64,000 bases of DNA from Variovorax sp. RA8 (GTDB lineage: Bacteria; Pseudomonadota; Gammaproteobacteria; Burkholderiales; Burkholderiaceae_C), in assembly GCF_901827175.1 (NCBI RefSeq), contig NZ_LR594662.1, forward strand, positions 1,736,001 through 1,800,000. Reading direction: 5' to 3'. Each line of letters begins with the position of its first letter. Position 1 is the first letter of the stretch. A model generated the notes under the pieces. It made no database searches, was not told the DNA's origin, and saw nothing but the letters and a program-made list of their open reading frames with translations. This document shows, one piece after another, positions 1 through 64,000 of the stretch. Made by a program: the position numbers and the translations under genes.

Positions 1-204
1 GCGGGCCGCGCTCCTTGCCGCAGAGGTCTAAGTATGGTCGAGCCTTACGTCGTGCCGGGGGTGAGCACGGAGGCGCTCGACCGCATCTGCCACGACCACA
101 TCGTGATTGTCCAGGGCGCTATTCCAGCCAACGTGGGGTATCAGGGGTATCCGAAGACCATCCTCACCTCCGTCAATCATGTGGTTTGTCACGGCATTCC
201 CCTC
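1..204 (+). pseudogene. methionine aminopeptidase remnant (N-terminal piece)
   Basis: Frame 1 reads a stretch that matches the N-terminal third of type I methionine aminopeptidase: an AGR start, MVEPYVVPGV, LDRICHDHIV, GYPKTI and NVHVVCHGIP-like blocks (here SVNHVVCHGIP) in the family order. Between AGR and MVEPYV the expected LLAAEV is present only in another frame, so there are small indels at about 10-33. Homology stops dead after HGIP near position 204 and the metal-binding catalytic domain is missing. The 5' end runs off the window. This is a decayed fragment, not a working enzyme; the real map gene must be elsewhere. Confidence 0.75.
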
Positions 205-290
205 TCACCGATACGGACTCGGAATGGACAGCCCTTACGAGGCCATCCTGATGGAGCACGAGCAGCGCGTCGGCGCCGTGTCGCTGCGAG

Positions 291-428
291 ATGCCATAAG
301 TTATTGATTTTAAACAGTTTTCACTGCGATGGAGAGCTTCCTGCAGTTGCAGTGAAAAATGACGTAAGTTATTGATTTAATTGGTTTTTCACCATAATAT
401 AGAAGACCAGGAAAATACAGTGAAAATG
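291..428 (+). repeat. tandem 68-bp duplication in a control region, with TTTTCAC/GTGAAAA half-sites
   Basis: The block taagttattgattt occurs at 297-310 and again at 365-378. Each copy is preceded by an ATG (291, 359) and each unit ends in a GTGAAAA(A)TG motif (about 352-361 and 420-428). Within unit 1, TTTTCACTGC (318-327) and GCAGTGAAAA (349-358) form a perfect 10-bp inverted repeat; unit 2 keeps weaker arms (386-392 and 420-426). The second unit runs into the start of the following gene, so this is probably its promoter and operator region, duplicated once. Function is inferred from position only. Confidence 0.5.
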
Positions 429-1424
429 GCTGGCATCATCGAGAACAGCGAAAGTCAGAAGCGGCAATACATCGACGCGGAGAGCGTCTTCGACGAGCTT
501 CGGCGTGTGCGCAAGGACGCCGCTCAGACGCGCGGCGGAATGATCTGGCGGGAGATCTCCGGCGGGAGATATCTGATCCGGACGAGCCCAAAGGGTACCC
601 ATAAGTCGTTGGGCGCTGAGAGCCCCGAGACACTGCAGATCCACAAGAACTTCACCGAGCGTAAGGCTGCGGTCACCGAACGGCTGGCTTCGATCGAGAA
701 GGCCGCCGATGAACAGCGCCGCTTGAACCGCGCGCTTCGCGTCGGCCGCGTACCTCCGGTCGTTGTAAACGTTCTGAACGCGCTCGATACCGCCGGACTG
801 GCCGAGCATTTCACTGTGGTGGGCACCCATTCGCTGTACGCATACGAAAGCGCCTCTGGTGTTCGGTTCTTGCCAGCAGCGATGGCCACGCGAGACATTG
901 ATCTGCTGTTCGACACGCGCAAGCACTTGGCTTTTTTTTCGCTCATGAAGGAGGCAGACGCTTCCTTCGTGGGACTGCTCAAGAAGGCCGACAAGACGTT
1001 CGTTCGGCTCGAGGATAAAAAGGAGACGGTTCGCAACGCCGACGGCTTCGAAGTCGACGTGATCCGTCGCATGGCCAAGGACGGGGACCCTCACCCGCTG
1101 CGTCTGAGCGACGATGAAGACGATGTGTGGGCGGCCCAGGCGTCCACTGGCGACCGGATCCTAGGCTCGCCCAGATTCAGCCAGATGGTCATTGCGACCA
1201 ATGGCGAGATGGCGGTCATGAACACGATGCATCCGATGGACTTCGTAAAGATCAAACGCGCGCTGGGCAACTTCCCTACGCGCGACCCTCTGAAGCGCAC
1301 GAAGGACTTGCTGCAAGCAGACCTGGTCGAGGAGCTCGTTCATTCTCATATGCCGCAGTACTTGCGCGCGGAGGGACCGATCGAGGATCAAGATGAGCCG
1401 GCCACCAAGCCGCCGATTGGATGA
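420..1424 (+). CDS. NTP_transf_8-type (GSU2403-like) nucleotidyltransferase-fold protein
   Basis: A 334-residue protein. The GTG at 420 is chosen over the TTG at 381 because AGGAAAA (409-415) sits 4-7 bases upstream. The central part has a VGTHSLYAYE segment followed by a TRDIDLLFD motif, which fits the G-S/D-x-D core of the minimal nucleotidyltransferase fold seen in the NTP_transf_8 family. The N-terminal third is charged and helical. Substrate is unknown. The fold is shared with many antitoxin-linked and abortive-infection nucleotidyltransferases, so a toxin or defence role is possible but not shown. It is the only intact gene in an otherwise decayed stretch, and the duplicated inverted repeats at its start suggest tight control. 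Confidence 0.6.
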   Translation: MKMAGIIENSESQKRQYIDAESVFDELRRVRKDAAQTRGGMIWREISGGRYLIRTSPKGTHKSLGAESPETLQIHKNFTERKAAVTERLASIEKAADEQRRLNRALRVGRVPPVVVNVLNALDTAGLAEHFTVVGTHSLYAYESASGVRFLPAAMATRDIDLLFDTRKHLAFFSLMKEADASFVGLLKKADKTFVRLEDKKETVRNADGFEVDVIRRMAKDGDPHPLRLSDDEDDVWAAQASTGDRILGSPRFSQMVIATNGEMAVMNTMHPMDFVKIKRALGNFPTRDPLKRTKDLLQADLVEELVHSHMPQYLRAEGPIEDQDEPATKPPIG

Positions 1425-1474
1425 TGAGGAGCATTCCTCGCCCGACCTGGTGAGCCTTGCGTCAAGAGGCCGCA

Positions 1475-1810
1475 TCACGACGCTGGGCGAAGAGCTGGTG
1501 GCCCGGATCGACCGCGATTCCTGGGCTGCATCGAGGCCTGGCTGGCGGCGGCGCATCCTCTCGCCGGCGTGCTGGAGCTCACCGACCGCATGCGGCGCGC
1601 CGACCATGAGCTGTTGCTTTCCTCGTCCCACGCCTCCCGAGCCACCTCCACAGGATCGCGGCTCGGGTTCCGGCTGTAGACCTCGCCGGCCAAGTCCAAG
1701 ACCTGATGAGGGTCGGCATTGCCTTGCGCCAAGCTGCACCACTCGGCCAGGAAGGCGTGCTGCCACCTGAACCATGGGTCGTTCGCCAACTGCTCCAAGA
1801 CGTCGTTCAT
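1475..1810 (-). CDS. hypothetical protein, second gene of the LexA-box unit
   Basis: A 111-residue reading frame starting MNDVLEQL. Its ATG overlaps the stop of the upstream gene as ATGA, which supports translational coupling and a two-gene unit. Residues 1 to about 65 (DPWFRWQHAFLAEW, QVLDLAGEVYSRNP, DPVEVAREAWDEE) look like real protein. The last 45 residues are serine/arginine-rich and look like readthrough after a lost stop or a frameshift. No family is recognised. It lies downstream of a LexA box, so DNA-damage control is likely if transcription is still active. Confidence 0.4.
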   Translation of the reverse strand: MNDVLEQLANDPWFRWQHAFLAEWCSLAQGNADPHQVLDLAGEVYSRNPSRDPVEVAREAWDEESNSSWSARRMRSVSSSTPARGCAAASQASMQPRNRGRSGPPALRPAS

Positions 1811-2078
1811 TTCAGAATCTCCATCTGCCATTCCTGCAGCACCCACGCTTGTTCGTGCTTCTCCAGTCCAACGACACGGATCTCGTCGCCTAGCACGGAG
1901 GTCACCCGCGGCTCGTAGAGATACGGCCCGTTTTCGTCTGAGCCACCGAGGAACAAAACCACCACCATGCGATCTTCGGTGCTCTTGCGCATGCTCAGAA
2001 GCGTGCCCTGCTCCTTGGCTTCTGGTTCCAGGTCAGGGATCGCCCCCCAATCCGCCGCGGTGAAACTCTGACTCTCAT
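1807..2078 (-). pseudogene. small conserved-looking protein beside the LexA box, start damaged
   Basis: The open frame encodes FTAADWGAIPDLEPEAKEQG, MRKSTEDRMVVVLFL and YLYEPRVTSVLGDE-type blocks, ending LQEWQMEILK. No start codon fits at the natural position. An ATG sits at 2078-2076, but it is out of frame by one base with the coding stretch. Adding one base after it would give MESQSFTAADW and restore the gene. Either a one-base deletion killed it, a sequencing error is present, or translation starts at the internal ATG at 1992 (61 residues). The stop overlaps the next gene. Family unknown. Confidence 0.45.
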
Positions 2079-2079
2079 G

Positions 2080-2095
2080 CTGTATAAATATACAG
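2080..2095. promoter_or_regulatory. LexA box (SOS operator)
   Basis: The 16-bp sequence ctgtataaatatacag is a perfect match to the LexA consensus CTG-N10-CAG with an AT-rich centre. It lies between two divergent genes, a damaged SRAP-family gene on the plus strand and a small two-gene unit on the minus strand. SRAP proteins are classical SOS-associated proteins, so the assignment fits its context. Confidence 0.85.
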
Positions 2096-2145
2096 TTCCA
2101 GATGTCGCAGAATCTGTCGAATCTGCTACCAGTTTGGAGACGGCC

Positions 2146-2908
2146 ATTTGCAGCCACTATCAAGCGGAGAAGCGCCGCAAGCAGCTCGAGAAGCGGTTCA
2201 GGCTCAAGCTGCCAGCCTGGCTGGGAGCCCCCGCCCGGGGGATTGCACATCTACCCGACGCAGATGGCGCCGTTCATCCGCCGGCCGCCCCAGCGTGGTT
2301 CCGGGGATGAGGCGGTGCCGGACTTTGAGTTCGTCGAGGGGCACTTCGGGCTCATGCCAGGCTTCGCCAAGGACACCGGCTATGGCAAGAACACGTACAA
2401 CGCCCGAAGCGAGACCGTCGATCAGCTCGCCAGCTTCAAGCACGCGTGGGCTCAAGCTCGGCACTGCATCGTCCCCTGCGAGGCCATCTACGAGCCCGAC
2501 TGGCGCACCGGCAACGCGATCCCGACCCGATTCACTGCGGCCAATGACGAGACGCTCGGCGTTGCCGGTCTGTGGGCACCATGGAGGAATTCGCAGACCG
2601 GCCTCTGGGAACTGAGCTTCACGATGCTCACCATCAACGCCGACACGCACCCGCTGTTCAAGGAGATGCACCGGCCGGACCTGAAGCGCCCGCCAGAACA
2701 GCAGGACAAACGTATGGCGGTGATCCTGCCCGAGACCCAGTACGAGGAGTGGCTTGACGCGCCCGTAGAGCGGTCGCGGGCTTTCCTGAACCAGTACCCC
2801 GCCGAGCGTCTGGTGATGACGCCCGAGCCGCCTCCGCCGAAGGTGCCCAAGCAGAAGCCTGAGCGCGCCAAGCCCAAGCAGCCCCCGGATCAGCCGACGC
2901 TGTTCTAG
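2146..2908 (+). pseudogene. SOS response-associated peptidase (SRAP/YedK/HMCES family), frameshifted, ATT start
   Basis: The family start, Met-Cys-Ser-His-Tyr, is present as ATT-TGC-AGC-CAC-TAT at 2146, with GGAGA (2136-2140) five bases before, so an ATG to ATT change is likely. Cys2 is the residue that crosslinks to abasic sites. About 27 codons later the frame changes near the C5 and G5 runs at 2228-2241; the rest continues in the next frame with PTQMAPFIRRP, the NARSET segment, VPCEAIYEPDW with its glutamate, and a MHRP...RMAVIL segment. Catalytic residues survive, so the decay is recent or an assembly error. The tail is proline/lysine-rich. A LexA box lies 50 bp upstream. Confidence 0.75.
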
Positions 2909-3020
2909 CCGTTGAGCGCCGCGATCGCCTGGAGGAACATGCCGCAGTCGAGCCAGCTGTGCTGAGTCAGCCGCGCGTCGATCGTGAAGATGAGTCCGAT
3001 TGGGGCTTCGAAGCTGCGTG
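2905..3020 (-). pseudogene. nitroreductase-family fragment
   Basis: The minus strand reads RSFEAPIGLIFTID, then RLTQHSWLDCGMFLQAIA and stops soon after. This matches the internal FxAPxGLxFTID...SWLDxGMFLQ signature of FMN-dependent nitroreductases. Sequence on both sides of this segment is lost, so only about 38 codons remain. Its stop overlaps the stop of the SRAP remnant on the other strand. Confidence 0.55.
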
Positions 3021-3197
3021 ATTGCTTCCGCAATGGCTTCTACCTTGGCTTGGCGCGTGGCCCGAAAGGGAAGATCTTCATTTCACTCCCTTGTGGCCAC
3101 AGCGCACTCGACAGCATAGATGAGCATGAGCTACACCGACACGCTCTGTGCACGAGCCGGTGAGTCAGTGGGACAAGGCGCCTGGGCGCCCCTGGCT

Positions 3198-5453
3198 TCA
3201 GGCCTGCAGATGCATCGCCATGGCTGGATCGCTGACGCCCGGCCTCCCGCTTTCGACGCGGCCGGCGAAGCGGCGCTCGAAGTTCTCGGCGCTGACGGTG
3301 AAGTCGTACCAGTCGCCGCTCGTCTGGAGGTTCCAGTGCTGCGTCTCGATGTCGCCGGGCTTGATGTCCATCGTCCACGGGCCGTGCTTGTTGTAGGCGT
3401 TGGCAGTGATCGTGACGCGACCACGCTGCTTGCCGTTGTTGCGCACCCTGAGGTAGAGATGGCCGCTGTGGGCCTGGTAGCCGACCTGGACTTCGGGCTG
3501 GAATGCCGCGGTGTCGTGGAACAGCGCGTCGCCCTCGAAGGTGCGCACGAAGCCGTTGGGACCGTAGACCCAGAGCTCGTACTTGCCGCTGTCGGAGGCG
3601 CCGGCGTTCCAGGTGTCGCTCAGCGTCTTTCCGGCCTCCACGGTGTAGCGGCGCGGAATGCGGTCCAGATGCAGCTTGTCGTAGACGTGGAAGACGGCGC
3701 CCTGCTTGCCGGTGTTGGCGAACATCAGCGAGAGCATGCCGCGCGAGTCCACCCGCGCGCTGGCGTGCAGCTCGTAGGGGAGCGCGCGCGACGGACGCAC
3801 CCCGGCCTCCTGGAACAGCGGCTGAGGCGTGGCGGGGGCAGTGGTGATCGGGGCCGTGGGCAGCAGCCTCTGCGCCGCATTGATCGCGGCCCAGTTGCTC
3901 GTGTCGGGCAGTTGGGGGAAGACCGGGTCGTTCGGCCTGACGAAGTCGAAGCAGGAGGTGAGGTCGCCGCAGACTGCGCGGTGCCACGGGCTGATGGCGT
4001 CCACCGTGAAGCCGAAGCGCTTCTCCAGGAACATGCCCACGGAGGTATGGTCGAACACCTGCGAATCGACCCAGCCGCCCTTGCTCCACGGCGACACCAC
4101 GTACATCGGCACGCGCGAACTCAGGCCCCACGGGCGAATCTTGCCGCTGGTGGTGTCATTGACGTTCAGGTAGTTGCCCACGGAGGCGTCGAAATACTCG
4201 CCGTCCAGCGCCACGGTGGACTTGCCCATCAGGTTGCCATTGGCGTCATACGACGGCACCGCCGGCATCGGCAGGTGGTCGAAGAAGCCGTCGTTCTCGT
4301 CGAAGGTCACGAAAAGGACGGTCTTGCTCCAGACCTTCGGGTTGGACGTCAGCGCGTCCAGCACATCGGCGGTGAAGTCGGCAGCGCCTGCGGTGCCTTC
4401 ACTGCTGCCCGGGTGCTCGGCCAGGGCCTGCGTGGGCAGCACCCAGGAGACCTGCGGCAGGGTGTCGTTGATCACGTCCTGCTTGAGCTGGGCGAGGAAG
4501 TTGACAGCGCCGTCAGCCGATTCGGGGCCGCCCGTCAGGCCGTGCTCGTAGATCGGCGAACCCGGCTGCGCAGTGCGGAAACTCTGGAAGGCCAGGCAGC
4601 CGTGCATGGCGCCCGTCCAGTTGTTGTTCATGTTCTGGTAGATGTGCCAGCTCACGCCCGCCTTTTGCAGGACATCCGGCAACGTGGCCCACTTGAAGGC
4701 GGTGTTGACGTACTTGTAGTTGTAGGCACCTGTTGCGGGGTCGATCTGACCCGACCCGTCGGCCTGCTGCCCCCTTCCCGCGACCCACCTGGACGGGTTG
4801 GGCCAGCAGCGCGAGTTGACGGGCTCGCCGTCCGCGTGCGTGCTGTTGATGCCCCGCTTGCGCAGTTCCGGGTTGAAGTTGGAGCCCGACATGAAGACGA
4901 TGCGGTTCGGGTCGGTGCCGGTGAGGACGGAACAGTGATAGCCGTCGCAGATCGTGAAGGCATCGGCCAGCGCGAACTGGAACGGAATGTCCTCGCGCAG
5001 GAAGTAGCCCATCGTCGCCTGGTTCTTGAACTGGATCCAGCGGTCCATCTTCCCCTGGTTCCACGCCGCCTGCTGATCGGGAAAATTGTGCGGCGTGCCG
5101 GATCCGATCAGCGCCCTGCCGATGGTGGAATCGCGGCGAAAGGGTTGGATGTCCGCGCCGCCGCTGGGGTTGGGCTGGAAATACACCGGTTTGCCGCTCG
5201 CCAGCGGAATCGGGAAGCGGTCGCCGAAGCCGCGCACGCCGCGCATGGTGCCGAAGTAATGGTCGAAGCTGCGGTTCTCCTGCATCAGGATGACGATGTG
5301 CTGGACGTCCTCGATGGAGCGGGACTTGACGTGCGCCTCGACCGCCAGCGCGCGGCGGATCGAGGGCGGCAACACGGTGAGAGCGGATGCGGCACCCAGG
5401 GTGCCGGCGGTCTTGCGAAGGAAGTCGCGTCGTGGGGGAATGTTCGTGGTCAT
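3198..5453 (-). CDS. phosphocholine-type phospholipase C, Tat-exported
   Basis: A 751-residue enzyme of the acid phosphatase/phospholipase C superfamily that cleaves phosphocholine headgroups from phospholipids outside the cytoplasm. The N-terminus has a twin-arginine signal (PPRRDFLRKTAG) and a hydrophobic stretch to about residue 38. The catalytic domain opens with QHIVILMQENRSFDHYFG, the hallmark of the family, followed by GTDPNR, PQVSWVLP and FVTFDENDGFFDH blocks. Two C-terminal repeat-like domains (from about residue 540) match the family's DUF756 architecture. Length is close to the usual 700-750. It is transcribed alone. It could help release phosphate or choline, or attack host or competitor membranes. 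Confidence 0.88.
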   Translation of the reverse strand: MTTNIPPRRDFLRKTAGTLGAASALTVLPPSIRRALAVEAHVKSRSIEDVQHIVILMQENRSFDHYFGTMRGVRGFGDRFPIPLASGKPVYFQPNPSGGADIQPFRRDSTIGRALIGSGTPHNFPDQQAAWNQGKMDRWIQFKNQATMGYFLREDIPFQFALADAFTICDGYHCSVLTGTDPNRIVFMSGSNFNPELRKRGINSTHADGEPVNSRCWPNPSRWVAGRGQQADGSGQIDPATGAYNYKYVNTAFKWATLPDVLQKAGVSWHIYQNMNNNWTGAMHGCLAFQSFRTAQPGSPIYEHGLTGGPESADGAVNFLAQLKQDVINDTLPQVSWVLPTQALAEHPGSSEGTAGAADFTADVLDALTSNPKVWSKTVLFVTFDENDGFFDHLPMPAVPSYDANGNLMGKSTVALDGEYFDASVGNYLNVNDTTSGKIRPWGLSSRVPMYVVSPWSKGGWVDSQVFDHTSVGMFLEKRFGFTVDAISPWHRAVCGDLTSCFDFVRPNDPVFPQLPDTSNWAAINAAQRLLPTAPITTAPATPQPLFQEAGVRPSRALPYELHASARVDSRGMLSLMFANTGKQGAVFHVYDKLHLDRIPRRYTVEAGKTLSDTWNAGASDSGKYELWVYGPNGFVRTFEGDALFHDTAAFQPEVQVGYQAHSGHLYLRVRNNGKQRGRVTITANAYNKHGPWTMDIKPGDIETQHWNLQTSGDWYDFTVSAENFERRFAGRVESGRPGVSDPAMAMHLQA

Positions 5454-5652
5454 GGTTCAACTCGAAGAAGGGGGAGGGCGGAAGGAAGCGGATCAGGGCG
5501 CCCCAGTCATGGATGGCGCTCATGGCGGAGCTTTTCTTGCTGAACATGGAGGTGGCCTGACCCCGATGAGCTTAGGTAGCCGGCGTGACAGGAAAATGAA
5601 TTCAGCTCAAAGAGCTACTGCCAAAGCACTGAGCAGAGCTCAATGCGGGCCG

Positions 5653-5673
5653 TCGCCATCCATTGGATGGCGA
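5653..5673. repeat. perfect 10-bp inverted repeat between plc and rpiR genes
   Basis: tcgccatcca and tggatggcga are separated by one base. It lies 13 bp past the stop of the RpiR-type gene. It could be part of that gene's 3' hairpin, but no T-run follows in either direction, so it may instead be a protein-binding palindrome. Confidence 0.35.
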
Positions 5674-5685
5674 TGCGCGCCAAGC

Positions 5686-6594
5686 TCAGTAGCGCTTGAG
5701 CGAAAGCACGTCGAAGGTCCGGCGCAAGGTCTCGACCGAGCGGTCGTAGTCAGAGAGCGCGAGGCAGGCGATCAGCGCATCGATGATGGCCAGCTGCGCG
5801 AGGCGGCTGGTCATCGCTTCCGTGCGGAAGCTGGTCTCGCGGGCCATGGTGAAGAGCAGCACGTCGCAAAAGGCCTGGATCGGCGACTTGCCGAGGTTGG
5901 TGATGCAGATGGTCGCCGCGCCGGCCTCCTTGGCGAGACGCGTGGCCGTCACCGTCTCGTGCGTGCTGCCCGAATGCGAGATCGTCAGCACCGCCACGCC
6001 GGGGCCGGTGAGCGAGGCGCTGATGGCCTGCACGTGCGAGTCGACCACGACCTTGACGTCCAGCCCGATGCGCAGCATGCGGTAGTGCGCGTCCTCGGCG
6101 ATGGTGGCCGCGCTGCCGACGCCGTAGATCTCGATGCGCCTGGCCTTCTTGATCAGCCGTACCGCCTTCTCCATCGCCTTGACGTCCAGGGCGGCCTGGG
6201 TGTCGAGCAGGGTCTGCACATTGCTCTGGAAGATCTTGCGGACGGTGGTGGCGACCTTGTCTCCGGGCTCGAGGTCCTCGTGGATGAACTGCACCGGCCG
6301 CACGACCTCCTGCGCCAGCGCGATCTTGATCTGCTGGAAGCCGGTGGCCCCGAGGTTCTTGCAGAAGCCCACGATGCTGCCTTCGCTCGACCCCGTACGC
6401 TCGGCCACCTCGCTCACCGACATGTGGACCACCTCCTGCGGGTTCTTGACGATGAAGTCGGCGATGCGCTGGCCGACCGGACCGAGCGAGGACCAGAGGC
6501 TTTCGATGCGCGCGAGCACGGCCGAGATCTGACCGTTGGGCGTTTGCACGCGCTTGGTGGACCTGGGGGACCTTCGGGCAGGCTGCGGCTTCAT
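5686..6594 (-). CDS. RpiR-family transcriptional regulator (HTH_6 + SIS)
   Basis: A 302-residue protein with an N-terminal helix-turn-helix (about residues 20-95; MSVSEVAERTGSSEGSIVGFCKNLG) and a C-terminal sugar isomerase (SIS) domain (about 125-265; RIEIYGVGSAATIAEDAHYR, then ISHSGSTHETV). Such regulators sense phosphosugars and control sugar catabolism genes. The start ATG at 6594 is chosen because family homology begins close to it and the upstream extension is a GC-rich overlap with the pbpC 3' end. No sugar genes are adjacent, so the target is not apparent here. Only 11 bp separate it from the end of pbpC, which suggests cotranscription. Confidence 0.85.
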   Translation of the reverse strand: MKPQPARRSPRSTKRVQTPNGQISAVLARIESLWSSLGPVGQRIADFIVKNPQEVVHMSVSEVAERTGSSEGSIVGFCKNLGATGFQQIKIALAQEVVRPVQFIHEDLEPGDKVATTVRKIFQSNVQTLLDTQAALDVKAMEKAVRLIKKARRIEIYGVGSAATIAEDAHYRMLRIGLDVKVVVDSHVQAISASLTGPGVAVLTISHSGSTHETVTATRLAKEAGAATICITNLGKSPIQAFCDVLLFTMARETSFRTEAMTSRLAQLAIIDALIACLALSDYDRSVETLRRTFDVLSLKRY

Positions 6595-6605
6595 GGGCGC
6601 GGAGC

Positions 6606-8822
6606 TTACTTGGCCGCCACGCGCTTCACGCCGGCGCCGCGCACCTCGAGCCGGACCTGGTCCGCCACACGTCCGCGCGCATCGAGCAGCTCCACCAGGT
6701 GCCGGCCAGGCCAGGGCAGCCACTGGGCGCTGGCGCCGCGCGCGAAGGGCTTGCCGTCGATGCGCCACTGCAGGCCGCTGCTGCCCTCGGCCTCGAAGCG
6801 GACGCGCTGATGGCGCGGGGGGATGTCAGGGTCGAGCGCGATGATCGTGCCGTCCGTGGGAGCTGTGATGCGCGGCGCGGGCCCGGCCTCGGCCGCAGGC
6901 AATGCGAACAGGACCTGCTCGGTGCCGGCGATGAACCACTCGTCGCGCGCCGCCTCGAGCTCGTCGCCGAAGCTCACGCGCGCGCGCACCAGACCCGGCG
7001 GCGGCGCGGGCGCGCGACTGGCCTCGCGGCGGTGGAGGAAGGCCATCAGCTCGGCCCAGATCGGCGCGGCGCCACTGGTGCCGCTCACGTCCCACATCGG
7101 CGCGCCGCTGGCGTTGCCCACCCACACGCCGACGCTGTAGCGCTCGGACCAGCCGACCGCCCAGTTGTCGCGCATGTCCTTGCTGGTGCCGGTCTTCACC
7201 GCGCTCCAGAAGCGCGTGCCCAGCACACTGTCGACGCCGAAGGTGGGGGCGCGGGCGTTGGCGTCGCTCAGGATGTCGCCCACGATGAAAGCGGCACGCG
7301 GGTCGACCGCCGGGGTATTCGTATTGCTCCTTGCCCGTTGGGCCGAAGGCTGGGCTGGGGGCACGCGCCGCACCAGGAGCCGCGTCTCCCCGAACCTCCC
7401 TCCATTCGCCAGCGTTCGATATCCATTCGTCAGCCCGAGCAGCGAGACCTCTGCGCTCCCCAGCGCCAGGCTGTAGCCGTAGTAGTCCCCGTTCTGCGCC
7501 AGTCCCAGCCCCGCCGCGCGCAGCTGGCGCGCGAAGGCCTCCGGCGACACCATCACCAGCGTGCGCACCGCCGGCACATTGAGCGAAGCCGCCAGCGCTG
7601 TCCGCACCGAGACGTGGCCCTTGAACCGACGGTCGTAGTTCTGCGGGATGTAGAGGCCGCCAGCTGTGCTGATCTGCGCAGACGAGTCGTCGAGCAGCGA
7701 GGCCGCGGTGAGCCTTCGCTCGGCGATCGCCTGCGCATAGAGCAGCGGCTTGAGCGTGGAGCCGGGCTGGCGCTGCGCCAGCACGCCGTCGACCTCGGCC
7801 GCGCGGCTCAGCGTGCCGGAGGAGCCGACCCAGGCCAGCACCTCGCCGCTGGCGTTGTCGAGCACCACCAGCGCCCCGTCCTGGACGTTGCGGCCGCGCA
7901 ATTCCCTCAGATGACGCTGCAGGGTCGTGAGTGCAAAGCGCTGCAGTGGCGCCCGCAGCGTGGTGCGAATGTCCCCGCCTTGCTCCCTCTCCCTCCGGGT
8001 GAGGGCACGCGCGCTCGGCGGACCTTCGGCTTCTTTCAGCGCTCGCCGCGCCAGATGGGGCGCAATGCCTTCACTCGCCTCGAAGGCCCTGCGTTGCAAG
8101 GCCGCGCTTGCGAACATGTCGAGCGTCTCGCAATCTGCCCTGGCGCCTGCGTCCATGGCGCGCATCACCTCGCAGGCGCGTTGTGCAACCAAGGCCGGTT
8201 TGGCATTGGGCGCACGCACCAGCGCCGCCGCAACGGCCGCCTCGCGCGCATCGAGCCCGTGCGGCGCCTTTCCGAAGAGGGTGCGAGAGAGCGCATCGAT
8301 GCCAACGATCTCGCCGCGGAAGGGCACGGTGTTGAGATAGCCCTCGAGGATCTGGTCCTTGCGCCATTGGCGCTCGAGCTGCTGCGCCGCCACCGTCTGC
8401 CCGAGCTTCTGCGCCAGGTCGCGCCCGCCGCTGCCGCGACGCAGGTCGTCGTCGAGCAGGCCCGCGAGCTGCATGGTGATGGTGGAGGCGCCGCGCGTGC
8501 GCGCGTTCCACAGGTTGCCCCAGGCGGCGGCCGAGACCGCGCGCCAGTCGACGCCGCTGTGCTCGTAGAACCGCTTGTCCTCGCTCAGCAGCATGGCGGT
8601 GCGCAGGGCCGGCGAGATCTCGGCCAGTGCAGTCCATCGTCCGCGGCGCACGCCGGCGTCGGTGCGCACGCGCTGCAGCAGCTCGCCATCGCGATCGAGC
8701 ACCTGGATGTCGGAAGGGCGGAAGTCGCGTTTCACGTCCTCGAAGCTCGGCACCGCCTGCGCCGGGCCAGCCAGGGCGGCGAGCAGGCTCAGCGCCAGGA
8801 AGGCGTGTGGGGTGCGCGGCAT
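6606..8822 (-). CDS. pbpC: penicillin-binding protein 1C
   Basis: A 738-residue bifunctional peptidoglycan synthase of the periplasmic face. It has a signal or anchor segment (residues 1-24), a GT51 glycosyltransferase domain (about 40-230; LLSEDKRFYEHSGVDW, then ASTITMQLA), a transpeptidase domain with PGSTLKP as the SxxK box and KTGTSKD as the KTG box, and a C-terminal BiPBP_C domain (about 655-735). Alpha-2-macroglobulin partner genes often lie next to pbpC but none is seen in this window. Two low-complexity inserts occur in frame, near 7320-7375 (PPAQPSAQRARSNTNTP) and near 7980-8030 (PPSARALTRREREQGG); they resemble decayed intergenic repeats absorbed into the gene. Confidence 0.9.
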   Translation of the reverse strand: MPRTPHAFLALSLLAALAGPAQAVPSFEDVKRDFRPSDIQVLDRDGELLQRVRTDAGVRRGRWTALAEISPALRTAMLLSEDKRFYEHSGVDWRAVSAAAWGNLWNARTRGASTITMQLAGLLDDDLRRGSGGRDLAQKLGQTVAAQQLERQWRKDQILEGYLNTVPFRGEIVGIDALSRTLFGKAPHGLDAREAAVAAALVRAPNAKPALVAQRACEVMRAMDAGARADCETLDMFASAALQRRAFEASEGIAPHLARRALKEAEGPPSARALTRREREQGGDIRTTLRAPLQRFALTTLQRHLRELRGRNVQDGALVVLDNASGEVLAWVGSSGTLSRAAEVDGVLAQRQPGSTLKPLLYAQAIAERRLTAASLLDDSSAQISTAGGLYIPQNYDRRFKGHVSVRTALAASLNVPAVRTLVMVSPEAFARQLRAAGLGLAQNGDYYGYSLALGSAEVSLLGLTNGYRTLANGGRFGETRLLVRRVPPAQPSAQRARSNTNTPAVDPRAAFIVGDILSDANARAPTFGVDSVLGTRFWSAVKTGTSKDMRDNWAVGWSERYSVGVWVGNASGAPMWDVSGTSGAAPIWAELMAFLHRREASRAPAPPPGLVRARVSFGDELEAARDEWFIAGTEQVLFALPAAEAGPAPRITAPTDGTIIALDPDIPPRHQRVRFEAEGSSGLQWRIDGKPFARGASAQWLPWPGRHLVELLDARGRVADQVRLEVRGAGVKRVAAK

Positions 8823-8990
8823 GGGGCGCTAGCTTGCCACAGGCGGGAGCGATGCGGTCAGCCTGCGGCGACCTGCGCGGCGTGGGCGAGGATGCGGTTC
8901 GGGCCTACGTGCGAACGGGCGGGCGCCCGGGTTGCAGGTGCCTGCTGCACCACGCATCGTCGGGGCTTACCGACTGCTCAAGGAGATCCG

Positions 8991-9200
8991 ATGAAAACTA
9001 TTGTCACCCTGGTGATCGCTGCCACCGCCGCCCTGGCCGGCTGCGTCGCCGTGCCTTATGACAGTGGCCGATCGCCGCCGCGCGCGGGCTATGGGGATCG
9101 CGATCGGGACGGCGTGCCCAATCGCTACGACCGGGACCGCGACAACGACGGCGTGCCGAACCGCCACGACAGCCGGCCGAACAATCCGAATCGGTACTGA
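8991..9200 (+). CDS. small lipoprotein with calcium-type Asp-rich repeats
   Basis: A 69-residue protein. The start at 8991 has a good ribosome site (AAGGAGA) seven bases upstream. The signal peptide ends in the lipobox LAGC, with Cys18 as the lipidated residue. The mature part carries DRDGVPNRYDRDRDNDGVPNRHD, two thrombospondin type 3-like DxDxDGVxNxxD units that usually bind calcium. It is transcribed alone, divergent from pbpC. It is probably anchored in the outer membrane; role unknown. Confidence 0.7.
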   Translation: MKTIVTLVIAATAALAGCVAVPYDSGRSPPRAGYGDRDRDGVPNRYDRDRDNDGVPNRHDSRPNNPNRY

Positions 9201-9329
9201 GGCGCAGGGGTCCCCCACCTGAGGAGCACGGCAACCGCCGCCGGCAGGCCGCCAAGGCAGGCGGTCAGGAGAACGAAACCTCCGACGATGAATATCAGCG
9301 CGCGCAGGAGGAGCCGTTCTGCTGGTGCG

Positions 9330-9746
9330 CTAGGTGTCGAGGATCAGCTGCGTCTGCGTGACGACGGCGCACAGCTTGCCTTCCGCGGAGCGGATCGTGG
9401 TCTGCCACACCATGGTGGTCCGGCCCCGGTGCAGGGCGACGCTCTCGGCCGTGACCGTGGTGTTCACGCGCGCAGCGCCGATGAACTTGGTGCTGGAGTC
9501 GGTAGTCGTGGTCCGCTTGCCTTGCAGCATGTTGATCACGGTGCCGACCGCCCCGAGCGTGTCGGCGAAGGCCATGTAGGCGCCGCCGTGCAGGATGCCG
9601 CCGGCGGTGCAGAGGTCGGGGCGGACGACCAGCTCGGCGACCACGCGCTCCGGTTCGAGCGTGAGGAGGCGAACGCCCATCAGGCCGGGAAACACCGGGT
9701 CGAGGATCTTCTGAACGGCTTCGAGCGCGGGGAGAGGTTGGGTCAT
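9330..9746 (-). CDS. PaaI-type hotdog-fold thioesterase
   Basis: A 138-residue single hotdog domain. The motif GGILHGGAYMAFADTLGAVG carries the conserved HGG loop and following acidic residue of PaaI/YbgC-type acyl-CoA thioesterases; residues DSSTKFIGAAR and the C-terminal strand with VTQTQLIL complete the fold. It is likely cytoplasmic and hydrolyses aryl- or acyl-CoA. The substrate cannot be read from sequence. It is followed on the same strand by no close partner and preceded by the DUF2277 gene 19 bp away. Confidence 0.8.
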   Translation of the reverse strand: MTQPLPALEAVQKILDPVFPGLMGVRLLTLEPERVVAELVVRPDLCTAGGILHGGAYMAFADTLGAVGTVINMLQGKRTTTTDSSTKFIGAARVNTTVTAESVALHRGRTTMVWQTTIRSAEGKLCAVVTQTQLILDT

Positions 9747-9765
9747 GGCGCGGCCCTTCTTGGCC

Positions 9766-10062
9766 TTAGTCGGCGGAAACCGGCTTGTACGGCGGCGTTC
9801 CGAATCGGTTTGCCGACCTGGATCGCGCCCGCTCGGCTTCGATCTCCCGGTCGCGCGGATCGGCCGTAGTGACCAGCGTATCGATCAGCCTGCGGGCTGT
9901 GCTTGCGACGTCTTCCACGGCGCGCTGGAATGCCTCCTGGTTGAGCTTCGACGGGCTGTTGAAGCCGCTGAGCTTGCGCACGAACTGCAGGGACGCGGCC
10001 CGTATTTCTTCATCCGTCGCCGGCGGCTCGAAGTTGAACAGGGTCTTGATGTTCCGGCACAT
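9766..10062 (-). CDS. DUF2277 family protein
   Basis: A 98-residue protein starting MCRNIKTLFNFEPPATDEEI, the typical start of DUF2277, with the conserved LQFVRKLSGFNSPSKLN block and an RLIDTL helix. The ATG at 10062 has GGAGCGACC directly upstream. Function of the family is not known. It lies 19 bp before the thioesterase gene on the same strand, so the two may form one transcript. Confidence 0.8.
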   Translation of the reverse strand: MCRNIKTLFNFEPPATDEEIRAASLQFVRKLSGFNSPSKLNQEAFQRAVEDVASTARRLIDTLVTTADPRDREIEAERARSRSANRFGTPPYKPVSAD

Positions 10063-10108
10063 GGTCGCTCCATGAATGGATGGATCGATGGGATGTCTGC
10101 GACGACGG

Positions 10109-10531
10109 CTAGAAGGATACGCAGGTTCGGGCCTTGACGCGCAGGACGGCCTCCTGCTCGAACTGCGCCTTGTACACGGCCACGAGCACCTGCACTGCGT
10201 TCTCGCTGGCGTCGTCATCGGGGTGGATGAGCTGAAGCACCTGCGACGCCTCCTGCACGATCGCGCCGTCGGCACCGCGCCATTGCCCCGAGGCGGGCGA
10301 CACTGTCAGGCCTTGCGGGAACCGCGGCGTGACAGCGCTCTTCAGGAATTCGCTCCACTCGGCCGGCGTCACCATGCCGCCGCGTGGCTTGCCGGTGCCG
10401 AAGTACAGCGTATCGTGGATCAGCGCTTCCTCTCCCGTTGCGCAGCCTGTCCGCAGCAGCGGCGCACAGCCGGCAAGCGTGGCCGCAACACTGGCGATGA
10501 CGATGGTGATGGTGATATGAGCGATGCGCAT
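10109..10531 (-). CDS. DUF3574 lipoprotein
   Basis: A 140-residue protein with a signal peptide ending in TLAGC (Cys22 lipidated). The mature part has DTLYFGTGKPRGGMVTPAEWSEFL and the DGLTV-like VSPASGQWRG block typical of DUF3574 proteins, which are small predicted periplasmic or outer-membrane lipoproteins of unknown function. It is the last chromosomal gene before the integrated element. Confidence 0.72.
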   Translation of the reverse strand: MRIAHITITIVIASVAATLAGCAPLLRTGCATGEEALIHDTLYFGTGKPRGGMVTPAEWSEFLKSAVTPRFPQGLTVSPASGQWRGADGAIVQEASQVLQLIHPDDDASENAVQVLVAVYKAQFEQEAVLRVKARTCVSF

Positions 10532-10624
10532 GGCATGCCGGGCGGGAGTCGTGGTCGACGATCGTAGCTGCGACCCCGCTGCCGCCTCTGCCAACTCCGC
10601 GCCGAAATGGCGGATTCGACATTC

Positions 10625-10673
10625 AATCTGGTCGGGGTGAGAGGATTCGAACCTCCGGCCTCTACGTCCCGAA
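10625..10673 (-). repeat. left attachment site: orphan 3' part of tRNA-Pro
   Basis: Identical over 49 bases to 33665-33713. On the minus strand it covers the tRNA from the anticodon loop through the CCA end and four more bases. The 5' half of the tRNA is absent and the flank toward the island is unrelated. It marks the chromosome-distal junction of the island. Confidence 0.92.
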
Positions 10674-10779
10674 GGCCATCCGCCTCGCCAATTGGGACCT
10701 TTTTCGAGGGCGTTCCCTCTGAAAGCGCCATCATAGCGTGCATTCGAGCGCAGATGGACGAAAGTAGGTGAAGGGGGCG

Positions 10780-10798
10780 TTGGAACAAATTTGGAACA
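10780..10798. repeat. putative integrase arm site (left copy)
   Basis: ttggaacaaatttggaaca, itself a tandem TTGGAACA pair, lies 107 bp inside the left core repeat. An identical 19-mer lies 77 bp inside the right core repeat in the same orientation. The position at both ends of the element suggests recombinase or excisionase arm binding; this is inference. Confidence 0.5.
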
Positions 10799-10913
10799 GA
10801 GCCCGTACGCGTCCGGGTCGCCGGCAAGCGGGAGCGCGTAAAAGCACTTTAAAGAAGCATTCAGGTCGCGGAGGTTGCTAGACCTAGGACCAACCACTTC
10901 TTTTGTAGATGTC

Positions 10914-11309
10914 ATGTTCAACTCTTCTCTCCCCCTCGCTCCCCTTGCTTCCACCCTGGAGCACCCGTCCGCGCCCGGCGTGCCGCCGTTCCAGCTCCTG
11001 ACACGCCTTCAGGTGGCCGAAATCCTCCACGTGACCGTACGCACACTGGATAACTGGCAAAAGTCCGAGCGCATGCCGAAGGCGGTTGACATTGGTGGAA
11101 AGGTTTACTGGCACTCAGCGGTTTTTTATAGCTGGCTGGACCAGAAGATGCGCCGCGGTCAATGCCAACTCGGCGACACGGCGTCAGGCGAGCTGAATCA
11201 GGAAGCGCGCAAAGCAAAGCCGGCGCGTAGTCCTGAGCGCTTGTCGAGCGCCTCGCGGGCGGTCTCTCGCAATCAGTCCGCACTCGCCAGGATGGCCTTA
11301 GGCGGATGA
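10914..11309 (+). CDS. AlpA/MerR-like helix-turn-helix protein (candidate excisionase or activator)
   Basis: A 131-residue protein. The helix-turn-helix spans about residues 28-80: LLTRLQVAEILHVTVRTLDNWQKSERMPKAV followed by KVYWHSAVFYSWL, the winged-helix pattern of AlpA, Xis and MerR-type small DNA-binding proteins. The tail is basic and low in complexity. ATG 10914 is preferred over the TTG at 10875, since the upstream part carries no homology; neither has a strong ribosome site. It sits just inside the left end of the island, a usual place for recombination directionality factors. Confidence 0.6.
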   Translation: MFNSSLPLAPLASTLEHPSAPGVPPFQLLTRLQVAEILHVTVRTLDNWQKSERMPKAVDIGGKVYWHSAVFYSWLDQKMRRGQCQLGDTASGELNQEARKAKPARSPERLSSASRAVSRNQSALARMALGG

Positions 11310-11362
11310 GCACCGGGCTGGCTGCGGCCGCCTTGGTCTGAAGGACCGGCCGGGAGCGCCCC

Positions 11363-11599
11363 TCACACTGTTGCTGCTTCCACGCCCTTGGACTCAAGGA
11401 GTTGCAGCAGTCGAGCGGCCGCACCTCTTGGGCGCTGGCCGACGGAGGCGGATTCCCACCTGCGCACCGTCGAAACGCTCACCCTCATGAAGTTGGCGAA
11501 GGCGGCCGGGCTCATCTTTGCGACTTGAGTTCTGATTCGTTGGACGCGCTCGGGGGAGTAGTGCGGCGGCTTCTCGAACAATGGTCTTGTGTGCGTCAT
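11363..11599 (-). CDS. XRE-type HTH protein, NadS-like (antitoxin-like regulator)
   Basis: A 78-residue protein with RIRTQVAKMSPAAFANFMRVSVSTVRRWE as helix-turn-helix, and RGAAARLLQLLESKG as the closing helix, the pattern of NadS/HigA-like antitoxins. No toxin gene is found next to it: the 318 bases upstream on this strand hold no RelE/HigB-like frame. It may be an orphan regulator. A broken second copy of the same family lies at 15863-15980. Confidence 0.6.
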   Translation of the reverse strand: MTHTRPLFEKPPHYSPERVQRIRTQVAKMSPAAFANFMRVSVSTVRRWESASVGQRPRGAAARLLQLLESKGVEAATV

Positions 11600-11614
11600 G
11601 TTGGTGGGTGACAC

Positions 11615-11932
11615 AGGTCACGAGGGCGAGCTCATCACATGGCCGAAGGGCTGGTCTCGCATGAGGATTGTGACGCTTCGCGCTGGTCCGCGGTCTTGCC
11701 CCGCGCCCACCCGAAGAACACTGAGACGTTGAGGGTTGCCTCGGTACGACTTTCGCCGTCGTCCGCCCGTCACCAGCGCTATCAAATACGCTATCAAAAT
11801 GCCGGGCGGCTCGGGGTTGCCAAGTCGGTTGACGGCCATCCCGCCGGCACGGCAGTCGGAGGCCAGCGAATAAGGCTGCTGACTGGCAAGAAAGGCGCCC
11901 AGGCGGTGAAGCAAGCCGGTTCGCCCTCGGGG
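11615..11932. other. gene-free stretch with a 10-bp direct repeat
   Basis: No convincing gene is seen on either strand. The only clear structure is cgctatcaaa repeated at 11777-11786 and 11789-11798, one helical turn apart. Its form recalls the tandem arm motif at the island ends, so it could be a leftover attachment region of an older element or an operator. Confidence 0.4.
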
Positions 11933-12739
11933 CTACCCCTCTGGCTGCTCTTCTGCGGCCTCGATTCGAGGTGCCAGGCTTACCGACCAGTGACCACCGT
12001 GCTCCTGCTTGGAAGACAGCAGGTCGTACGTTTTCACCATGTCGAGCAGTCCTGAGTGACCATAGACTTTCGGAGAAAAGGCAGGGTCAGTGCGCTTGAG
12101 ATACTGCCCGAGTTGTCCCAGACCGACCTTGCCTTCTGATGTGTCGCTGGCAAGCAAGGTGACCGCGTCGATGACGAATCGCGGACGGCGCTTGGCCACG
12201 GGTTTGGGAGCTTCGACCTTTGGCGGCTCCACTTTGGCATTTGGTGCTTTGGGGAGCGCCTTGGCGCCGGCCTCGGCCCCTGCATCGGCAACCGTTTCGG
12301 GACGCGTCCATTCAAAGAACTGGTCGCTTGCATTGCGCAGGGCATCAGGGGTCTTGGGCTCGCCCACGATGCACACGGTGGCGCCGCGCTCGCGCAGCTT
12401 GCGGCACAGATAGGCGAAATCCGAGTCACTGGTGACCAAGCAGAAAGTGTCCGCGCGTTCATCAAACATCGCCTCCAGCGCATCCAAGGCGAGGGCGATG
12501 TCCGCGGTGTTCTTGCCCGATGCGTACTGGTACTGCAGGCACGGCGTGAACGCCTGGCGCACCAGCGCCTCCTGCCACTTCGCGGCCAGCGTCGTGTGGT
12601 TGCCGTAGCCACGCCGTAACACCACGCGCCCGAACTGCGCGACCACCCGCAAGGCATATTCAAGTACTTCAGGCGATACGTTGTCGCAGTCTACGAGCAC
12701 TGCCACGCGCGCCTCACCCCCGCTCCAACTGGCGTTCAT
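11933..12739 (-). CDS. NYN (PIN-like) domain protein with C-terminal LOTUS/OST-HTH domain
   Basis: A 268-residue LabA/limkain-type protein. The NYN nuclease-like domain is at about residues 10-145. Its acidic site is visible as VDCDN (D17, D19), ADIALALDA (D80) and TSDSDF (D105, D107). A lysine/proline/alanine linker (about 150-190) leads to a LOTUS/OST-HTH domain (about 190-255; GQLGQYLKRTDPAFSPKVYGHSGLLDMV). NYN domains are predicted metal-dependent RNases and LOTUS domains bind RNA, so an RNA-processing or RNA-targeted defence role is plausible. It is transcribed alone in the island. All catalytic acids are present. Confidence 0.82.
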   Translation of the reverse strand: MNASWSGGEARVAVLVDCDNVSPEVLEYALRVVAQFGRVVLRRGYGNHTTLAAKWQEALVRQAFTPCLQYQYASGKNTADIALALDALEAMFDERADTFCLVTSDSDFAYLCRKLRERGATVCIVGEPKTPDALRNASDQFFEWTRPETVADAGAEAGAKALPKAPNAKVEPPKVEAPKPVAKRRPRFVIDAVTLLASDTSEGKVGLGQLGQYLKRTDPAFSPKVYGHSGLLDMVKTYDLLSSKQEHGGHWSVSLAPRIEAAEEQPEG

Positions 12740-13705
12740 TCGGAAGCCTTCTCCAAGATTTGCCTCATGATATGGGCTGCCAAAGGGACGAAGCCAATGA
12801 GTTTCGCGACCAGTTCTCGCACGTGGGCACCTGCTGTTGCCCGCCTGCCGAATACCACCCAGTGGGGCGGGCCGACTTTCCTGGTCGGGCTACGTGCCAT
12901 TTCGCCCACCTGGCGAACTGTGTCAATGGCGCTGCGTCACACCGAAGTAAGGCGCGACGCTCTATTCAGATTGGTCCACGAATTCGCTGCAGCAGGTCAA
13001 TGCGTCGACGCCCGCAGTTCTAGGACGTCACGTCTTGGCCACCAGCGCGCCAATGGGCGCGCCGCTGTCGTGAACCTTCGTCCGCTGCGCAATCGGGTCT
13101 ATTGATTCGCGGCGGCATCGCGAGCGAAAGCAGCCCGTTTTGCGCAACTAGTCTGCTATCTCCAAGATAGCTTTGCTGCAGGGCTTCGACGACGTGCCAA
13201 GCCCTTGACGTAGCTGGGGTTGGGGTATCGTCTTGCCGAAGCGGTAAGCGGAGGCTGCAGGTGAGGCATTGCGCCCGAGCGCGAAACGCGCGAGGCGATA
13301 TACCCGGAGATATCAAAACAGCAAGGCTACAAGCGGCCTGCAGCGGCACTTGTGTGGTCCTTTTCCCTTCTTGCCGGGGTCTGAGTCAGCTTTTCGGTCG
13401 ACCAAGCTTAGTTATGTGGTCCTTTTCCCTCGGGAACGAGGTGAACCAATGAACTTGAAATGTGACGTTGAGTGGGGCGCCGAACGCTCGCTCGGACAGG
13501 AGGATGCCTCGTCCTTGGCAGCAGCATGTCCGTTCGCTCCGCGGTTGGTCCAATCGTCACAGGACAACGCAGCGCGACCACACACCAAGATTGCTTGTGT
13601 GGTTGTTTTCCCGCGAGCTTCGGCCGGCGTCCCATAATGAAAAGAGGACCTGTGCGGTCCTCGTTGTTCGCGCCAAGCACACAAGCTATTGGTTTGGCGT
13701 CGGCG
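12740..13705. other. gene-poor 966-bp stretch with a thrice-repeated 15-mer
   Basis: No reading frame here looks convincingly coding; a 62-codon frame at 13449-13637 has a plausible GAGGTGAACC start context but no recognisable content. The motif tgtggtccttttccct occurs at 13353-13368 and 13415-13430, and a variant tgtggttgttttcccg at 13598-13613, all in the same orientation. The stretch lies directly downstream of the replication initiator gene, so these may be initiator-binding sites (iterons), although spacing (62 and 183 bp) is irregular. Confidence 0.4.
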
Positions 13706-14512
13706 CTAAGCGCGGGCGAAGCGGCGTCCCCTTTCAATGCGGAATTGTCCTCGCATGCGCTGAAAGTTGGCGATGACCCCGACTTCCTTCAGCTTCTTAA
13801 GTGCGGGTGTCAATTCGCGCCCGAACTGACCCGGCTCCTCATCCCACATCTTGGCGAGCGCATCCACTTGGAATAGGTCTACATCCGTGGACCAAATAAG
13901 GTCGGCCAGTCCCGACTCCAGGTTGTCATTGAGCTCGTTTCGAAGGTCGAGCGGAACAAATGTCGAACTCAAGCACTCCAGGGCGTACGTGTACCGTCGG
14001 TCCATCGTCACGCTGAAGTCCCGCTGGTCCCACTCGGCGCCGGTAATGAAGCCAAAAATGTCTCCTTTGTCTCTCTCGTACAGTTGAACCCTGAAGGTCG
14101 CGGCGCGCAGGTCCGTAAGAATCTCCTTAAGGAGGTTGACGCTCTTGGAAGAGGCATCCTTTCCCATGCTCCGCAAGAAGTCCCCGGCGTGGAATTCCAG
14201 TGTGATGTCTCCCCCTTTCTGCGAGGCACGAGAGGTAAGGGAGAGCACCACCCTCTTGTGCACTTGCCTCAGCCGAGGCCCGCAGTAGTGAATAGACTGC
14301 CCTGGGACCAGAGCATCAATGCTCGTGTGACTGTGCACCGAGAACGCCTGCGAGATTTGGCCTCTCGCATGCCCTAAGCCGAACAGGCCGCACCGCAGCA
14401 AATGGGCGACCATGACGCCCGAGTTTCGCAGCAGTTTGGGAAAGTATTCGCCCGCTCGCTCGCGGTAAAAGCGCACTTCATCCCATTCTTCGGGAGTTCG
14501 GGTTGAGGTCAT
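13706..14512 (-). CDS. plasmid-type replication initiator (RepA/TrfA-like)
   Basis: A 268-residue protein with the layout of winged-helix plasmid initiators: an LLRCGLFGLGHARG segment near the N-terminus, IHYCGPRLRQVHKRVVLSLTSRA, then ITLEFHAGDFLRSMGKDASSKSVNLLKEILTDLRAATF as the first winged helix, FSVTMDRRYTYAL, and a C-terminal helical domain with LADLIWSTDVDLFQVDALAKMWDEE. Such proteins bind iterons and open an origin. Presence inside an integrated island implies that the excised circle can replicate. The gene is alone on its strand between the IS and a repeat-bearing gap. Family assignment rests on motif order, not on a database match. Confidence 0.65.
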   Translation of the reverse strand: MTSTRTPEEWDEVRFYRERAGEYFPKLLRNSGVMVAHLLRCGLFGLGHARGQISQAFSVHSHTSIDALVPGQSIHYCGPRLRQVHKRVVLSLTSRASQKGGDITLEFHAGDFLRSMGKDASSKSVNLLKEILTDLRAATFRVQLYERDKGDIFGFITGAEWDQRDFSVTMDRRYTYALECLSSTFVPLDLRNELNDNLESGLADLIWSTDVDLFQVDALAKMWDEEPGQFGRELTPALKKLKEVGVIANFQRMRGQFRIERGRRFARA

Positions 14513-14650
14513 GTAGTCACGTCACGGTTGCTTGGTGACATGTCTAGTGACGCATTTATATTCCTTCCCATGGTCCACGAGCGCCCAATGGAGAGCTCGG
14601 TCCGCATTGCAATGGCACTGCGCTGCCCCCGGCATTCGTAGCACTTCGAT

Positions 14651-15529
14651 CTAGAGTCCAGGGGTTTGCATCGTAGTTGATGCGACTGTTTGCGCGTTGC
14701 TGCCAGCGAGCTGGCAGCAACGCGCGGCGAACACGGCCGGCGGCACGTACCCCAGGGTACTGTGCGGCCGGCGATGGTTGTAGTCCTCGCGCCAGTTGTC
14801 GATGACGCTGCGCATGTGGCTCAAGCTGGCAAACCAGTGCTGCGACAGGCACTCGTCGCGGAAGCGGCTGTTGAAGCTCTCGATGTAGGCGTTCTGCACC
14901 GGCTTGCCGGGCTGGATGAAGCGCAGCTCCACGCCGTTCTTCGCCGCCCAGGTCTGCATCGTGCGTCCGGCGAACTCCGGGCCGTTGTCGGTGCGGATCA
15001 CCTTGGGCAAGCCCCGCTCGGCCTTGGCCTGGTCTAGCACGCGCGTCACGTACAGCGCGGGGATCGATGTGTCGGCAACGATCTGCACCGACTCCTTGGA
15101 ACAGTCGTCCACCACCGTCAGCGTCTTTACCCGCCGGCCATTGGCCAGCTCATCAAACACAAAGTCCATGCTCCACACCTCGTTGGGTTGTGTCGGGCGT
15201 ACCAGTGGCTGGCGCTCTGGCACCGGCAGCTTCTTGCGCCGCCGCTTTCGCACCATCAAGCCCTCTTCGCGATAGATCCGGTAGGTGCGCTTCACGTTGA
15301 TGGCCCAACCGTCGATTTGCAGCCGGCTGTGCAGCATGCGGTAGCCGTGGCGGCGGTGCTGCCCCGCGAGCTCCTTCAGGCGCTCGCGCAAGGCCGCATT
15401 GCCGTCGTCGCGGGGTTCGTAGCGCAGCGTGCTGGCACTCATGCCCACCAGCCTGAGGGCCCGGCGTTCGCTCAGGCCCAGACCCCGAAACTGCCGCACG
15501 ACCTCGCGCCGCGCCGCCACGGCCTTCAC
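14651..15529 (-). CDS. IS3-family transposase OrfB (DDE integrase core)
   Basis: A 292-residue catalytic half of the transposase. An N-terminal HTH_21 region (HRRHGYRMLHSRLQ...RTYRIYREEGL) is followed by the rve core with SMDFVFDEL (first D), IRTDNGPEF (second D) and IESFNSRFRDECL (E), then the YNHRRPHSTLGY motif near the C-terminus. It begins at a GTG whose last bases overlap the OrfA stop, so a fused OrfAB protein is expected by minus-one frameshifting as in other IS3 elements. It ends 12 residues beyond the usual domain limit in the terminal repeat. Confidence 0.9.
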   Translation of the reverse strand: MKAVAARREVVRQFRGLGLSERRALRLVGMSASTLRYEPRDDGNAALRERLKELAGQHRRHGYRMLHSRLQIDGWAINVKRTYRIYREEGLMVRKRRRKKLPVPERQPLVRPTQPNEVWSMDFVFDELANGRRVKTLTVVDDCSKESVQIVADTSIPALYVTRVLDQAKAERGLPKVIRTDNGPEFAGRTMQTWAAKNGVELRFIQPGKPVQNAYIESFNSRFRDECLSQHWFASLSHMRSVIDNWREDYNHRRPHSTLGYVPPAVFAARCCQLAGSNAQTVASTTMQTPGL

Positions 15530-15801
15530 TTTCCCTTGAGCACCTCGCGCATGGCGTCGATCTCGAGCATCGAGTTGGCCAGCAGCTTCTTCAGCTTAGT
15601 GTTCTCTGCCTCCAGCGACTTCAGGCGCTGCGCGTCCGAGACGTTCATGCCACCGAACTTAGCCTTCCAGGCGTAGTAGCTCGGCTCGCTGAAGCCATGC
15701 TTCCTGCACAGCTCCTTGACCGGCATGCCCGCATCGGCCTCACGCAGGAAGCCAATGATCTGTTCCTCGGTGTATCGCTTCTTCATCGGTCCGATCTCCA
15801 T
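15526..15801 (-). CDS. IS3-family transposase OrfA (HTH_8 DNA-binding)
   Basis: A 91-residue protein: a helix-turn-helix (MKKRYTEEQIIGFLREADAG, then KELCRKHGFSEPSYYAWKAKFGG) followed by a leucine zipper (LKSLEAENTKLKKLLANSMLEIDAM). It binds the terminal repeats and supplies the N-terminal part of the OrfAB transposase. The ATG at 15786 (MKKRYTEE) may be the true start rather than 15801. It overlaps orfB by 4 bases. Confidence 0.9.
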   Translation of the reverse strand: MEIGPMKKRYTEEQIIGFLREADAGMPVKELCRKHGFSEPSYYAWKAKFGGMNVSDAQRLKSLEAENTKLKKLLANSMLEIDAMREVLKGK

Positions 15802-15823
15802 TTCGGGTTGATCGGACTCTAGA

Positions 15824-16289
15824 CCTAAGCTCTACGAATTTCCGGGGGCAGCGCAGCACCCCTCAAGCAATAAGCGCCGCTAGGCCCTTGGACTCCAGAA
15901 GCTGCAGCAGTCGGGTGGCTGCACGCCCCCACAGCGTCCTGCGTTGCATTTCCCACCTACTGCGACGATGTTTCTCAACGACAAGGCAGCATTACCATGA
16001 CCGTGCCACATTTCTAGTCTGCTGGCATGTCCCGACGACCGCCTTGCCTGTGAACAAGTCTGGCGTGGCGCAGAGAATGCGCTACTTGAAGCCGAAACCT
16101 TCTTTGCTGGACGTTGGTTGCAATGCCGAAACAGGAATTCAGCATTTTCTTCGCCCTCGTGCTGCGGAGCGCGGTGGGCGCAGTCTTCAGCCGGTTGAAG
16201 GGCGAACCGCGCCACGCCTGCAAAAGTGACTACAGAATGCACAGTCCCGCAGACTCGCTGTGCCTCCATAACCATCTCAGCATCTAGCT
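15824..16289. other. stretch between the IS and the methyltransferase gene
   Basis: Apart from the XRE remnant at 15863-15980, nothing convincing is coded here. The long minus-strand frame across it (to about 16275) has no recognisable motif and atypical composition, so it is treated as chance. Confidence 0.4.
15863..15980 (-). pseudogene. C-terminal remnant of an XRE/NadS-like protein
   Basis: The minus strand reads RSRWEMQRRTLWGRAATRLLQLLESKGLAALIA and stops. The part RLLQLLESKG is identical to the end of the intact NadS-like protein at 11363-11599. The N-terminal helices are lost. It lies 40 bp beyond one end of the IS. Confidence 0.7.
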
Positions 16290-17363
16290 TTACGGAGTCG
16301 CAGTAAGGCCCTCACGCAACGCCCCAGCATGCGCAGCAATAAATGGAGGGGGCAGGGCGTTACCTATCATGAGAGCAATGGACTCCTTTCCGTGCGATAC
16401 ATCGAATCGATAGTCACGAGGGAATCCCTGTAGGAGGGCTGCCTCCCGCAATGTAATTGTTCGGTTCTGTGACGGATGGAGAAACCGTCCTTTCGATGGG
16501 TTGTGGCATCCGCTGGTAATGGTCGGGGCCACGTCGTCCCACGCCATTCGCCCATAAACGTCCCGAAAACCATCGCTTCTCTTATGGCAATCCAGTTGGT
16601 AGTCTTGGCCTAGGTCGGAGCGACTGCCGCCATTCTTCGGAATGCGCTTTATTAGTTCTTTCACTGCGCTCGAACGCCTTTCCGGGATTGCGTGCAGTTT
16701 ATCTTTGGTGCGCGAGGGAGCATCAAGACCGAGAATTGCATCCCTTACCGTAATTCGGTTCCTTCTGATGGGCGCTACCACCGGTTCATGAACTCTAGAG
16801 GCGAGCATGATTAAGCGCTTCCGCCGCTGCGGTACGCGATAGTCCGCAGCATCGAGAACTTGCACAACCGTCTTGTAGCCCAACGCTTTTAGGGAGTCAT
16901 TCATAGCTGAAAATCGCCCATCCTGAGCCAGCGCTGGAACATTCTCCAACATGATGGATTTTGGGTTGGTCAATTTTACAAAGCGGAGGAACTCAATGAC
17001 CAAATCATTTCGGCTGTCTTCGACAAATGCCCGCTGGTTCTTAGTCCTTAGGCGAGAAAATCCTTGGCAGGGCGGACAGCCCGCTAGCAGGTCCAACTCG
17101 CCGAATCGCAGTCCTGCGTTCGAAAGTACATCATGCGGATTCAAATTCCGAATGTCATCCTTGTAGAGGAAGACTTCCGGGTGATTTAGCTGATAGGTTA
17201 TCTGCGCTTTTGCGTCAATTTCGACGGCAGCTACAACGCTGAAGCCGGCGTCCCTCAGTCCCGTGGTTAGACCCCCGCACCCGCTGAATAAGTCAATTGC
17301 AGTCAGGGCTGCAGAAGAGTTCCTGTCAATCTGCGACGGTATGGTGTTGGCTGTGTTAAGCAT
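16290..17363 (-). CDS. DNA (cytosine-5) methyltransferase
   Basis: A 357-residue C5-methyltransferase with the canonical motifs in order: I (AIDLFSGCGGLTTGL, residues 22-36), IV (GCPPCQGFS with nucleophile Cys99), VI (MLENVP, Glu140), VIII (QRRKRLIML), IX (LREAALLQGFP) and X (IGNALPPPFIA). The target recognition domain between VIII and IX gives no readable specificity. GAGGG lies just upstream of the ATG. It is the last gene of the minus-strand defence operon, 77 bp after the OLD-like gene. Base composition is less GC-rich than the hsd genes, matching the OLD-like gene, so the two may have arrived together. Confidence 0.92.
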   Translation of the reverse strand: MLNTANTIPSQIDRNSSAALTAIDLFSGCGGLTTGLRDAGFSVVAAVEIDAKAQITYQLNHPEVFLYKDDIRNLNPHDVLSNAGLRFGELDLLAGCPPCQGFSRLRTKNQRAFVEDSRNDLVIEFLRFVKLTNPKSIMLENVPALAQDGRFSAMNDSLKALGYKTVVQVLDAADYRVPQRRKRLIMLASRVHEPVVAPIRRNRITVRDAILGLDAPSRTKDKLHAIPERRSSAVKELIKRIPKNGGSRSDLGQDYQLDCHKRSDGFRDVYGRMAWDDVAPTITSGCHNPSKGRFLHPSQNRTITLREAALLQGFPRDYRFDVSHGKESIALMIGNALPPPFIAAHAGALREGLTATP

Positions 17364-17440
17364 GACCCTCGTCTGATTCTTTATAAAGTAAAATGCATTC
17401 TTGTTGCTTCTTTCCGGGATGCGGTGCTGCGAATAGTTTT

Positions 17441-19222
17441 TTAAATATTTTCAAGCCATGTCTTCAACTGAGACCGAATTGCACTGATATCTGAATTGTT
17501 GGCTGGGATTTTTGCAATTTTCAGCTTCGCCCACGTGAGTATTTCCGCGGCGCCGTACTCGCCCACGTCCTCACCTTCTGTCACGAGATGAACAAGTGCC
17601 TCCTTCACCTCGTCGCGCGTATTATCCGCATGTCCTTGACCCGGCTCATAGTGTTCCAGCAGGATTTGCTCAGGTAGCTTTTGCGGCAAGAATGCAACAC
17701 GCTTGCGTAGCCACGCTAAATAGCCCAACTGGGAGTTCACCTTGGCGGTCTTATGTTCAGCGGTGCCAGCGCCACCGGGGATGTTGAAGAGTGGGTCTAC
17801 ACCAAGTTCATCCTTCAGTCGCTGACTGAGTGCCTCGTGGTCTGCAGGGGCGATAGTCGCAGGGTCGCTGAAAGTCTGGACCCGTTTCTTGTCTCCATCC
17901 AACATCAAGCACACAGGTTGCTGGGCATCCATGTAGAGAGGACCAGAATACTTTAGCATGTGGTCACCTCCTCCAGGAGAGACGCGTATTTCAAGTCGCG
18001 CTACATCGCCCGGGTCCAAAGTTTTAGACGCGTGGGAAGCAATAAGCGCCGCCAACTCGTCTTCGACTAAAACACGTACCTTTTGCGAAGGTACCTTGCC
18101 AAGACGAATCAACGCTGCCGATGGAGAGCTTTGGGGTAGAACCCGGGCTAACCCGCTTCCGTTGTCCTCGAAAACCTTAATGGCATTATCAGGAAGTCCA
18201 TTTAGAAATTCGGGTGAGTGTGTTGATAAAACGACCTGATGTTTGTGAAGCTTTATCTGCTCGAGCAAAAATCTTAGAACCGCCCTTTGAGCGCCCGGAT
18301 GCAGGGAGGTTTCCGGCTCGTCGAGCAATATAAGAGAATAAGGCTCAGCGTTAAGAATTTCCGTTACCAATCGGACGGCGGCAATCTCACCGCTTCCGGC
18401 GAATGCTTCCGAGTACTCTGCGCCGCGTCGAAAGACCACGCTCATGTCTCGCCCGCGGGCGCCGGGATAAAGCGAGTGTTTTATCAGTCGAGCGGACTCA
18501 TAGGTGCGTCCTAGAATCCGACAGACTTGGGGAAGTTCGTCATTTTTTCTTAGGTCGCGATTCTCGAACAATCGCTCGATTCCTGGCCCCAGTTTGTAGC
18601 TTTGGCGTCCGGACTCCTTTATCGTTTTTAGTCGACGCGCTTCGAGTTGCATAACTTTTCGCATTTCGTCGTTCTTGTCGAAATCGTCGAAATAGAAATA
18701 TCGGTCGAAGGAGCCAAACGCCGCTTTTAAATTTACGTAAACAACCTTCCGCTTAACTGGATTCCAGCGGTCGGCGTCTTTGCCTTCAAATGCAGCATCT
18801 GGCAGTGCTTTCATTCCATCTGCCTCGCTTAGCCGATAAGGTTCCCAGTAATCTGCCTTCTTTCCAATGCGTGCTTTTCTAGTCTCGACTGTGCCGTTGT
18901 ATGATTCGTTCCAGTGGCCGTAGAAATACCGTTGCGGGGAACCGCGCCGAGTTGAGATAGGGTCCAGTGCAGTTGCAAACCAGAATTTATGAGTGGAGTT
19001 CCCAAATGGCATTCCCCAAAGTGCGTGCAAGATTGAGCTTTTGCCGATGCCATTTGCGCCTACCAAAGCCGTCAGCGGGAAGTCAAAATCGATGCGTGTT
19101 CCTGGTGCAATGCTTTTGAATTTTGGGAACACCGCATGGGTAATATAGTGCTTCAAAGGTTTTCCTGGTTTGAAGCCTTCGATGACATTTGCCAGCGTTT
19201 CGATTTCTTTTTCGTCCGACAT
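17441..19222 (-). CDS. OLD-family AAA ATPase with TOPRIM-type nuclease domain
   Basis: A 593-residue protein. The ABC-like ATPase part has Walker A GANGIGKS (residues 55-62), signature GSGEIAAVRL (277-286), Walker B LILLDEPE (297-304) and H-loop STHSPEFL (333-340). A C-terminal TOPRIM-like part follows, with VLVEDEL (Glu387) and LMLDGDKK (Asp442, Asp444). This is the class 1 OLD plan: DNA-sensing ATPase fused to a nuclease, known from anti-phage systems. Its position directly before a cytosine methyltransferase gene and after hsdR on one strand suggests a coordinated defence module. Insertions between Walker A and the signature are typical. The order of 67 bp from hsdR leaves room for its own promoter. 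Confidence 0.8.
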   Translation of the reverse strand: MSDEKEIETLANVIEGFKPGKPLKHYITHAVFPKFKSIAPGTRIDFDFPLTALVGANGIGKSSILHALWGMPFGNSTHKFWFATALDPISTRRGSPQRYFYGHWNESYNGTVETRKARIGKKADYWEPYRLSEADGMKALPDAAFEGKDADRWNPVKRKVVYVNLKAAFGSFDRYFYFDDFDKNDEMRKVMQLEARRLKTIKESGRQSYKLGPGIERLFENRDLRKNDELPQVCRILGRTYESARLIKHSLYPGARGRDMSVVFRRGAEYSEAFAGSGEIAAVRLVTEILNAEPYSLILLDEPETSLHPGAQRAVLRFLLEQIKLHKHQVVLSTHSPEFLNGLPDNAIKVFEDNGSGLARVLPQSSPSAALIRLGKVPSQKVRVLVEDELAALIASHASKTLDPGDVARLEIRVSPGGGDHMLKYSGPLYMDAQQPVCLMLDGDKKRVQTFSDPATIAPADHEALSQRLKDELGVDPLFNIPGGAGTAEHKTAKVNSQLGYLAWLRKRVAFLPQKLPEQILLEHYEPGQGHADNTRDEVKEALVHLVTEGEDVGEYGAAEILTWAKLKIAKIPANNSDISAIRSQLKTWLENI

Positions 19223-19289
19223 TTATATCCTCGTTTTTCCTTCTTGGCTTTGATTTTTTTCGCAGATTCAAACGTCGCGAGTTGTAAAG

Positions 19290-22487
<3,198 letters not shown>

Positions 22488-22520
22488 GCGGCTGCTCCTT
22501 GTTCTTGTGCGTTGCTCTTT

Positions 22521-23468
22521 TCAGGTCAGCGCTTTGACCAAAGGCCGAAAGACGGTGGACATGCGCAGCGCCGCGTCTTCCAGCCAAGCGAAGTAGGCCG
22601 GCCATTGCGACTCCTCTTCCAGCGGTGAATCCAGGCGGACGTGCAGGATGCGGCAGGCATGACCGTCCGGCAGTTCGTTCCACTGCAGCTTGACATTCAA
22701 GGCCTCTTCGATGCTCGCCTGCTGGGCTTGGAGCTGCTTGAACATCGATTTTGAGTTTGCATGGCCGATATAGACCTCCATGCCCAAGCGGCTCTCTTTG
22801 GAGTTCACGGTCGCCGCCAAGTGCAGGCCCGCACGCCCGAGCGCCATGTTGGTCCAATGCTGGGGCAGCGGCTTCTGTGTCCGCAGCGTCGAGCTTTTGG
22901 CCTGCAGCCAGGCTGCCCATTCCGTCCAGAACTTCAATTGCCGCTGCTTGGTCGGTGTGGTGGTGGTAGCTGCCTTGGCGCTCTCGCGGCTGGTCTTGGT
23001 CCAGTCGTTGGGCTTGACCAGTACATTGAAGCTGGGTGCCATGGGCGAATCGCCAATGCGCCAGAGCTCCACCTCGACGGCAAAGAAGTTCAACTCCTCG
23101 GTGGTGTGCTGATTCAAGAAGTCCAGTGCCGCCACATGCTCCGCGCGAAAGGACTCCGCCAGCCAAATGACCTTGCGCGCGCCGACGCCAGCGGCGTAGG
23201 TGAGGATTTGGCCGAGGTGGGAGTGGTTGGTCTTCTCCAGCTGGTTCTCGATGATGACCTGACCTTCGTCGTCCGAGCACAGGACATCGAGCTTGAAGTC
23301 GCCGACCCAATGCTCCGTGCCGACCAGTTCCAGCTCGACCAGGCCGAGTGTCTTGGCCAGGAGGTCCAGATTGTCTTCATGGGCCAGCCACGGCGTGAAC
23401 TCGGTGGCTTCGTGCTTCCAGGCTTCGCGCAGGTTGATGCGTTCGAGTTTTCCGAGCGGAGTAGTCAT
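22521..23468 (-). CDS. DUF4268 protein with PD-(D/E)xK-like N-terminal domain
   Basis: A 315-residue protein. The start ATG at 23468 overlaps the hsdS stop as ATGA, so translation is coupled. Residues about 45-130 have DFKLDVLC (Asp57, Asp61) and VIIENQLEKTNHSHLGQILTYA (Glu74, Gln76), the D...ExQ form of the PD-(D/E)xK nuclease core. The C-terminal half (about 165-315; WTEWAAWLQ, RAGLHLAATVN, VYIGHANSK) is the DUF4268 region. Family members are often seen near restriction-modification genes, but their function is not settled. Here it is inserted between hsdS and hsdR, so it may be an accessory nuclease or specificity factor. Confidence 0.78.
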   Translation of the reverse strand: MTTPLGKLERINLREAWKHEATEFTPWLAHEDNLDLLAKTLGLVELELVGTEHWVGDFKLDVLCSDDEGQVIIENQLEKTNHSHLGQILTYAAGVGARKVIWLAESFRAEHVAALDFLNQHTTEELNFFAVEVELWRIGDSPMAPSFNVLVKPNDWTKTSRESAKAATTTTPTKQRQLKFWTEWAAWLQAKSSTLRTQKPLPQHWTNMALGRAGLHLAATVNSKESRLGMEVYIGHANSKSMFKQLQAQQASIEEALNVKLQWNELPDGHACRILHVRLDSPLEEESQWPAYFAWLEDAALRMSTVFRPLVKALT

Positions 23469-24775
23469 GCCAGGGCGTCCTCGAGTTGTTCTTGTGCCTC
23501 GGGCAGGCGGAGCTTGCCGGAGATGAGGCGGGGGAGCAGGGTGTCGCGAAGGTTCGCAAGCTCGCGCGCCTGAAGAGAGTTCGTAACGCGCCGCTCCAAC
23601 AACGACGCGGCGTGCCGTCCGAGCTCGCACATCACAGACGCCGGTGGCAGCGCAATCTTCGCTTCCGTCAGATGCTTGCGTTGAATATGGCCCATGGTCG
23701 TTGCCTTGTGAGCCGCAATCTCCCGAAAGTTCGGCAGGAAGTGACGAGTGGCCAAGTAGTAGAACCACTTCGGAACTTCGTCCGAGGTCACTTTGAACAG
23801 GTGTTGATTCAGGGCCCCGTCACCTCCGCACCAGAACTCGACTTCCAGTGAACCTGACCACGAGAACAGCACGTCCCCATCTCGAACGACGTACTCAGGC
23901 TTCAATCGGGCGCTTGCCCGGTCGGCTCCTACGATATTGCCAGCTCGAAGCTGGGCAATCTTGATGACTGGGAGGTAGTCGTCGTCGCCCTCTGCTGGAA
24001 ACTTCTGAAGTGCCAAGCCGTTCAGGTACCTTGCGAAGGAATCCAGCGAGCGTGCCTCCCAGCCCCTCGGTATCAACCCCAGCGCAGATTCCTCGAACTC
24101 ACCGGGAAACAGCGCCGCGGTCGCAGGGTTCAAGCCCTCGGGCTCGCGGCCCTCGGCTTTGGCGCGCACCGGGTCGAAGTCGATGAACCAACTCTTGAAC
24201 AGCGCTTGGGCAATGGATTCGAGCGTAGCGTTGGTTTGGCGCAGGAGGTGTATCCGGTCGTCGAGGCAGCCAAGCAGGGCACCCACTTCTCTTTGAATAT
24301 TTAATGGCGGCAGCGGAAACCTGAAGGTCAGAATTTGTTGTCTGCTGATATGCGGAACGGCGGTGCCGGTTTGGACTCCCAAGACATAGTCGGTAAAAGC
24401 TGCGCCACCTATGACGTATCGAAGGTACCGTGCGTCTAGATGCCTGCGAGCACGAAGTCTGGCAACCCGCTGGACGAGAAGGCTTGGCATGTCAGATTCA
24501 CGGATGTACGCAAATTTGAGCCCAGCGGCAATCCAGGGGCGGTCCATTGCGAGCACGACATCGTCCTTCTGAAGGAAATAGTCGCCCAAGTCCGCTAGCT
24601 CTTCCGCAGGCCAGCAGCGAGCGTCCTCCCAGCGGAGCGTCCCTTGCGCGACGTTGTCGCCGCGGAGCAACCGAATCCCTTCGCCGTTTGGAACGTATCT
24701 AGCGCTCTTGAACGGAAAGCCCGTTAGCAAGTCGACGCAGTCTGCAAGTGCGGTCGTGGCCCACTCAGACTGCAT
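23465..24775 (-). CDS. hsdS: type I restriction-modification, S (specificity) subunit
   Basis: A 436-residue protein with two target recognition domains separated by conserved helical spacers: TRD1 from about residue 5 to 170, a first coiled spacer ([36 protein letters not shown]), TRD2 from about 225 to 390, and a second spacer ([31 protein letters not shown]). It reads a bipartite DNA site and docks HsdM and HsdR. ATG 24775 is preferred over the TTG at 24781 because GGGAGG lies eight bases before it. It overlaps hsdM by 11 bases. Which sequence it recognises cannot be read from the protein. Confidence 0.93.
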
Positions 24776-26351
24776 ATCCAAGGCCTCCCAGCTTCTCCCG
24801 AATCATCGAATCCAGCTCTGCCCCCTTGGCCATCTGCTCGGCCAGTAGCGCCGCCATCCGCTCCATCTTTTCATCGAACGCCTCGTCGTCGTCGACGACT
24901 GTTTCGGCACCGACGTAGCGTCCGGGCGTTAGCACGTGGCCGTGTTCGGCAATCTCGGCCAAGCTCACAGCGCGACAAAACCCGGGCACGTCGGTGTAAG
25001 GCTCACGGGTTCCATCTTCGCCATCGGCGCGCCAGCGGTGCACTGTGGCGGCAATGCGCGCCACGTCCTCGTCGTCGAATACGCGGTTCACGCGTGTGGC
25101 CATCCGGCCGAGCTTCCGAGCGTCGATAAACAGCACTTCGCTACGCCGGTCTCGGTACTTCCTGCCGCCGGGCACCGCTACACCGCTCTTGTCCTTCGCC
25201 AGGAACCACAGGCAGGCCGGAATCTGCGTGTTGAAGAAGAGCTGCGGCGGCAGTGCCACCATCACGTCCACCACGTCGGCCTCCACCATTGCCTTGCGGA
25301 TGGCGCCCTCGTTGTTCTGGTTGCTGCTCATGCTGCCGTTGGCCAGCACTACGCCGGCTTGGCCGCGCGGGCTCAGGTGGTGCAGGATGTGCTGCAGCCA
25401 CGCGTAGTTGGCATTGCCGGCTGGCGGCGTGCCGTAGGCCCAGCGTCGGTCCTCAAGCAGGCGCTCGCCTCCCCAGTCACTGATGTTAAAGGGTGGGTTG
25501 GCCAGCACGTAGTCAGCACGCAAGTCAGGATGCTGGTCGCGGTGGAAGGTGTCGGCTGGCTCCTTGCCGAGGTCGGCGGCGAAGCCACGGATGGCGAGGT
25601 TCATAGCCACCAGACGCCAAGTGGTAGGGTTGGCCTCTTGGCCGTAGATGCTGATGTCGTCGGCCTTGCCACCGTGCGCCTCAATAAACTTCTCACTCTG
25701 CACGAACATGCCGCCAGAGCCGCAGGCCGGGTCGTAGACGCGGCCCTGATGCGGCGCAAGTACTTCAACCAGCACCTTCACGACGGAGGCCGGCGTGTAG
25801 AACTGGCCTCCCTTCTTGCCTTCGGCGCTGGCAAACTGGCCTAGGAAGTATTCGTAGACCTCGCCGAGCAGGTCCTTGGCATTGTGACCCTCACCGAAGC
25901 CGATGGTCGAGACTAGGTCGACCAGCTCGCCCAGGCGGCCAGGCTCCAGCTGGGTGCGGCCGAAGCGCTTGTCGAGGATGCCTTTCAAGCGCGGGTTGTC
26001 GGCTTCGATGGCTTCCAGTGCCGCGTCGATGCGCACGCCGATATCAGCCTGCTTGGCCAGGGCGCGGATGCTTTCCCAGCGGGCCTGGGTGGGCACCCAG
26101 AACACATTGGCCATGGTGTAGTAGTCGCGCTCTTCCAGGGCTTCGATGTGGTCGTCCACATCTGGAAGATGGAACTCGGAGCTTTCGTCGACGAGGGCTG
26201 CCTTGAGCGCTTCACGACGCTGGTCGAAGGCATCGGAGATGTACTTGAGGAAGATGAGACCGAGGACGATGTGCTTGTACTCCGCAGCGTCCATGGAGGA
26301 GCGGAGTTTGTCCGCGGCGGCCCAGAGGGTCTTCTTGAGGTCCTGGTTCAT
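24765..26351 (-). CDS. hsdM: type I restriction-modification, M (methyltransferase) subunit
   Basis: A 528-residue N6-adenine methyltransferase. The N-terminal helical HsdM_N domain (1-150; [23 protein letters not shown]) is followed by the SAM-binding DPACGSGG (207-214) and the catalytic NPPF (285-288). The C-terminal region binds HsdS. The start overlaps the stop of the small RHH gene as ATGA. It methylates the site chosen by HsdS and protects host DNA. Confidence 0.95.
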
Positions 26352-26548
26352 GCGTTTGGGTTCTTTCTTGCAGCGGGTGCCGGCGGCATGACAATGCCTT
26401 CGCGCTCGCAGTGCTGCAGGACCAGCCGCTCCAACATGTTCGAGAGCGTGCGATGCTCGCGCTCGGCGGCCAGGCGCAGGAGGCCCTTGACCTCAAGCGA
26501 CATGCGCAGGTTGACCGGGGCGGTCTTTCGTTCGGATATCCGGGGCAT
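26348..26548 (-). CDS. small ribbon-helix-helix protein, predicted operon regulator
   Basis: A 66-residue protein, [45 protein letters not shown] and on, with a short beta strand (PVNLRMS) then two helices, matching Arc/MetJ-type RHH dimers. It is the first gene of the restriction operon and overlaps hsdM by 4 bases. Two 11-bp direct repeats sit exactly at its start codon and upstream (26550-26571), one helical turn apart, as expected for an RHH dimer site, so autorepression is likely. A delay in restriction expression after entry into a new host would be the expected benefit. Confidence 0.65.
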
Positions 26549-26549
26549 T

Positions 26550-26571
26550 CTTTACGTAATCTTTACAGATT
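26550..26571 (-). promoter_or_regulatory. direct-repeat operator at the start of the restriction operon
   Basis: ctttacgtaat (26550-26560) and ctttacagatt (26561-26571) are tandem on the plus strand, spaced 11 bp. They abut the ATG of the RHH gene, whose product is the obvious candidate ligand. Position and spacing are seen; binding is inference. Confidence 0.45.
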
Positions 26572-26627
26572 TCAGAATGTATCCGATTGCACGAGCGAAT
26601 GCGATGCGGATGTTCGAGCGACAAAGG

Positions 26628-26645
26628 GCCGCCCCGTGGGGCGGC
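26628..26645 (-). terminator. GC-rich hairpin downstream of the 26695-27291 gene
   Basis: gccgcccc and ggggcggc are separated by two bases. On the minus strand it is followed by ccctttgt, a weak T-stretch. It separates the upstream unknown gene from the promoter of the restriction operon. Confidence 0.45.
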
Positions 26646-26694
26646 ATAGCGAGTTGCCTAGAGGGTTCGGTGAGCTCAGTTTGCGTTGTGCATT

Positions 26695-27291
26695 TCAGGT
26701 CGTGCCCGTTCTGGCCCATTTCTGACGCTGCAGGGCACGCATCAGGCTCGAGCTGTCGGTGCCGACGACGGCATCCCGCGTCTCGTTCCATTGTGCGGTG
26801 ACGGTTGAGTTCTTCAGCGGTTCATCGTCGGAGCGGGTGCCAAACACACCGCTATCGACGGCCGTTGCAGCCACCATCGCCGCCTCCTGAACCGCCTCAA
26901 GCGGAAACAGCACTTCCGTGCTGCGCATCGCCAGCACCACTTTGAGCAAGGACTTTAGTTCCGCATGCTCGACGGCGCGCTCGGCGCTCAACTCGGCGGC
27001 TTCCTCGAGTAGCGTGCGCGCGGCCGCGATGCGGCGCATCGGGTCGGTCTTCTGTTCATGCTCCTTGCGTCGACGCTGTTCGAGCTGCGCCTTGGCCTTG
27101 GCGAAGAACTTTGCCTCTAGGCTTGCGCGCTCGCGGTCGGTGAGTTCCGGGAGCCCGGAGGGCAGGGCCGTCGCGTCCAGCGGCAGTTCGCCCAGGCGTT
27201 CTTCGATGCGCTTGTAGGCCCCATCGGCCTGCCGGACTTCGCGTCGGCGGCAGATGCGGGCAGAGTTCTTGTTGAAATACACGACGAGCAT
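26695..27291 (-). CDS. hypothetical protein, charged and helical
   Basis: A 198-residue protein with no recognised family. It opens MLVVYFNKNSARICRRREV, is strongly charged and helical through the middle (ASLEAKFFAKAKAQLEQRRRKEHEQK, probably coiled coil, residues 65-90) and has an alanine-rich helix VQEAAMVAATAV. The start ATG at 27291 has GAGAACGC just upstream. It is upstream of, but separated by a hairpin from, the restriction operon. Island gene of unknown role. Confidence 0.5.
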   Translation of the reverse strand: MLVVYFNKNSARICRRREVRQADGAYKRIEERLGELPLDATALPSGLPELTDRERASLEAKFFAKAKAQLEQRRRKEHEQKTDPMRRIAAARTLLEEAAELSAERAVEHAELKSLLKVVLAMRSTEVLFPLEAVQEAAMVAATAVDSGVFGTRSDDEPLKNSTVTAQWNETRDAVVGTDSSSLMRALQRQKWARTGTT

Positions 27292-28110
27292 TGCGTTCTC
27301 CAGAAGGGTGGTGCTGCGTCGTGTAGCGACGGTGGCGCATCTGCCCGCGCCACCGATACGGTGGGCGGCGCACCACGAGAGAACGGCGATACGCGCCCCG
27401 AGGGTGAAGGAACCCTCTGCCTTGTCTCAACGGTATTGGACAGGCCCGGCCTGAAGGCACCTGACGGCATCACATCGAAGAGACCAGCGGGCGGACGGCG
27501 CGGCGTCCAGCCGCGTTCATTGGGTCAGAGCGGCAGCGTATGTGGGGCGCACGGGGCCTTGTCGGCGCATCAAGGAGGAACGAGTTGCTCGCGACAGGCC
27601 GGCTGAGGCGGGGCGAACCCCCGCCGCCGACCAGCGCATGCCTGATGGGGGACGGACGAGGTCGAAGACGTCGTCCAGGTACGGCGCGGGGTCCCCAGTT
27701 TTGAACTCAAAACTGGGGCAGCCGTCGGCAGAACGGCATGCCGGAAGAAGGATTGGAGACGACGACCCTGGAAGAACACTGGCATTGGAAAAACATGGGG
27801 TCGGCGGCGGGGGTTCGCGCCGGCGAAGCCGGGAGATGGGCGGTACGCCTAGAGGGACGTCGCGACGAGAACGTTGTGGATGCGCGCCCCCGGCGCGCAA
27901 GGCAGGTCAAGGGGAAAGAACAGTTGGCCCCTGCCCGCGAACTGACGTGCCGCAGGCCTCGATGAGAGCCAAGCGGAAGGCCGCCTGCGTGGTGTGCTGT
28001 CTATTGCAGAGGGGTACCGCAAGCGACGTCGCTAGACGGAGCAGCTCCGCACACCGCCGACAGCGCTCGACGGCACAGCGGCTTCGTCCACGCAACTTCG
28101 AGTACGCACC
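27292..28110. other. gene-free 819-bp stretch with nested inverted repeats
   Basis: No reading frame on either strand looks coding; the long plus-strand frames are arginine- and proline-rich chance readings of very GC-rich DNA. It contains a perfect 20-bp inverted repeat with a second hairpin in its middle (listed separately). It precedes the Replic_Relax-like gene. A replication or transfer origin, or a structured RNA, are the candidates. Confidence 0.5.
27613..27818. repeat. long-range perfect 20-bp inverted repeat enclosing a central hairpin
   Basis: gcgaacccccgccgccgacc (27613-27632) pairs with its exact reverse complement at 27799-27818, and similarity goes on outward with gaps (gccggct, then ctcgcgac-like). 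In the 166-bp interior, ccccagtttt (27693-27702) and aaaactgggg (27709-27718) form a perfect 10-bp stem with a 6-base loop. The outer stem is strong enough to fold on a single strand. Confidence 0.7.
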
Positions 28111-29337
28111 ATGTCCACCGCCACCTATCGACACTCTCCCACGACAGGGAGCACCTCCGCCCGTGATGCAGGTGGTGCCGTCGCTCCGCCAGCATTGCGC
28201 GATGCTTTTGCAAACGTGGCGAGCCCGGCCGCGCCACGGTTGCCGGCTACGCCCGAAACAGTTGCGGTCGCGTCGCGACATCGGGAGGCGGGGAGCACCC
28301 GTCGGGGGCGCACCCATGTCGACCGCGGCCTCACCACGGCGGCAGCGCCCCTTGCATTGAAGGACCGCATCCAGCTTCGCGCGCTCGAAGCCGTGAACCG
28401 CTTTGGCGTTATCCGCACGTTCGACGTCGCCGCCTGCTGCTTCCCCGAGCGTCCCTTCAAAGCGGCCCTCACCGCCGCCCAACGCGCCATGCGCGGCCTA
28501 GTCAAGGCCGGTGTGCTCAAGCGCTTTCGTACCGACCGGCAGCAGCACGTGTACGGGCTGACGCGCGCGGGCGCAAAGTTCCTCGAAGACCGAGGCATCC
28601 CAGCACGGGCAACAGTTCACCGCGTCGCGGACATGACCAATCCAGAACATCTTCTTTGGAGCTCGTTCATCGTCACCTGTTGCGAGGTCCGAGGCCTGCG
28701 GGCACAGACGGAAAGTGAACTGCTGCAGGACCTGGCGAGGCGCCACGGGTCCGGCGGTGCGCCGATGCGCGGCCTGCTGCAAGTGCCCGTCAAGAAGGGA
28801 GCCAAGACGCTCGCTAGGGCGCTGCGTCCTGACGCATTCGCTTTCGAGGACGACGGTGTGACCTGGTTCGAAATCGACCGCAGCCGCCGCGGCGATGAGC
28901 GTGCCAAATCCTTGGAGGCGCTCTTCGCTCGGGTGGGAGACAAATTGAACAACGGCCAGTGGCTCAAGCGGGTGGTCGTGCTGACCAAGAGCGAGCGCAT
29001 CCTCTCGAGCGACCTCGCCATAGCCGAAGCCCTTGTGAAGGACCCACGGGAACTGCGCTTTGCCTCAAGTGGCGGTGTGGCTCTCAGGCGCGTCCAGGAC
29101 GGCGTGTACGAGGTCTGGGGCGAGCGCCGTATCACCCACGGCGACGGGCGCACCTCCATGGCGCTGGCGTTGCGGGGCCATGTGGTGATTCAGATGCTCC
29201 CGCTCAACCTACCCAAGTTCCGGCTCGACGAGCGCAATGTCGCCAGCACGGCGGGTTGGTTCTGCGACAACTATCTGCCGTATGTGCGGCCGGCCTCGCT
29301 CGGTCCCTGGCCGATGCCGACCTCTCCACTGCTTTGA
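28111..29337 (+). CDS. Replic_Relax-like protein (winged helix + PD-(D/E)xK-like)
   Basis: A 408-residue protein. The N-terminal 80 residues are low complexity; a later start is possible, as no strong ribosome site is seen before 28111. Residues about 90-170 form a winged helix (LRALEAVNRFGVIRTFDVA, AMRGLVKAGVLKRF, VYGLTRAGAKFL). Residues about 225-290 have LRPDAFAFEDDGVTWFEIDRS and SLEALFARVGDKL, close to a PD-(D/E)xK-type core. This order is that of replication-relaxation (Replic_Relax) plasmid proteins, which serve replication or mobilisation. Its gene follows the structured gap at 27292-28110, so that gap may hold its site of action. An SSB-like gene follows 74 bp later. Confidence 0.55.
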   Translation: MSTATYRHSPTTGSTSARDAGGAVAPPALRDAFANVASPAAPRLPATPETVAVASRHREAGSTRRGRTHVDRGLTTAAAPLALKDRIQLRALEAVNRFGVIRTFDVAACCFPERPFKAALTAAQRAMRGLVKAGVLKRFRTDRQQHVYGLTRAGAKFLEDRGIPARATVHRVADMTNPEHLLWSSFIVTCCEVRGLRAQTESELLQDLARRHGSGGAPMRGLLQVPVKKGAKTLARALRPDAFAFEDDGVTWFEIDRSRRGDERAKSLEALFARVGDKLNNGQWLKRVVVLTKSERILSSDLAIAEALVKDPRELRFASSGGVALRRVQDGVYEVWGERRITHGDGRTSMALALRGHVVIQMLPLNLPKFRLDERNVASTAGWFCDNYLPYVRPASLGPWPMPTSPLL

Positions 29338-29411
29338 AAGCGCGAGGCAGTTTGCCGCGCGTGCCTACACGAAGAGATGAAACCGGTTCATCACAACATC
29401 GAAGGACATTT

Positions 29412-29732
29412 ATGCAAGCATTTGGAAACGTTGCGTCGGCGCCGACGCGCAAGGAAAGCAAGACGACGGGCAAGGGCTACTACGAGATGCGTGTGTGCGA
29501 GAGCCAACGTGGGGTCGACAACGACCCGACCTGGTACACCGTGCGCATCATGAAAGACGTTAACCCAGGCCTCGAGAAGGGCGACTTCGTGAAGGTCACG
29601 GGCAAGCTCAAGTGCGACTACTACCTGTCGCGCGAAGGCAAACCGACGGGCACCTTGCTCATCATCGCTTTCGAAGCGTCCAAGTTGGCCAAGCCGGCCG
29701 CGACGCGTCAGGACACCGCACCTGCGGAGTAA
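29412..29732 (+). CDS. SSB-like single-strand DNA-binding (OB-fold) protein
   Basis: A 106-residue protein: MQAFGNVASAPTRKESKTTGKGYYEMRVCE, then DPTWYTVRIMKDVNPGLEKGDFVKVTGKLKCDYYLSREGKPTGTLLIIAFEA, the strand pattern of a short OB fold like that of phage and plasmid single-stranded DNA-binding proteins. The usual acidic C-terminal tip is absent (ends TAPAE). GAAGGAC lies just before the ATG. A strong terminator follows 15 bp after the stop, so it ends the transcript that begins with the Replic_Relax-like gene. It probably coats single strands during replication or transfer of the element. Confidence 0.65.
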   Translation: MQAFGNVASAPTRKESKTTGKGYYEMRVCESQRGVDNDPTWYTVRIMKDVNPGLEKGDFVKVTGKLKCDYYLSREGKPTGTLLIIAFEASKLAKPAATRQDTAPAE

Positions 29733-29746
29733 TCTCCGCACTTCGG

Positions 29747-29776
29747 ACAGCCACGCATGTGGCTGTTTTTTCTTTT
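29747..29776 (+). terminator. Rho-independent terminator after the SSB-like gene
   Basis: acagccac and gtggctgt form an 8-bp stem with loop gcat, directly followed by TTTTTCTTTT. Confidence 0.9.
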
Positions 29777-29990
29777 GTGCAGCTCGGGGGCGGAGGCCGT
29801 GTGAGAACTCCATCGAGGCTGGCGGCGTTGCACTATTCTCAGCACGCCCTACGTTTGCTGCGTTCGCCCGCTAAGACGCCCAGACTCGCTTCAGGGAGGC
29901 GTCGTTATAAGACCTGCGAATAATTTTCTATAACGTCCATGTCATCGAGCTGGCGAGAGCTTGCGCCAGGCGGCCGGCTGGCCAGCAAAA

Positions 29991-30019
29991 GAGAAGGCGC
30001 CCGGTAAAGGCGCCTTCTC
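29991..30019 (-). terminator. terminator for the minus-strand gene at 30053
   Basis: gagaaggcgcc and ggcgccttctc form a perfect 11-bp stem with a 7-base loop. On the minus strand the stem is followed by TTTTGC, so it ends transcription of the 30053-30646 gene. The rest of 29777-30052 holds no gene that I can see. Confidence 0.85.
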
Positions 30020-30052
30020 GAATCAAGCCAAGCCAACGGCCCGGCATATCAA

Positions 30053-30646
30053 TCAGTGGGTGTCGTCGGCGACCATCTGGGCAATGTCGGGAACGACGAG
30101 GCCAACATGGGCTTCCGTGACCTGAAACGCTGGCAGACAGCTTTCAATTGCCAGTGGCTCAAGAAGGGCCGAACACTGCCACTCCAGAGCGCCTGCAAGC
30201 TCTTCCCTGCGCAAGGGGGAAGCTTGCGCAACCACCCGCCGCAGCTCGATGGGGTCGGGGATGGCACAGTGCGCGATGAAATGCGCAGTTTGCCTGAGCT
30301 CTTCGATTTCCAGCAGCCAGGTTAGCTCGCCAGCGGCAATGAGATGCTCCAGCCAAGCATGCGTGGTCTTGTCCAGCAATGGAACTGCGGTGCGCAGCTG
30401 CAGCCCGTCCGACTGAAGCGTGGCGACGGCCATGCAGCCGCCACATGGCAAGGGATAGATGTTGAAGCGGCGCGCGATATGCGCGTTCGGGTCCTCAAAG
30501 CGCTGCACGACGGCATTGGGCAACGACGCGTGGAACATGTACGAGGGCAAGGCCGGACGCTGCTTGAGCCCGGCGGCTTCTATTTGGGCTTGCTGAGGGG
30601 TCAGAATCCGCGCCAGATGAAGACGTCGACTGATGGTGAGGTGCAC
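30053..30646 (-). CDS. hypothetical protein
   Basis: A 197-residue protein of unrecognised family. GTG start at 30646 with AAGGAT eight bases before. It has a MFHASLPNAVVQRFEDPNAHIARRFNIYPLPCGGCMAVATL region with a CGGC pair, an ELTWLLEIEELRQTAHFIAHC segment, and no signal peptide or membrane span. It has its own terminator downstream. It lies with two other unknown or regulator genes between the SSB-like gene and the integrase, in the maintenance part of the island. Confidence 0.55.
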   Translation of the reverse strand: MHLTISRRLHLARILTPQQAQIEAAGLKQRPALPSYMFHASLPNAVVQRFEDPNAHIARRFNIYPLPCGGCMAVATLQSDGLQLRTAVPLLDKTTHAWLEHLIAAGELTWLLEIEELRQTAHFIAHCAIPDPIELRRVVAQASPLRREELAGALEWQCSALLEPLAIESCLPAFQVTEAHVGLVVPDIAQMVADDTH

Positions 30647-30728
30647 AGGTAAATCCTTTCTATAGTGGCCTGCACCCCGTGTAGCAACGGCGTGCAGACC
30701 GCCGCATGTGCAAGCGCACCCAGCGCTT

Positions 30729-31358
30729 TCAGTTGTGCAGCGCCAAGAACCTGGCCATCTCGTGCGGGTAGACCGCGTCCGCGAAGCCCTTGACCATGGG
30801 CTGCGGCTGCAGGCACGCGTGCACCCAGTAGTCCGCCTGCAGCGCTTCCGGAAGGTCCGAGACGCGGCAGTAAGAACGCTGCGCTTTGACGTAGACCGGC
30901 GGCATGGGCGTCTTGGCCGTCGCGAACGCCGGCTCCCGCGGGCGTTGCAGCATCAGCATTGCGAGTTGCCATGCCGTCACGGCTCGGCGGCCCAGAGGCT
31001 CCCACTCGCCGGCCTCGTCGTGCATGTCTTCATAGACGCGCCATGCCGTATGCGCGACAAGTACGCGGGAGCCTCTGCGAACCGAAACCAGAGCGGTACC
31101 CATCGACTTGCGGACGTCCAGCCGCGGGCTACTGTCGCGCGCGAGCGTCGTTGCAAGGCAGTGCACGACGACCTGCGGAACGGTCAGTTCCCATGCGAAA
31201 GGCATCTCGCACGTGGACGTGGCGGAGGGCTCGCCGTTGCCAAGAGCGAGCTCGGTGGCAAGGCGCGGTGCGTGAGTTGTTCCGACGTTGCGAATCGTGC
31301 CACTGCGCGTAACGCTGCGGCGCAACTCGTCGGTCAGTTGGAGGTTGAGGGTCAGCAT
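30729..31358 (-). CDS. hypothetical protein
   Basis: A 209-residue protein starting at the ATG at 31358 (MLTLNLQLTDELRRSVT). An upstream extension in the same frame to 31478 is possible but would overlap the promoter zone of the divergent KfrA_N gene. It contains VPQVVVHCLATTL, SVRRGSRVLVAHTAWRVYEDM and MARFLALHN. No family is recognised, and there is no signal peptide. It is about 80 bp upstream of the 30053-30646 gene on the same strand, so both may share a transcript. Confidence 0.5.
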   Translation of the reverse strand: MLTLNLQLTDELRRSVTRSGTIRNVGTTHAPRLATELALGNGEPSATSTCEMPFAWELTVPQVVVHCLATTLARDSSPRLDVRKSMGTALVSVRRGSRVLVAHTAWRVYEDMHDEAGEWEPLGRRAVTAWQLAMLMLQRPREPAFATAKTPMPPVYVKAQRSYCRVSDLPEALQADYWVHACLQPQPMVKGFADAVYPHEMARFLALHN

Positions 31359-31488
31359 GCGGGCGCCGATGGTCCGTGCTTCGACCGGCGGGTGCAATCG
31401 ATTTCGATTACGAAATTCCCGGAGGCGATGGAGGAGGCGGTGGCTACACGCGGTGAGGTCGACATCAACCGACCGCACGAGGCCATTG

Positions 31489-31716
31489 ATGGAAGAGAAA
31501 AGTGCGCCGCGACGGGGGCGCAGAGGAATTTCGCGCGACGATGTTCGGCGTGCGTGTGAGGCGCTGACGGTTCAAGGACGTCGCATAGGCCCCACGAACG
31601 TGCGACTGGAACTGGGTACCGGCAGCTACGGGACCATCGTCCGACTCCTTGCGGAGCTTCGAGATGAGGAACCTACGTTTCAGTCAGCGGATGCTGTGGC
31701 TTCGAGTCCTGACTAA
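31489..31716 (+). CDS. small KfrA_N-domain DNA-binding protein
   Basis: A 75-residue protein, MEEKSAPRRGRRGISRDDVRRACEALTVQG, then RRIGPTNVRLELGTGSYGTIVRLLAELRDEEP, which is the KfrA N-terminal helix-turn-helix pattern (GxxxTxxxVxxxLGxGSxxTI). Full KfrA proteins have a long coiled coil; here it is absent, so only the DNA-binding head is present. Such heads act as plasmid maintenance regulators. It is divergent from the 30729-31358 gene, and could control both. Confidence 0.7.
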   Translation: MEEKSAPRRGRRGISRDDVRRACEALTVQGRRIGPTNVRLELGTGSYGTIVRLLAELRDEEPTFQSADAVASSPD

Positions 31717-31721
31717 TTCAA

Positions 31722-31747
31722 AATCGCGCCCCGTCTGGGGCGCGATT
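31722..31747. terminator. hairpin between the KfrA_N and integrase genes
   Basis: aatcgcgcccc and ggggcgcgatt form a perfect 11-bp stem with loop gtct. On the minus strand it is followed by TTTTGAA, so it best serves as terminator of the integrase gene; on the plus strand the flank lacks a T-run. Confidence 0.75.
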
Positions 31748-31799
31748 CCATGGCGCGGCTTGTCTCCGCTAGAGGGCGCCGAGATTATGGAGGGCCGGA

Positions 31800-33383
31800 T
31801 TACGGCTGTACCGCACGCTGGAAGGCTCGGAACACGACCACGTTGTCCGGAACAGACTCGGTGTCGGTAGCCACGCTGTCAGCTTTGTCCAAGACGCATG
31901 GGCTCGAGCGCACCGTGGCTGTCGCGCCACCAAGGCTCGAAAGCGCCGATTGCTTCAAGCGCATCCGGCCGTTGTGCTCCATCTTCTCCAACCGGGCTGC
32001 TTCGGCTTGGTCCGCCCGAATGGCCAGTGCGGTCATGCACAGATGGGTGTAGCGCGAGAGGCTGCGCAGGTCCCGATGCCCGCTGAAGGCCTGCAGGTCC
32101 AGGATGGTCGGAAACAGCCCTGACTCCGCAGCGCGACTGATGCCCTCGTGCCGCAGGTCGTGGATGCGCAGGTCCTCGATGCCGGCGGCGTCGCAGATGC
32201 GCCGCCAAGCTTTGAGCAAGGTTTTGAGGGCGATGTCGAAGACGAGGTCGCTCGTTCTCGGCAACTGCTTCAGCAAGGCCATCACGTCGGTGCGCAGAGC
32301 GAGCTTGCGCGGGCGTCCGTTCTTCGATGTTGGCATCTTGGCCTGTCGCCCGTCCCATTCGATTTGGTCCCAAAACAGCCCGAGGGCTTCGCTGCGACGC
32401 GCGGCGGTGGCCAACTGGAAGACCAGGAACGCCTCCATCGTGGGAATGTGCGGGAAGCCCTCTGCAATGGCCTGCTCGCGGGCACGCTCGTAGGCCGCTT
32501 TGCGGTCCCGATTGACGGCGTAGTGGGTCTCCCTTTGACGAGCTGCTTTGACGTCCTGTTCGGCGAGCTCTTGTACTCGGGCTTCAAGCGAAAGCATCTG
32601 GTCTTCTCGGCGAGCAGCTTCCATCAGGCGGATTTCTTCGTCACCGACCAGACGACGGTCACGCTCATTGAAGAATTTCAGGCGTCTGACGCCGTCCAGA
32701 GGCATATGCTCCAGATGGATACGCTGTTTGCTAATCTGGCGGTTGTAGACCGCGCTCAGGAGCTGAATCTGCCGATTGACGGTGGAGTCTTCCACGTATT
32801 CCCGGCGGTCCTCGATGAAGGCCTCGATATCTTCGGGCATCACCTCGGTGAGCGGCAAGTTGAGCCACTCAAGCGATGTCATCGGCGCGCGGACGGCGCC
32901 CAGGGGGGTAAGGACCTTGCCGAATTCCTTGAGCTCACGCTTGCGCTGTGCGATTCGCTTGGCCAGTTCATTGTTGCTGTCCGCCACCATCGCGTTCAGC
33001 ATGTATGTGTAAGTGACGCCGCCCTTGAGGCCCGGGCAGTCTTCTTCGATGTAGGCGCGAATCAGGTCGGCGGTCGTCGTCTTCGCGCCTTTGGTGTAGT
33101 CGCGGAACAGTCCTTGGCGTTGTTCGGCTTCTACCGTGGCTACGAAGGCCTCCGCCTCGCTGAGGGATTTGAACGTCTTGCTCTGGTCCTTGTGGCCTTC
33201 GCGCCGCACGCGCACCAGCCAGTTGCTGTCGCCTTGGTCGACGGTGGGTTCGAGACCTTGCTCGCGCAGGTTGTTGATGTAGGTCTGCGCGGCGTCCTTG
33301 CGGCTGTAGGCGAAAGTGCGCTTGAGATTGGGGCGACGCGCGACATTGACGATGAACGGGCTGCGGTTGGTGAAATCTGCCAT
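31800..33383 (-). CDS. tyrosine recombinase (site-specific integrase) of the island
   Basis: A 527-residue integrase. ATG 33383 has GGAGAACCC just before it and is preferred over the longer reading to 33578, which would run through the putative arm repeat. The N-terminal arm-binding part (about 1-110) is followed by a core-binding domain (about 110-260). A charged helical insert (about 275-330; LSLEARVQELAEQDVKAARQRE) precedes the catalytic domain. The catalytic Arg is in TAARRSEALGL, the HxxR is HDLRHEG, followed by the GHRDLRSLSRYTHL block with the nucleophilic Tyr. It lies 280 bp from the tRNA-Pro core site, the classical layout. All key residues are present. Confidence 0.93.
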   Translation of the reverse strand: MADFTNRSPFIVNVARRPNLKRTFAYSRKDAAQTYINNLREQGLEPTVDQGDSNWLVRVRREGHKDQSKTFKSLSEAEAFVATVEAEQRQGLFRDYTKGAKTTTADLIRAYIEEDCPGLKGGVTYTYMLNAMVADSNNELAKRIAQRKRELKEFGKVLTPLGAVRAPMTSLEWLNLPLTEVMPEDIEAFIEDRREYVEDSTVNRQIQLLSAVYNRQISKQRIHLEHMPLDGVRRLKFFNERDRRLVGDEEIRLMEAARREDQMLSLEARVQELAEQDVKAARQRETHYAVNRDRKAAYERAREQAIAEGFPHIPTMEAFLVFQLATAARRSEALGLFWDQIEWDGRQAKMPTSKNGRPRKLALRTDVMALLKQLPRTSDLVFDIALKTLLKAWRRICDAAGIEDLRIHDLRHEGISRAAESGLFPTILDLQAFSGHRDLRSLSRYTHLCMTALAIRADQAEAARLEKMEHNGRMRLKQSALSSLGGATATVRSSPCVLDKADSVATDTESVPDNVVVFRAFQRAVQP

Positions 33384-33569
33384 TGGGTTCTCCAAAAAAG
33401 TTGCTGGAGTCCCGTGTAGCGAGGCACTTGGAATATCGACGCTTAAAGCGGTCGTTAAAACGCTGAGCGCCGTGTCACCCGCCGTCACTGCGGCGCGCGT
33501 CGAATCAAGTGGGAGATGGTCAAAGAGACGAAGCTGCGCGAAGGCTAACGAACCTTCACGCAGCCCGAT

Positions 33570-33588
33570 TTGGAACAAATTTGGAACA
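33570..33588. repeat. putative integrase arm site (right copy)
   Basis: ttggaacaaatttggaaca, identical in sequence and orientation to 10780-10798, 77 bp inside the right core repeat and upstream of the integrase start. The 33384-33664 stretch is otherwise gene-free and is the expected attP arm region. Confidence 0.5.
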
Positions 33589-33664
33589 ACCTGCCTGTTT
33601 TGCCTACTTTTTCAGCAGGCGGTCCACATTGCATGGACGCTAAGTTGTTGATTTGCTTCCAGAA

Positions 33665-33713
33665 AATCTGGTCGGGGTGAGAGGATTCGAACCTCCGGCC
33701 TCTACGTCCCGAA
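33665..33713 (-). repeat. right attachment core within tRNA-Pro
   Basis: Perfect 49-bp copy of 10625-10673. It runs from the anticodon loop of the tRNA through its CCA end to four bases beyond. Confidence 0.92.
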
Positions 33714-33745
33714 CGTAGCGCTCTACCAGGCTAAGCTACACCCCG
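33669..33745 (-). tRNA. tRNA-Pro (anticodon CGG)
   Basis: The minus strand folds as a standard cloverleaf of 77 bases including an encoded CCA. The acceptor stem is CGGGGTG/CACCCCG with discriminator A, the D stem GCTT/GAGC, the anticodon stem CTACG/CGTAG with loop TTCGGGA (anticodon CGG), variable loop AGGCC, T stem GGAGG/CCTCT and loop TTCGAAT. It is the integration target of the island; insertion restored the 3' half, so the gene stays functional. Confidence 0.95.
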
Positions 33746-33795
33746 ATGGTTGCGAGAAAAAAGATTCGACCTTTACGGCCCACTGTCGTGAGGTG

Positions 33796-34788
33796 TCAGG
33801 CGCGCCGCTCAAGCAACTGAGCCGCTAATTGTAGCAAACCCGCGGAGTGCGAATTCGCCGGAAAGCCGGCCAGTGCATCGATCGCGCGTTGCGCTTCGGC
33901 GGCGGCGGCGGCGCGCGTGGCGTCCAGGGCACCCGTTTCGCGCACGATGGCGACGACCTGGGGCAGCTGCGTGGTGTCGCCGGCTTCGATCGCGGTGCGA
34001 ATGAGATCGCGCTGTGCCGGGGTGCCGCGCTGCATGGCGAGGATCAGCGGCAGGGTCGTCTTGCCTTCACGCAGGTCGTCGCCGACATTCTTCCCTGTCT
34101 CGCTGGCATCGCCGGCGTAGTCGAGCACGTCGTCGATCACCTGGAAGGCGGTGCCCAGGGCCCGGCCGTAGGCCGCGCAGGCCTCTTCCGTTTCAGGTGC
34201 AACGCCGGCCAGCACTGCAGCCAGGCGCGTGCTGGCCTCGAACAGCTTGGCAGTCTTCGAGCGGATCACGCGGAGATAGGCCTCTTCATCCAGCGAGGCG
34301 TCGTGCATGTTCATCAGCTGCAGGACCTCGCCCTCGGCGATCACGTTGGTGGCCTCGGCCAGGATCTCCATGACCCGAATGTTGTGGGCATCCAACATCA
34401 TCTGGAAGGCCCGGGAATAGAGGAAATCGCCGACCAGCACGCTGGCAGGGTTGCCGAAGGACTCGTTGGCGGTGGGGCGGCCGCGCCGCAGCGTGGATTC
34501 GTCGACCACGTCGTCGTGCAGCAAGGTCGCGGTGTGGATGAATTCGACGACCGCGGCCAGGTTGAATCGCTGTTCCCCCTGGTAGCCCAACGCGCCTGCC
34601 ATCAGCAGCAGCAGGGCCGGGCGCAGCCGCTTGCCTCCGGCCGAGATGATGTATTGGGATACCTGGCGCACCAGTGGGACACCGGTGTCGAGGCGGCGGG
34701 CGATCACGAGATCGACCCCGGCCATGTCCTCGGCGATCAGGCTGAGCACGGCGGCGGCGGGGGAGTTATCGGCGGGGGGAACTGACAA
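33796..34788 (-). CDS. ispB: octaprenyl diphosphate synthase
   Basis: A 330-residue trans-prenyltransferase that makes the polyprenyl side chain of ubiquinone. The first aspartate-rich motif is LLHDDVVDE (Asp92, Asp93, Asp96), the second IDDVLDY near residue 220, and GGKRLRP holds substrate-binding residues. It is divergent from rplU-rpmA-obgE, the usual arrangement in proteobacteria. A short chain length-determining change cannot be judged by eye, so octaprenyl is assigned by family. Confidence 0.93.
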   Translation of the reverse strand: MSVPPADNSPAAAVLSLIAEDMAGVDLVIARRLDTGVPLVRQVSQYIISAGGKRLRPALLLLMAGALGYQGEQRFNLAAVVEFIHTATLLHDDVVDESTLRRGRPTANESFGNPASVLVGDFLYSRAFQMMLDAHNIRVMEILAEATNVIAEGEVLQLMNMHDASLDEEAYLRVIRSKTAKLFEASTRLAAVLAGVAPETEEACAAYGRALGTAFQVIDDVLDYAGDASETGKNVGDDLREGKTTLPLILAMQRGTPAQRDLIRTAIEAGDTTQLPQVVAIVRETGALDATRAAAAAEAQRAIDALAGFPANSHSAGLLQLAAQLLERRA

Positions 34789-34915
34789 GGCGAAAGCGCT
34801 CGTGCGCTGCTTTGGGAGAACGGCCGGCCGGGGCCGGAACGCGCAGATTATAGGGAGCCGGGTTGTCCCGGCGCCCCCGAGGCTCGGTCTGGACTTCGAA
34901 AACAGCCTGGCGTGC

Positions 34916-34921
34916 TAGAAT
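34916..34921 (+). promoter_or_regulatory. candidate -10 box of the rplU promoter
   Basis: TAGAAT lies 51 bases before the rplU start. A clear -35 box is not seen at the ideal spacing (GACTTC is 18 bases away), so this is a weak call. The remaining leader is about 45 nt. Confidence 0.3.
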
Positions 34922-34971
34922 CTCGGGCTCTGCGGAATTCGCCGTAGAGCCATCTTCCTCAAGAGGTTTAC

Positions 34972-35283
34972 ATGTACGCGGTCATAAAAACCGGTGGCAA
35001 GCAGTATCGCGTTGCTTCCGGCGAAAAAATTAAAGTAGAACAGATTGCTGCGGACGTAGGCCAGGAAATCGTGATCGATCAAGTGCTCGCAGTCGGCGAC
35101 GGCAGCGCTCTCAAGATCGGCACGCCCCTGGTGTCCGGCGCAACGGTCACGGTCACCGTGCTGTCGCATGGCAAGCACGACAAGGTCCGCATCTTCAAGA
35201 TGCGCCGTCGCAAGCACTATCAGAAACGTCAAGGCCATCGCCAGCAGTTCACGGAGCTGCAAATCGGCGCGATCGCCGGCTAA
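34972..35283 (+). CDS. rplU: 50S ribosomal protein L21
   Basis: A 103-residue protein that matches L21 end to end: [14 protein letters not shown] at the start, KIKVEQI, and the basic end with [26 protein letters not shown]. It binds 23S rRNA in the large subunit. AAGAGG lies before the ATG. First gene of the rplU-rpmA-obgE unit, 12 bp before rpmA. Confidence 0.98.
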
Positions 35284-35295
35284 GGAGCTGACACC

Positions 35296-35553
35296 ATGGC
35301 ACAGAAAAAAGGCGGCGGCTCTACGCGAAACGGGCGCGATTCCAAGCCCAAGATGCTCGGTGTGAAGGCCTTCGGCGGCGAGCTGATCAGCGCAGGCTCG
35401 ATCATCGTGCGCCAGCGTGGCACACAGTTCCACCCCGGCACCAACGTCGGCGTGGGCAAGGACCACACGCTGTTCGCCCTGGTGGACGGCCACGTGTCGT
35501 TCGGAACCAAGGGCGCGCTCAACAAGCACACGGTCAGCGTGACGCCGGCCTGA
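35296..35553 (+). CDS. rpmA: 50S ribosomal protein L27
   Basis: An 85-residue protein with [22 protein letters not shown], the typical L27 N-terminus that reaches the peptidyl transferase centre, and [24 protein letters not shown]. It has no cleavable N-terminal extension. Followed by a terminator, then obgE. Confidence 0.98.
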
Positions 35554-35574
35554 GCCCGTCACTTCGATCCGCTC

Positions 35575-35605
35575 GAAGCCCCGCTTTGTCGGGGCTTCTT
35601 CATTT
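35575..35605 (+). terminator. terminator between rpmA and obgE
   Basis: gaagccccg and cggggcttc form a 9-bp stem with loop ctttgt, followed by TTCATTT. It is probably partial, giving less ObgE than ribosomal protein. Confidence 0.8.
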
Positions 35606-35609
35606 GTAA

Positions 35610-36674
<1,065 letters not shown>

Positions 36675-36690
36675 CACAACTGCCCCGTCC

Positions 36691-37821
36691 ATGACTTCCT
36701 CGACCGTTCTGCGTGATGCCCGCCGCCTTGTGGTCAAGGTTGGGTCCAGCCTGGTCACGAACGAGGGCCGGGGCCTCGATGACCAGGCCATCGGCGAGTG
36801 GTGCCGCCAGCTCGCTGCCCTGGTGCGCGATGGCCGCGAGGTCGTGATGGTGTCCAGCGGAGCCATCGCCGAGGGCATGAAACGCCTGGGCTGGCGCACG
36901 CGCCCGCACGAGATCCACGAGCTGCAGGCCGCGGCGGCCGTAGGCCAGATGGGCCTGGCCCAGATCTACGAGACCAAGCTGCGCGAGAACGGCCTGGGCA
37001 GCGCCCAGGTGCTGCTCACCCACGCCGACCTCGCCGACCGCGAGCGTTACCTGAACGCCCGCTCCACGCTGGTGACCCTGCTCGCGCTCGGCGTGGTGCC
37101 GGTCATCAACGAGAACGACACGGTGGTCAACGACGAGATCAAGTTCGGCGACAACGACACGCTGGGTGCGCTGGTCGCCAACCTGGTAGAGGCCGATGCG
37201 CTGGTGATCCTCACCGACCAGAAGGGCCTCTACACCGCCGACCCGCGCAAGAACCCCGATGCGCGCTTCGTCCACGAGGCCGCTGCGGGCGATCCCGCGC
37301 TGGAGGCCATGGCCGGCGGGGCGGGCAGCAGCATTGGCCGCGGCGGCATGATCACCAAGATCCTGGCCGCCAAGCGCGCCGCAGGGTCGGGCGCTTCCAC
37401 CGTCATCGCCTGGGGGCGCGAGCCCGATGTCCTGCTGCGCCTGTCGCGCGGCGAGCCCATCGGCACCCTGCTGGTGGCGCAGACCGCCAAGCACCAGGCC
37501 CGCAAGCGCTGGATGGCAGATCACCTACAGCTGCGCGGCTCGGTCACCGTCGATGCGGGCGCCGCGGCCAAGGTGCGAGGCGAGGGCAAGAGCCTGCTGC
37601 CGATCGGTATGACCGGCGTCGAGGGCGAGTTCTCGCGCGGCGACGTGATCGCGGTGAGGGACGCTGCCGGCATCGAGCTGGCCCGCGGGCTTGCCAACTA
37701 CTCGAGCGCCGAGGCGCGGCTCTTGTGCCGCAAGCCTTCGGCCGAATTCGAACGCTTGCTGGGTTACGTGGCGGAATCAGAAATGGTGCACCGGGACAAC
37801 ATGGTCCTGATGCCCGGCTGA
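36691..37821 (+). CDS. proB: glutamate 5-kinase
   Basis: A 376-residue first enzyme of proline synthesis. The amino acid kinase domain (residues 1-260) has [26 protein letters not shown] and [25 protein letters not shown]; the C-terminal PUA domain (about 285-370) starts with [10 protein letters not shown]. It is convergent with the CNP1-like lipoprotein gene and separated by only four bases. Confidence 0.96.
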
Positions 37822-37825
37822 AGCC

Positions 37826-38383
37826 TCAACGGAGCTCGCGTAGCGGGTCCTTCATCTGCAGGACCATCTCCCGCACTGAGGCGCGCGGCGCGTGGCCGCG
37901 GCAAACGCCTTGCAGTGCCAGTTCCTTGGCATACCGCGAGTTGCGGTCGTCGATGCGCTTCCATTCCGGCGCCTTCACGAGTTGCCAGGCGCCCTGGCTG
38001 TAGCGGGCGTACTGCTTGACCTCTTCCGAGGCGCAGCGGATGCCTTCGTAGAAAGCGTTGGTGCCGCCGCCTCCCGTCTTGCTGGTGGCCACCACCACGT
38101 AGCGGACCACGCCGTCGTCCGTCACGCTCAGGGTGGCCGGGTCAACGCCGAACTTGAGCGACGAGTAGGGCGGCATCTCGATCTGGATCAGCCGGCTCTC
38201 GTTGAAGGCGGGGGGCGGCGGCACCTCGGCCTCTTTCCACTCGTCGGCCTGAGCGGTGATCTTGGGTGGCGGCGGCATGCCGGCCTGGGCCCAGTCAGGG
38301 TTGTCCGTGTCCCTGGCGATCGACCCGCAGGCGGCCAGCGCGCCCACGAGCGCGAGCACGAGAACGGGCCTAGCGCGGTGCAT
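37826..38383 (-). CDS. CNP1-like family lipoprotein
   Basis: A 185-residue protein with a lipobox LAAC at Cys19, then a proline-rich stretch ([24 protein letters not shown]) and a folded part with [32 protein letters not shown] and [22 protein letters not shown], as in the CNP1-like family of neisserial and burkholderial envelope proteins. Function is unknown. It overlaps the end of rppH by 14 bases on the same strand. Confidence 0.8.
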
Positions 38384-39029
38384 GAAGAGGGTCGTTGGTG
38401 GAGGACGGATCGGGCGCGGGGTGAGGAGCATTGGGATTGGGATCGAAGCTCGCCCCGGGGGGCAGCTCGAAGGTGGGTTCATGGCCTGGGCCGGGCGGAT
38501 GACGCTCGAATTCGCGAGCGCGCACGTTGCTGCGCAGGAATCGGTTGCGGAAGTCTTGTCGGGGCAGGTAGCGGGCCAGTTCGGTCAGCGCCATCTCGTA
38601 GACGCCGCGCTTGAATTCGACCACCACGTCCAGCGGGACCCAGTAGTCGTGCCAGCGCCAGGCATCGAATTCAGGGTGGTCGGTCGCGCGAAGGTTCAGG
38701 TCCCAGTCGTGGCCGATCAGCTGCAGCAGATACCAGATCTGCTTCTGGCCCTTGTAGTGCCCGCGCGCGTCACGGCGGATGAACCGGTCCGGCACCTCGT
38801 AGCGCAACCAGTCGCGGGTACGGGCCACGATGCGCACGTGCTCCGGCTGGAGTCCGACTTCTTCGTGCAGTTCCCGGAACATGGCTTGCTCGGGACTCTC
38901 GCCGCGATCGATGCCGCCTTGCGGGAACTGCCAGGAATGGGTCCGGATGCGCTTGCCCCAGAAAACCTGGTTCTTCTGGTTGAGCAGGATGATGCCGACG
39001 TTGGGCCTGAAGCCGTCGCGGTCGAGCAT
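38370..39029 (-). CDS. rppH: RNA pyrophosphohydrolase (Nudix)
   Basis: A 219-residue enzyme that removes pyrophosphate from mRNA 5' ends and starts decay. It opens [17 protein letters not shown], with the Nudix box [23 protein letters not shown] in residues about 38-60, and [15 protein letters not shown]. The C-terminal 45 residues form a proline-rich tail ([10 protein letters not shown]) longer than in Escherichia coli. It is divergent from proS. Confidence 0.95.
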
Positions 39030-39161
39030 AATCAAACCCCAATTTTTTTGAACTGAGTCGATTATGCATGCCGGGTCGCACTCGGCAAAGCGACCGGTTC
39101 CAGGGGCGCCGCCCGGTGCCTCATCCCCTGTGCCCTTACCTGGATTCCTTCCGCGCGACCG

Positions 39162-40907
39162 ATGAAAGCTTCCCGATTCTTTATCTCCACCCTCAAGGAA
39201 GCGCCGGCGGATGCCGAGGTCGCGAGCCACCGGCTGATGATGCGCGCCGGCATGATCAAGAAGCTGGGGACCGGCATCTATACATACATGCCCATGGGGC
39301 TGCGCGTGATCCGCAAGGTCGAGGCCATCGTGCGCGAGGAGATGAACCGCGCCGGCGCCGTCGAGCTCACCATGCCGGTGGTGCAGCCGGCCGAGCTGTG
39401 GGAGGAGAGCGGCCGCTTCCAGGCCTACGGCCCCGAGCTGCTGCGCATCAAGGACCGGCATGAGCGCGGTTTCGTCGTGCAGCCGACCAGTGAAGAAGTC
39501 GTTACCGACATCGCCCGCCAGGAGATCCGCAGCTACAAGCAACTGCCGAAGAACTTCTACCAGATCCAGACCAAGTTCCGCGACGAGCGCCGTCCGCGCT
39601 TCGGCCTGATGCGTGGACGCGAATTCGTCATGAAGGACGCCTACAGCTTCGACCGGGACCTCGAGAGCGCGAAGGCGAGCTACAAGGTCATGGCGGACGC
39701 CTACCGCCGGATCTTCGATCGCTTCGGCCTGCGCTACAGGGCGGTGGCGGCAGACAGCGGCGCCATCGGCGGCGATGTCAGCCAGGAGTTCCAGGTGATC
39801 GCCGCCACCGGCGAGGATGCGATCGTCTACTGCCCCGGCAGCGACTACGCGGCCAACATGGAAAAGGCCGAGGCGCTGGCGCCCGCCGGCCCGCGGCCCG
39901 CGGCCACCCAGCCGCTGGCGAAGACCCCGACCCCGGGCAGGGCCACCTGCGAGGAGGTGGCCGAGCTGCTGGGCGTGCCGCTCTCGACGACCGTCAAGTC
40001 CCTGGTGCTGGCCACCGACAAGCTCGACGCCGATGGCCGGGTCGAGGGCTCGCAGGTCTGGTTGCTGCTGGTGCGCGGCGACCACGAGATGAACGAGATC
40101 AAGGTGAGCAAGGTATCGGGCCTGGACCAGGGTTTCCGTTTCGCGACCAGCGCCGAGATCGACGAGCACTTCGGCTGCAAGCCCGGCTATCTCGGCCCGC
40201 TCGGCCTGAAGCGGCCTGTCAAGCTGGTCGCCGACCGCGAGGTGGCGGTGATGGGCGACTGGATCACCGGCGCCAACGAGGTCGACTTCCACATGACGGG
40301 CGTCAACTGGGGCCGGGACCTGCCCGAGCCCGACCTGGTGGCCGACATCCGCAACGTGGTCGCCGGCGACCTGTCGCCGGACGGCAAAGGCGTGCTGGCG
40401 ATCGAACGGGGCATCGAGATCGGCCATGTGTTCGTGCTCGGCAGCAAGTACAGCAAGCCGATGAACGCCACCTTCCTGGACGAGGCCGGCAAGCCGCAAT
40501 TCCTTGAGATGGGCTGCTACGGCATTGGCGTCACGCGCTTGCCGGCGGCCGCGATCGAGCAGAACAACGACGAGCGCGGCATCATCTGGCCCGACGCCAT
40601 CGCGCCCTTCACCGTGGTGCTTTGCCCGATCGGCATGGACCGCAGCGCCGAGGTCAAGCAGGCCGCCGAGGCTCTGTACGAGGAACTGCTCGCGGCCGGC
40701 GTGGACGTGCTGCTCGACGACCGCGGCGAACGCCCTGGCGCCATGTTCGCCGACTGGGAGCTGATCGGCGTGCCGCACCGTGTCGTGATCTCCGACCGCG
40801 GCATCAAGGAAGGCCAGTACGAATACCAGCACCGCCGCGACACCGCCGCCACCAAGGTGCCTTCGTCGGGCGTGGCGGAGTTCGTGAAAGGCAAACTGGC
40901 GGCATGA
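39162..40907 (+). CDS. proS: prolyl-tRNA synthetase (bacterial type with editing insert)
   Basis: A 581-residue class II synthetase: motif 1 region [14 protein letters not shown], motif 2 [25 protein letters not shown], an inserted editing domain in the middle (about 225-410; [19 protein letters not shown]), motif 3 [17 protein letters not shown], and a C-terminal anticodon-binding domain. The ATG at 39162 has no strong ribosome site. Its stop codon lies in the first bases of a 57-bp repeat. Confidence 0.97.
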
Positions 40908-40960
40908 GCCGTACGGCCGCTTCGAAGGCTCATGGCGCCGCAGCCCGCAGGGCGGAGGCT
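40904..40960 (+). repeat. 57-bp dispersed repeat, copy 1
   Basis: It starts atgagccgtacggccgc, holds an atgagcc/ggctcat inverted pair, and ends gcccgcagggcggaggct. It differs from 42958-43014 at five bases. It carries the proS stop at one end and the GGCGGAGG ribosome site of the next gene at the other. Confidence 0.8.
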
Positions 40961-40965
40961 ATCCG

Positions 40966-41604
40966 GTGAGCCTGTCCCGGCGTTCGTGCCTGCTGGCCGG
41001 CGCTGCCGCAGGGGCCCTGCCGTTGTGGCCCGGCGTGGCCCACGCGGGCGCGCAGATCGAAGAGCCGCTGATCGACTCGGTACGCAATGCCTTGAGCGCC
41101 TCCATCCGGAGCAGCGCCCCCCCGAAGCCGGAGTTCAGCGGCACCGCTTCGCGGTTGGCCTACCTGCGCTGGCTGGGCGAGATGAGCGAGCGCCTGAAGA
41201 AGAAGATACCGGGGCACCAGGAGCGCATCGAGTTCCTCCAGACCGTGTGGTACGAGAGCAAGCGCGCGGGGCTCGAGGTCAGCCTGGTCCTCGGTCTTAT
41301 TCAGGTCGAAAGCAATTTCCGGAAGTTCGCCGTGTCGAGCGCGGGTGCTCGCGGTCTCATGCAGGTCATGCCCTTCTGGACGCGTGTGATCGGCAACGGT
41401 GATTCCTCGACCCTCTTTCGCATGCAGACCAACCTGCGCTTCGGGTGCGTGATCCTGCGCCACTACCTCGACCGCGAGGCAGGCGACCTGTTCATGACAT
41501 TGGGGCGCTACAACGGCAGCCGCGGCAAGGCTCCCTACCCGAACGCGGTGTTCTCCAACCAGCGGCTCTGGGTCTTCAACGACCGGCGCGACGACCGCGG
41601 CTAG
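40966..41604 (+). CDS. lytic transglycosylase, SLT domain
   Basis: A 212-residue periplasmic peptidoglycan lyase. The signal peptide SRRSCLLAGAAAGALPLWPGVAHAG ends near residue 28. The SLT domain (about 95-200) has LIQVESNF with the catalytic Glu, AGARGLMQVMPFW and a YNGSRGKAPYPNAV end. GTG start; the GGCGGAGG eight bases upstream belongs to the 57-bp repeat. It is convergent with the CNNM gene. Confidence 0.88.
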   Translation: MSLSRRSCLLAGAAAGALPLWPGVAHAGAQIEEPLIDSVRNALSASIRSSAPPKPEFSGTASRLAYLRWLGEMSERLKKKIPGHQERIEFLQTVWYESKRAGLEVSLVLGLIQVESNFRKFAVSSAGARGLMQVMPFWTRVIGNGDSSTLFRMQTNLRFGCVILRHYLDREAGDLFMTLGRYNGSRGKAPYPNAVFSNQRLWVFNDRRDDRG

Positions 41605-41613
41605 CGGCGGTGG

Positions 41614-42927
41614 CTAGGCTGCCGGCGTGGCGGCCACCGCGCCGCCGCGCGTGACCATCACCTGGTCGATGCGGTGGCTGTCCACGTCCATCACCTCGAA
41701 GGTAAAGCCGCCCCAGGTCACGCTGTCGGTCCGCTTGGGCACGCGGCGCAACATCACCATCAGGAAGCCGGCGAGGGTCTCGTACTCGTCGGCGTGCGGC
41801 AGCTCGTCGATGTCGAGCGCGCGCTGCACGTCCTGGATCGGTGTCACGCCGTCGATCAGCCACGAGTTCTCGTCGCGCCGGACGATCTGCTGCTCCTCGT
41901 CCTGCACGCCGACCAGGTCGCCCATCACGGTGCTCATCACGTCGTTGAGCGTGATCACCCCCACCACGAGCGCGTACTCGTTAACGATGATCGCGAAGTC
42001 CTCGTGTGCCTGCTGGAACTGCTCCAGCACCTCGGTCAGCGAGAGCCGGTCGGGGATGATCAGCGCCTTGTGCAGCGGCAGGCCCTGGCCGAAGGCCAGG
42101 GGCTGGCCGCTGAGCACGCGCTGGAACATGTCCTTGGCGTCCACGTAGCCCAGCACATGGTCGATGTCGCCCTCGCACACGGGGTAGGCCGAATAGGGCT
42201 CGGCCACGATGCGCGCGCGCAGCACCGCCTCGGGATCGTCTTTCTGGAACCAGGCGATGCGGTCGCGCGAGGTCATCACGCTGCTGACCAGGCGAGTGTC
42301 GAGCTCGAACACGTTGGCGATCACCTGCTGCTCGCGCACGGCCAGGATGCCGGCGCGGGCGCCGGCCTCGGTCATGGCCAGGATGTCGGCCGAGGTGATC
42401 TTGTCGTCGCGCTGCATGGGCATGCCCAGGAGCTTGAAGAGCAGGTCGGTGCACTGGGTGAACAGCCAGACCAGCGGCTTCAGCACGGTGATCAGCAACT
42501 GCATAGGCCCGACCATGCGCATTGCCAGCCGCTCGGGATCGTTCATGCCCAGGCGCTTGGGAAAGAGATCGGCGAAGACGAGGAACACCGAGATGATGGT
42601 GACGAAGGAGGCCAGGAAGGCAGCGGTCTGCGCCGTCTCGACCGTGAACCAGAGCGCGAAGAGCTGCGCGAAGTAGGGGCTGAGCGAACCCTCGCCGACC
42701 ACGCCGCCGAGGATGGCGACCGCATTGAGCCCGATCTGGACCACGGTGAAGTAATGGCCCGGCTGCTCCTGGATGCGCAGCACGCGCTCGGCACGCGCGT
42801 CGCCCTCGTCGGCCATCTGCCGTAGCCGCAGGCGGCGCGAGGCGGCCAGCGAGATCTCCGCCAGGGAGAAGAAGGCGCTGGTCGCGATCAGGATGGCGAT
42901 GATGAGAAGGCTTTGGGTCAGCGTCAT
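41614..42927 (-). CDS. hemolysin C/CorC-type CNNM family transporter protein
   Basis: A 437-residue inner membrane protein. It has a DUF21/CNNM domain with four membrane segments (about 5-190; LLIIAILIATSAFFSLAEISLAASRR), a CBS pair (about 205-330; SVMTSRDRIAWF, PVCEGDIDHVLGYV) and a CorC_HlyC C-terminal domain (about 345-435; SWLIDGVTPIQDVQRALDIDELP). Family members export magnesium or cobalt. The ATG at 42927 is preferred over 42951 and 42987 as it fits the family start. The upstream repeat copy lies at 42958. Confidence 0.9.
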   Translation of the reverse strand: MTLTQSLLIIAILIATSAFFSLAEISLAASRRLRLRQMADEGDARAERVLRIQEQPGHYFTVVQIGLNAVAILGGVVGEGSLSPYFAQLFALWFTVETAQTAAFLASFVTIISVFLVFADLFPKRLGMNDPERLAMRMVGPMQLLITVLKPLVWLFTQCTDLLFKLLGMPMQRDDKITSADILAMTEAGARAGILAVREQQVIANVFELDTRLVSSVMTSRDRIAWFQKDDPEAVLRARIVAEPYSAYPVCEGDIDHVLGYVDAKDMFQRVLSGQPLAFGQGLPLHKALIIPDRLSLTEVLEQFQQAHEDFAIIVNEYALVVGVITLNDVMSTVMGDLVGVQDEEQQIVRRDENSWLIDGVTPIQDVQRALDIDELPHADEYETLAGFLMVMLRRVPKRTDSVTWGGFTFEVMDVDSHRIDQVMVTRGGAVAATPAA

Positions 42928-42957
42928 GGGTCGGTCGCGGAAGACCGACATGGTGCC

Positions 42958-43014
42958 ATGAGCCGCACGGCCGCTCCGAAGGCTCATAGCACCGCAGCCC
43001 GCAGGGCGGAGGTT
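42958..43014 (+). repeat. 57-bp dispersed repeat, copy 2
   Basis: Same orientation as 40904-40960, five differences in 57. The two direct copies flank the transglycosylase and CNNM genes. It lies upstream of the minus-strand CNNM start. Confidence 0.8.
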
Positions 43015-43057
43015 GCCTTATAGAGCAGCCTCCGGCGCCGCCGCCGCGCTGCCTGCG

Positions 43058-44065
43058 CTACTGCACGAAGCCGATCCGGCTGCGCCCCGGGCCGGCGCGC
43101 GGCAGGTCCTCGACGCGCACCTCGTCGCGCCCGGCCAGCCGGGCATTGCCGAAGCCCGTCATCAGCGCACGCCGCATCTCACGCGGCGCCAGCGTGGCGA
43201 GGTGGTCGAGCACGTCGTCCTGCGGCTCCTCGGCCAGCAGGCGGCCCCAGTCGTGCGCGTTGCGGATCGACGCATAGAGCTGGCGCGCGATCTGCCGGGC
43301 CGCCTCGGGCGATGGCGCATCGATCTCGAACACGTTCATGCGATTGAGGATCGGCTCGGGAATGCCGCGGACGTCGTTCGCGGTCGTGACCCAGATCACC
43401 TGGCTGGCGTCGATCGGCACCTCGGCGAACTCGTCGACGAAGGCGTGGGCGGTGTCGTGCTCCAGCAGGCCGTAGAGCGCGCCCAGCGGGTCGTACTGCA
43501 CATCGGCGCCGGCCTTGTCGATCTCGTCGATCACCATCACCGGGTTAGCGTACTGGCCGTCGACCAGGGCCTCGAACACCTTGCCGGGCTTGGCGCCCTT
43601 CCACTGCGACGAGGCGCCCGAGAGCAGCCAGCCGGCGGTCATCGAGCTCATCGGCACCAGCGACATCCCGGTGCCCAGCAGCTCGGCCAGGCGCTTGGCG
43701 AAATGGGTCTTGCCGATGCCGGGCGGGCCCAGCAGCAGCATGGGCGTTACCTCGAGCCCGTCGCGGCTGTCCTGCGCCAGTGCGACATGGCGCCGCACGT
43801 CGTCCAGCACATCCGTGAAGTTGGGTAGCTCGGCGTAGAGCGCGGCCATCTCGGGGACGCCGCTGGGCTTGACCTGGAAGCGCTCGGGGCCGCGTTCGAG
43901 CATGCGTTCGTAGGTAGTCCGCAGGTGCTCGTGGTCGCGGTGGGGCAGCTTCGCGAGCTTGCGCTCGACATCGTGCGTGCGGAACACACTGCGCAGATGC
44001 GCCACCGGCAACTGAAATGACGAGACAGACGCTGGGGCCAGCTCGCGGGATGGGCGGGAATCCAT
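43058..44065 (-). CDS. Lon-type AAA ATPase without protease domain
   Basis: A 335-residue protein with GPPGIGKTH (Walker A), VMVIDEIDK (Walker B), SQVIWVTTANDVRGIPEPILNRM (sensor 1 and arginine finger zone), as in the ATPase module of Lon. Neither the Lon substrate-binding domain nor the Ser-Lys protease domain is present. GGAGG precedes the start. It may act as a stand-alone remodeller; substrate unknown. Confidence 0.8.
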   Translation of the reverse strand: MDSRPSRELAPASVSSFQLPVAHLRSVFRTHDVERKLAKLPHRDHEHLRTTYERMLERGPERFQVKPSGVPEMAALYAELPNFTDVLDDVRRHVALAQDSRDGLEVTPMLLLGPPGIGKTHFAKRLAELLGTGMSLVPMSSMTAGWLLSGASSQWKGAKPGKVFEALVDGQYANPVMVIDEIDKAGADVQYDPLGALYGLLEHDTAHAFVDEFAEVPIDASQVIWVTTANDVRGIPEPILNRMNVFEIDAPSPEAARQIARQLYASIRNAHDWGRLLAEEPQDDVLDHLATLAPREMRRALMTGFGNARLAGRDEVRVEDLPRAGPGRSRIGFVQ

Positions 44066-44162
44066 TTTCAGACCTCCGTTCGATCACACTTTGACACAGC
44101 ATAAGCCGTGCCCGGTGTCGGCGGTTGTCCAGGTTTTCTCGCTTCGAGGGCTTTTAAGCGGG

Positions 44163-44654
44163 TCAGACGCCGCCCTGGGGATGCGTCGGGTCGACCCAGA
44201 GCACCGATTCAGGCTTCTCGACCGGCTCGATGTCGAGGTTGATGGCCACGGCCTCGCCGTCGCTGCGGCATAGCACGCACTCGAGCGGTTCGGTCGGGCT
44301 TGCGTTGATTTCCTGGTGCGGCACGTAGGGCGGCACGTAGATGAAGTCGCCCGGGCCAGCCTCAGCGGTGAACTCCAGATGTTCGCCCCAGCGCATCCGG
44401 GCACGCCCCCGAACCACGTAGATCACGGATTCCAGATGCCCGTGGTGATGGGCGCCGGTCTTCGCATCGGGGTGGATGGTCACCGTACCGGCCCAGAGCT
44501 TCTGGGCGCCGACGCGCGCGAAATTGATCGCTGCGGCGCGGTTCATGCCGGGCGTCTGCGCAGTGTTGGCATCGAGCTGGCTGCCGGGAATCACCCGCAC
44601 GCCGTCGTGTTTCCAGGCGGCGTTGTGATCATGATCGGAATGTTCGTGGTTCAC
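44163..44654 (-). CDS. cupin domain protein
   Basis: A 163-residue protein. A His/Asp-rich N-terminus (NHEHSDHDH) precedes one cupin barrel with motif 1 GAHHHGHLESVIYVVRGRARM and motif 2 GDFIYVPPYVPHQE, which supply the metal-binding His and Glu residues. GTG start. The reaction is unknown; the His-rich head may help load metal. Confidence 0.82.
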   Translation of the reverse strand: MNHEHSDHDHNAAWKHDGVRVIPGSQLDANTAQTPGMNRAAAINFARVGAQKLWAGTVTIHPDAKTGAHHHGHLESVIYVVRGRARMRWGEHLEFTAEAGPGDFIYVPPYVPHQEINASPTEPLECVLCRSDGEAVAINLDIEPVEKPESVLWVDPTHPQGGV

Positions 44655-44675
44655 GATGCGCCTTCATAGCCGGCG

Positions 44676-44755
44676 AAGCCGGGGCCGCTGGTGTTGCCCC
44701 CGGTAGGGGGTGGGCGCCCGACACGAAGTGCGGGCAACCTGGGGGCGAGCAACAT
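44676..44755. repeat. GC-rich intergenic repeat-like sequence before grxD end
   Basis: The 100-base gap holds gttgcccccggtagggggtg and gcgggcaacctgggggcgag, with ccccc/ggggg and gttgcccc/gggcaac inverted pairs. It looks like a dispersed intergenic repeat of this bacterial group; no second copy is in the window, so that part is inference. Confidence 0.35.
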
Positions 44756-45082
44756 CTACGCCGGGCTGCCGTTGAGCATCTGCTGCAGCTCCCCGGATTC
44801 GTACATTTCCATCAGGATGTCCGAGCCGCCGACGAATTCGCCCTTGACGTAGAGCTGCGGGATGGTCGGCCAGTTGCTGTATTCCTTGATGCCCTGGCGG
44901 ATGCCTTCGTCCTCGAGTACGTTGACGGTCTTGAGCGCGCGGGTGTCGACGCCCACTGCCTTGAGGATCTGTATCGCGCGGCCCGAGAAGCCGCACATGG
45001 GGAAACTGGCGTTGCCCTTCATGAAGAGCACGAGATCGTTGGTCTTGACGAGATCGTCGATGCGCTGCTGGACGTCGGACAT
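44756..45082 (-). CDS. grxD: monothiol glutaredoxin (Grx4 type)
   Basis: A 108-residue protein with the CGFS active site at residues 30-33 ([13 protein letters not shown]), [20 protein letters not shown] (TVP-like glutathione site) and an EL C-terminal helix. CGFS glutaredoxins carry Fe-S clusters and help in cluster transfer. ATG 45082 with GAGAGG upstream. Last gene of hemA-prfA-prmC-grxD. Confidence 0.95.
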
Positions 45083-45111
45083 GGGCCTCTCCAAAAAATG
45101 AGTTGGGCGGA

Positions 45112-45966
45112 TTATTTCACCGTGCGCCAGATCCCGCCCGAGCAGCGCGCGATGCCTGCCAGGTCGTCGCGGCTTTGCACCTCGGCGAAGCCGCGGCGCG
45201 CGAGCAGGGCGCGCACGGACGCTGCCTGGTCGTAGCCATGCTCGAGCAGCAGCCAGCCGCCCTCGCGCAGATGCGCAGGCGCGGCCTCGACGATGCGGCG
45301 GATGTCGTCCAGCCCGTCGGCGCCCGACACCAGTGCCCCCAAGGGCTCGTGGCGCAGGGCGGTGAGGTGCGGGTCCTCGGCGGCGACGTAGGGCGGGTTG
45401 GAAACAACCAGGTCCAGATCCATCTCCGCGCCTTCGAGCCAGTCGGCCTCGACGAAGCGGACCGCCAGCCCGAGGCGCTGCGCGTTAACACGGGCCACCG
45501 CCAGGGCATCGGCGCTGCGATCGACCGCCGTAACCTTGGCATCAGGCCTGGCGTGCTGGATCGCCAGCGCAATCGCGCCGCTGCCGGTGCCCAAGTCGAG
45601 CACCACGGGCGAGGTGCGGCCTTGCAGGCATTGCAGCGCCCACTCGACCAGTGTCTCGGTGTCGGGCCGCGGCACCAGCACGCGCGCATCGACCTGCAGG
45701 CCGAGCCCGTGGAACTCCTTTTCGCCCACCAGGTAGGCCACCGGCTCGCCGGCCACCCGACGCGCGCACAGCGAGGCGAAGGCCGGCCAGACGGCATCGG
45801 CCAGGATGTCGGTGTCGTGCGCCAGCAGCCAGGCGCGGTCACCCGAGTGCCGGCCCAGCACGTGCAGCAGCAACAGCTGGGCGTCGAGCCGCTCCACGCC
45901 CAGCGCGGCGGCCGCGGCCAGCATCTGCGCCGCGGTCGATGGCGACTGGCTCTCCGCGGGCGTCAT
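45112..45966 (-). CDS. prmC: release factor glutamine methyltransferase
   Basis: A 284-residue SAM-dependent enzyme that methylates the Gln of the GGQ loop in release factors. The N-terminal helical domain is followed by [15 protein letters not shown] (SAM site) and VVSNPPYVA (catalytic NPPY). Its ATG overlaps the prfA stop as ATGA, so enzyme and substrate are translationally coupled. Confidence 0.96.
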
Positions 45967-47051
45967 GCCGGCAGGCTGGCTTCCAGCTCGGCCAGCTTCT
46001 CGGCCTCGCGCGCCGCGCGCAGGGCGTCCAGCACCTCGCCCAGGTCGCCTTCCATGATCGTCTGGAGCTTGTAGAGCGTGAGGTTGATGCGGTGGTCGGT
46101 GAGCCGTCCTTGCGGGAAGTTGTAGGTGCGGATGCGGTCGCTGCGGTCGCCGCTGCCGATCAGGCCCTTGCGCAGCGCCGCATCCTTGGCGGCGCGCTCG
46201 CTGCGCTCTTTCTCCTGGATGCGCGCCGACAGCACCTGCAGCGCCTTGGCCTTGTTGCGATGCTGGCTGCGGTCGTCCTGGCACTCGGCCACGATGCCGG
46301 TCGGGATGTGCGTGATGCGCACCGCCGAATCGGTCTTGTTGATGTGCTGGCCGCCGGCGCCGCTGGCGCGGTAGGTGTCGATGCGCAGGTCGGCCGGGTT
46401 GATCTGCACCGCCTGGGCCTCGTCCGGCTCCGCCAGCACGGCCACCGTGCAGGCGCTGGTGTGGATCCGGCCCTGCGTCTCGGTCGCGGGCACGCGCTGC
46501 ACCCGGTGGCCGCCGGACTCGAAGCGCAGCCGCCCGAAGACCTCGTCGCCGACCACCCGCACCACCACTTCCTTGAAGCCGCCCAATTCGCTCTCGCTGG
46601 CGCTCACGATCTCGCAGCGCCAGCCGGCGCGCTCGGCATGGCGCGTGTACATGCGCAGCAGGTCGCCGGCAAAAAGCGCCGATTCGTCGCCGCCGGTACC
46701 GGCCCGGATCTCGAGGAAGGCGTTGCGCGCGTCTTCCGGGTCCTTGGGCAGCAGCAAGCGCTGGAGCTCGTCCTCCAGAGCGGTCAACTCGGCCTCGGCA
46801 CTGGCGATCTCTTCCTTTGCCATTTCCGCCATGTCCGGGTCGTCCTGCATCTCGCGCGCGGCTGCCAGGTCCGATTCGCGCTGGAGGTACCGCTGGTAGC
46901 GGCCAGCCACCTGCGTCACTTCGGCATGCTCGCGCGAGATGTTCCGGTACTGCGTCATGTCGGACATGATGTCCTCGCGCGAGAGCAGGAAGTCGAGTTC
47001 GCCGAGGCGTTGCGCGTAGCGCTCGAGTTGATGACGGAGAAAGGGTTTCAC
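45963..47051 (-). CDS. prfA: peptide chain release factor 1
   Basis: A 362-residue RF1. The tripeptide decoding motif PAT (188-190) and catalytic GGQ (233-235) in [17 protein letters not shown] are present. It ends translation at UAA and UAG. It is 87 bp downstream of hemA and overlaps prmC. Confidence 0.97.
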
Positions 47052-47138
47052 TGGAAAGTCTTCGAATGCGGGAGCGGGTACCGAACGCTGAGGCGGTCGG
47101 CTGTCCGGCGTCGGATCGCCGGCTTCAGGGCAGCGTCG

Positions 47139-48410
47139 CTAACGCTCTTTGCGCAGGAACAGCCGCGAGATGGCTTGCGCCGTGTGTTCGCGCGCCGTGG
47201 CGTCGCCGGCATGCAGCTCGGCCATGGCGCCGTGCAGCATCTTCTGCGTGAGCCCGCGGGACAGCGCCTCCAGCACGGCCTCCACCGGCTCGCCCTTGGC
47301 CAGCAGCTTGCGAGCGCGGCCCAGTTCGGCGGCGCGCCATTCGTCGGCCTGGGCGTTGAGCTGCTGGATCAGCGGCACGCTGCCGCGCTGGTCCAGCCAG
47401 TGCATGAAGCTGCGCACCCCGGCGTCGATGATCACCTCGGCCTCGGCCACGGCGGCCTGGCGGCTGGCATGGCCCTGCTGCACGACCTGGGCCAGGTCAT
47501 CGACGGTGTAGAGGTAGATGTCCTCGAGTGCCTTGACTTCGAGCTCGATGTCCCGCGGCACGGCCAGGTCCACCATGAACATCGGGCGGTGCTTGCGCAG
47601 CTTGAGCGCGCGCTCGACCGCGCCCAGGCCTATCAGCGGCAGCGTGCTGGCGGTGCAGCTCACGACGATGTCGAATTCGGCCAGGCGCGCGGGCAGCTCG
47701 GCCAGCCGCATGGCCTCGCCGCCGAAGCGCGAGGCCAGCTTCTCGCCGCGTTCCAGCGTGCGGTTGGCGATGACGATGGACTTGGGCTCCCTGGCAGCGA
47801 AGTGCGTCGCGGCCAGGTCGATCATCTCGCCCGCGCCGACGAAGAGCACGCGGGTCTGCTTCAAATCCTCGAACAGCTGGGCCGCCAGGCGCACTGCCGC
47901 GGCGGCCATGCTGATGGAGTGGGCGCCGATGTCGGTGGCGGTGCGCACCTCCTTGGCGACGGCGAAGGAGCGCTGGAACAGCTGGTTCAGCGTGCTGCCG
48001 AGCGCGCCCGCGGTCTCGGCGGCGCGTACCGCGTCCTTCATCTGGCCCAGGATCTGGGCCTCGCCCAGCACCATCGAGTCGAGCCCGCTGGCGACCCGGA
48101 AGGCGTGGCGCGCCGCCTTGTCGTCGTGCAGCGCGTAGGCGTGGGAGCGCAGCAGGGCCGGCGCCACGCCGCCGCTCTGGGCCAGCCAGTCGATCGTGTG
48201 ATCGAGGGCCATGTGGTCCGCTGCGCAGTAGATCTCGGTGCGGTTGCAGGTCGAGATGATCGCCGCTTCCACCTCCGGATGTCGGTGGGTGGTGAAGGAG
48301 TTGCGCAGGCTCTGCAGCGTGGGCGCGATCTGGTCGATGGCGAACGCGAAGCGACCGCGCAGATCGAGCGGCGCCGTCGTATGGTTCAAGCCGAGGGCCC
48401 AGACTGACAT
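47139..48410 (-). CDS. hemA: glutamyl-tRNA reductase
   Basis: A 423-residue first enzyme of C5-pathway tetrapyrrole synthesis. The catalytic Cys is Cys55 in [11 protein letters not shown]; the NADPH domain has [17 protein letters not shown]; the dimerisation domain is helical. The fixed order hemA-prfA-prmC fits betaproteobacteria. Confidence 0.96.
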
Positions 48411-48491
48411 AACCCAGGATTATAAAATCCGCCGCCAGCGGCGCCCGTCCACTCCAGGGATGACCCCGGACTGCCGCTCCCCTTGCCCCTC

Positions 48492-48770
48492 ATGTCTGCG
48501 CTCGACCTGCTGATCCACCTGCTCAACTTCGCGGCGCCGGCCTTCTGCGTCGCCCTCCTGCTGACCCTGCTGTTGCGCCTTGCCATGCACCGGCGCAGCG
48601 TGGCCGTCAGCCTCTGGATGCAGGTCGCGGTCACCTTCGCGGCCGGGCTGGTGGTCCTGGTCGCCGGCCTGGTCTATTTCGGCCACGACGGGCGCATCGC
48701 GACCTATGCCGCCTTGGTGGTGGTGTGCGGCACTACCCAGTGGTGGCTGCTGCGCGGCTGGCGCGGCTGA
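48492..48770 (+). CDS. small three-helix membrane protein
   Basis: A 92-residue protein with hydrophobic spans at about residues 4-28, 42-63 and 68-85 (LLIHLLNFAAPAFCVALLLTLLL first). The divergent start relative to hemA, and convergence with the channel gene, are clear. No family is recognised. Confidence 0.6.
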   Translation: MSALDLLIHLLNFAAPAFCVALLLTLLLRLAMHRRSVAVSLWMQVAVTFAAGLVVLVAGLVYFGHDGRIATYAALVVVCGTTQWWLLRGWRG

Positions 48771-48786
48771 GGGCGAGCGGGCGCGC

Positions 48787-51207
48787 TCACTGCGCAAGCG
48801 GGGGCACCGGAGGGACCGGCGGGACCGGCGCGGGCGCCGGCGTCGGGCCCTGGGGCGCCGCCGCGGCCGGCGCCACCAGCGGCAGACCCGCTTCCTTGAA
48901 GCGATCGAGCATGGTGAACAGGACGTCGCTGCGCACGCCCCCGGCCAGTCGCGGGCTCTGCACGAAAGCAATGGCCTGGAAGATCAGCATGCCGCCCTCG
49001 ATCCCCTCGAGCGTGACCGAGGGCGCGGGGGCGACCAGCACGCCGCCGTGGTCGGCGCAGGCCGACAGCATCAGTTCTCGCGTCAGCTTGGCATCGGTGG
49101 ACAGCGGCATCGGCAGCCGGATCAACACGCGGCCCTCGGCGTTGGTGAGGGTCATGTTGCGCACGGTCTTGGTGATGAACTCCGAGTTCGGCACGATCAG
49201 CGTGGAGCGGTCGGCCAGCTGGATCTCGGTGGCGCGCACATTGATGCGCCGCACGTCGCCCTCGGCCGTGCCCAGCACCACCCAGTCCCCGACCTTGACC
49301 GGCCGCTCGGCCAGCAGGATCAGCCCCGAGATGAAGTTCTGCACGATGGCCTGCAGGCCGAAGCCGATCCCCACCGACAGCGCGCTCGCCACCCAGGCGA
49401 TGCGCTCGATGCCGATCCCCAGCGCCGAAAGCCCGACCGCGATCACCACGGCGCCGCCCACATAGCCGAGCAGCGTGGTAATCGAGCTCTGCATGCCGGG
49501 CTCGAGCGCAGTTTCCGGCAGGTAGCGCGCCTCCAGCCACTTCTTCAGTACGCGCAGGGTGATGAAGCCGACGGCCAGCACCGCGACGGCGCTGAAGATC
49601 GCGCCCGGCACCAGCTGGAATTCGCCGATCTTGAGGCCGGTGCCGAACTGGCCGCTGCGCTGGAACACCTCGCCGGGGCCCGTGCCGAGTGGCGTGGCCA
49701 GCGCGATCAGCATGTAGAAGAAGAGCGCGACCCGAGCCAGGCCCGAGAGCACCACGGCGGCCTGGTCCAGCGTCCGCGGCGCAAACCCGAAGCTCTTCTG
49801 CAGCTTCTGGCCCAGCTCGCTCTTCGAGGCCACCGTGGCCATGAACAGGTCGTCGGCGAACTTGAAGAGCAGGTAAAAGGCTGAGGCGACGATGCCGCTC
49901 CAGGTCAGCTGGTTGGCCAGGAAACTGGCCAGCGCGACGTAGCCGATGCCCACCAGCACCCAGATCACAATGACTGCGAGCGCCACGGCGCTCAGCAGGA
50001 AGCTGATCCAGAGCGGGCGCTCGGGCTCGCCTGGCGGCGTCTCTCCCGCCTGCGTCGTTGCAGCTTCAGCATGGCGGGCTGCGGCGGGCTCGTGCAGGCG
50101 CAGCAGCATCATGCCGATCAGCGCTGTCAGCGCCAGCGCGGTGACCACGTGGGTGGCGACCACGGCCGCGAAGCTAGCGTCGACGATCGCATTGATCTGG
50201 CTCGGCACCCAGACCAGCACCCCGATCACGGCCGTGAGCCAGGGGAAAGGCGCGAGCCGCTGGGCCATCGTGTCCGGGATCGGCGGCAGCCGCCACGAGG
50301 GCCGCTTGTTGGACAGCAGCGCGCGGCCCAGCCCAACCACGAAGGCGATGAAGATGATGGACTGCACCACCGCCTGACCCAGCTTGCGGATTTGCGGCCC
50401 GAGGATCCCGTGACGGTCCAGGGTGGCGAACACGCCCTGCGCCGCCAGCGTGACCAGCAGCACGTTGACGCCCACCACCGCGATCACCAGCAGCGAGCGG
50501 CGCAGCCGCCCCGCCGGCAGCACGCGCGTGGCGAGCCGTACCAGCCCGTGTTCGGCCGCCCAGTTGCCCAGCAGTGCGAGCAGCAGCGCCGCGGCCAGGC
50601 TGGCCAGCACTGACACGCGATGTGCCGGGTCCATCGCGGTCTCGGCCGCGGCGCGCAGCTCGCTGCGCAGGCTCGCCAGGCGCTCCAGGTCGGCGGGCCA
50701 CGCGTCGCTGATGTCGAACCAGAATTGGCGGCCCAGGGGCGAAGGCGCGCGCTCCGTGAGCTGCGCTTCGAACAGTTTGCGGCGCTTGGAGAGCAGCTCG
50801 CTGCCGCGTTGCTGCGCGTCGACCGTGATCAGCCGCGCCAGGCGGATGTCGGCGTCGAGCGTGTTGCGCTCCTTCAGCAGGGTGGCGCGCTGACGGGTGA
50901 TGTCGGGGTCCTCGGGGGGAGCGCCCGCAGCCGGCGGGTTGCCCAGTTCGCCAAGCCGTGCGTTGAGGTCGTTGAGCTGGCCCGTGCGGGAGGCGACGAA
51001 CTTGTCTGCCTGGCCGCCGATGGCGTTGATCCGGCCCAGCAACTCGCGGACCTCCGCGTTGCTTTCGACCGAGCTCGGGATGCTGTCGAGCTGGGTTCGC
51101 AGGGCGGCCACCGTTGCCTCCGGCGGGGCGGCGGCATCCTGCGCGAGGACGGCGCTTCCGAGGACGGCGGCGAGCAACAGGGCCGCGAGACGGGGCATCC
51201 AGCTCAT
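48787..51207 (-). CDS. MscS-family mechanosensitive channel with DUF3772 periplasmic domain
   Basis: An 806-residue inner membrane protein. A signal peptide (1-22) leads to a coiled DUF3772 domain (about 30-190), about ten membrane helices, and a C-terminal MscS core (about 560-760; SVGIGFGLQAIVQNFISGLILLAERPVKVGDWV is the pore helix and following beta domain). The end is alanine/proline-rich. It opens under membrane tension to release solutes. ugpQ lies upstream on the same strand, 47 bp away. Confidence 0.9.
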   Translation of the reverse strand: MSWMPRLAALLLAAVLGSAVLAQDAAAPPEATVAALRTQLDSIPSSVESNAEVRELLGRINAIGGQADKFVASRTGQLNDLNARLGELGNPPAAGAPPEDPDITRQRATLLKERNTLDADIRLARLITVDAQQRGSELLSKRRKLFEAQLTERAPSPLGRQFWFDISDAWPADLERLASLRSELRAAAETAMDPAHRVSVLASLAAALLLALLGNWAAEHGLVRLATRVLPAGRLRRSLLVIAVVGVNVLLVTLAAQGVFATLDRHGILGPQIRKLGQAVVQSIIFIAFVVGLGRALLSNKRPSWRLPPIPDTMAQRLAPFPWLTAVIGVLVWVPSQINAIVDASFAAVVATHVVTALALTALIGMMLLRLHEPAAARHAEAATTQAGETPPGEPERPLWISFLLSAVALAVIVIWVLVGIGYVALASFLANQLTWSGIVASAFYLLFKFADDLFMATVASKSELGQKLQKSFGFAPRTLDQAAVVLSGLARVALFFYMLIALATPLGTGPGEVFQRSGQFGTGLKIGEFQLVPGAIFSAVAVLAVGFITLRVLKKWLEARYLPETALEPGMQSSITTLLGYVGGAVVIAVGLSALGIGIERIAWVASALSVGIGFGLQAIVQNFISGLILLAERPVKVGDWVVLGTAEGDVRRINVRATEIQLADRSTLIVPNSEFITKTVRNMTLTNAEGRVLIRLPMPLSTDAKLTRELMLSACADHGGVLVAPAPSVTLEGIEGGMLIFQAIAFVQSPRLAGGVRSDVLFTMLDRFKEAGLPLVAPAAAAPQGPTPAPAPVPPVPPVPPLAQ

Positions 51208-51254
51208 GGGTCCGATCATAGAAGGGCGTTGCAGCGGCCCCGCGCGGCGCAAGC

Positions 51255-51991
51255 TCAGGCGGCCGGGCTGAAGCGGTCGACGCGATCGGTCACGATGCCG
51301 TCTGTGCCGAGGCCGGTCAGCCAGCGGACCACGGACGCGTCGTTGACGGTGTAGCTCAGCGCGCGCATGCCGGCCGCATGCACCTGCGCCACGGTGGCGG
51401 CGTCCCACAAGCTGTAGTTGCAGACGATCGCCGCGCACTCCAGGCGGCGCGCGGTGTCGAGCCAGTCTTCCCGCAGGGTGTCGAGCAGCAGTCCGCGCGG
51501 CAGGCCGGGCTGCGTCGCGCGCGCGCCCTCGAGCGACTCGGGCGAGAAGGAGGTCAGGAAGGGCGGCGCAATCCCGGTGTCCACCCAGAGCGTGGCCGCC
51601 AGTTGCGCAACCACCTCGCCGGTGCGGCGCTCGACGCCCGGCGTGGGCTTGATCTCGATGTCGAGCAGGTGGCGGTTGGCCAGGCAGAAGCGGATCAGCG
51701 CTTCGAGCGTGGGCATGGGCTCGCCGGCGTAGCGGCGCGAGTGCCAGGCACCCGCATCGAGCTGGGCGAGCGCGCTCCACGGCTGCTCGCCCGCGATGCC
51801 GCGGCCGTTGCTGGTGCGCTCGAGGGTGCTGTCATGAAGCAGGAAGGGAACGCCGTCGGCGCTGAGCTTGGCATCGCACTCGAACATGCGGTAGCCGTGC
51901 TCCGCGCCCAGGCGAAAGGCGGCGAGGGTGTTTTCCGGGGCCAGCCTGCCTGCGCCGCGATGAGCGATCCAGAAAGGGTAGGGCCAGGGCT

Positions 51992-51995
<4 letters not shown>
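51255..51995 (-). CDS. ugpQ: glycerophosphodiester phosphodiesterase
   Basis: A 246-residue cytoplasmic enzyme that splits glycerophosphodiesters to glycerol 3-phosphate and an alcohol. The catalytic [15 protein letters not shown] and [17 protein letters not shown] segments, and IEIKPT, are present. Its ATG overlaps the ugpC stop as ATGA; last gene of ugpBAECQ. Confidence 0.95.
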
Positions 51996-52999
<1,004 letters not shown>

Positions 53000-53021
53000 T
53001 GCGTCGTTGCTTCTTTGTCGG

Positions 53022-53870
53022 TTATTTCTCTGTATCCACGAGGCCCTTGACGAACCAGCGCTGCATCAGCACCACCACGATCACCGGCGGCACAAGCGCC
53101 AGGATTGCCGTGGCCATCACCAGGTTCCAGTCCACCGCGGCATCGCCCGAGGCGATCATTCGCTTGATGCCGATCACCACCGGATACATGTCCTCGCTGG
53201 TGGTGGCCAGGAGCGGCCACAGGTACTGATTCCAGCCGTAGATGAACTGGATCACGAACAGCGCCGCGATCGAGGTCTGCGACAGCGGCACCAGGATGTC
53301 CTTGAAGAAGCGCATCGGCCCGGCGCCGTCCATGCGTGCCGCTTCTACCAGCTCGTCGGGCACGCTCAGGAAGAACTGCCGGAACAGGAAAGTGGCGGTG
53401 GCCGAAGCGATCAGCGGCACCGTCAGCCCCGCGTAGGTGTTGAGCATGTTGAGGTCTGCCAGCACCTTGTAGGTCGGCAGGATGCGCACCTCCACCGGCA
53501 GCATCAGGGTCACGAAGATCATCCAGAAGACGATCTTCTTGAACGGGAAGCGAAAGTACACGATGGCGAAGGCCGACAGCAGCGAGATCGCGATCTTGCC
53601 GATGCTGATGACCAGCGCCGTGACCAGGCTGATCCACATCATGCGGCCCACTACCACGCGCGCGCCCTGGGTATCGGCGCCGAGCAAGGCGGCGCTGTAG
53701 TTCTCGAACATGTGGCCGCCCGGCAGGAGCGGCATGGGCACCTGCAGGATCGCGTCGCGCGTGTGAGTGGACGCCACGAAGGCCAGGTAGATGGGGAAGG
53801 CCACGATGGCGATGCCCAGGATCAGCACCACATGCGACAGGACGGTGAGGCCGGGGCGGCGTTCAACCAT
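53022..53870 (-). CDS. ugpE: glycerol-3-phosphate ABC transporter permease
   Basis: A 282-residue inner membrane permease with six spans and the EAA loop [22 protein letters not shown] near residue 190. It pairs with UgpA. 22 bp before ugpC. Confidence 0.94.
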
Positions 53871-53921
53871 GGTGTTGCCTCAGGGGGAAGGGGAGGGAAG
53901 GGGCGACGGAGTGGGCGGCCA

Positions 53922-54803
53922 TCAGTACTGGACCTTCTTTTCAACGTAGCGGAACTGGATCACCGTCAGCGCGACGACGATCACCATCAGCACTACCGAC
54001 TGCGCGGCCGAGCCGCCCAGGTCCAGCGCCTTGAAGCCGTCGTGCCACACCTTGTAGACCAGGATCGCGGTGTCGCGTCCCGGTCCGCCTTCGGTCGTCG
54101 CATGCACGATCGCGAAGGTGTCGAAGAAGGCGTAGACGATGTTGATCACCAGCAGGAAGAAGGTGGTGGGCGACAGCAGCGGGAACTGGATGGTGGCGAA
54201 GCGCCGCAGCGGCCCGGCGCCGTCGATGGAGGCGGCCTCGATCAGTGCCTTGGGGATGGACTGCAGGCCGGCCAGGAAGAACAGGAAGTTGTAGGAGATC
54301 TGCTTCCACACGGCGGCCACCACGATCAGCGTCAGCGCCTGGTTGGAGTTGAGCAGGTGGTTCCAGTCCACACCGATGTAGCGCAGAAAGTACGACACCA
54401 CCCCGATGCTGGGCGAGAACATGAACACCCACAGCACGCCCGCAATGGCGGGCGCCACCGCGTAGGGAATGATCAGGAAGGTCTTGTAGACCAGGCCGCC
54501 TCGCAGGATCCGGTCGGCGAAGATGGCCAGCATCAACGACAGCGCGATGCCGCTGCCGGCCACCAGAACTGAAAAGAGTGCCGTGACCTTGAAGGACTCG
54601 ACGTAGGCCGGATCGTCGAACAGGGTCTGGAAGTTCTCCAGGCCGACGAAGGCGGTGGAGGTGCCGAAGGCGTCCTCCGACTGCAGCGATTGCCAGATGG
54701 CCTGGCTGGCCGGCCAGAAGAAGAACACCAGGATCACCGCCATCTGCGGCGCGACCAGCAGCCACGGCAGCCACGCCGACCGGAAAAGAACGCGTTTCTC
54801 CAT
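53922..54803 (-). CDS. ugpA: glycerol-3-phosphate ABC transporter permease
   Basis: A 293-residue permease with six spans and the EAA loop [22 protein letters not shown]. It starts after two hairpins that separate it from ugpB. 51 bp before ugpE. Confidence 0.94.
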
Positions 54804-54828
54804 ATCCCTCCAAACCCTCGAAAACGAA

Positions 54829-54863
54829 ACGCCCGCCCTCGGTCTTCCGATAAGGGCGGGCGT
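54829..54863 (-). terminator. attenuating hairpin between ugpB and ugpA
   Basis: acgcccgccct and agggcgggcgt form an 11-bp stem. In the direction of transcription (minus) it is followed by TTCGTTTTC. It probably lowers permease expression below that of the binding protein. Confidence 0.65.
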
Positions 54864-54899
54864 GCGAGTCTACTGCGGCACCCACCTCCCCGGCAGGCA

Positions 54900-54922
54900 C
54901 CCTCCCCGCTTGGCGGGGAGGG
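54900..54922. repeat. GC-rich hairpin repeat in the ugpB-ugpA gap
   Basis: ccctccccgc and gcggggaggg flank ttg, inside a longer caccctcccc...aggg-type sequence common between genes of this bacterial group. It adds to the attenuator beside it and may stabilise ugpB mRNA 3' ends. Confidence 0.5.
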
Positions 54923-54974
54923 CAGGGTGGGGTTGCCGTGGACGCCCGAAGGGCTGCGCAGGCGCGAGCCTGCG

Positions 54975-56285
54975 TCAGCTCTTGTTCGCCTTCTGGAAGC
55001 GCTCGAGCTGCTCGTCGCCGCGTTTGACGGCCGCGTCGAGTGCCTCCTTGGCAGTCTTCTTGCCGCTCCAGATCTGCTCGGTTTCCTCGTCGACGATGGT
55101 GCGGATCTGCACGAAGCTGCCCAGGCGGACGCCGCGCGACTTGTCGGTGGTCTTGCGGATCATCTGCGTCACCGCCACGTCCGTGCCCGGCTTCTCCTTG
55201 TAGAAGCCCGAGGCGTCGGTCAGCTTGTAGGCGGCCGTGGTGATGGGCAGGTAGCCGGTGCGCTTGTGACTCTCGGATTGCACCTTGGTATCGGACAGGT
55301 AGTTGAAGAAGCTGGCCACCCCCTTGTAGTGGTCGGCCGGCTTGCCGGACATCACCCACAGGCTGGCGCCGCCGATCACAGTGTTCTGGGGGGCGCCCTT
55401 CACGTCGGGGTAGTAGGGCAGGGTCGAGATGCCGTACTTGAACTTGGCGTCCTTGGCCACGCGGGCGTACAGACCCGACGAGCCGGTCATCATGGCGCAT
55501 TCGCCGGAAGGGAAGGCGGCGTCGGCCGTGTTGTTGCGGCCCTTGTAGACGAAGGTGCCGTCCTTGGACATCTTGGCCAGGTTCTCGAAATGGCGCACTT
55601 GCAGCGGCGAGTTGAAGGCCAGGCGCGCACTGGTGCCGCCGAAGCCGTTGTTCTGTGTCGCGTACAGGGTGTTGTGCCAGGCCGAGAAGCTTTCCAGCTG
55701 GGTCCAGCTCATCCAACTCGTCGTGAATGGGCACTTGTGGCCGCTGGCCTTCAGCTTGTCGGCCGCCGCGATGACCTCGGGCCAGGTGGTCGGCGCTTTC
55801 TCGGGGTCCAGGCCGGCCGCCTTAAAGGCGTCCTTGTTGTAGTAGAAGATCGTCGTCGAGCTGTTGAACGGGAAGCTCAGCATCTGGCCATTCGGCGCCG
55901 TGTAGTAGCCAGCCACCGCGGGCACGTAGACGCTGGGGTCGAACTTGGCTCCGCCCGAACTCATCACTTCGCCCACCGGCTTGATGGCTCCCTTGGAAGC
56001 CATCATGGTCGCCGTACCCACCTCGAACACCTGCAGGATGTCAGGTGCATTGCCGGAGCGGTAGGCGGCGATGGCGGCCGTCATCGACTCGTCGTACTGC
56101 CCCTTGTAAGTGGGCACGACCTTGTAGTCCTTCTGGCTCTCGTTGTATTGCTTGGCCAGATCGTTGACCCATTCGCCGAGCGGGCCGCTCATGGAATGCC
56201 ACCACTGGATTTCAGTCTGGGCCATGGCAGGTACCGAAAGCGTTGCCGAAAGCGCCGATGCCACGGCGAACGTCTTGAATCGCAT
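54975..56285 (-). CDS. ugpB: glycerol-3-phosphate ABC transporter, binding protein
   Basis: A 436-residue periplasmic binding protein. The signal peptide ends at about residue 22 (SVPAMAQ). TEIQWWHSMSGPLGEW and WMSWTQLESFSAWHNTLYAT are typical of UgpB. First gene of the operon; the upstream gap holds ggtgcg (56343-56348) and cgcacc (56360-56365) as a possible operator. Confidence 0.95.
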   Translation of the reverse strand: MRFKTFAVASALSATLSVPAMAQTEIQWWHSMSGPLGEWVNDLAKQYNESQKDYKVVPTYKGQYDESMTAAIAAYRSGNAPDILQVFEVGTATMMASKGAIKPVGEVMSSGGAKFDPSVYVPAVAGYYTAPNGQMLSFPFNSSTTIFYYNKDAFKAAGLDPEKAPTTWPEVIAAADKLKASGHKCPFTTSWMSWTQLESFSAWHNTLYATQNNGFGGTSARLAFNSPLQVRHFENLAKMSKDGTFVYKGRNNTADAAFPSGECAMMTGSSGLYARVAKDAKFKYGISTLPYYPDVKGAPQNTVIGGASLWVMSGKPADHYKGVASFFNYLSDTKVQSESHKRTGYLPITTAAYKLTDASGFYKEKPGTDVAVTQMIRKTTDKSRGVRLGSFVQIRTIVDEETEQIWSGKKTAKEALDAAVKRGDEQLERFQKANKS

Positions 56286-56520
56286 GAGAGAAACTCCTGA
56301 GGGGAAACAAAAGCGCGGATGCTAGGCCGCGCGTATGACACGGGTGCGTCACATTTTGTCGCACCTCCGCGGTGCACCAGTAGAAGGGGAAACCCTTTTT
56401 GCGTCTGGGCCGCAGGGCTGCAAGGGGCTGCTTGCTGCGCTGCACCATGCTAGCATCGCCCTCCCTTTTTCAGGTACTGCTGCCTCCTCCTGAAGTTCGG
56501 TCGGGGCTTCCGCCAAGCGT

Positions 56521-57750
56521 ATGAGCAAGACCTCCCTCGACAAAAGCAAGATCAAGTTCCTTCTGCTCGAAGGCATTCACCCTTCGGCGGTCGAAGTGCT
56601 GCGCGCAGCGGGCTACACCAGCATCGAGACCTTGCCCGGCGCCTTGCCGGAAGAGGATCTGAAGCTGCGCGTGGCCGACGTGCATTTCCTCGGCATCCGC
56701 TCGCGCACGCAACTGACGGCCGAGGTCTTTGACGCCGCGCAGAAGCTGGTCGCGGTGGGCGCCTTCTGCATCGGCACCAACCAGATCGATCTCGATGCCG
56801 CGCGCGAGCACGGCGTGGCGGTCTTCAACGCCCCTTATTCCAATACGCGCTCGGTCGCCGAACTGGTGCTGGCCGAGGCCATCCTGCTTCTGCGCGGCAT
56901 CCCCGAGAAGAGCGCGGTGGCGCACCGCGGCGGCTGGCTCAAGTCGGCCGAGAACGCCTTCGAGATCCGCGGCAAGACGCTGGGCATCGTGGGCTACGGG
57001 TCGATCGGCGCGCAGCTCTCGGTACTGGCCGAGGCACTGGGCATGCAGGTGGCCTTCTTCGACGTGGTCACCAAGCTGCCGCTGGGCAACGCGCGGCAGG
57101 TGCGCACGCTGAACGAGCTGCTCCTGCAGAGCGACATCGTGAGCCTGCACGTGCCCGAGACGCCGGCCACCCAATGGATGATCGGCGCCAAGGAGATCGC
57201 GGCCATGCGGCCCGGCTCGATCCTGATCAATGCCTCGCGCGGCACCGTGGTCGACATCGAGGCGCTGGCCCAGGCGCTCAAGCAGAAGAAGCTGCTGGGC
57301 GCCGCGATCGACGTGTTCCCCGTCGAGCCGCGCAGCAACAAGGACGAGTTCCAGTCGCCGCTGCGCGGCCTGGACAACGCGATCCTCACGCCGCACATCG
57401 GCGGTTCCACCATGGAGGCGCAGGCCAACATCGGCCTGGAGGTGGCCGAGAAGCTGGTCAAGTACAGCGACAACGGCACCTCGACCTCCTCGGTCAACTT
57501 CCCCGAGGTGGCGCTGCCGGCGCACCCGGGCAAGCACCGGCTGCTGCACATCCACCGCAACGTGCCGGGCGTGCTCTCGGACATCAACGGCGTGTTCGCC
57601 GAGAACAAGATCAACATCGCCTCACAGTACCTGCAGACGAACGAAAAGGTGGGCTATGTGGTGACGGACATCGACGCCGCCTACTCCGACCTCGCGCTCG
57701 AGAAACTGGCGAAGGTGCCGGGCACGATCCGCAGCCGGGTGTTGTTCTAG
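56521..57750 (+). CDS. serA: D-3-phosphoglycerate dehydrogenase
   Basis: A 409-residue first enzyme of serine synthesis. NAD-binding GKTLGIVGYGSIGAQLS, catalytic region ATQWMIGAKEIAAMRPGSILINASRG and HIGGSTMEAQ, and a C-terminal ACT domain (about 335-409; GVLSDINGVFAENKINI) for serine feedback. Same size as the Escherichia coli enzyme. The first gene after the divergent gap with ugpB. Confidence 0.96.
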   Translation: MSKTSLDKSKIKFLLLEGIHPSAVEVLRAAGYTSIETLPGALPEEDLKLRVADVHFLGIRSRTQLTAEVFDAAQKLVAVGAFCIGTNQIDLDAAREHGVAVFNAPYSNTRSVAELVLAEAILLLRGIPEKSAVAHRGGWLKSAENAFEIRGKTLGIVGYGSIGAQLSVLAEALGMQVAFFDVVTKLPLGNARQVRTLNELLLQSDIVSLHVPETPATQWMIGAKEIAAMRPGSILINASRGTVVDIEALAQALKQKKLLGAAIDVFPVEPRSNKDEFQSPLRGLDNAILTPHIGGSTMEAQANIGLEVAEKLVKYSDNGTSTSSVNFPEVALPAHPGKHRLLHIHRNVPGVLSDINGVFAENKINIASQYLQTNEKVGYVVTDIDAAYSDLALEKLAKVPGTIRSRVLF

Positions 57751-57836
57751 GTCGGACCCGGCAGCACAGTCAGGCCTGACTTAAAATTCACGCCCCTGGT
57801 TCAGGGGCGCGCAGCGCCCGACCGAGGCCCACCCCG

Positions 57837-60800
57837 ATGAATGCACCGACCGCGTTGACGGCGTTGTTGTCGCAGGCCGCAGAGCCCGCGCGATTGCGTG
57901 AGATCCCCTACAACTACACCAGCTTCTCCGACCGCGAGATCGTGATCCGCCTCCTGGGCGAACGGGGCTGGGAGCTGCTGCAAACCTTGCGCGCCGAGCG
58001 CCGCACCGGCCGCTCCGCCCGCATGCTCTACGAGGTGCTGGGCGACATATGGGTGGTGCAGCGCAACCCTTACCTGGTTGACGACCTGCTGGACAATCCG
58101 CGCCGGCGCGGCCAATTGGTGGATGCGCTCAACCACCGCCTGTCCGAGGTGCAGAAGCGGCGTACCCCCGATGCTGCCGCCCAGCGCGATGCGCTGGTGG
58201 GCGAGCTCACCGCCCTGGTAGCGCAGGCGGTGCAGGCCTTCGACACCTTGTTCCGCGACGTCGCGGCGCTGCGCCGCAAGGCCACGCGCACCCTGGGCCG
58301 GCTCACCGCGCGCGACAACATCAAGTTCGACGGCCTCTCGCGCGTGTCGCACGTCACCGACGCAACCGACTGGCGCGTCGAATATCCCTTCGTCGTGCTG
58401 ACGCCGGACAGCGAGGCCGAGATGGCCGCGCTGGTCAAGGGCTGCATCGAGCTGGGGCTCACCATCATCCCGCGCGGCGGCGGCACCGGCTACACCGGCG
58501 GGGCGATCCCGCTGGCCTGGAACAGCGCCGTCATCAACACCGAGAAGCTGGAGTCGATGACCGAGGTCGAAATGATCTCGCTGCCGGGCGTCGACCAGCC
58601 CGTGCCCACCGTCTGGACCGAGGCCGGCGTGGTGACCCAGCGCGTGGCCGACGCGGCCGAGCGCGCGGGCTTCGTGTTCGCCGTCGACCCCACCTCGGCC
58701 GAGGCTTCCTGCGTCGGCGGCAACGTGGCGATGAACGCGGGCGGCAAGAAGGCGGTGCTGTGGGGCACTGCGCTCGACAACCTGGCCTCGTGGCGCATGG
58801 TGACCCCCGACGCCGAGTGGCTGGAGGTCACGCGCATCGGCCACAACCTGGGCAAGATCCACGACGCCGAGAGCGCCGTCTTCGATCTGCAGTATTTCGC
58901 GGCCGATGGCCGCACGAAGCTGCGCAGCGAGCGGCTCGAGATCCCCGGCAAGACTTTCCGCAAGGAGGGACTGGGCAAGGACGTCACCGACAAGTTCCTC
59001 TCGGGCCTGCCGGGCATCCAGAAGGAGGGCTGCGACGGCCTGATCACCAGCTGCCGTTGGGTGGTGCACCGCATGCCGGCGCACACCCGCACGGTGTGCC
59101 TGGAGTTCTTCGGCAATGCCAAGGACGCGGTGCCCAGCATCGTCGAGATCAAGGACTTCATGTTCGCCCTGCAGAAGCGCTCGGGCAAGGATGGTGAAGG
59201 ACCGGGTCCCTCCCCGGTCCTGCTGGCAGGTCTGGAGCATCTGGATGATCGCTACCTGAAGGCCGTCGGCTACGCGACGAAGTCCAAGAAGCACGGCGGC
59301 CTGCCCAAGATGGTGCTGTTCGGCGATATCGCCGGCGACGATGCCGACGCGGTGGCGCGGGTGACCTCGGAGGTGGTGCGCATCGCCAACTCGCGCAGCG
59401 GCGAGGGCTTCATCGCCATCAGCCCCGAGGCGCGCAAGAAGTTCTGGCTGGACCGCAAGCGCACCGCTGCGATCAGCCGGCACACCAACGCCTTCAAGAT
59501 CAACGAGGACGTGGTGATCCCCTTGCCGCGGATGGCCGAATACACCGACGGCATCGAGCGCATCAACATCGAGCTCTCGCTGCAGAACAAGCTGGCGCTC
59601 GCCGACGAGCTGGAGGCCTTCTTCCTGCGCGGCCATCTGCCGCTGGGCAAGAGCGACGACGCCAGCGAGATCTCGCCGGCCGAGCTGCTGGAGGACCGCG
59701 TGGCCCAGGCCGTCGCGTTGGTGCGCGAGGTGCGCGCCCTGTGGCAGGGTTGGCTGGATCAGATCGACACGCTGTTCCGGCAGCTGCAGGACCATTCGCT
59801 GCGCGCCAGCTGGAAGACGCAGATCCGTGCGCCCCTCGCCGCCATCTTCTCCGGCGCGGAGTTCGCGCCCATCCTGGCCGAGTGCAACGCGATCCACCAG
59901 CGGGTGCTCAAGGGCCGGGTCTGGGTGGCGCTGCACATGCATGCAGGCGACGGCAACGTGCACACCAACATCCCGGTCAACAGCGACAACTACGAGATGC
60001 TGCAGACCGCGCACGCGGCGGTGGCGCGCATCATGGTGCTGGCGCGCAGCCTCGACGGCGTGATCTCCGGCGAGCACGGCATCGGCATCACCAAGCTGGA
60101 GTTCCTGTCCGACGACGAGCTGCGGCCCTTCGCGGACTACAAGCAGCGCATCGACCCCGAAGGCCGCTTCAACAAGGGCAAGCTGCTGCGGCCCTCGATG
60201 CAGGCCGGGCCGGGCCTCTATGCCGACCTGACCAATGCCTACACGCCCAGCTTCGGGCTGATGGGCCACGAGTCGCTGATCATGCAGCAGAGCGACATCG
60301 GCGCCATCGCCGACAGCGTGAAGGACTGCCTGCGCTGCGGCAAGTGCAAGCCGGTGTGCGCCACCCACGTGCCGCGCGCCAACCTGCTCTACTCGCCGCG
60401 CAACAAGATCCTCGCGACCTCGCTGCTGGTCGAGGCTTTCCTTTACGAGGAGCAGACCCGGCGCGGCGTCAGCATCAAGCACTGGGAGGAGTTCGAGGAC
60501 GTGGCCGACCACTGCACGGTCTGCCACAAGTGCCTCACGCCCTGCCCGGTGAACATCGACTTCGGCGACGTCTCGATGAACATGCGCAACCTGCTGCGCA
60601 AGATGGGCCAGAAGTCCTTCCGGCCCGGCAACGCGGCCGCGATGCTGTTCCTCAACGCCACCAACCCGCAGACCATCAAGGCCATGCGCATCGGCATGGT
60701 CGGCATCGGCTTCAAGGCCCAGCGCCTGGCCAACGACCTGCTGCGCGGCCTGGCCAGGAAGCAGACCGCCGCGCCGCCAGCCACGCTGGGTTCGGCGCCG

Positions 60801-61757
60801 CTCAAGGAGCAGGTGATCCACTTCGTCAACAAGAAGATGCCGGGCGGCCTGCCCAACAAGACCGCGCGGGCGCTGCTGGACATCGAGGATGCCGACTACG
60901 TGCCGATCATCCGCGACCCGAAGGCCACCACGCCCGAGACCGAGGCCGTGTTCTATTTCCCGGGCTGCGGCTCGGAGCGCCTGTTCTCGCAGGTGGGGCT
61001 GGCCACGCAGGCGATGCTGTGGCACGCGGGGGTCCAGACCGTGCTTCCGCCGGGCTATCTCTGCTGCGGCTACCCCCAGCGAGGCAGCGGCCAGTACGAC
61101 CGAGCCGAGAAGATGATCACCGACAACCGCGTGCTCTTCCATCGCGTCGCCAACACGCTGAACTACCTGGACATCAAGACCGTGGTGGTGAGCTGCGGCA
61201 CCTGCTACGACCAGCTGCAGGGCTACCAGTTCGAGAAGATTTTCCCTGGCTGCCGGATCATCGACATCCATGAGTATTTGCTCGAGAAGGGCATCACCCT
61301 GGAGAACTCGGCCGCCGGGGGCAACGGCTCGGCCTACCTCTACCACGACCCCTGCCACAGCCCGATGAAGCTGCAGGACCCGATGAAGACGGTGAAGGCA
61401 CTGGTCGGCGACCAGGTGCTCAAGAACGACCGCTGCTGCGGCGAGTCCGGCACGCTCGGCGTGACGCGGCCGGACATCTCGACGCAGGTCCGCTTTCGCA
61501 AGGAAGAGGAGCTGCGCAAGGGCGAGGCCGCGCTGCGCAGCGGCGGCATGGTCGCGCCCAAGGACAACGTCAAGATCCTCACCAGCTGCCCGAGCTGCCT
61601 GCAGGGCCTGAGCCGCTACGGCAAGGACCTCGAGAACGGCCTGCTCGAGGCCGACTACATCGTGGTCGAGATGGCCAACAGGATCCTCGGCAAGGACTGG
61701 ATGCCCACGTACGTGGCGGCTGCCAACCAGGGTGGCATCGAGCGGGTGCTGGTATGA
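57837..61757 (+). CDS. DUF3683-FAD oxidase-Fe-S fusion protein (D-lactate/glycolate dehydrogenase type)
   Basis: A 1306-residue fusion. A DUF3683 N-terminal domain (about 15-115; [20 protein letters not shown]) precedes an FAD-binding PCMH domain (about 170-350; [14 protein letters not shown]) and an FAD-oxidase C domain with [15 protein letters not shown] and [13 protein letters not shown]. Then come two 4Fe-4S clusters ([17 protein letters not shown] and [14 protein letters not shown]) and two CCG cysteine-rich domains ([37 protein letters not shown]). It should oxidise a D-2-hydroxyacid and pass electrons to quinone. HIT and DUF971 genes overlap its end. Confidence 0.9.
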
Positions 61758-62200
61758 CGCAGCGGCGCGTGGCGGGTTGCCCGCTGTGCTGGGAGCCCGG
61801 CGGCCGCCTGGTGTTCGAGGCGCCTGAGTTTCGCGTCATCCACGCGGCCGAAGAGGGTTTTCCTGCTTTCTATCGCCTTGTCTGGAAGGACCACGTGGCC
61901 GAGTGGTCCGACCTGGCGCCGGAAGATCGGGTACTGTGCATGGATGCGGTGGTGGCGGTGGAGCAATGCCTGCGCGACGCACTGGCCCCTGCCAAGATCA
62001 ACCTCGCGGCCCTCGGCAACATGGTGCCGCACCTGCATTGGCACGTGATCGCACGCTTCGACTGGGACACGCGCTTCCCGGCGCCGGTCTGGGCCGCTGC
62101 GCAGCGCGATCGCGACCTGCAGCGCGAGGCTGCGATCGAGGTCAAACTGGAGGCGCTCGAGCGGGACATGGCCCGGCGTCTGGCAACAAGGAGTTCCTGA
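61754..62200 (+). CDS. HIT family protein
   Basis: A 148-residue histidine-triad hydrolase or transferase acting on nucleotide conjugates. The site is HLHWHV (His-x-His-x-His) near residues 94-99, with NMVP before it. ATG overlaps the stop of the oxidase gene by four bases. Confidence 0.9.
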
Positions 62201-62613
62201 TGGCAGGTTTGCAAATGGGCGCGCCGACGCCCGAGTCGATCACCGTTCACAGCCAATCGCGCGTGCTGGAGGTGAGCTTTTCCGATGGTGCGAGCTTCCG
62301 CATCCCCTTCGAGCTGATGCGCATCTACTCACCCTCGGCCGAAGTACAGGGCCATGGGCCGGGCCAGGAAGTGCTGCAGACCGGCAAGCGCGACGTGGGC
62401 CTGCTGGACCTGCAGCCGGTCGGCAACTACGCGGTGCAGCCCAGCTTTTCCGACGGCCACGACACCGGTATCTACTCGTGGGACCTGCTGTACGAACTCG
62501 GTGCGAAGCAGGGCGAACTGTGGGCCGAGTACGAGCGGCGCCTCGCCGCTGCCGGCGTCGATCGTGATGCGCCGATGGCCGAGAAGGGCGGCCACGCCTG
62601 CGGCAGCCACTGA
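62200..62613 (+). CDS. DUF971 (GBBH-like N-terminal) protein
   Basis: A 137-residue protein with ESITVHSQSRVLEVSFSDGASFRIPFELMRIYSPSAEVQG and WDLLYELG, as in DUF971. Some relatives are thought to be linked to Fe-S or ubiquinone work. The start overlaps the HIT stop (TGATG). It ends in a His/Cys tip, GHACGSH. Confidence 0.85.
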   Translation: MAGLQMGAPTPESITVHSQSRVLEVSFSDGASFRIPFELMRIYSPSAEVQGHGPGQEVLQTGKRDVGLLDLQPVGNYAVQPSFSDGHDTGIYSWDLLYELGAKQGELWAEYERRLAAAGVDRDAPMAEKGGHACGSH

Positions 62614-62709
62614 AGAAGCCGAGCCCCCTCGCCGCAAAAGCAACGAATGCCCGGCGTCCTTGCAGGGGCGTCGGCTTGACATGAACGCTTCCGACCTAAC
62701 ATCGGACGC

Positions 62710-63441
62710 ATGAGCAGCACCCATTTCGGCTTCGAGACGGTCGAGGAAGGCGACAAGGCACGGCGCGTACGCGGCGTGTTCGACTCGGTCGCCAATCGCT
62801 ACGACCTGATGAACGACCTGATGTCGGGTGGCCTGCACCGCGCCTGGAAGGCCTACACCGTGATGGTCGCCAACGTCGGCGAGGGCTCGAAGGTGCTGGA
62901 CATCGCGGGCGGCACCGGCGACCTCGCCATCGCTTTTGCGAAGAAGGTGGGTGCGAGCGGCGAAGTGGTCCACACCGACATCAACGAGGCCATGCTGCGC
63001 ACCGGCCGCGACCGGCTGCTCGACGCCGGCGTCGCGCTGCCCACGGTGGTCTGCGATGCCGAGAAGCTGCCCTTTCCCGACAACCATTTCGACCTGGTGA
63101 GCGTCGCCTTTGGCCTGCGCAACATGACGCACAAGGACCTGGCGCTCAAGGAGATGAACCGGGTGCTCAAGCCGCGCGGCAAGCTGCTCGTGCTGGAGTT
63201 TTCCAAGGTCGCGAAGCCCTTGTCGAAGATCTACGACTGGTACTCCTTCAACGTGCTGCCGCGCCTGGGCAAGGTGGTGGCGGGCGATGACGCGAGCTAC
63301 CGCTACCTGGCCGAATCGATCCGGATGCATCCCTCGCAGGAGGAGCTCAAGACCCTCATGAAAGAGGGCGGTTTCGGGCATGTGGACTATCACAACATGA
63401 CGGGGGGCGTCGTCGCCCTGCATGTTGGAATCAAGTGCTGA
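62710..63441 (+). CDS. ubiE: ubiquinone/menaquinone C-methyltransferase
   Basis: A 243-residue enzyme. [25 protein letters not shown] and [15 protein letters not shown] (SAM motif I) and [24 protein letters not shown] are signatures of UbiE. It adds the C-methyl group to the ubiquinone precursor; with ispB it shares the pathway though not the operon. Confidence 0.97.
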
Positions 63442-63480
63442 TGATCAGAAGAGATTTCTTTGCCGTTAGAGGAGACGTCA

Positions 63481-64000
63481 TGAAAAGTTTATTGTCCGTT
63501 TTGTTGGTGTGTGCCCTGGCTGTCGGAAGCATGGATGCCGACGCGCGCCGCCTGGGCGGCGGCAAGTCCTTCGGCAAGCAGTCGGGCAACGTGACGCAGC
63601 GTGAGGCGACGCCCACCGCGCCGGCCGCGCCCGGCACGCCTGCACAGAGCAACGTGAACAGCGCGGCTGCCAAGCCGGCCACGGCGGCGCCGGCTGCAGC
63701 GCCAAAGCGGCCTTGGGGCGCGATGCTCGGCGGCCTGGCCGCGGGCCTGGGCCTCGCCTGGCTCGCCAACTCGCTCGGCCTGGGCGCGGCCTTCGGCAAC
63801 ATCCTGTTGATCGCGCTTCTGGTGCTGGCAGCCGTGGTGGTGTGGCGCATCTTCGCGGCCCGTTCGCGGGCCAACGGCGCGCAGCGCAGCGGCGGCTTCG
63901 CCTTCCAGGGCGCAGGCGGTCCTGCCAATCCTGCTTCGCCTGTGCAGTACAGCCCCAACAACGTCGGCAATGACGCCTCGGCCCGTCCCTGGGAGCGCAA
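63481..64000 (+). CDS. Tim44-like domain protein, N-terminal part (cut by window edge)
   Basis: An open frame of 173 codons from ATG 63481 to the window end, with AGAGGAGACG before the start. A signal peptide (MKSLLSVLLVCALAVGSMDADA) is followed by ARRLGGGKSFGKQSGNV, an alanine/proline linker, and a double membrane span (MLGGLAAGLGLAWLANSLG and NILLIALLVLAAVVVWRIF). This is the usual N-terminus of bacterial Tim44-like proteins, whose Tim44 domain would follow beyond 64000. Role not established. Confidence 0.8.

Follow-up and report, generated by a model that had tools for sequence, protein, structure and literature searches.

Two DNA-defence modules, a type I restriction-modification operon and an OLD-type ATPase-C5 methyltransferase pair, lie head to tail on a tRNA-Pro island of Variovorax sp. 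RA8

Seven closely spaced genes on one strand of the Variovorax sp. RA8 genome combine a type I restriction-modification (R-M) system with a DUF4268 protein, an OLD-like ATPase and a C5 cytosine methyltransferase (MTase). Do they form one layered machine, as their operon-like arrangement suggests, or do they comprise independent systems that happen to be neighbors? We addressed this question in a 64,000-nucleotide stretch of contig NZ_LR594662.1 (hereafter, the window). The array consists of two DNA-defence modules, acquired separately and adjacent on a mobile island. Our explanation of the whole locus, which we consider probable, is that a type I system carrying a DUF4268 effector in a variable slot lies next to an R-M-like pair of OLD-type ATPase and C5 MTase.

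Results

Layout and composition of the array

All seven genes are on the minus strand. An RHH-like gene (26548-26348 in the ORF listing) is followed by hsdM (26351-24765; Pfam N6_Mtase 351 bits, HsdM_N 96.5 bits), hsdS (24781-23465; listed with a TTG start, with an in-frame ATG 6 bases further on, and matching Pfam Methylase_S in two stretches), a DUF4268 gene (23468-22521; PF14088 97 bits, PADLOC PDC-S11 399 bits), hsdR (22487-19290; GTG start; Pfam HSDR_N, SWI2_SNF2 and T1RH-like_C), an OLD-like ATPase gene (19222-17441; a 593-aa ORF matching Pfam AAA_15/AAA_21) and a C5 MTase gene (17363-16290; Pfam DNA_methylase 205 bits). RHH/hsdM, hsdM/hsdS and hsdS/DUF4268 overlap by 4, 17 and 4 bp, respectively, and gaps of 33, 67 and 77 bp separate DUF4268 from hsdR, hsdR from OLD, and OLD from the C5 MTase. 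The order, strand and spacing that the original prediction gave were thus reproduced in full. Its gene names held for the most part: six of the seven have Pfam support, although Pfam identifies the sixth product as an AAA ATPase rather than as OLD, and the RHH name, which has no match in Pfam, PADLOC or NCBIfam, reflects resemblance only.

The gene content is of the defence type and the collinearity would allow read-through, as had been proposed. A sequence scan detected terminator-like sites in neither the 67-bp nor the 77-bp gap, and the number of sigma-70-like matches is in line with chance (3 found, 2.5 expected); a shared transcript of all seven genes is possible. Base composition, on which the original prediction is silent, divides the array. 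GC3 is 0.52 for OLD and 0.56 for the C5 MTase, compared with 0.69-0.85 for the other five genes, and the break from hsdR (0.85) to OLD is sharp.

The array is cargo of a tRNA-Pro island

The array is carried by an integrative element of ~23 kb inserted in tRNA-Pro(CGG) (33669-33745, minus strand). One 49-bp att copy lies at the 3' end of the tRNA gene (33665-33713), and the distal copy (10625-10673) repeats it exactly. A tyrosine integrase (31800-33578, minus strand; Pfam Phage_integrase 63 bits) has relatives of 41% and 56% identity in the tRNA-Pro islands of two other genomes (G669 and G690), and comparison of the insertion site shows that the element is absent from all three of the closest congeners fetched. 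The integrase, att repeats and empty site in relatives expected of an integrative element are therefore all present. Beyond the OLD-MTase pair is an IS3-type insertion sequence of two ORFs (14651-15801, minus strand; rve and HTH_Tnp_1) with approximate terminal inverted repeats near 14.61 and 15.86 kb. Two modules, unlike in composition and in their neighbors elsewhere, thus lie head to tail as island cargo.

Module 1, a type I operon with a variable slot

Judged by its domains, module 1 is a type I R-M operon, hsdM-hsdS-[slot]-hsdR, with predicted restriction activity. The operon encodes homologues of HsdM, HsdS and HsdR, each with Pfam matches, and hsdR exceeds the NCBIfam TIGR00348 cut-off. 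The RHH-like ORF heads the operon as a putative regulator; none of its relatives exceeded 35 bits in 40 fetched hsdR regions, some of which end short of the upstream side of hsdM.

The layout is that of type I loci bearing rlo ORFs or prrC, in which a cargo gene also lies between hsdS and hsdR; one paper attributes the name RloF, given to common elements in this position, to Miller et al. (PMC4619093). Here, by contrast, the slot gene is DUF4268 (PADLOC PDC-S11) rather than DUF262, PrrC or RloC. The slot gene differs among relatives. The hsdS-hsdR spacing exceeds 250 bp in 33 of the 36 hsdR regions with a detectable hsdS, and 18 of these slot ORFs, compared with Pfam, include Fic, Schlafen AlbA_2, SIR2, GmrSD, Mrr, Abi_C and DUF3800 families. 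We considered the OLD gene itself as slot-type hsd cargo and rejected this idea, because the AAA_21 ATPases that do occupy slots (L171, L174) fall outside the OLD group described below.

The DUF4268 ORF is listed as starting at 23768; three of four PADLOC profiles begin at its residue 101, so translation probably begins at the ATG at 23468, whose ATGA overlaps the hsdS stop. Its product is perhaps a PD-(D/E)xK nuclease in which ExQ replaces ExK: D61, E74 and Q76 are invariant in 22 alignment rows, and two distant relatives (L116, L117) have E-x-K at the ExQ position. The fold model is of low quality (pLDDT 69) and gives only weak structure matches, and the resemblance of the C-terminal domain to YbjN-type folds (E 1.6e-3) is too weak to use. 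DUF4268 matches occur in 14 of 299 genomes of a family sample, including the source genome, with the next best at 44-45% identity, and in 4 of 369 genomes of a class sample at E 1e-20, again including the source.

Module 2, an OLD-type ATPase paired with a C5 MTase

The OLD-type protein has an N-terminal ABC-type ATPase with Walker A and B motifs. ATPase residues G55, N57, G58, K61, D301, E302 and H335 are invariant in 48 of 48 sequences, whereas G60 is N in 11 of them. The C-terminus is a putative TOPRIM-type core, an assignment based on the invariance of E387, D442 and D444 in the same 48 sequences and on the best Foldseek match, TsOLD (6p74), which is whole-length with low TM-scores (0.32/0.36; rmsd 15.3). 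E389, D403, W504 and, to a lesser degree, E518 vary, and Pfam gave no TOPRIM match up to E 0.5. The rows of the VIA-align alignment cover mainly the ATPase part, and TsOLD and GajA are absent from the 50 rows shown. In the MTase, the PC, ENV and QxRxR residues, which we take to be motifs IV, VI and VIII of C5 MTases, are invariant in 48 of 48 sequences.

With at most four candidates scored per genome, 298 other genomes of the family yielded no strong relative of the OLD protein, the best being 33% identical over part of it (E 1e-21). Plasmids gave no megablast match to the OLD-MTase DNA and 15 tblastn records for the OLD protein, none reaching 80% coverage, and phages gave no tblastn match to OLD. 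Relatives in genome contigs were found with an alignment query and none with a single-sequence query.

Of 152 relatives kept, the best 80 include 58 loci of the OLD group as we define it. In 47 of these, a C5 MTase gene is the immediate neighbor of OLD on the same strand, and six more have one elsewhere in the same cassette; among control loci with weak ATPase matches, 1 of 21 has a C5 MTase. The MTase comes first in 29 of the adjacent pairs and OLD in 18, so the link outlives rearrangement. On viral contigs, eight of eight OLD loci are paired. Exceptions are L065, in which OLD has full flanks without a C5 MTase; L061, in which 4.7 kb separate OLD from an MTase on the opposite strand; and three loci that show no C5 MTase and lie on short or cut contigs. 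Divergence of the two proteins is correlated (Mantel r 0.607, reached in 0 of 2,000 shuffles, which ignore shared ancestry). The OLD-type ATPase and C5 MTase are a conserved two-gene pair, widespread but described little to date.

At equal core identity, conservation of the target-recognition region is 1.5 to 2.4 times higher among pair MTases than in comparisons with other MTases (0.22, n=54, versus 0.09, n=333, at core identity 0.25-0.30; 0.21, n=290, versus 0.14, n=110, at 0.30-0.35). This background consists of 13 MTases, excluding the window's own (L001) and L085 and including one (L061) that is itself of the pair type. Such retention is suggestive, and we rejected it as proof of a single target sequence.

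Additional genes accompany the pair in some loci. UvrD-like helicase genes are nearby in L031, L032 and L035 (by clustering, with Pfam support for L031), a Vsr-like gene is within five genes of OLD in ten loci (by clustering, with Pfam support for L034), and a GHKL ATPase is present in three (Pfam support for L054). We considered whether the pair in the window had lost a UvrD-like third gene, as present in its nearest relative, L031, and rejected this possibility, as searches with the L031 and L035 helicases found no remnant in the window. The viral locus L225 has scores identical to those of L031 and is probably the same locus.

Discussion

The original prediction held that a complete array with its own regulator could be one layered system. 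In such a system, the RHH protein would control a single transcript, and the type I enzyme would be backed by the OLD-MTase pair as a second layer. The shared strand, the short gaps and the lack of a terminator-like site in the two longest of them are consistent with this idea. Moreover, an RHH relative stands at the head of the C5 MTase-OLD pair in each of L032, L038 and L226, indicating that this type of regulator occurs with both modules, and in the viral locus L226 the pair lies beside hsdR and hsdM genes on the opposite strand. Elsewhere, however, the modules keep separate company. In 29 OLD loci flanked on both sides by 8 kb or more, phmmer searches using the window's proteins (>60 bits), which very distant homologues would escape, found no hsd homologue, and none of the 40 hsdR regions has an OLD or C5 MTase match above 35 bits; L226 and L083, where an HsdM-like match adjoins OLD, run counter to this pattern. 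Independent occurrence of this kind, which had been named in advance, together with separate promoters, as evidence against a single system, is thus largely what we observe. Combined with the break in GC3 and the presence of the full array in no other locus examined, it makes a single seven-gene system very improbable, and we found no sign that the seven genes form one machine.

In the two-module explanation, module 1 would restrict DNA not carrying its adenine mark. The DUF4268 product, on a weak reading a likely nuclease, would serve as a linked accessory effector. We liken this linkage to the mode of working of PrrC and RloC, although DUF4268 does not belong to those families. The second module, we infer, is most likely an R-M system with an OLD nuclease. 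Host DNA would be marked by the C5 MTase at a target sequence, and DNA without the mark would be cut or nicked by the ATP-gated OLD protein. A broader proposal, which we advance tentatively and with rather less than even confidence, is that the pair is a phylum-crossing defence system, unnamed in the sources searched, in which an ATP-gated OLD protein (SMC/Rad50-like ATPase plus TOPRIM) replaces the restriction enzyme and reads the cytosine mark, and that it represents a further OLD class defined by its MTase partner.

Two other roles for OLD deserve consideration. It could be a guard: the C5 MTase, alone or with an endonuclease, would be the main system, and OLD would be deployed as a suicide or back-up nuclease when methylation or restriction is blocked. 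Five Bacteroidota loci have an HpaII-type endonuclease gene between OLD and a different C5 MTase, accompanied in L067 by one further gene; the restriction nuclease need therefore not be OLD. Other loci contain additional EcoRII-type, GHKL, UvrD-like and Vsr genes. PrrC is reported to be kept silent by the type I enzyme to which it is linked, and a phage anti-restriction factor activates it (PMC2610378). In 47 of 58 loci, however, OLD and the MTase are direct neighbors with no endonuclease between them, and we regard a guard function as unlikely. Alternatively, OLD could be a Class 1-like nuclease that acts independently of methylation, with the C5 MTase merely travelling along as an epigenetic or addiction gene. 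OLD proteins of other classes are reported to act without MTases (PMC10568477), as is another OLD protein, Pseudomonas aeruginosa PA1939, to act independently of R-M (PMC6945700); L065 and the three loci on short or cut contigs likewise have no C5 MTase. Adjacency across phyla in both gene orders and the correlated divergence argue against such independence, which we consider improbable.

Several described systems resemble the pair. OLD Class 1 (TsOLD, P2 Old) has the same N-terminal ABC-type ATPase and, on the putative assignment above, the same C-terminal TOPRIM-type core. It is defined as a single gene (PMC10568477), and the window's OLD group, with its usually adjacent MTase, falls outside that definition. 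Gabija (Class 2, GajA plus UvrD-like GajB) likewise has an OLD-type ATPase nuclease, the nuclease being predicted here, whereas the usual partner in our group is a C5 MTase and none of the seven genes encodes a UvrD-like helicase; GajA profiles score just 41-45 bits among the best 25 PADLOC matches. In contrast to retrons (Class 3), no reverse transcriptase is present among the seven array genes and 19 other window ORFs scanned, and in contrast to PARIS (Class 4), with ATPase and TOPRIM split between the genes AriA and AriB, a single ORF here encodes both the ATPase and the putative TOPRIM-type core. Type II R-M systems with a C5 MTase and Vsr (Dcm, EcoRII or HpaII type) have the same MTase with intact motifs, but the core pair has an OLD-type ATPase in place of a classical endonuclease gene, and Pfam placed none of the array genes beside the C5 MTase in a classical endonuclease family. 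MORC/paraMORC R-M neighborhoods share an ATPase, a cytosine methylase and Vsr, but their ATPase is GHKL; in the text of that paper, 'OLD' appears once, in a reference title (PMC2292703). The accessible parts of the literature on OLD classes 1-5 make no mention of a methyltransferase, PADLOC (2023 copy) has no model naming the OLD-C5 MTase pair, and we recognised no such system in the open literature searched, a scope outside which most subscription papers fall.

The array itself matters less than the pair, but illustrates how islands stack modules that come to resemble one operon. A 2026 paper reports that induced expression of E. coli YbjD gives anti-phage phenotypes (PMC13261556). For one OLD group, a conserved MTase partner offers a testable answer to the question of how self is discriminated from foreign DNA, as self DNA may carry a 5-methylcytosine mark. 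If this is true, then annotators may find that a supposed orphan C5 MTase has an ATPase-nuclease partner.

Results

The array comprises two modules carried by an integrative element

The original prediction read an RHH-like gene, hsdM, hsdS, a DUF4268 gene, hsdR, an OLD-like gene and a C5 methyltransferase gene (minus strand, 26548 down to 16290) as possibly one layered defence system with its own predicted regulator, and ORF coordinates checked in the window bear out the order, overlaps and gaps it described. Pfam matches in the array cover HsdM, HsdS, DUF4268, HsdR, an AAA_15/AAA_21 ATPase and the C5 methylase, and the 66-aa first protein, a putative RHH protein on resemblance, is matched by none of the Pfam, PADLOC and NCBIfam models. 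This small protein heads the hsd operon in the window (26348-26548); proteins of the same kind head the C5 methyltransferase–OLD pair at L032:1626-1979, L038:8558-8923 and L226:6700-6921, and no relative exceeding 35 bits was found in 40 hsdR regions. GC3 is 0.79 for the RHH gene, 0.80 for hsdM, 0.69 for hsdS, 0.81 for DUF4268 and 0.85 for hsdR, whereas it is 0.52 and 0.56 for the last two genes, OLD and C5 methylase. Composition thus splits the array into two modules, the first five genes and the OLD–methylase pair.

The seven genes are carried as cargo by a ~23 kb integrative element. A tyrosine integrase gene (31800-33578) lies beside a tRNA-Pro gene (33669-33745) whose 3' end is duplicated exactly, over 49 bp, at 10625-10673. 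For an empty-site comparison we took, from 61 genomes of the genus, the three congeners with the top-scoring matches. In both G671 and G678 the match to the window reaches 10673 and continues at once from 33665, with a single att copy; in G713, the left-flank match stops at 10187, ~80 bases short of the single att copy. The ~23 kb is therefore missing from all three. In two further congeners, G669 and G690, this tRNA-Pro is occupied by different islands whose integrases are related at 41% and 56% identity, and tblastn at E 1e-5 detected none of the seven array genes in these islands. The islands (L220-L221 and L222-L224) are about 25 and 47 kb long and hold other cargo. Besides a Replication-relaxation gene and an IS3-type element, the integrative element in the window has a weak match to SSB and, at 11933-12739, a gene for a protein with NYN and OST-HTH/LOTUS domains.

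DUF4268 occupies an exchangeable slot between hsdS and hsdR

Of 299 genomes in the family, 61, including the window's own, have an HsdR match with an E-value of 1e-100 or below, and we compared hsdR regions of 6.5 to 19 kb from 40 of the 61, one each. hsdS was recognised ahead of hsdR on the same strand in 36 of the 40, with a spacing above 250 bp in 33 of those 36. The longest ORFs from 18 of the 33 slots and from two plasmid slots, scanned with Pfam, matched DUF3800, Schlafen AlbA_2, AAA_21, AAA_5, Fic, Mrr, Abi_C, SIR2, GmrSD, AAA_22 and YhcG, one ORF having no match; given this variety, what lies between hsdS and hsdR is exchangeable cargo. Such exchange is known for rlo ORFs (PMC4619093).

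The DUF4268 protein has database relatives 95-98% identical to it. In none of the 40 hsdR regions was a full-length DUF4268 gene detected, and the slot at locus L178 holds a short DUF4268-like fragment. Between hsdS and hsdR in two genomes, G167:C13:23271-23369 and G076:C11:579249-579338 match only the first ~30 DUF4268 residues at 70-73% identity, as though an exchange of the slot gene had left its start behind. On viral contigs, HsdM and HsdR homologues both lie near DUF4268 relatives at 4 of 26 loci (L235, L246, L247, L253), and an HsdM homologue alone at one further locus (L238); near plasmid DUF4268 genes (four examples of 76 records), no hsd genes are annotated within 8 kb. D61, E74 and Q76 are invariant across 22 close sequences (alignment A2), and two distant relatives have E-x-K at the E74/Q76 site. 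These residues suggest a putative PD-(D/E)xK core with Gln replacing Lys; the structure model is weak.

OLD is paired with a C5 methylase

Among the matches listed, the closest full-length OLD relative is 73% identical, as against the 95-98% seen for DUF4268; a 334-aa database entry, identical over 56%, may be the window's own protein. A profile of 28 sequences (the window's and 27 of 120 listed matches) recovered 152 OLD relatives from genome contigs, of which the best 80, representing 79 loci, were kept; 58 of the 79, with at least a 60-bit match to the window's OLD protein, form the OLD group. Within this group a C5 methylase lies within 200 bp of OLD on the same strand at 47 of 58 loci (29 upstream, 18 downstream, 26 overlapping). 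As a control, weak ATPase loci of the same search have a C5 methylase in 1 of 21 cases. The organisms presumably span Pseudomonadota, Bacteroidota, Actinomycetota, Cyanobacteria and Planctomycetes, judging by their names. On viral contigs the pairing holds at 8 of 8 loci, one of which (L225) probably duplicates L031, its scores being identical. hsd homologues were found at 0 of the 29 OLD loci having at least 8 kb on either side, and at one (L083, an HsdM-like match) over all 58. With the two composition classes, this argues against a unified seven-gene system: the array is a real observation, and its unifying reading is not supported.

At L058, L066, L067, L069 and L071 the C5 methylase is upstream and an HpaII-type gene adjoins OLD, a call made by Pfam (451 bits) for L066 and by clustering with L066 for the other four. 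These Bacteroidota loci combine OLD with an HpaII-type endonuclease gene (L066:8921-10000) and a different C5 methyltransferase. A GHKL ATPase separates the two genes at L085, and at L061 the methylase is 4.7 kb away on the opposite strand. No C5 methylase was found near OLD at L065, nor at L081, L084 and L086, where contigs are short or end at the locus. At L038, L039 and L040, a ~400-aa gene of no recognised family and a ~1230-aa gene flank the pair, the latter with protein-kinase and ORC-CDC6-like matches in L040.

Among 48 pairs (47 loci and the window, leaving out four loci with split OLD ORFs and taking in four HpaII-type loci), OLD residues G55, N57, G58, K61, D301, E302, H335, E387, D442 and D444 and the methylase PC, ENV and QxRxR residues are invariant; elsewhere in OLD, N replaces G60 in 11 and D replaces E518 in 3, and E389, D403 and W504 vary. 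Distances between the OLD proteins correlate with those between the methylases (r 0.607, reached by 0 of 2000 shuffles), which is also compatible with common descent of larger blocks. The methylase target-recognition region is somewhat better kept than among other methylases, which hints at a common target sequence. The OLD structure model (pLDDT 84.8) has TsOLD 6p74 as its best Foldseek match (617 columns, E 2e-13). The TM-scores of this match are 0.32 and 0.36 and its rmsd is 15.3; as modelled, the two share domain order but differ in relative domain placement.

Discussion

The top PADLOC (2023) model for OLD, HEC-04, covers part of the protein at 96 bits, with AriA, NsnB, MAD3 and Old ranked lower, and no NCBIfam model reaches its cut-off. 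In PMC10568477 and PMC12796447, OLD classes 1-4 are set by gene context and class 5 occurs in Sulfolobales; the words ‘methyltransferase’ and ‘methylase’ are absent from their main texts.

We favour a restriction–modification logic for the pair, in which the methylase would shield the host from the neighbouring OLD ATPase, because the methylase is usually kept beside an ATPase with intact catalytic residues and host protection would be the simplest reason. The main rival, by virtue of the HpaII-type endonuclease loci in the OLD group, is that OLD may instead act as a back-up or suicide nuclease behind a C5 methyltransferase system, rather than as a restriction enzyme. Co-transcription of all seven array genes is possible, and a layered seven-gene system would be the least likely of these readings. 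We regard the OLD–C5 methyltransferase pair as the part of the array worth following.
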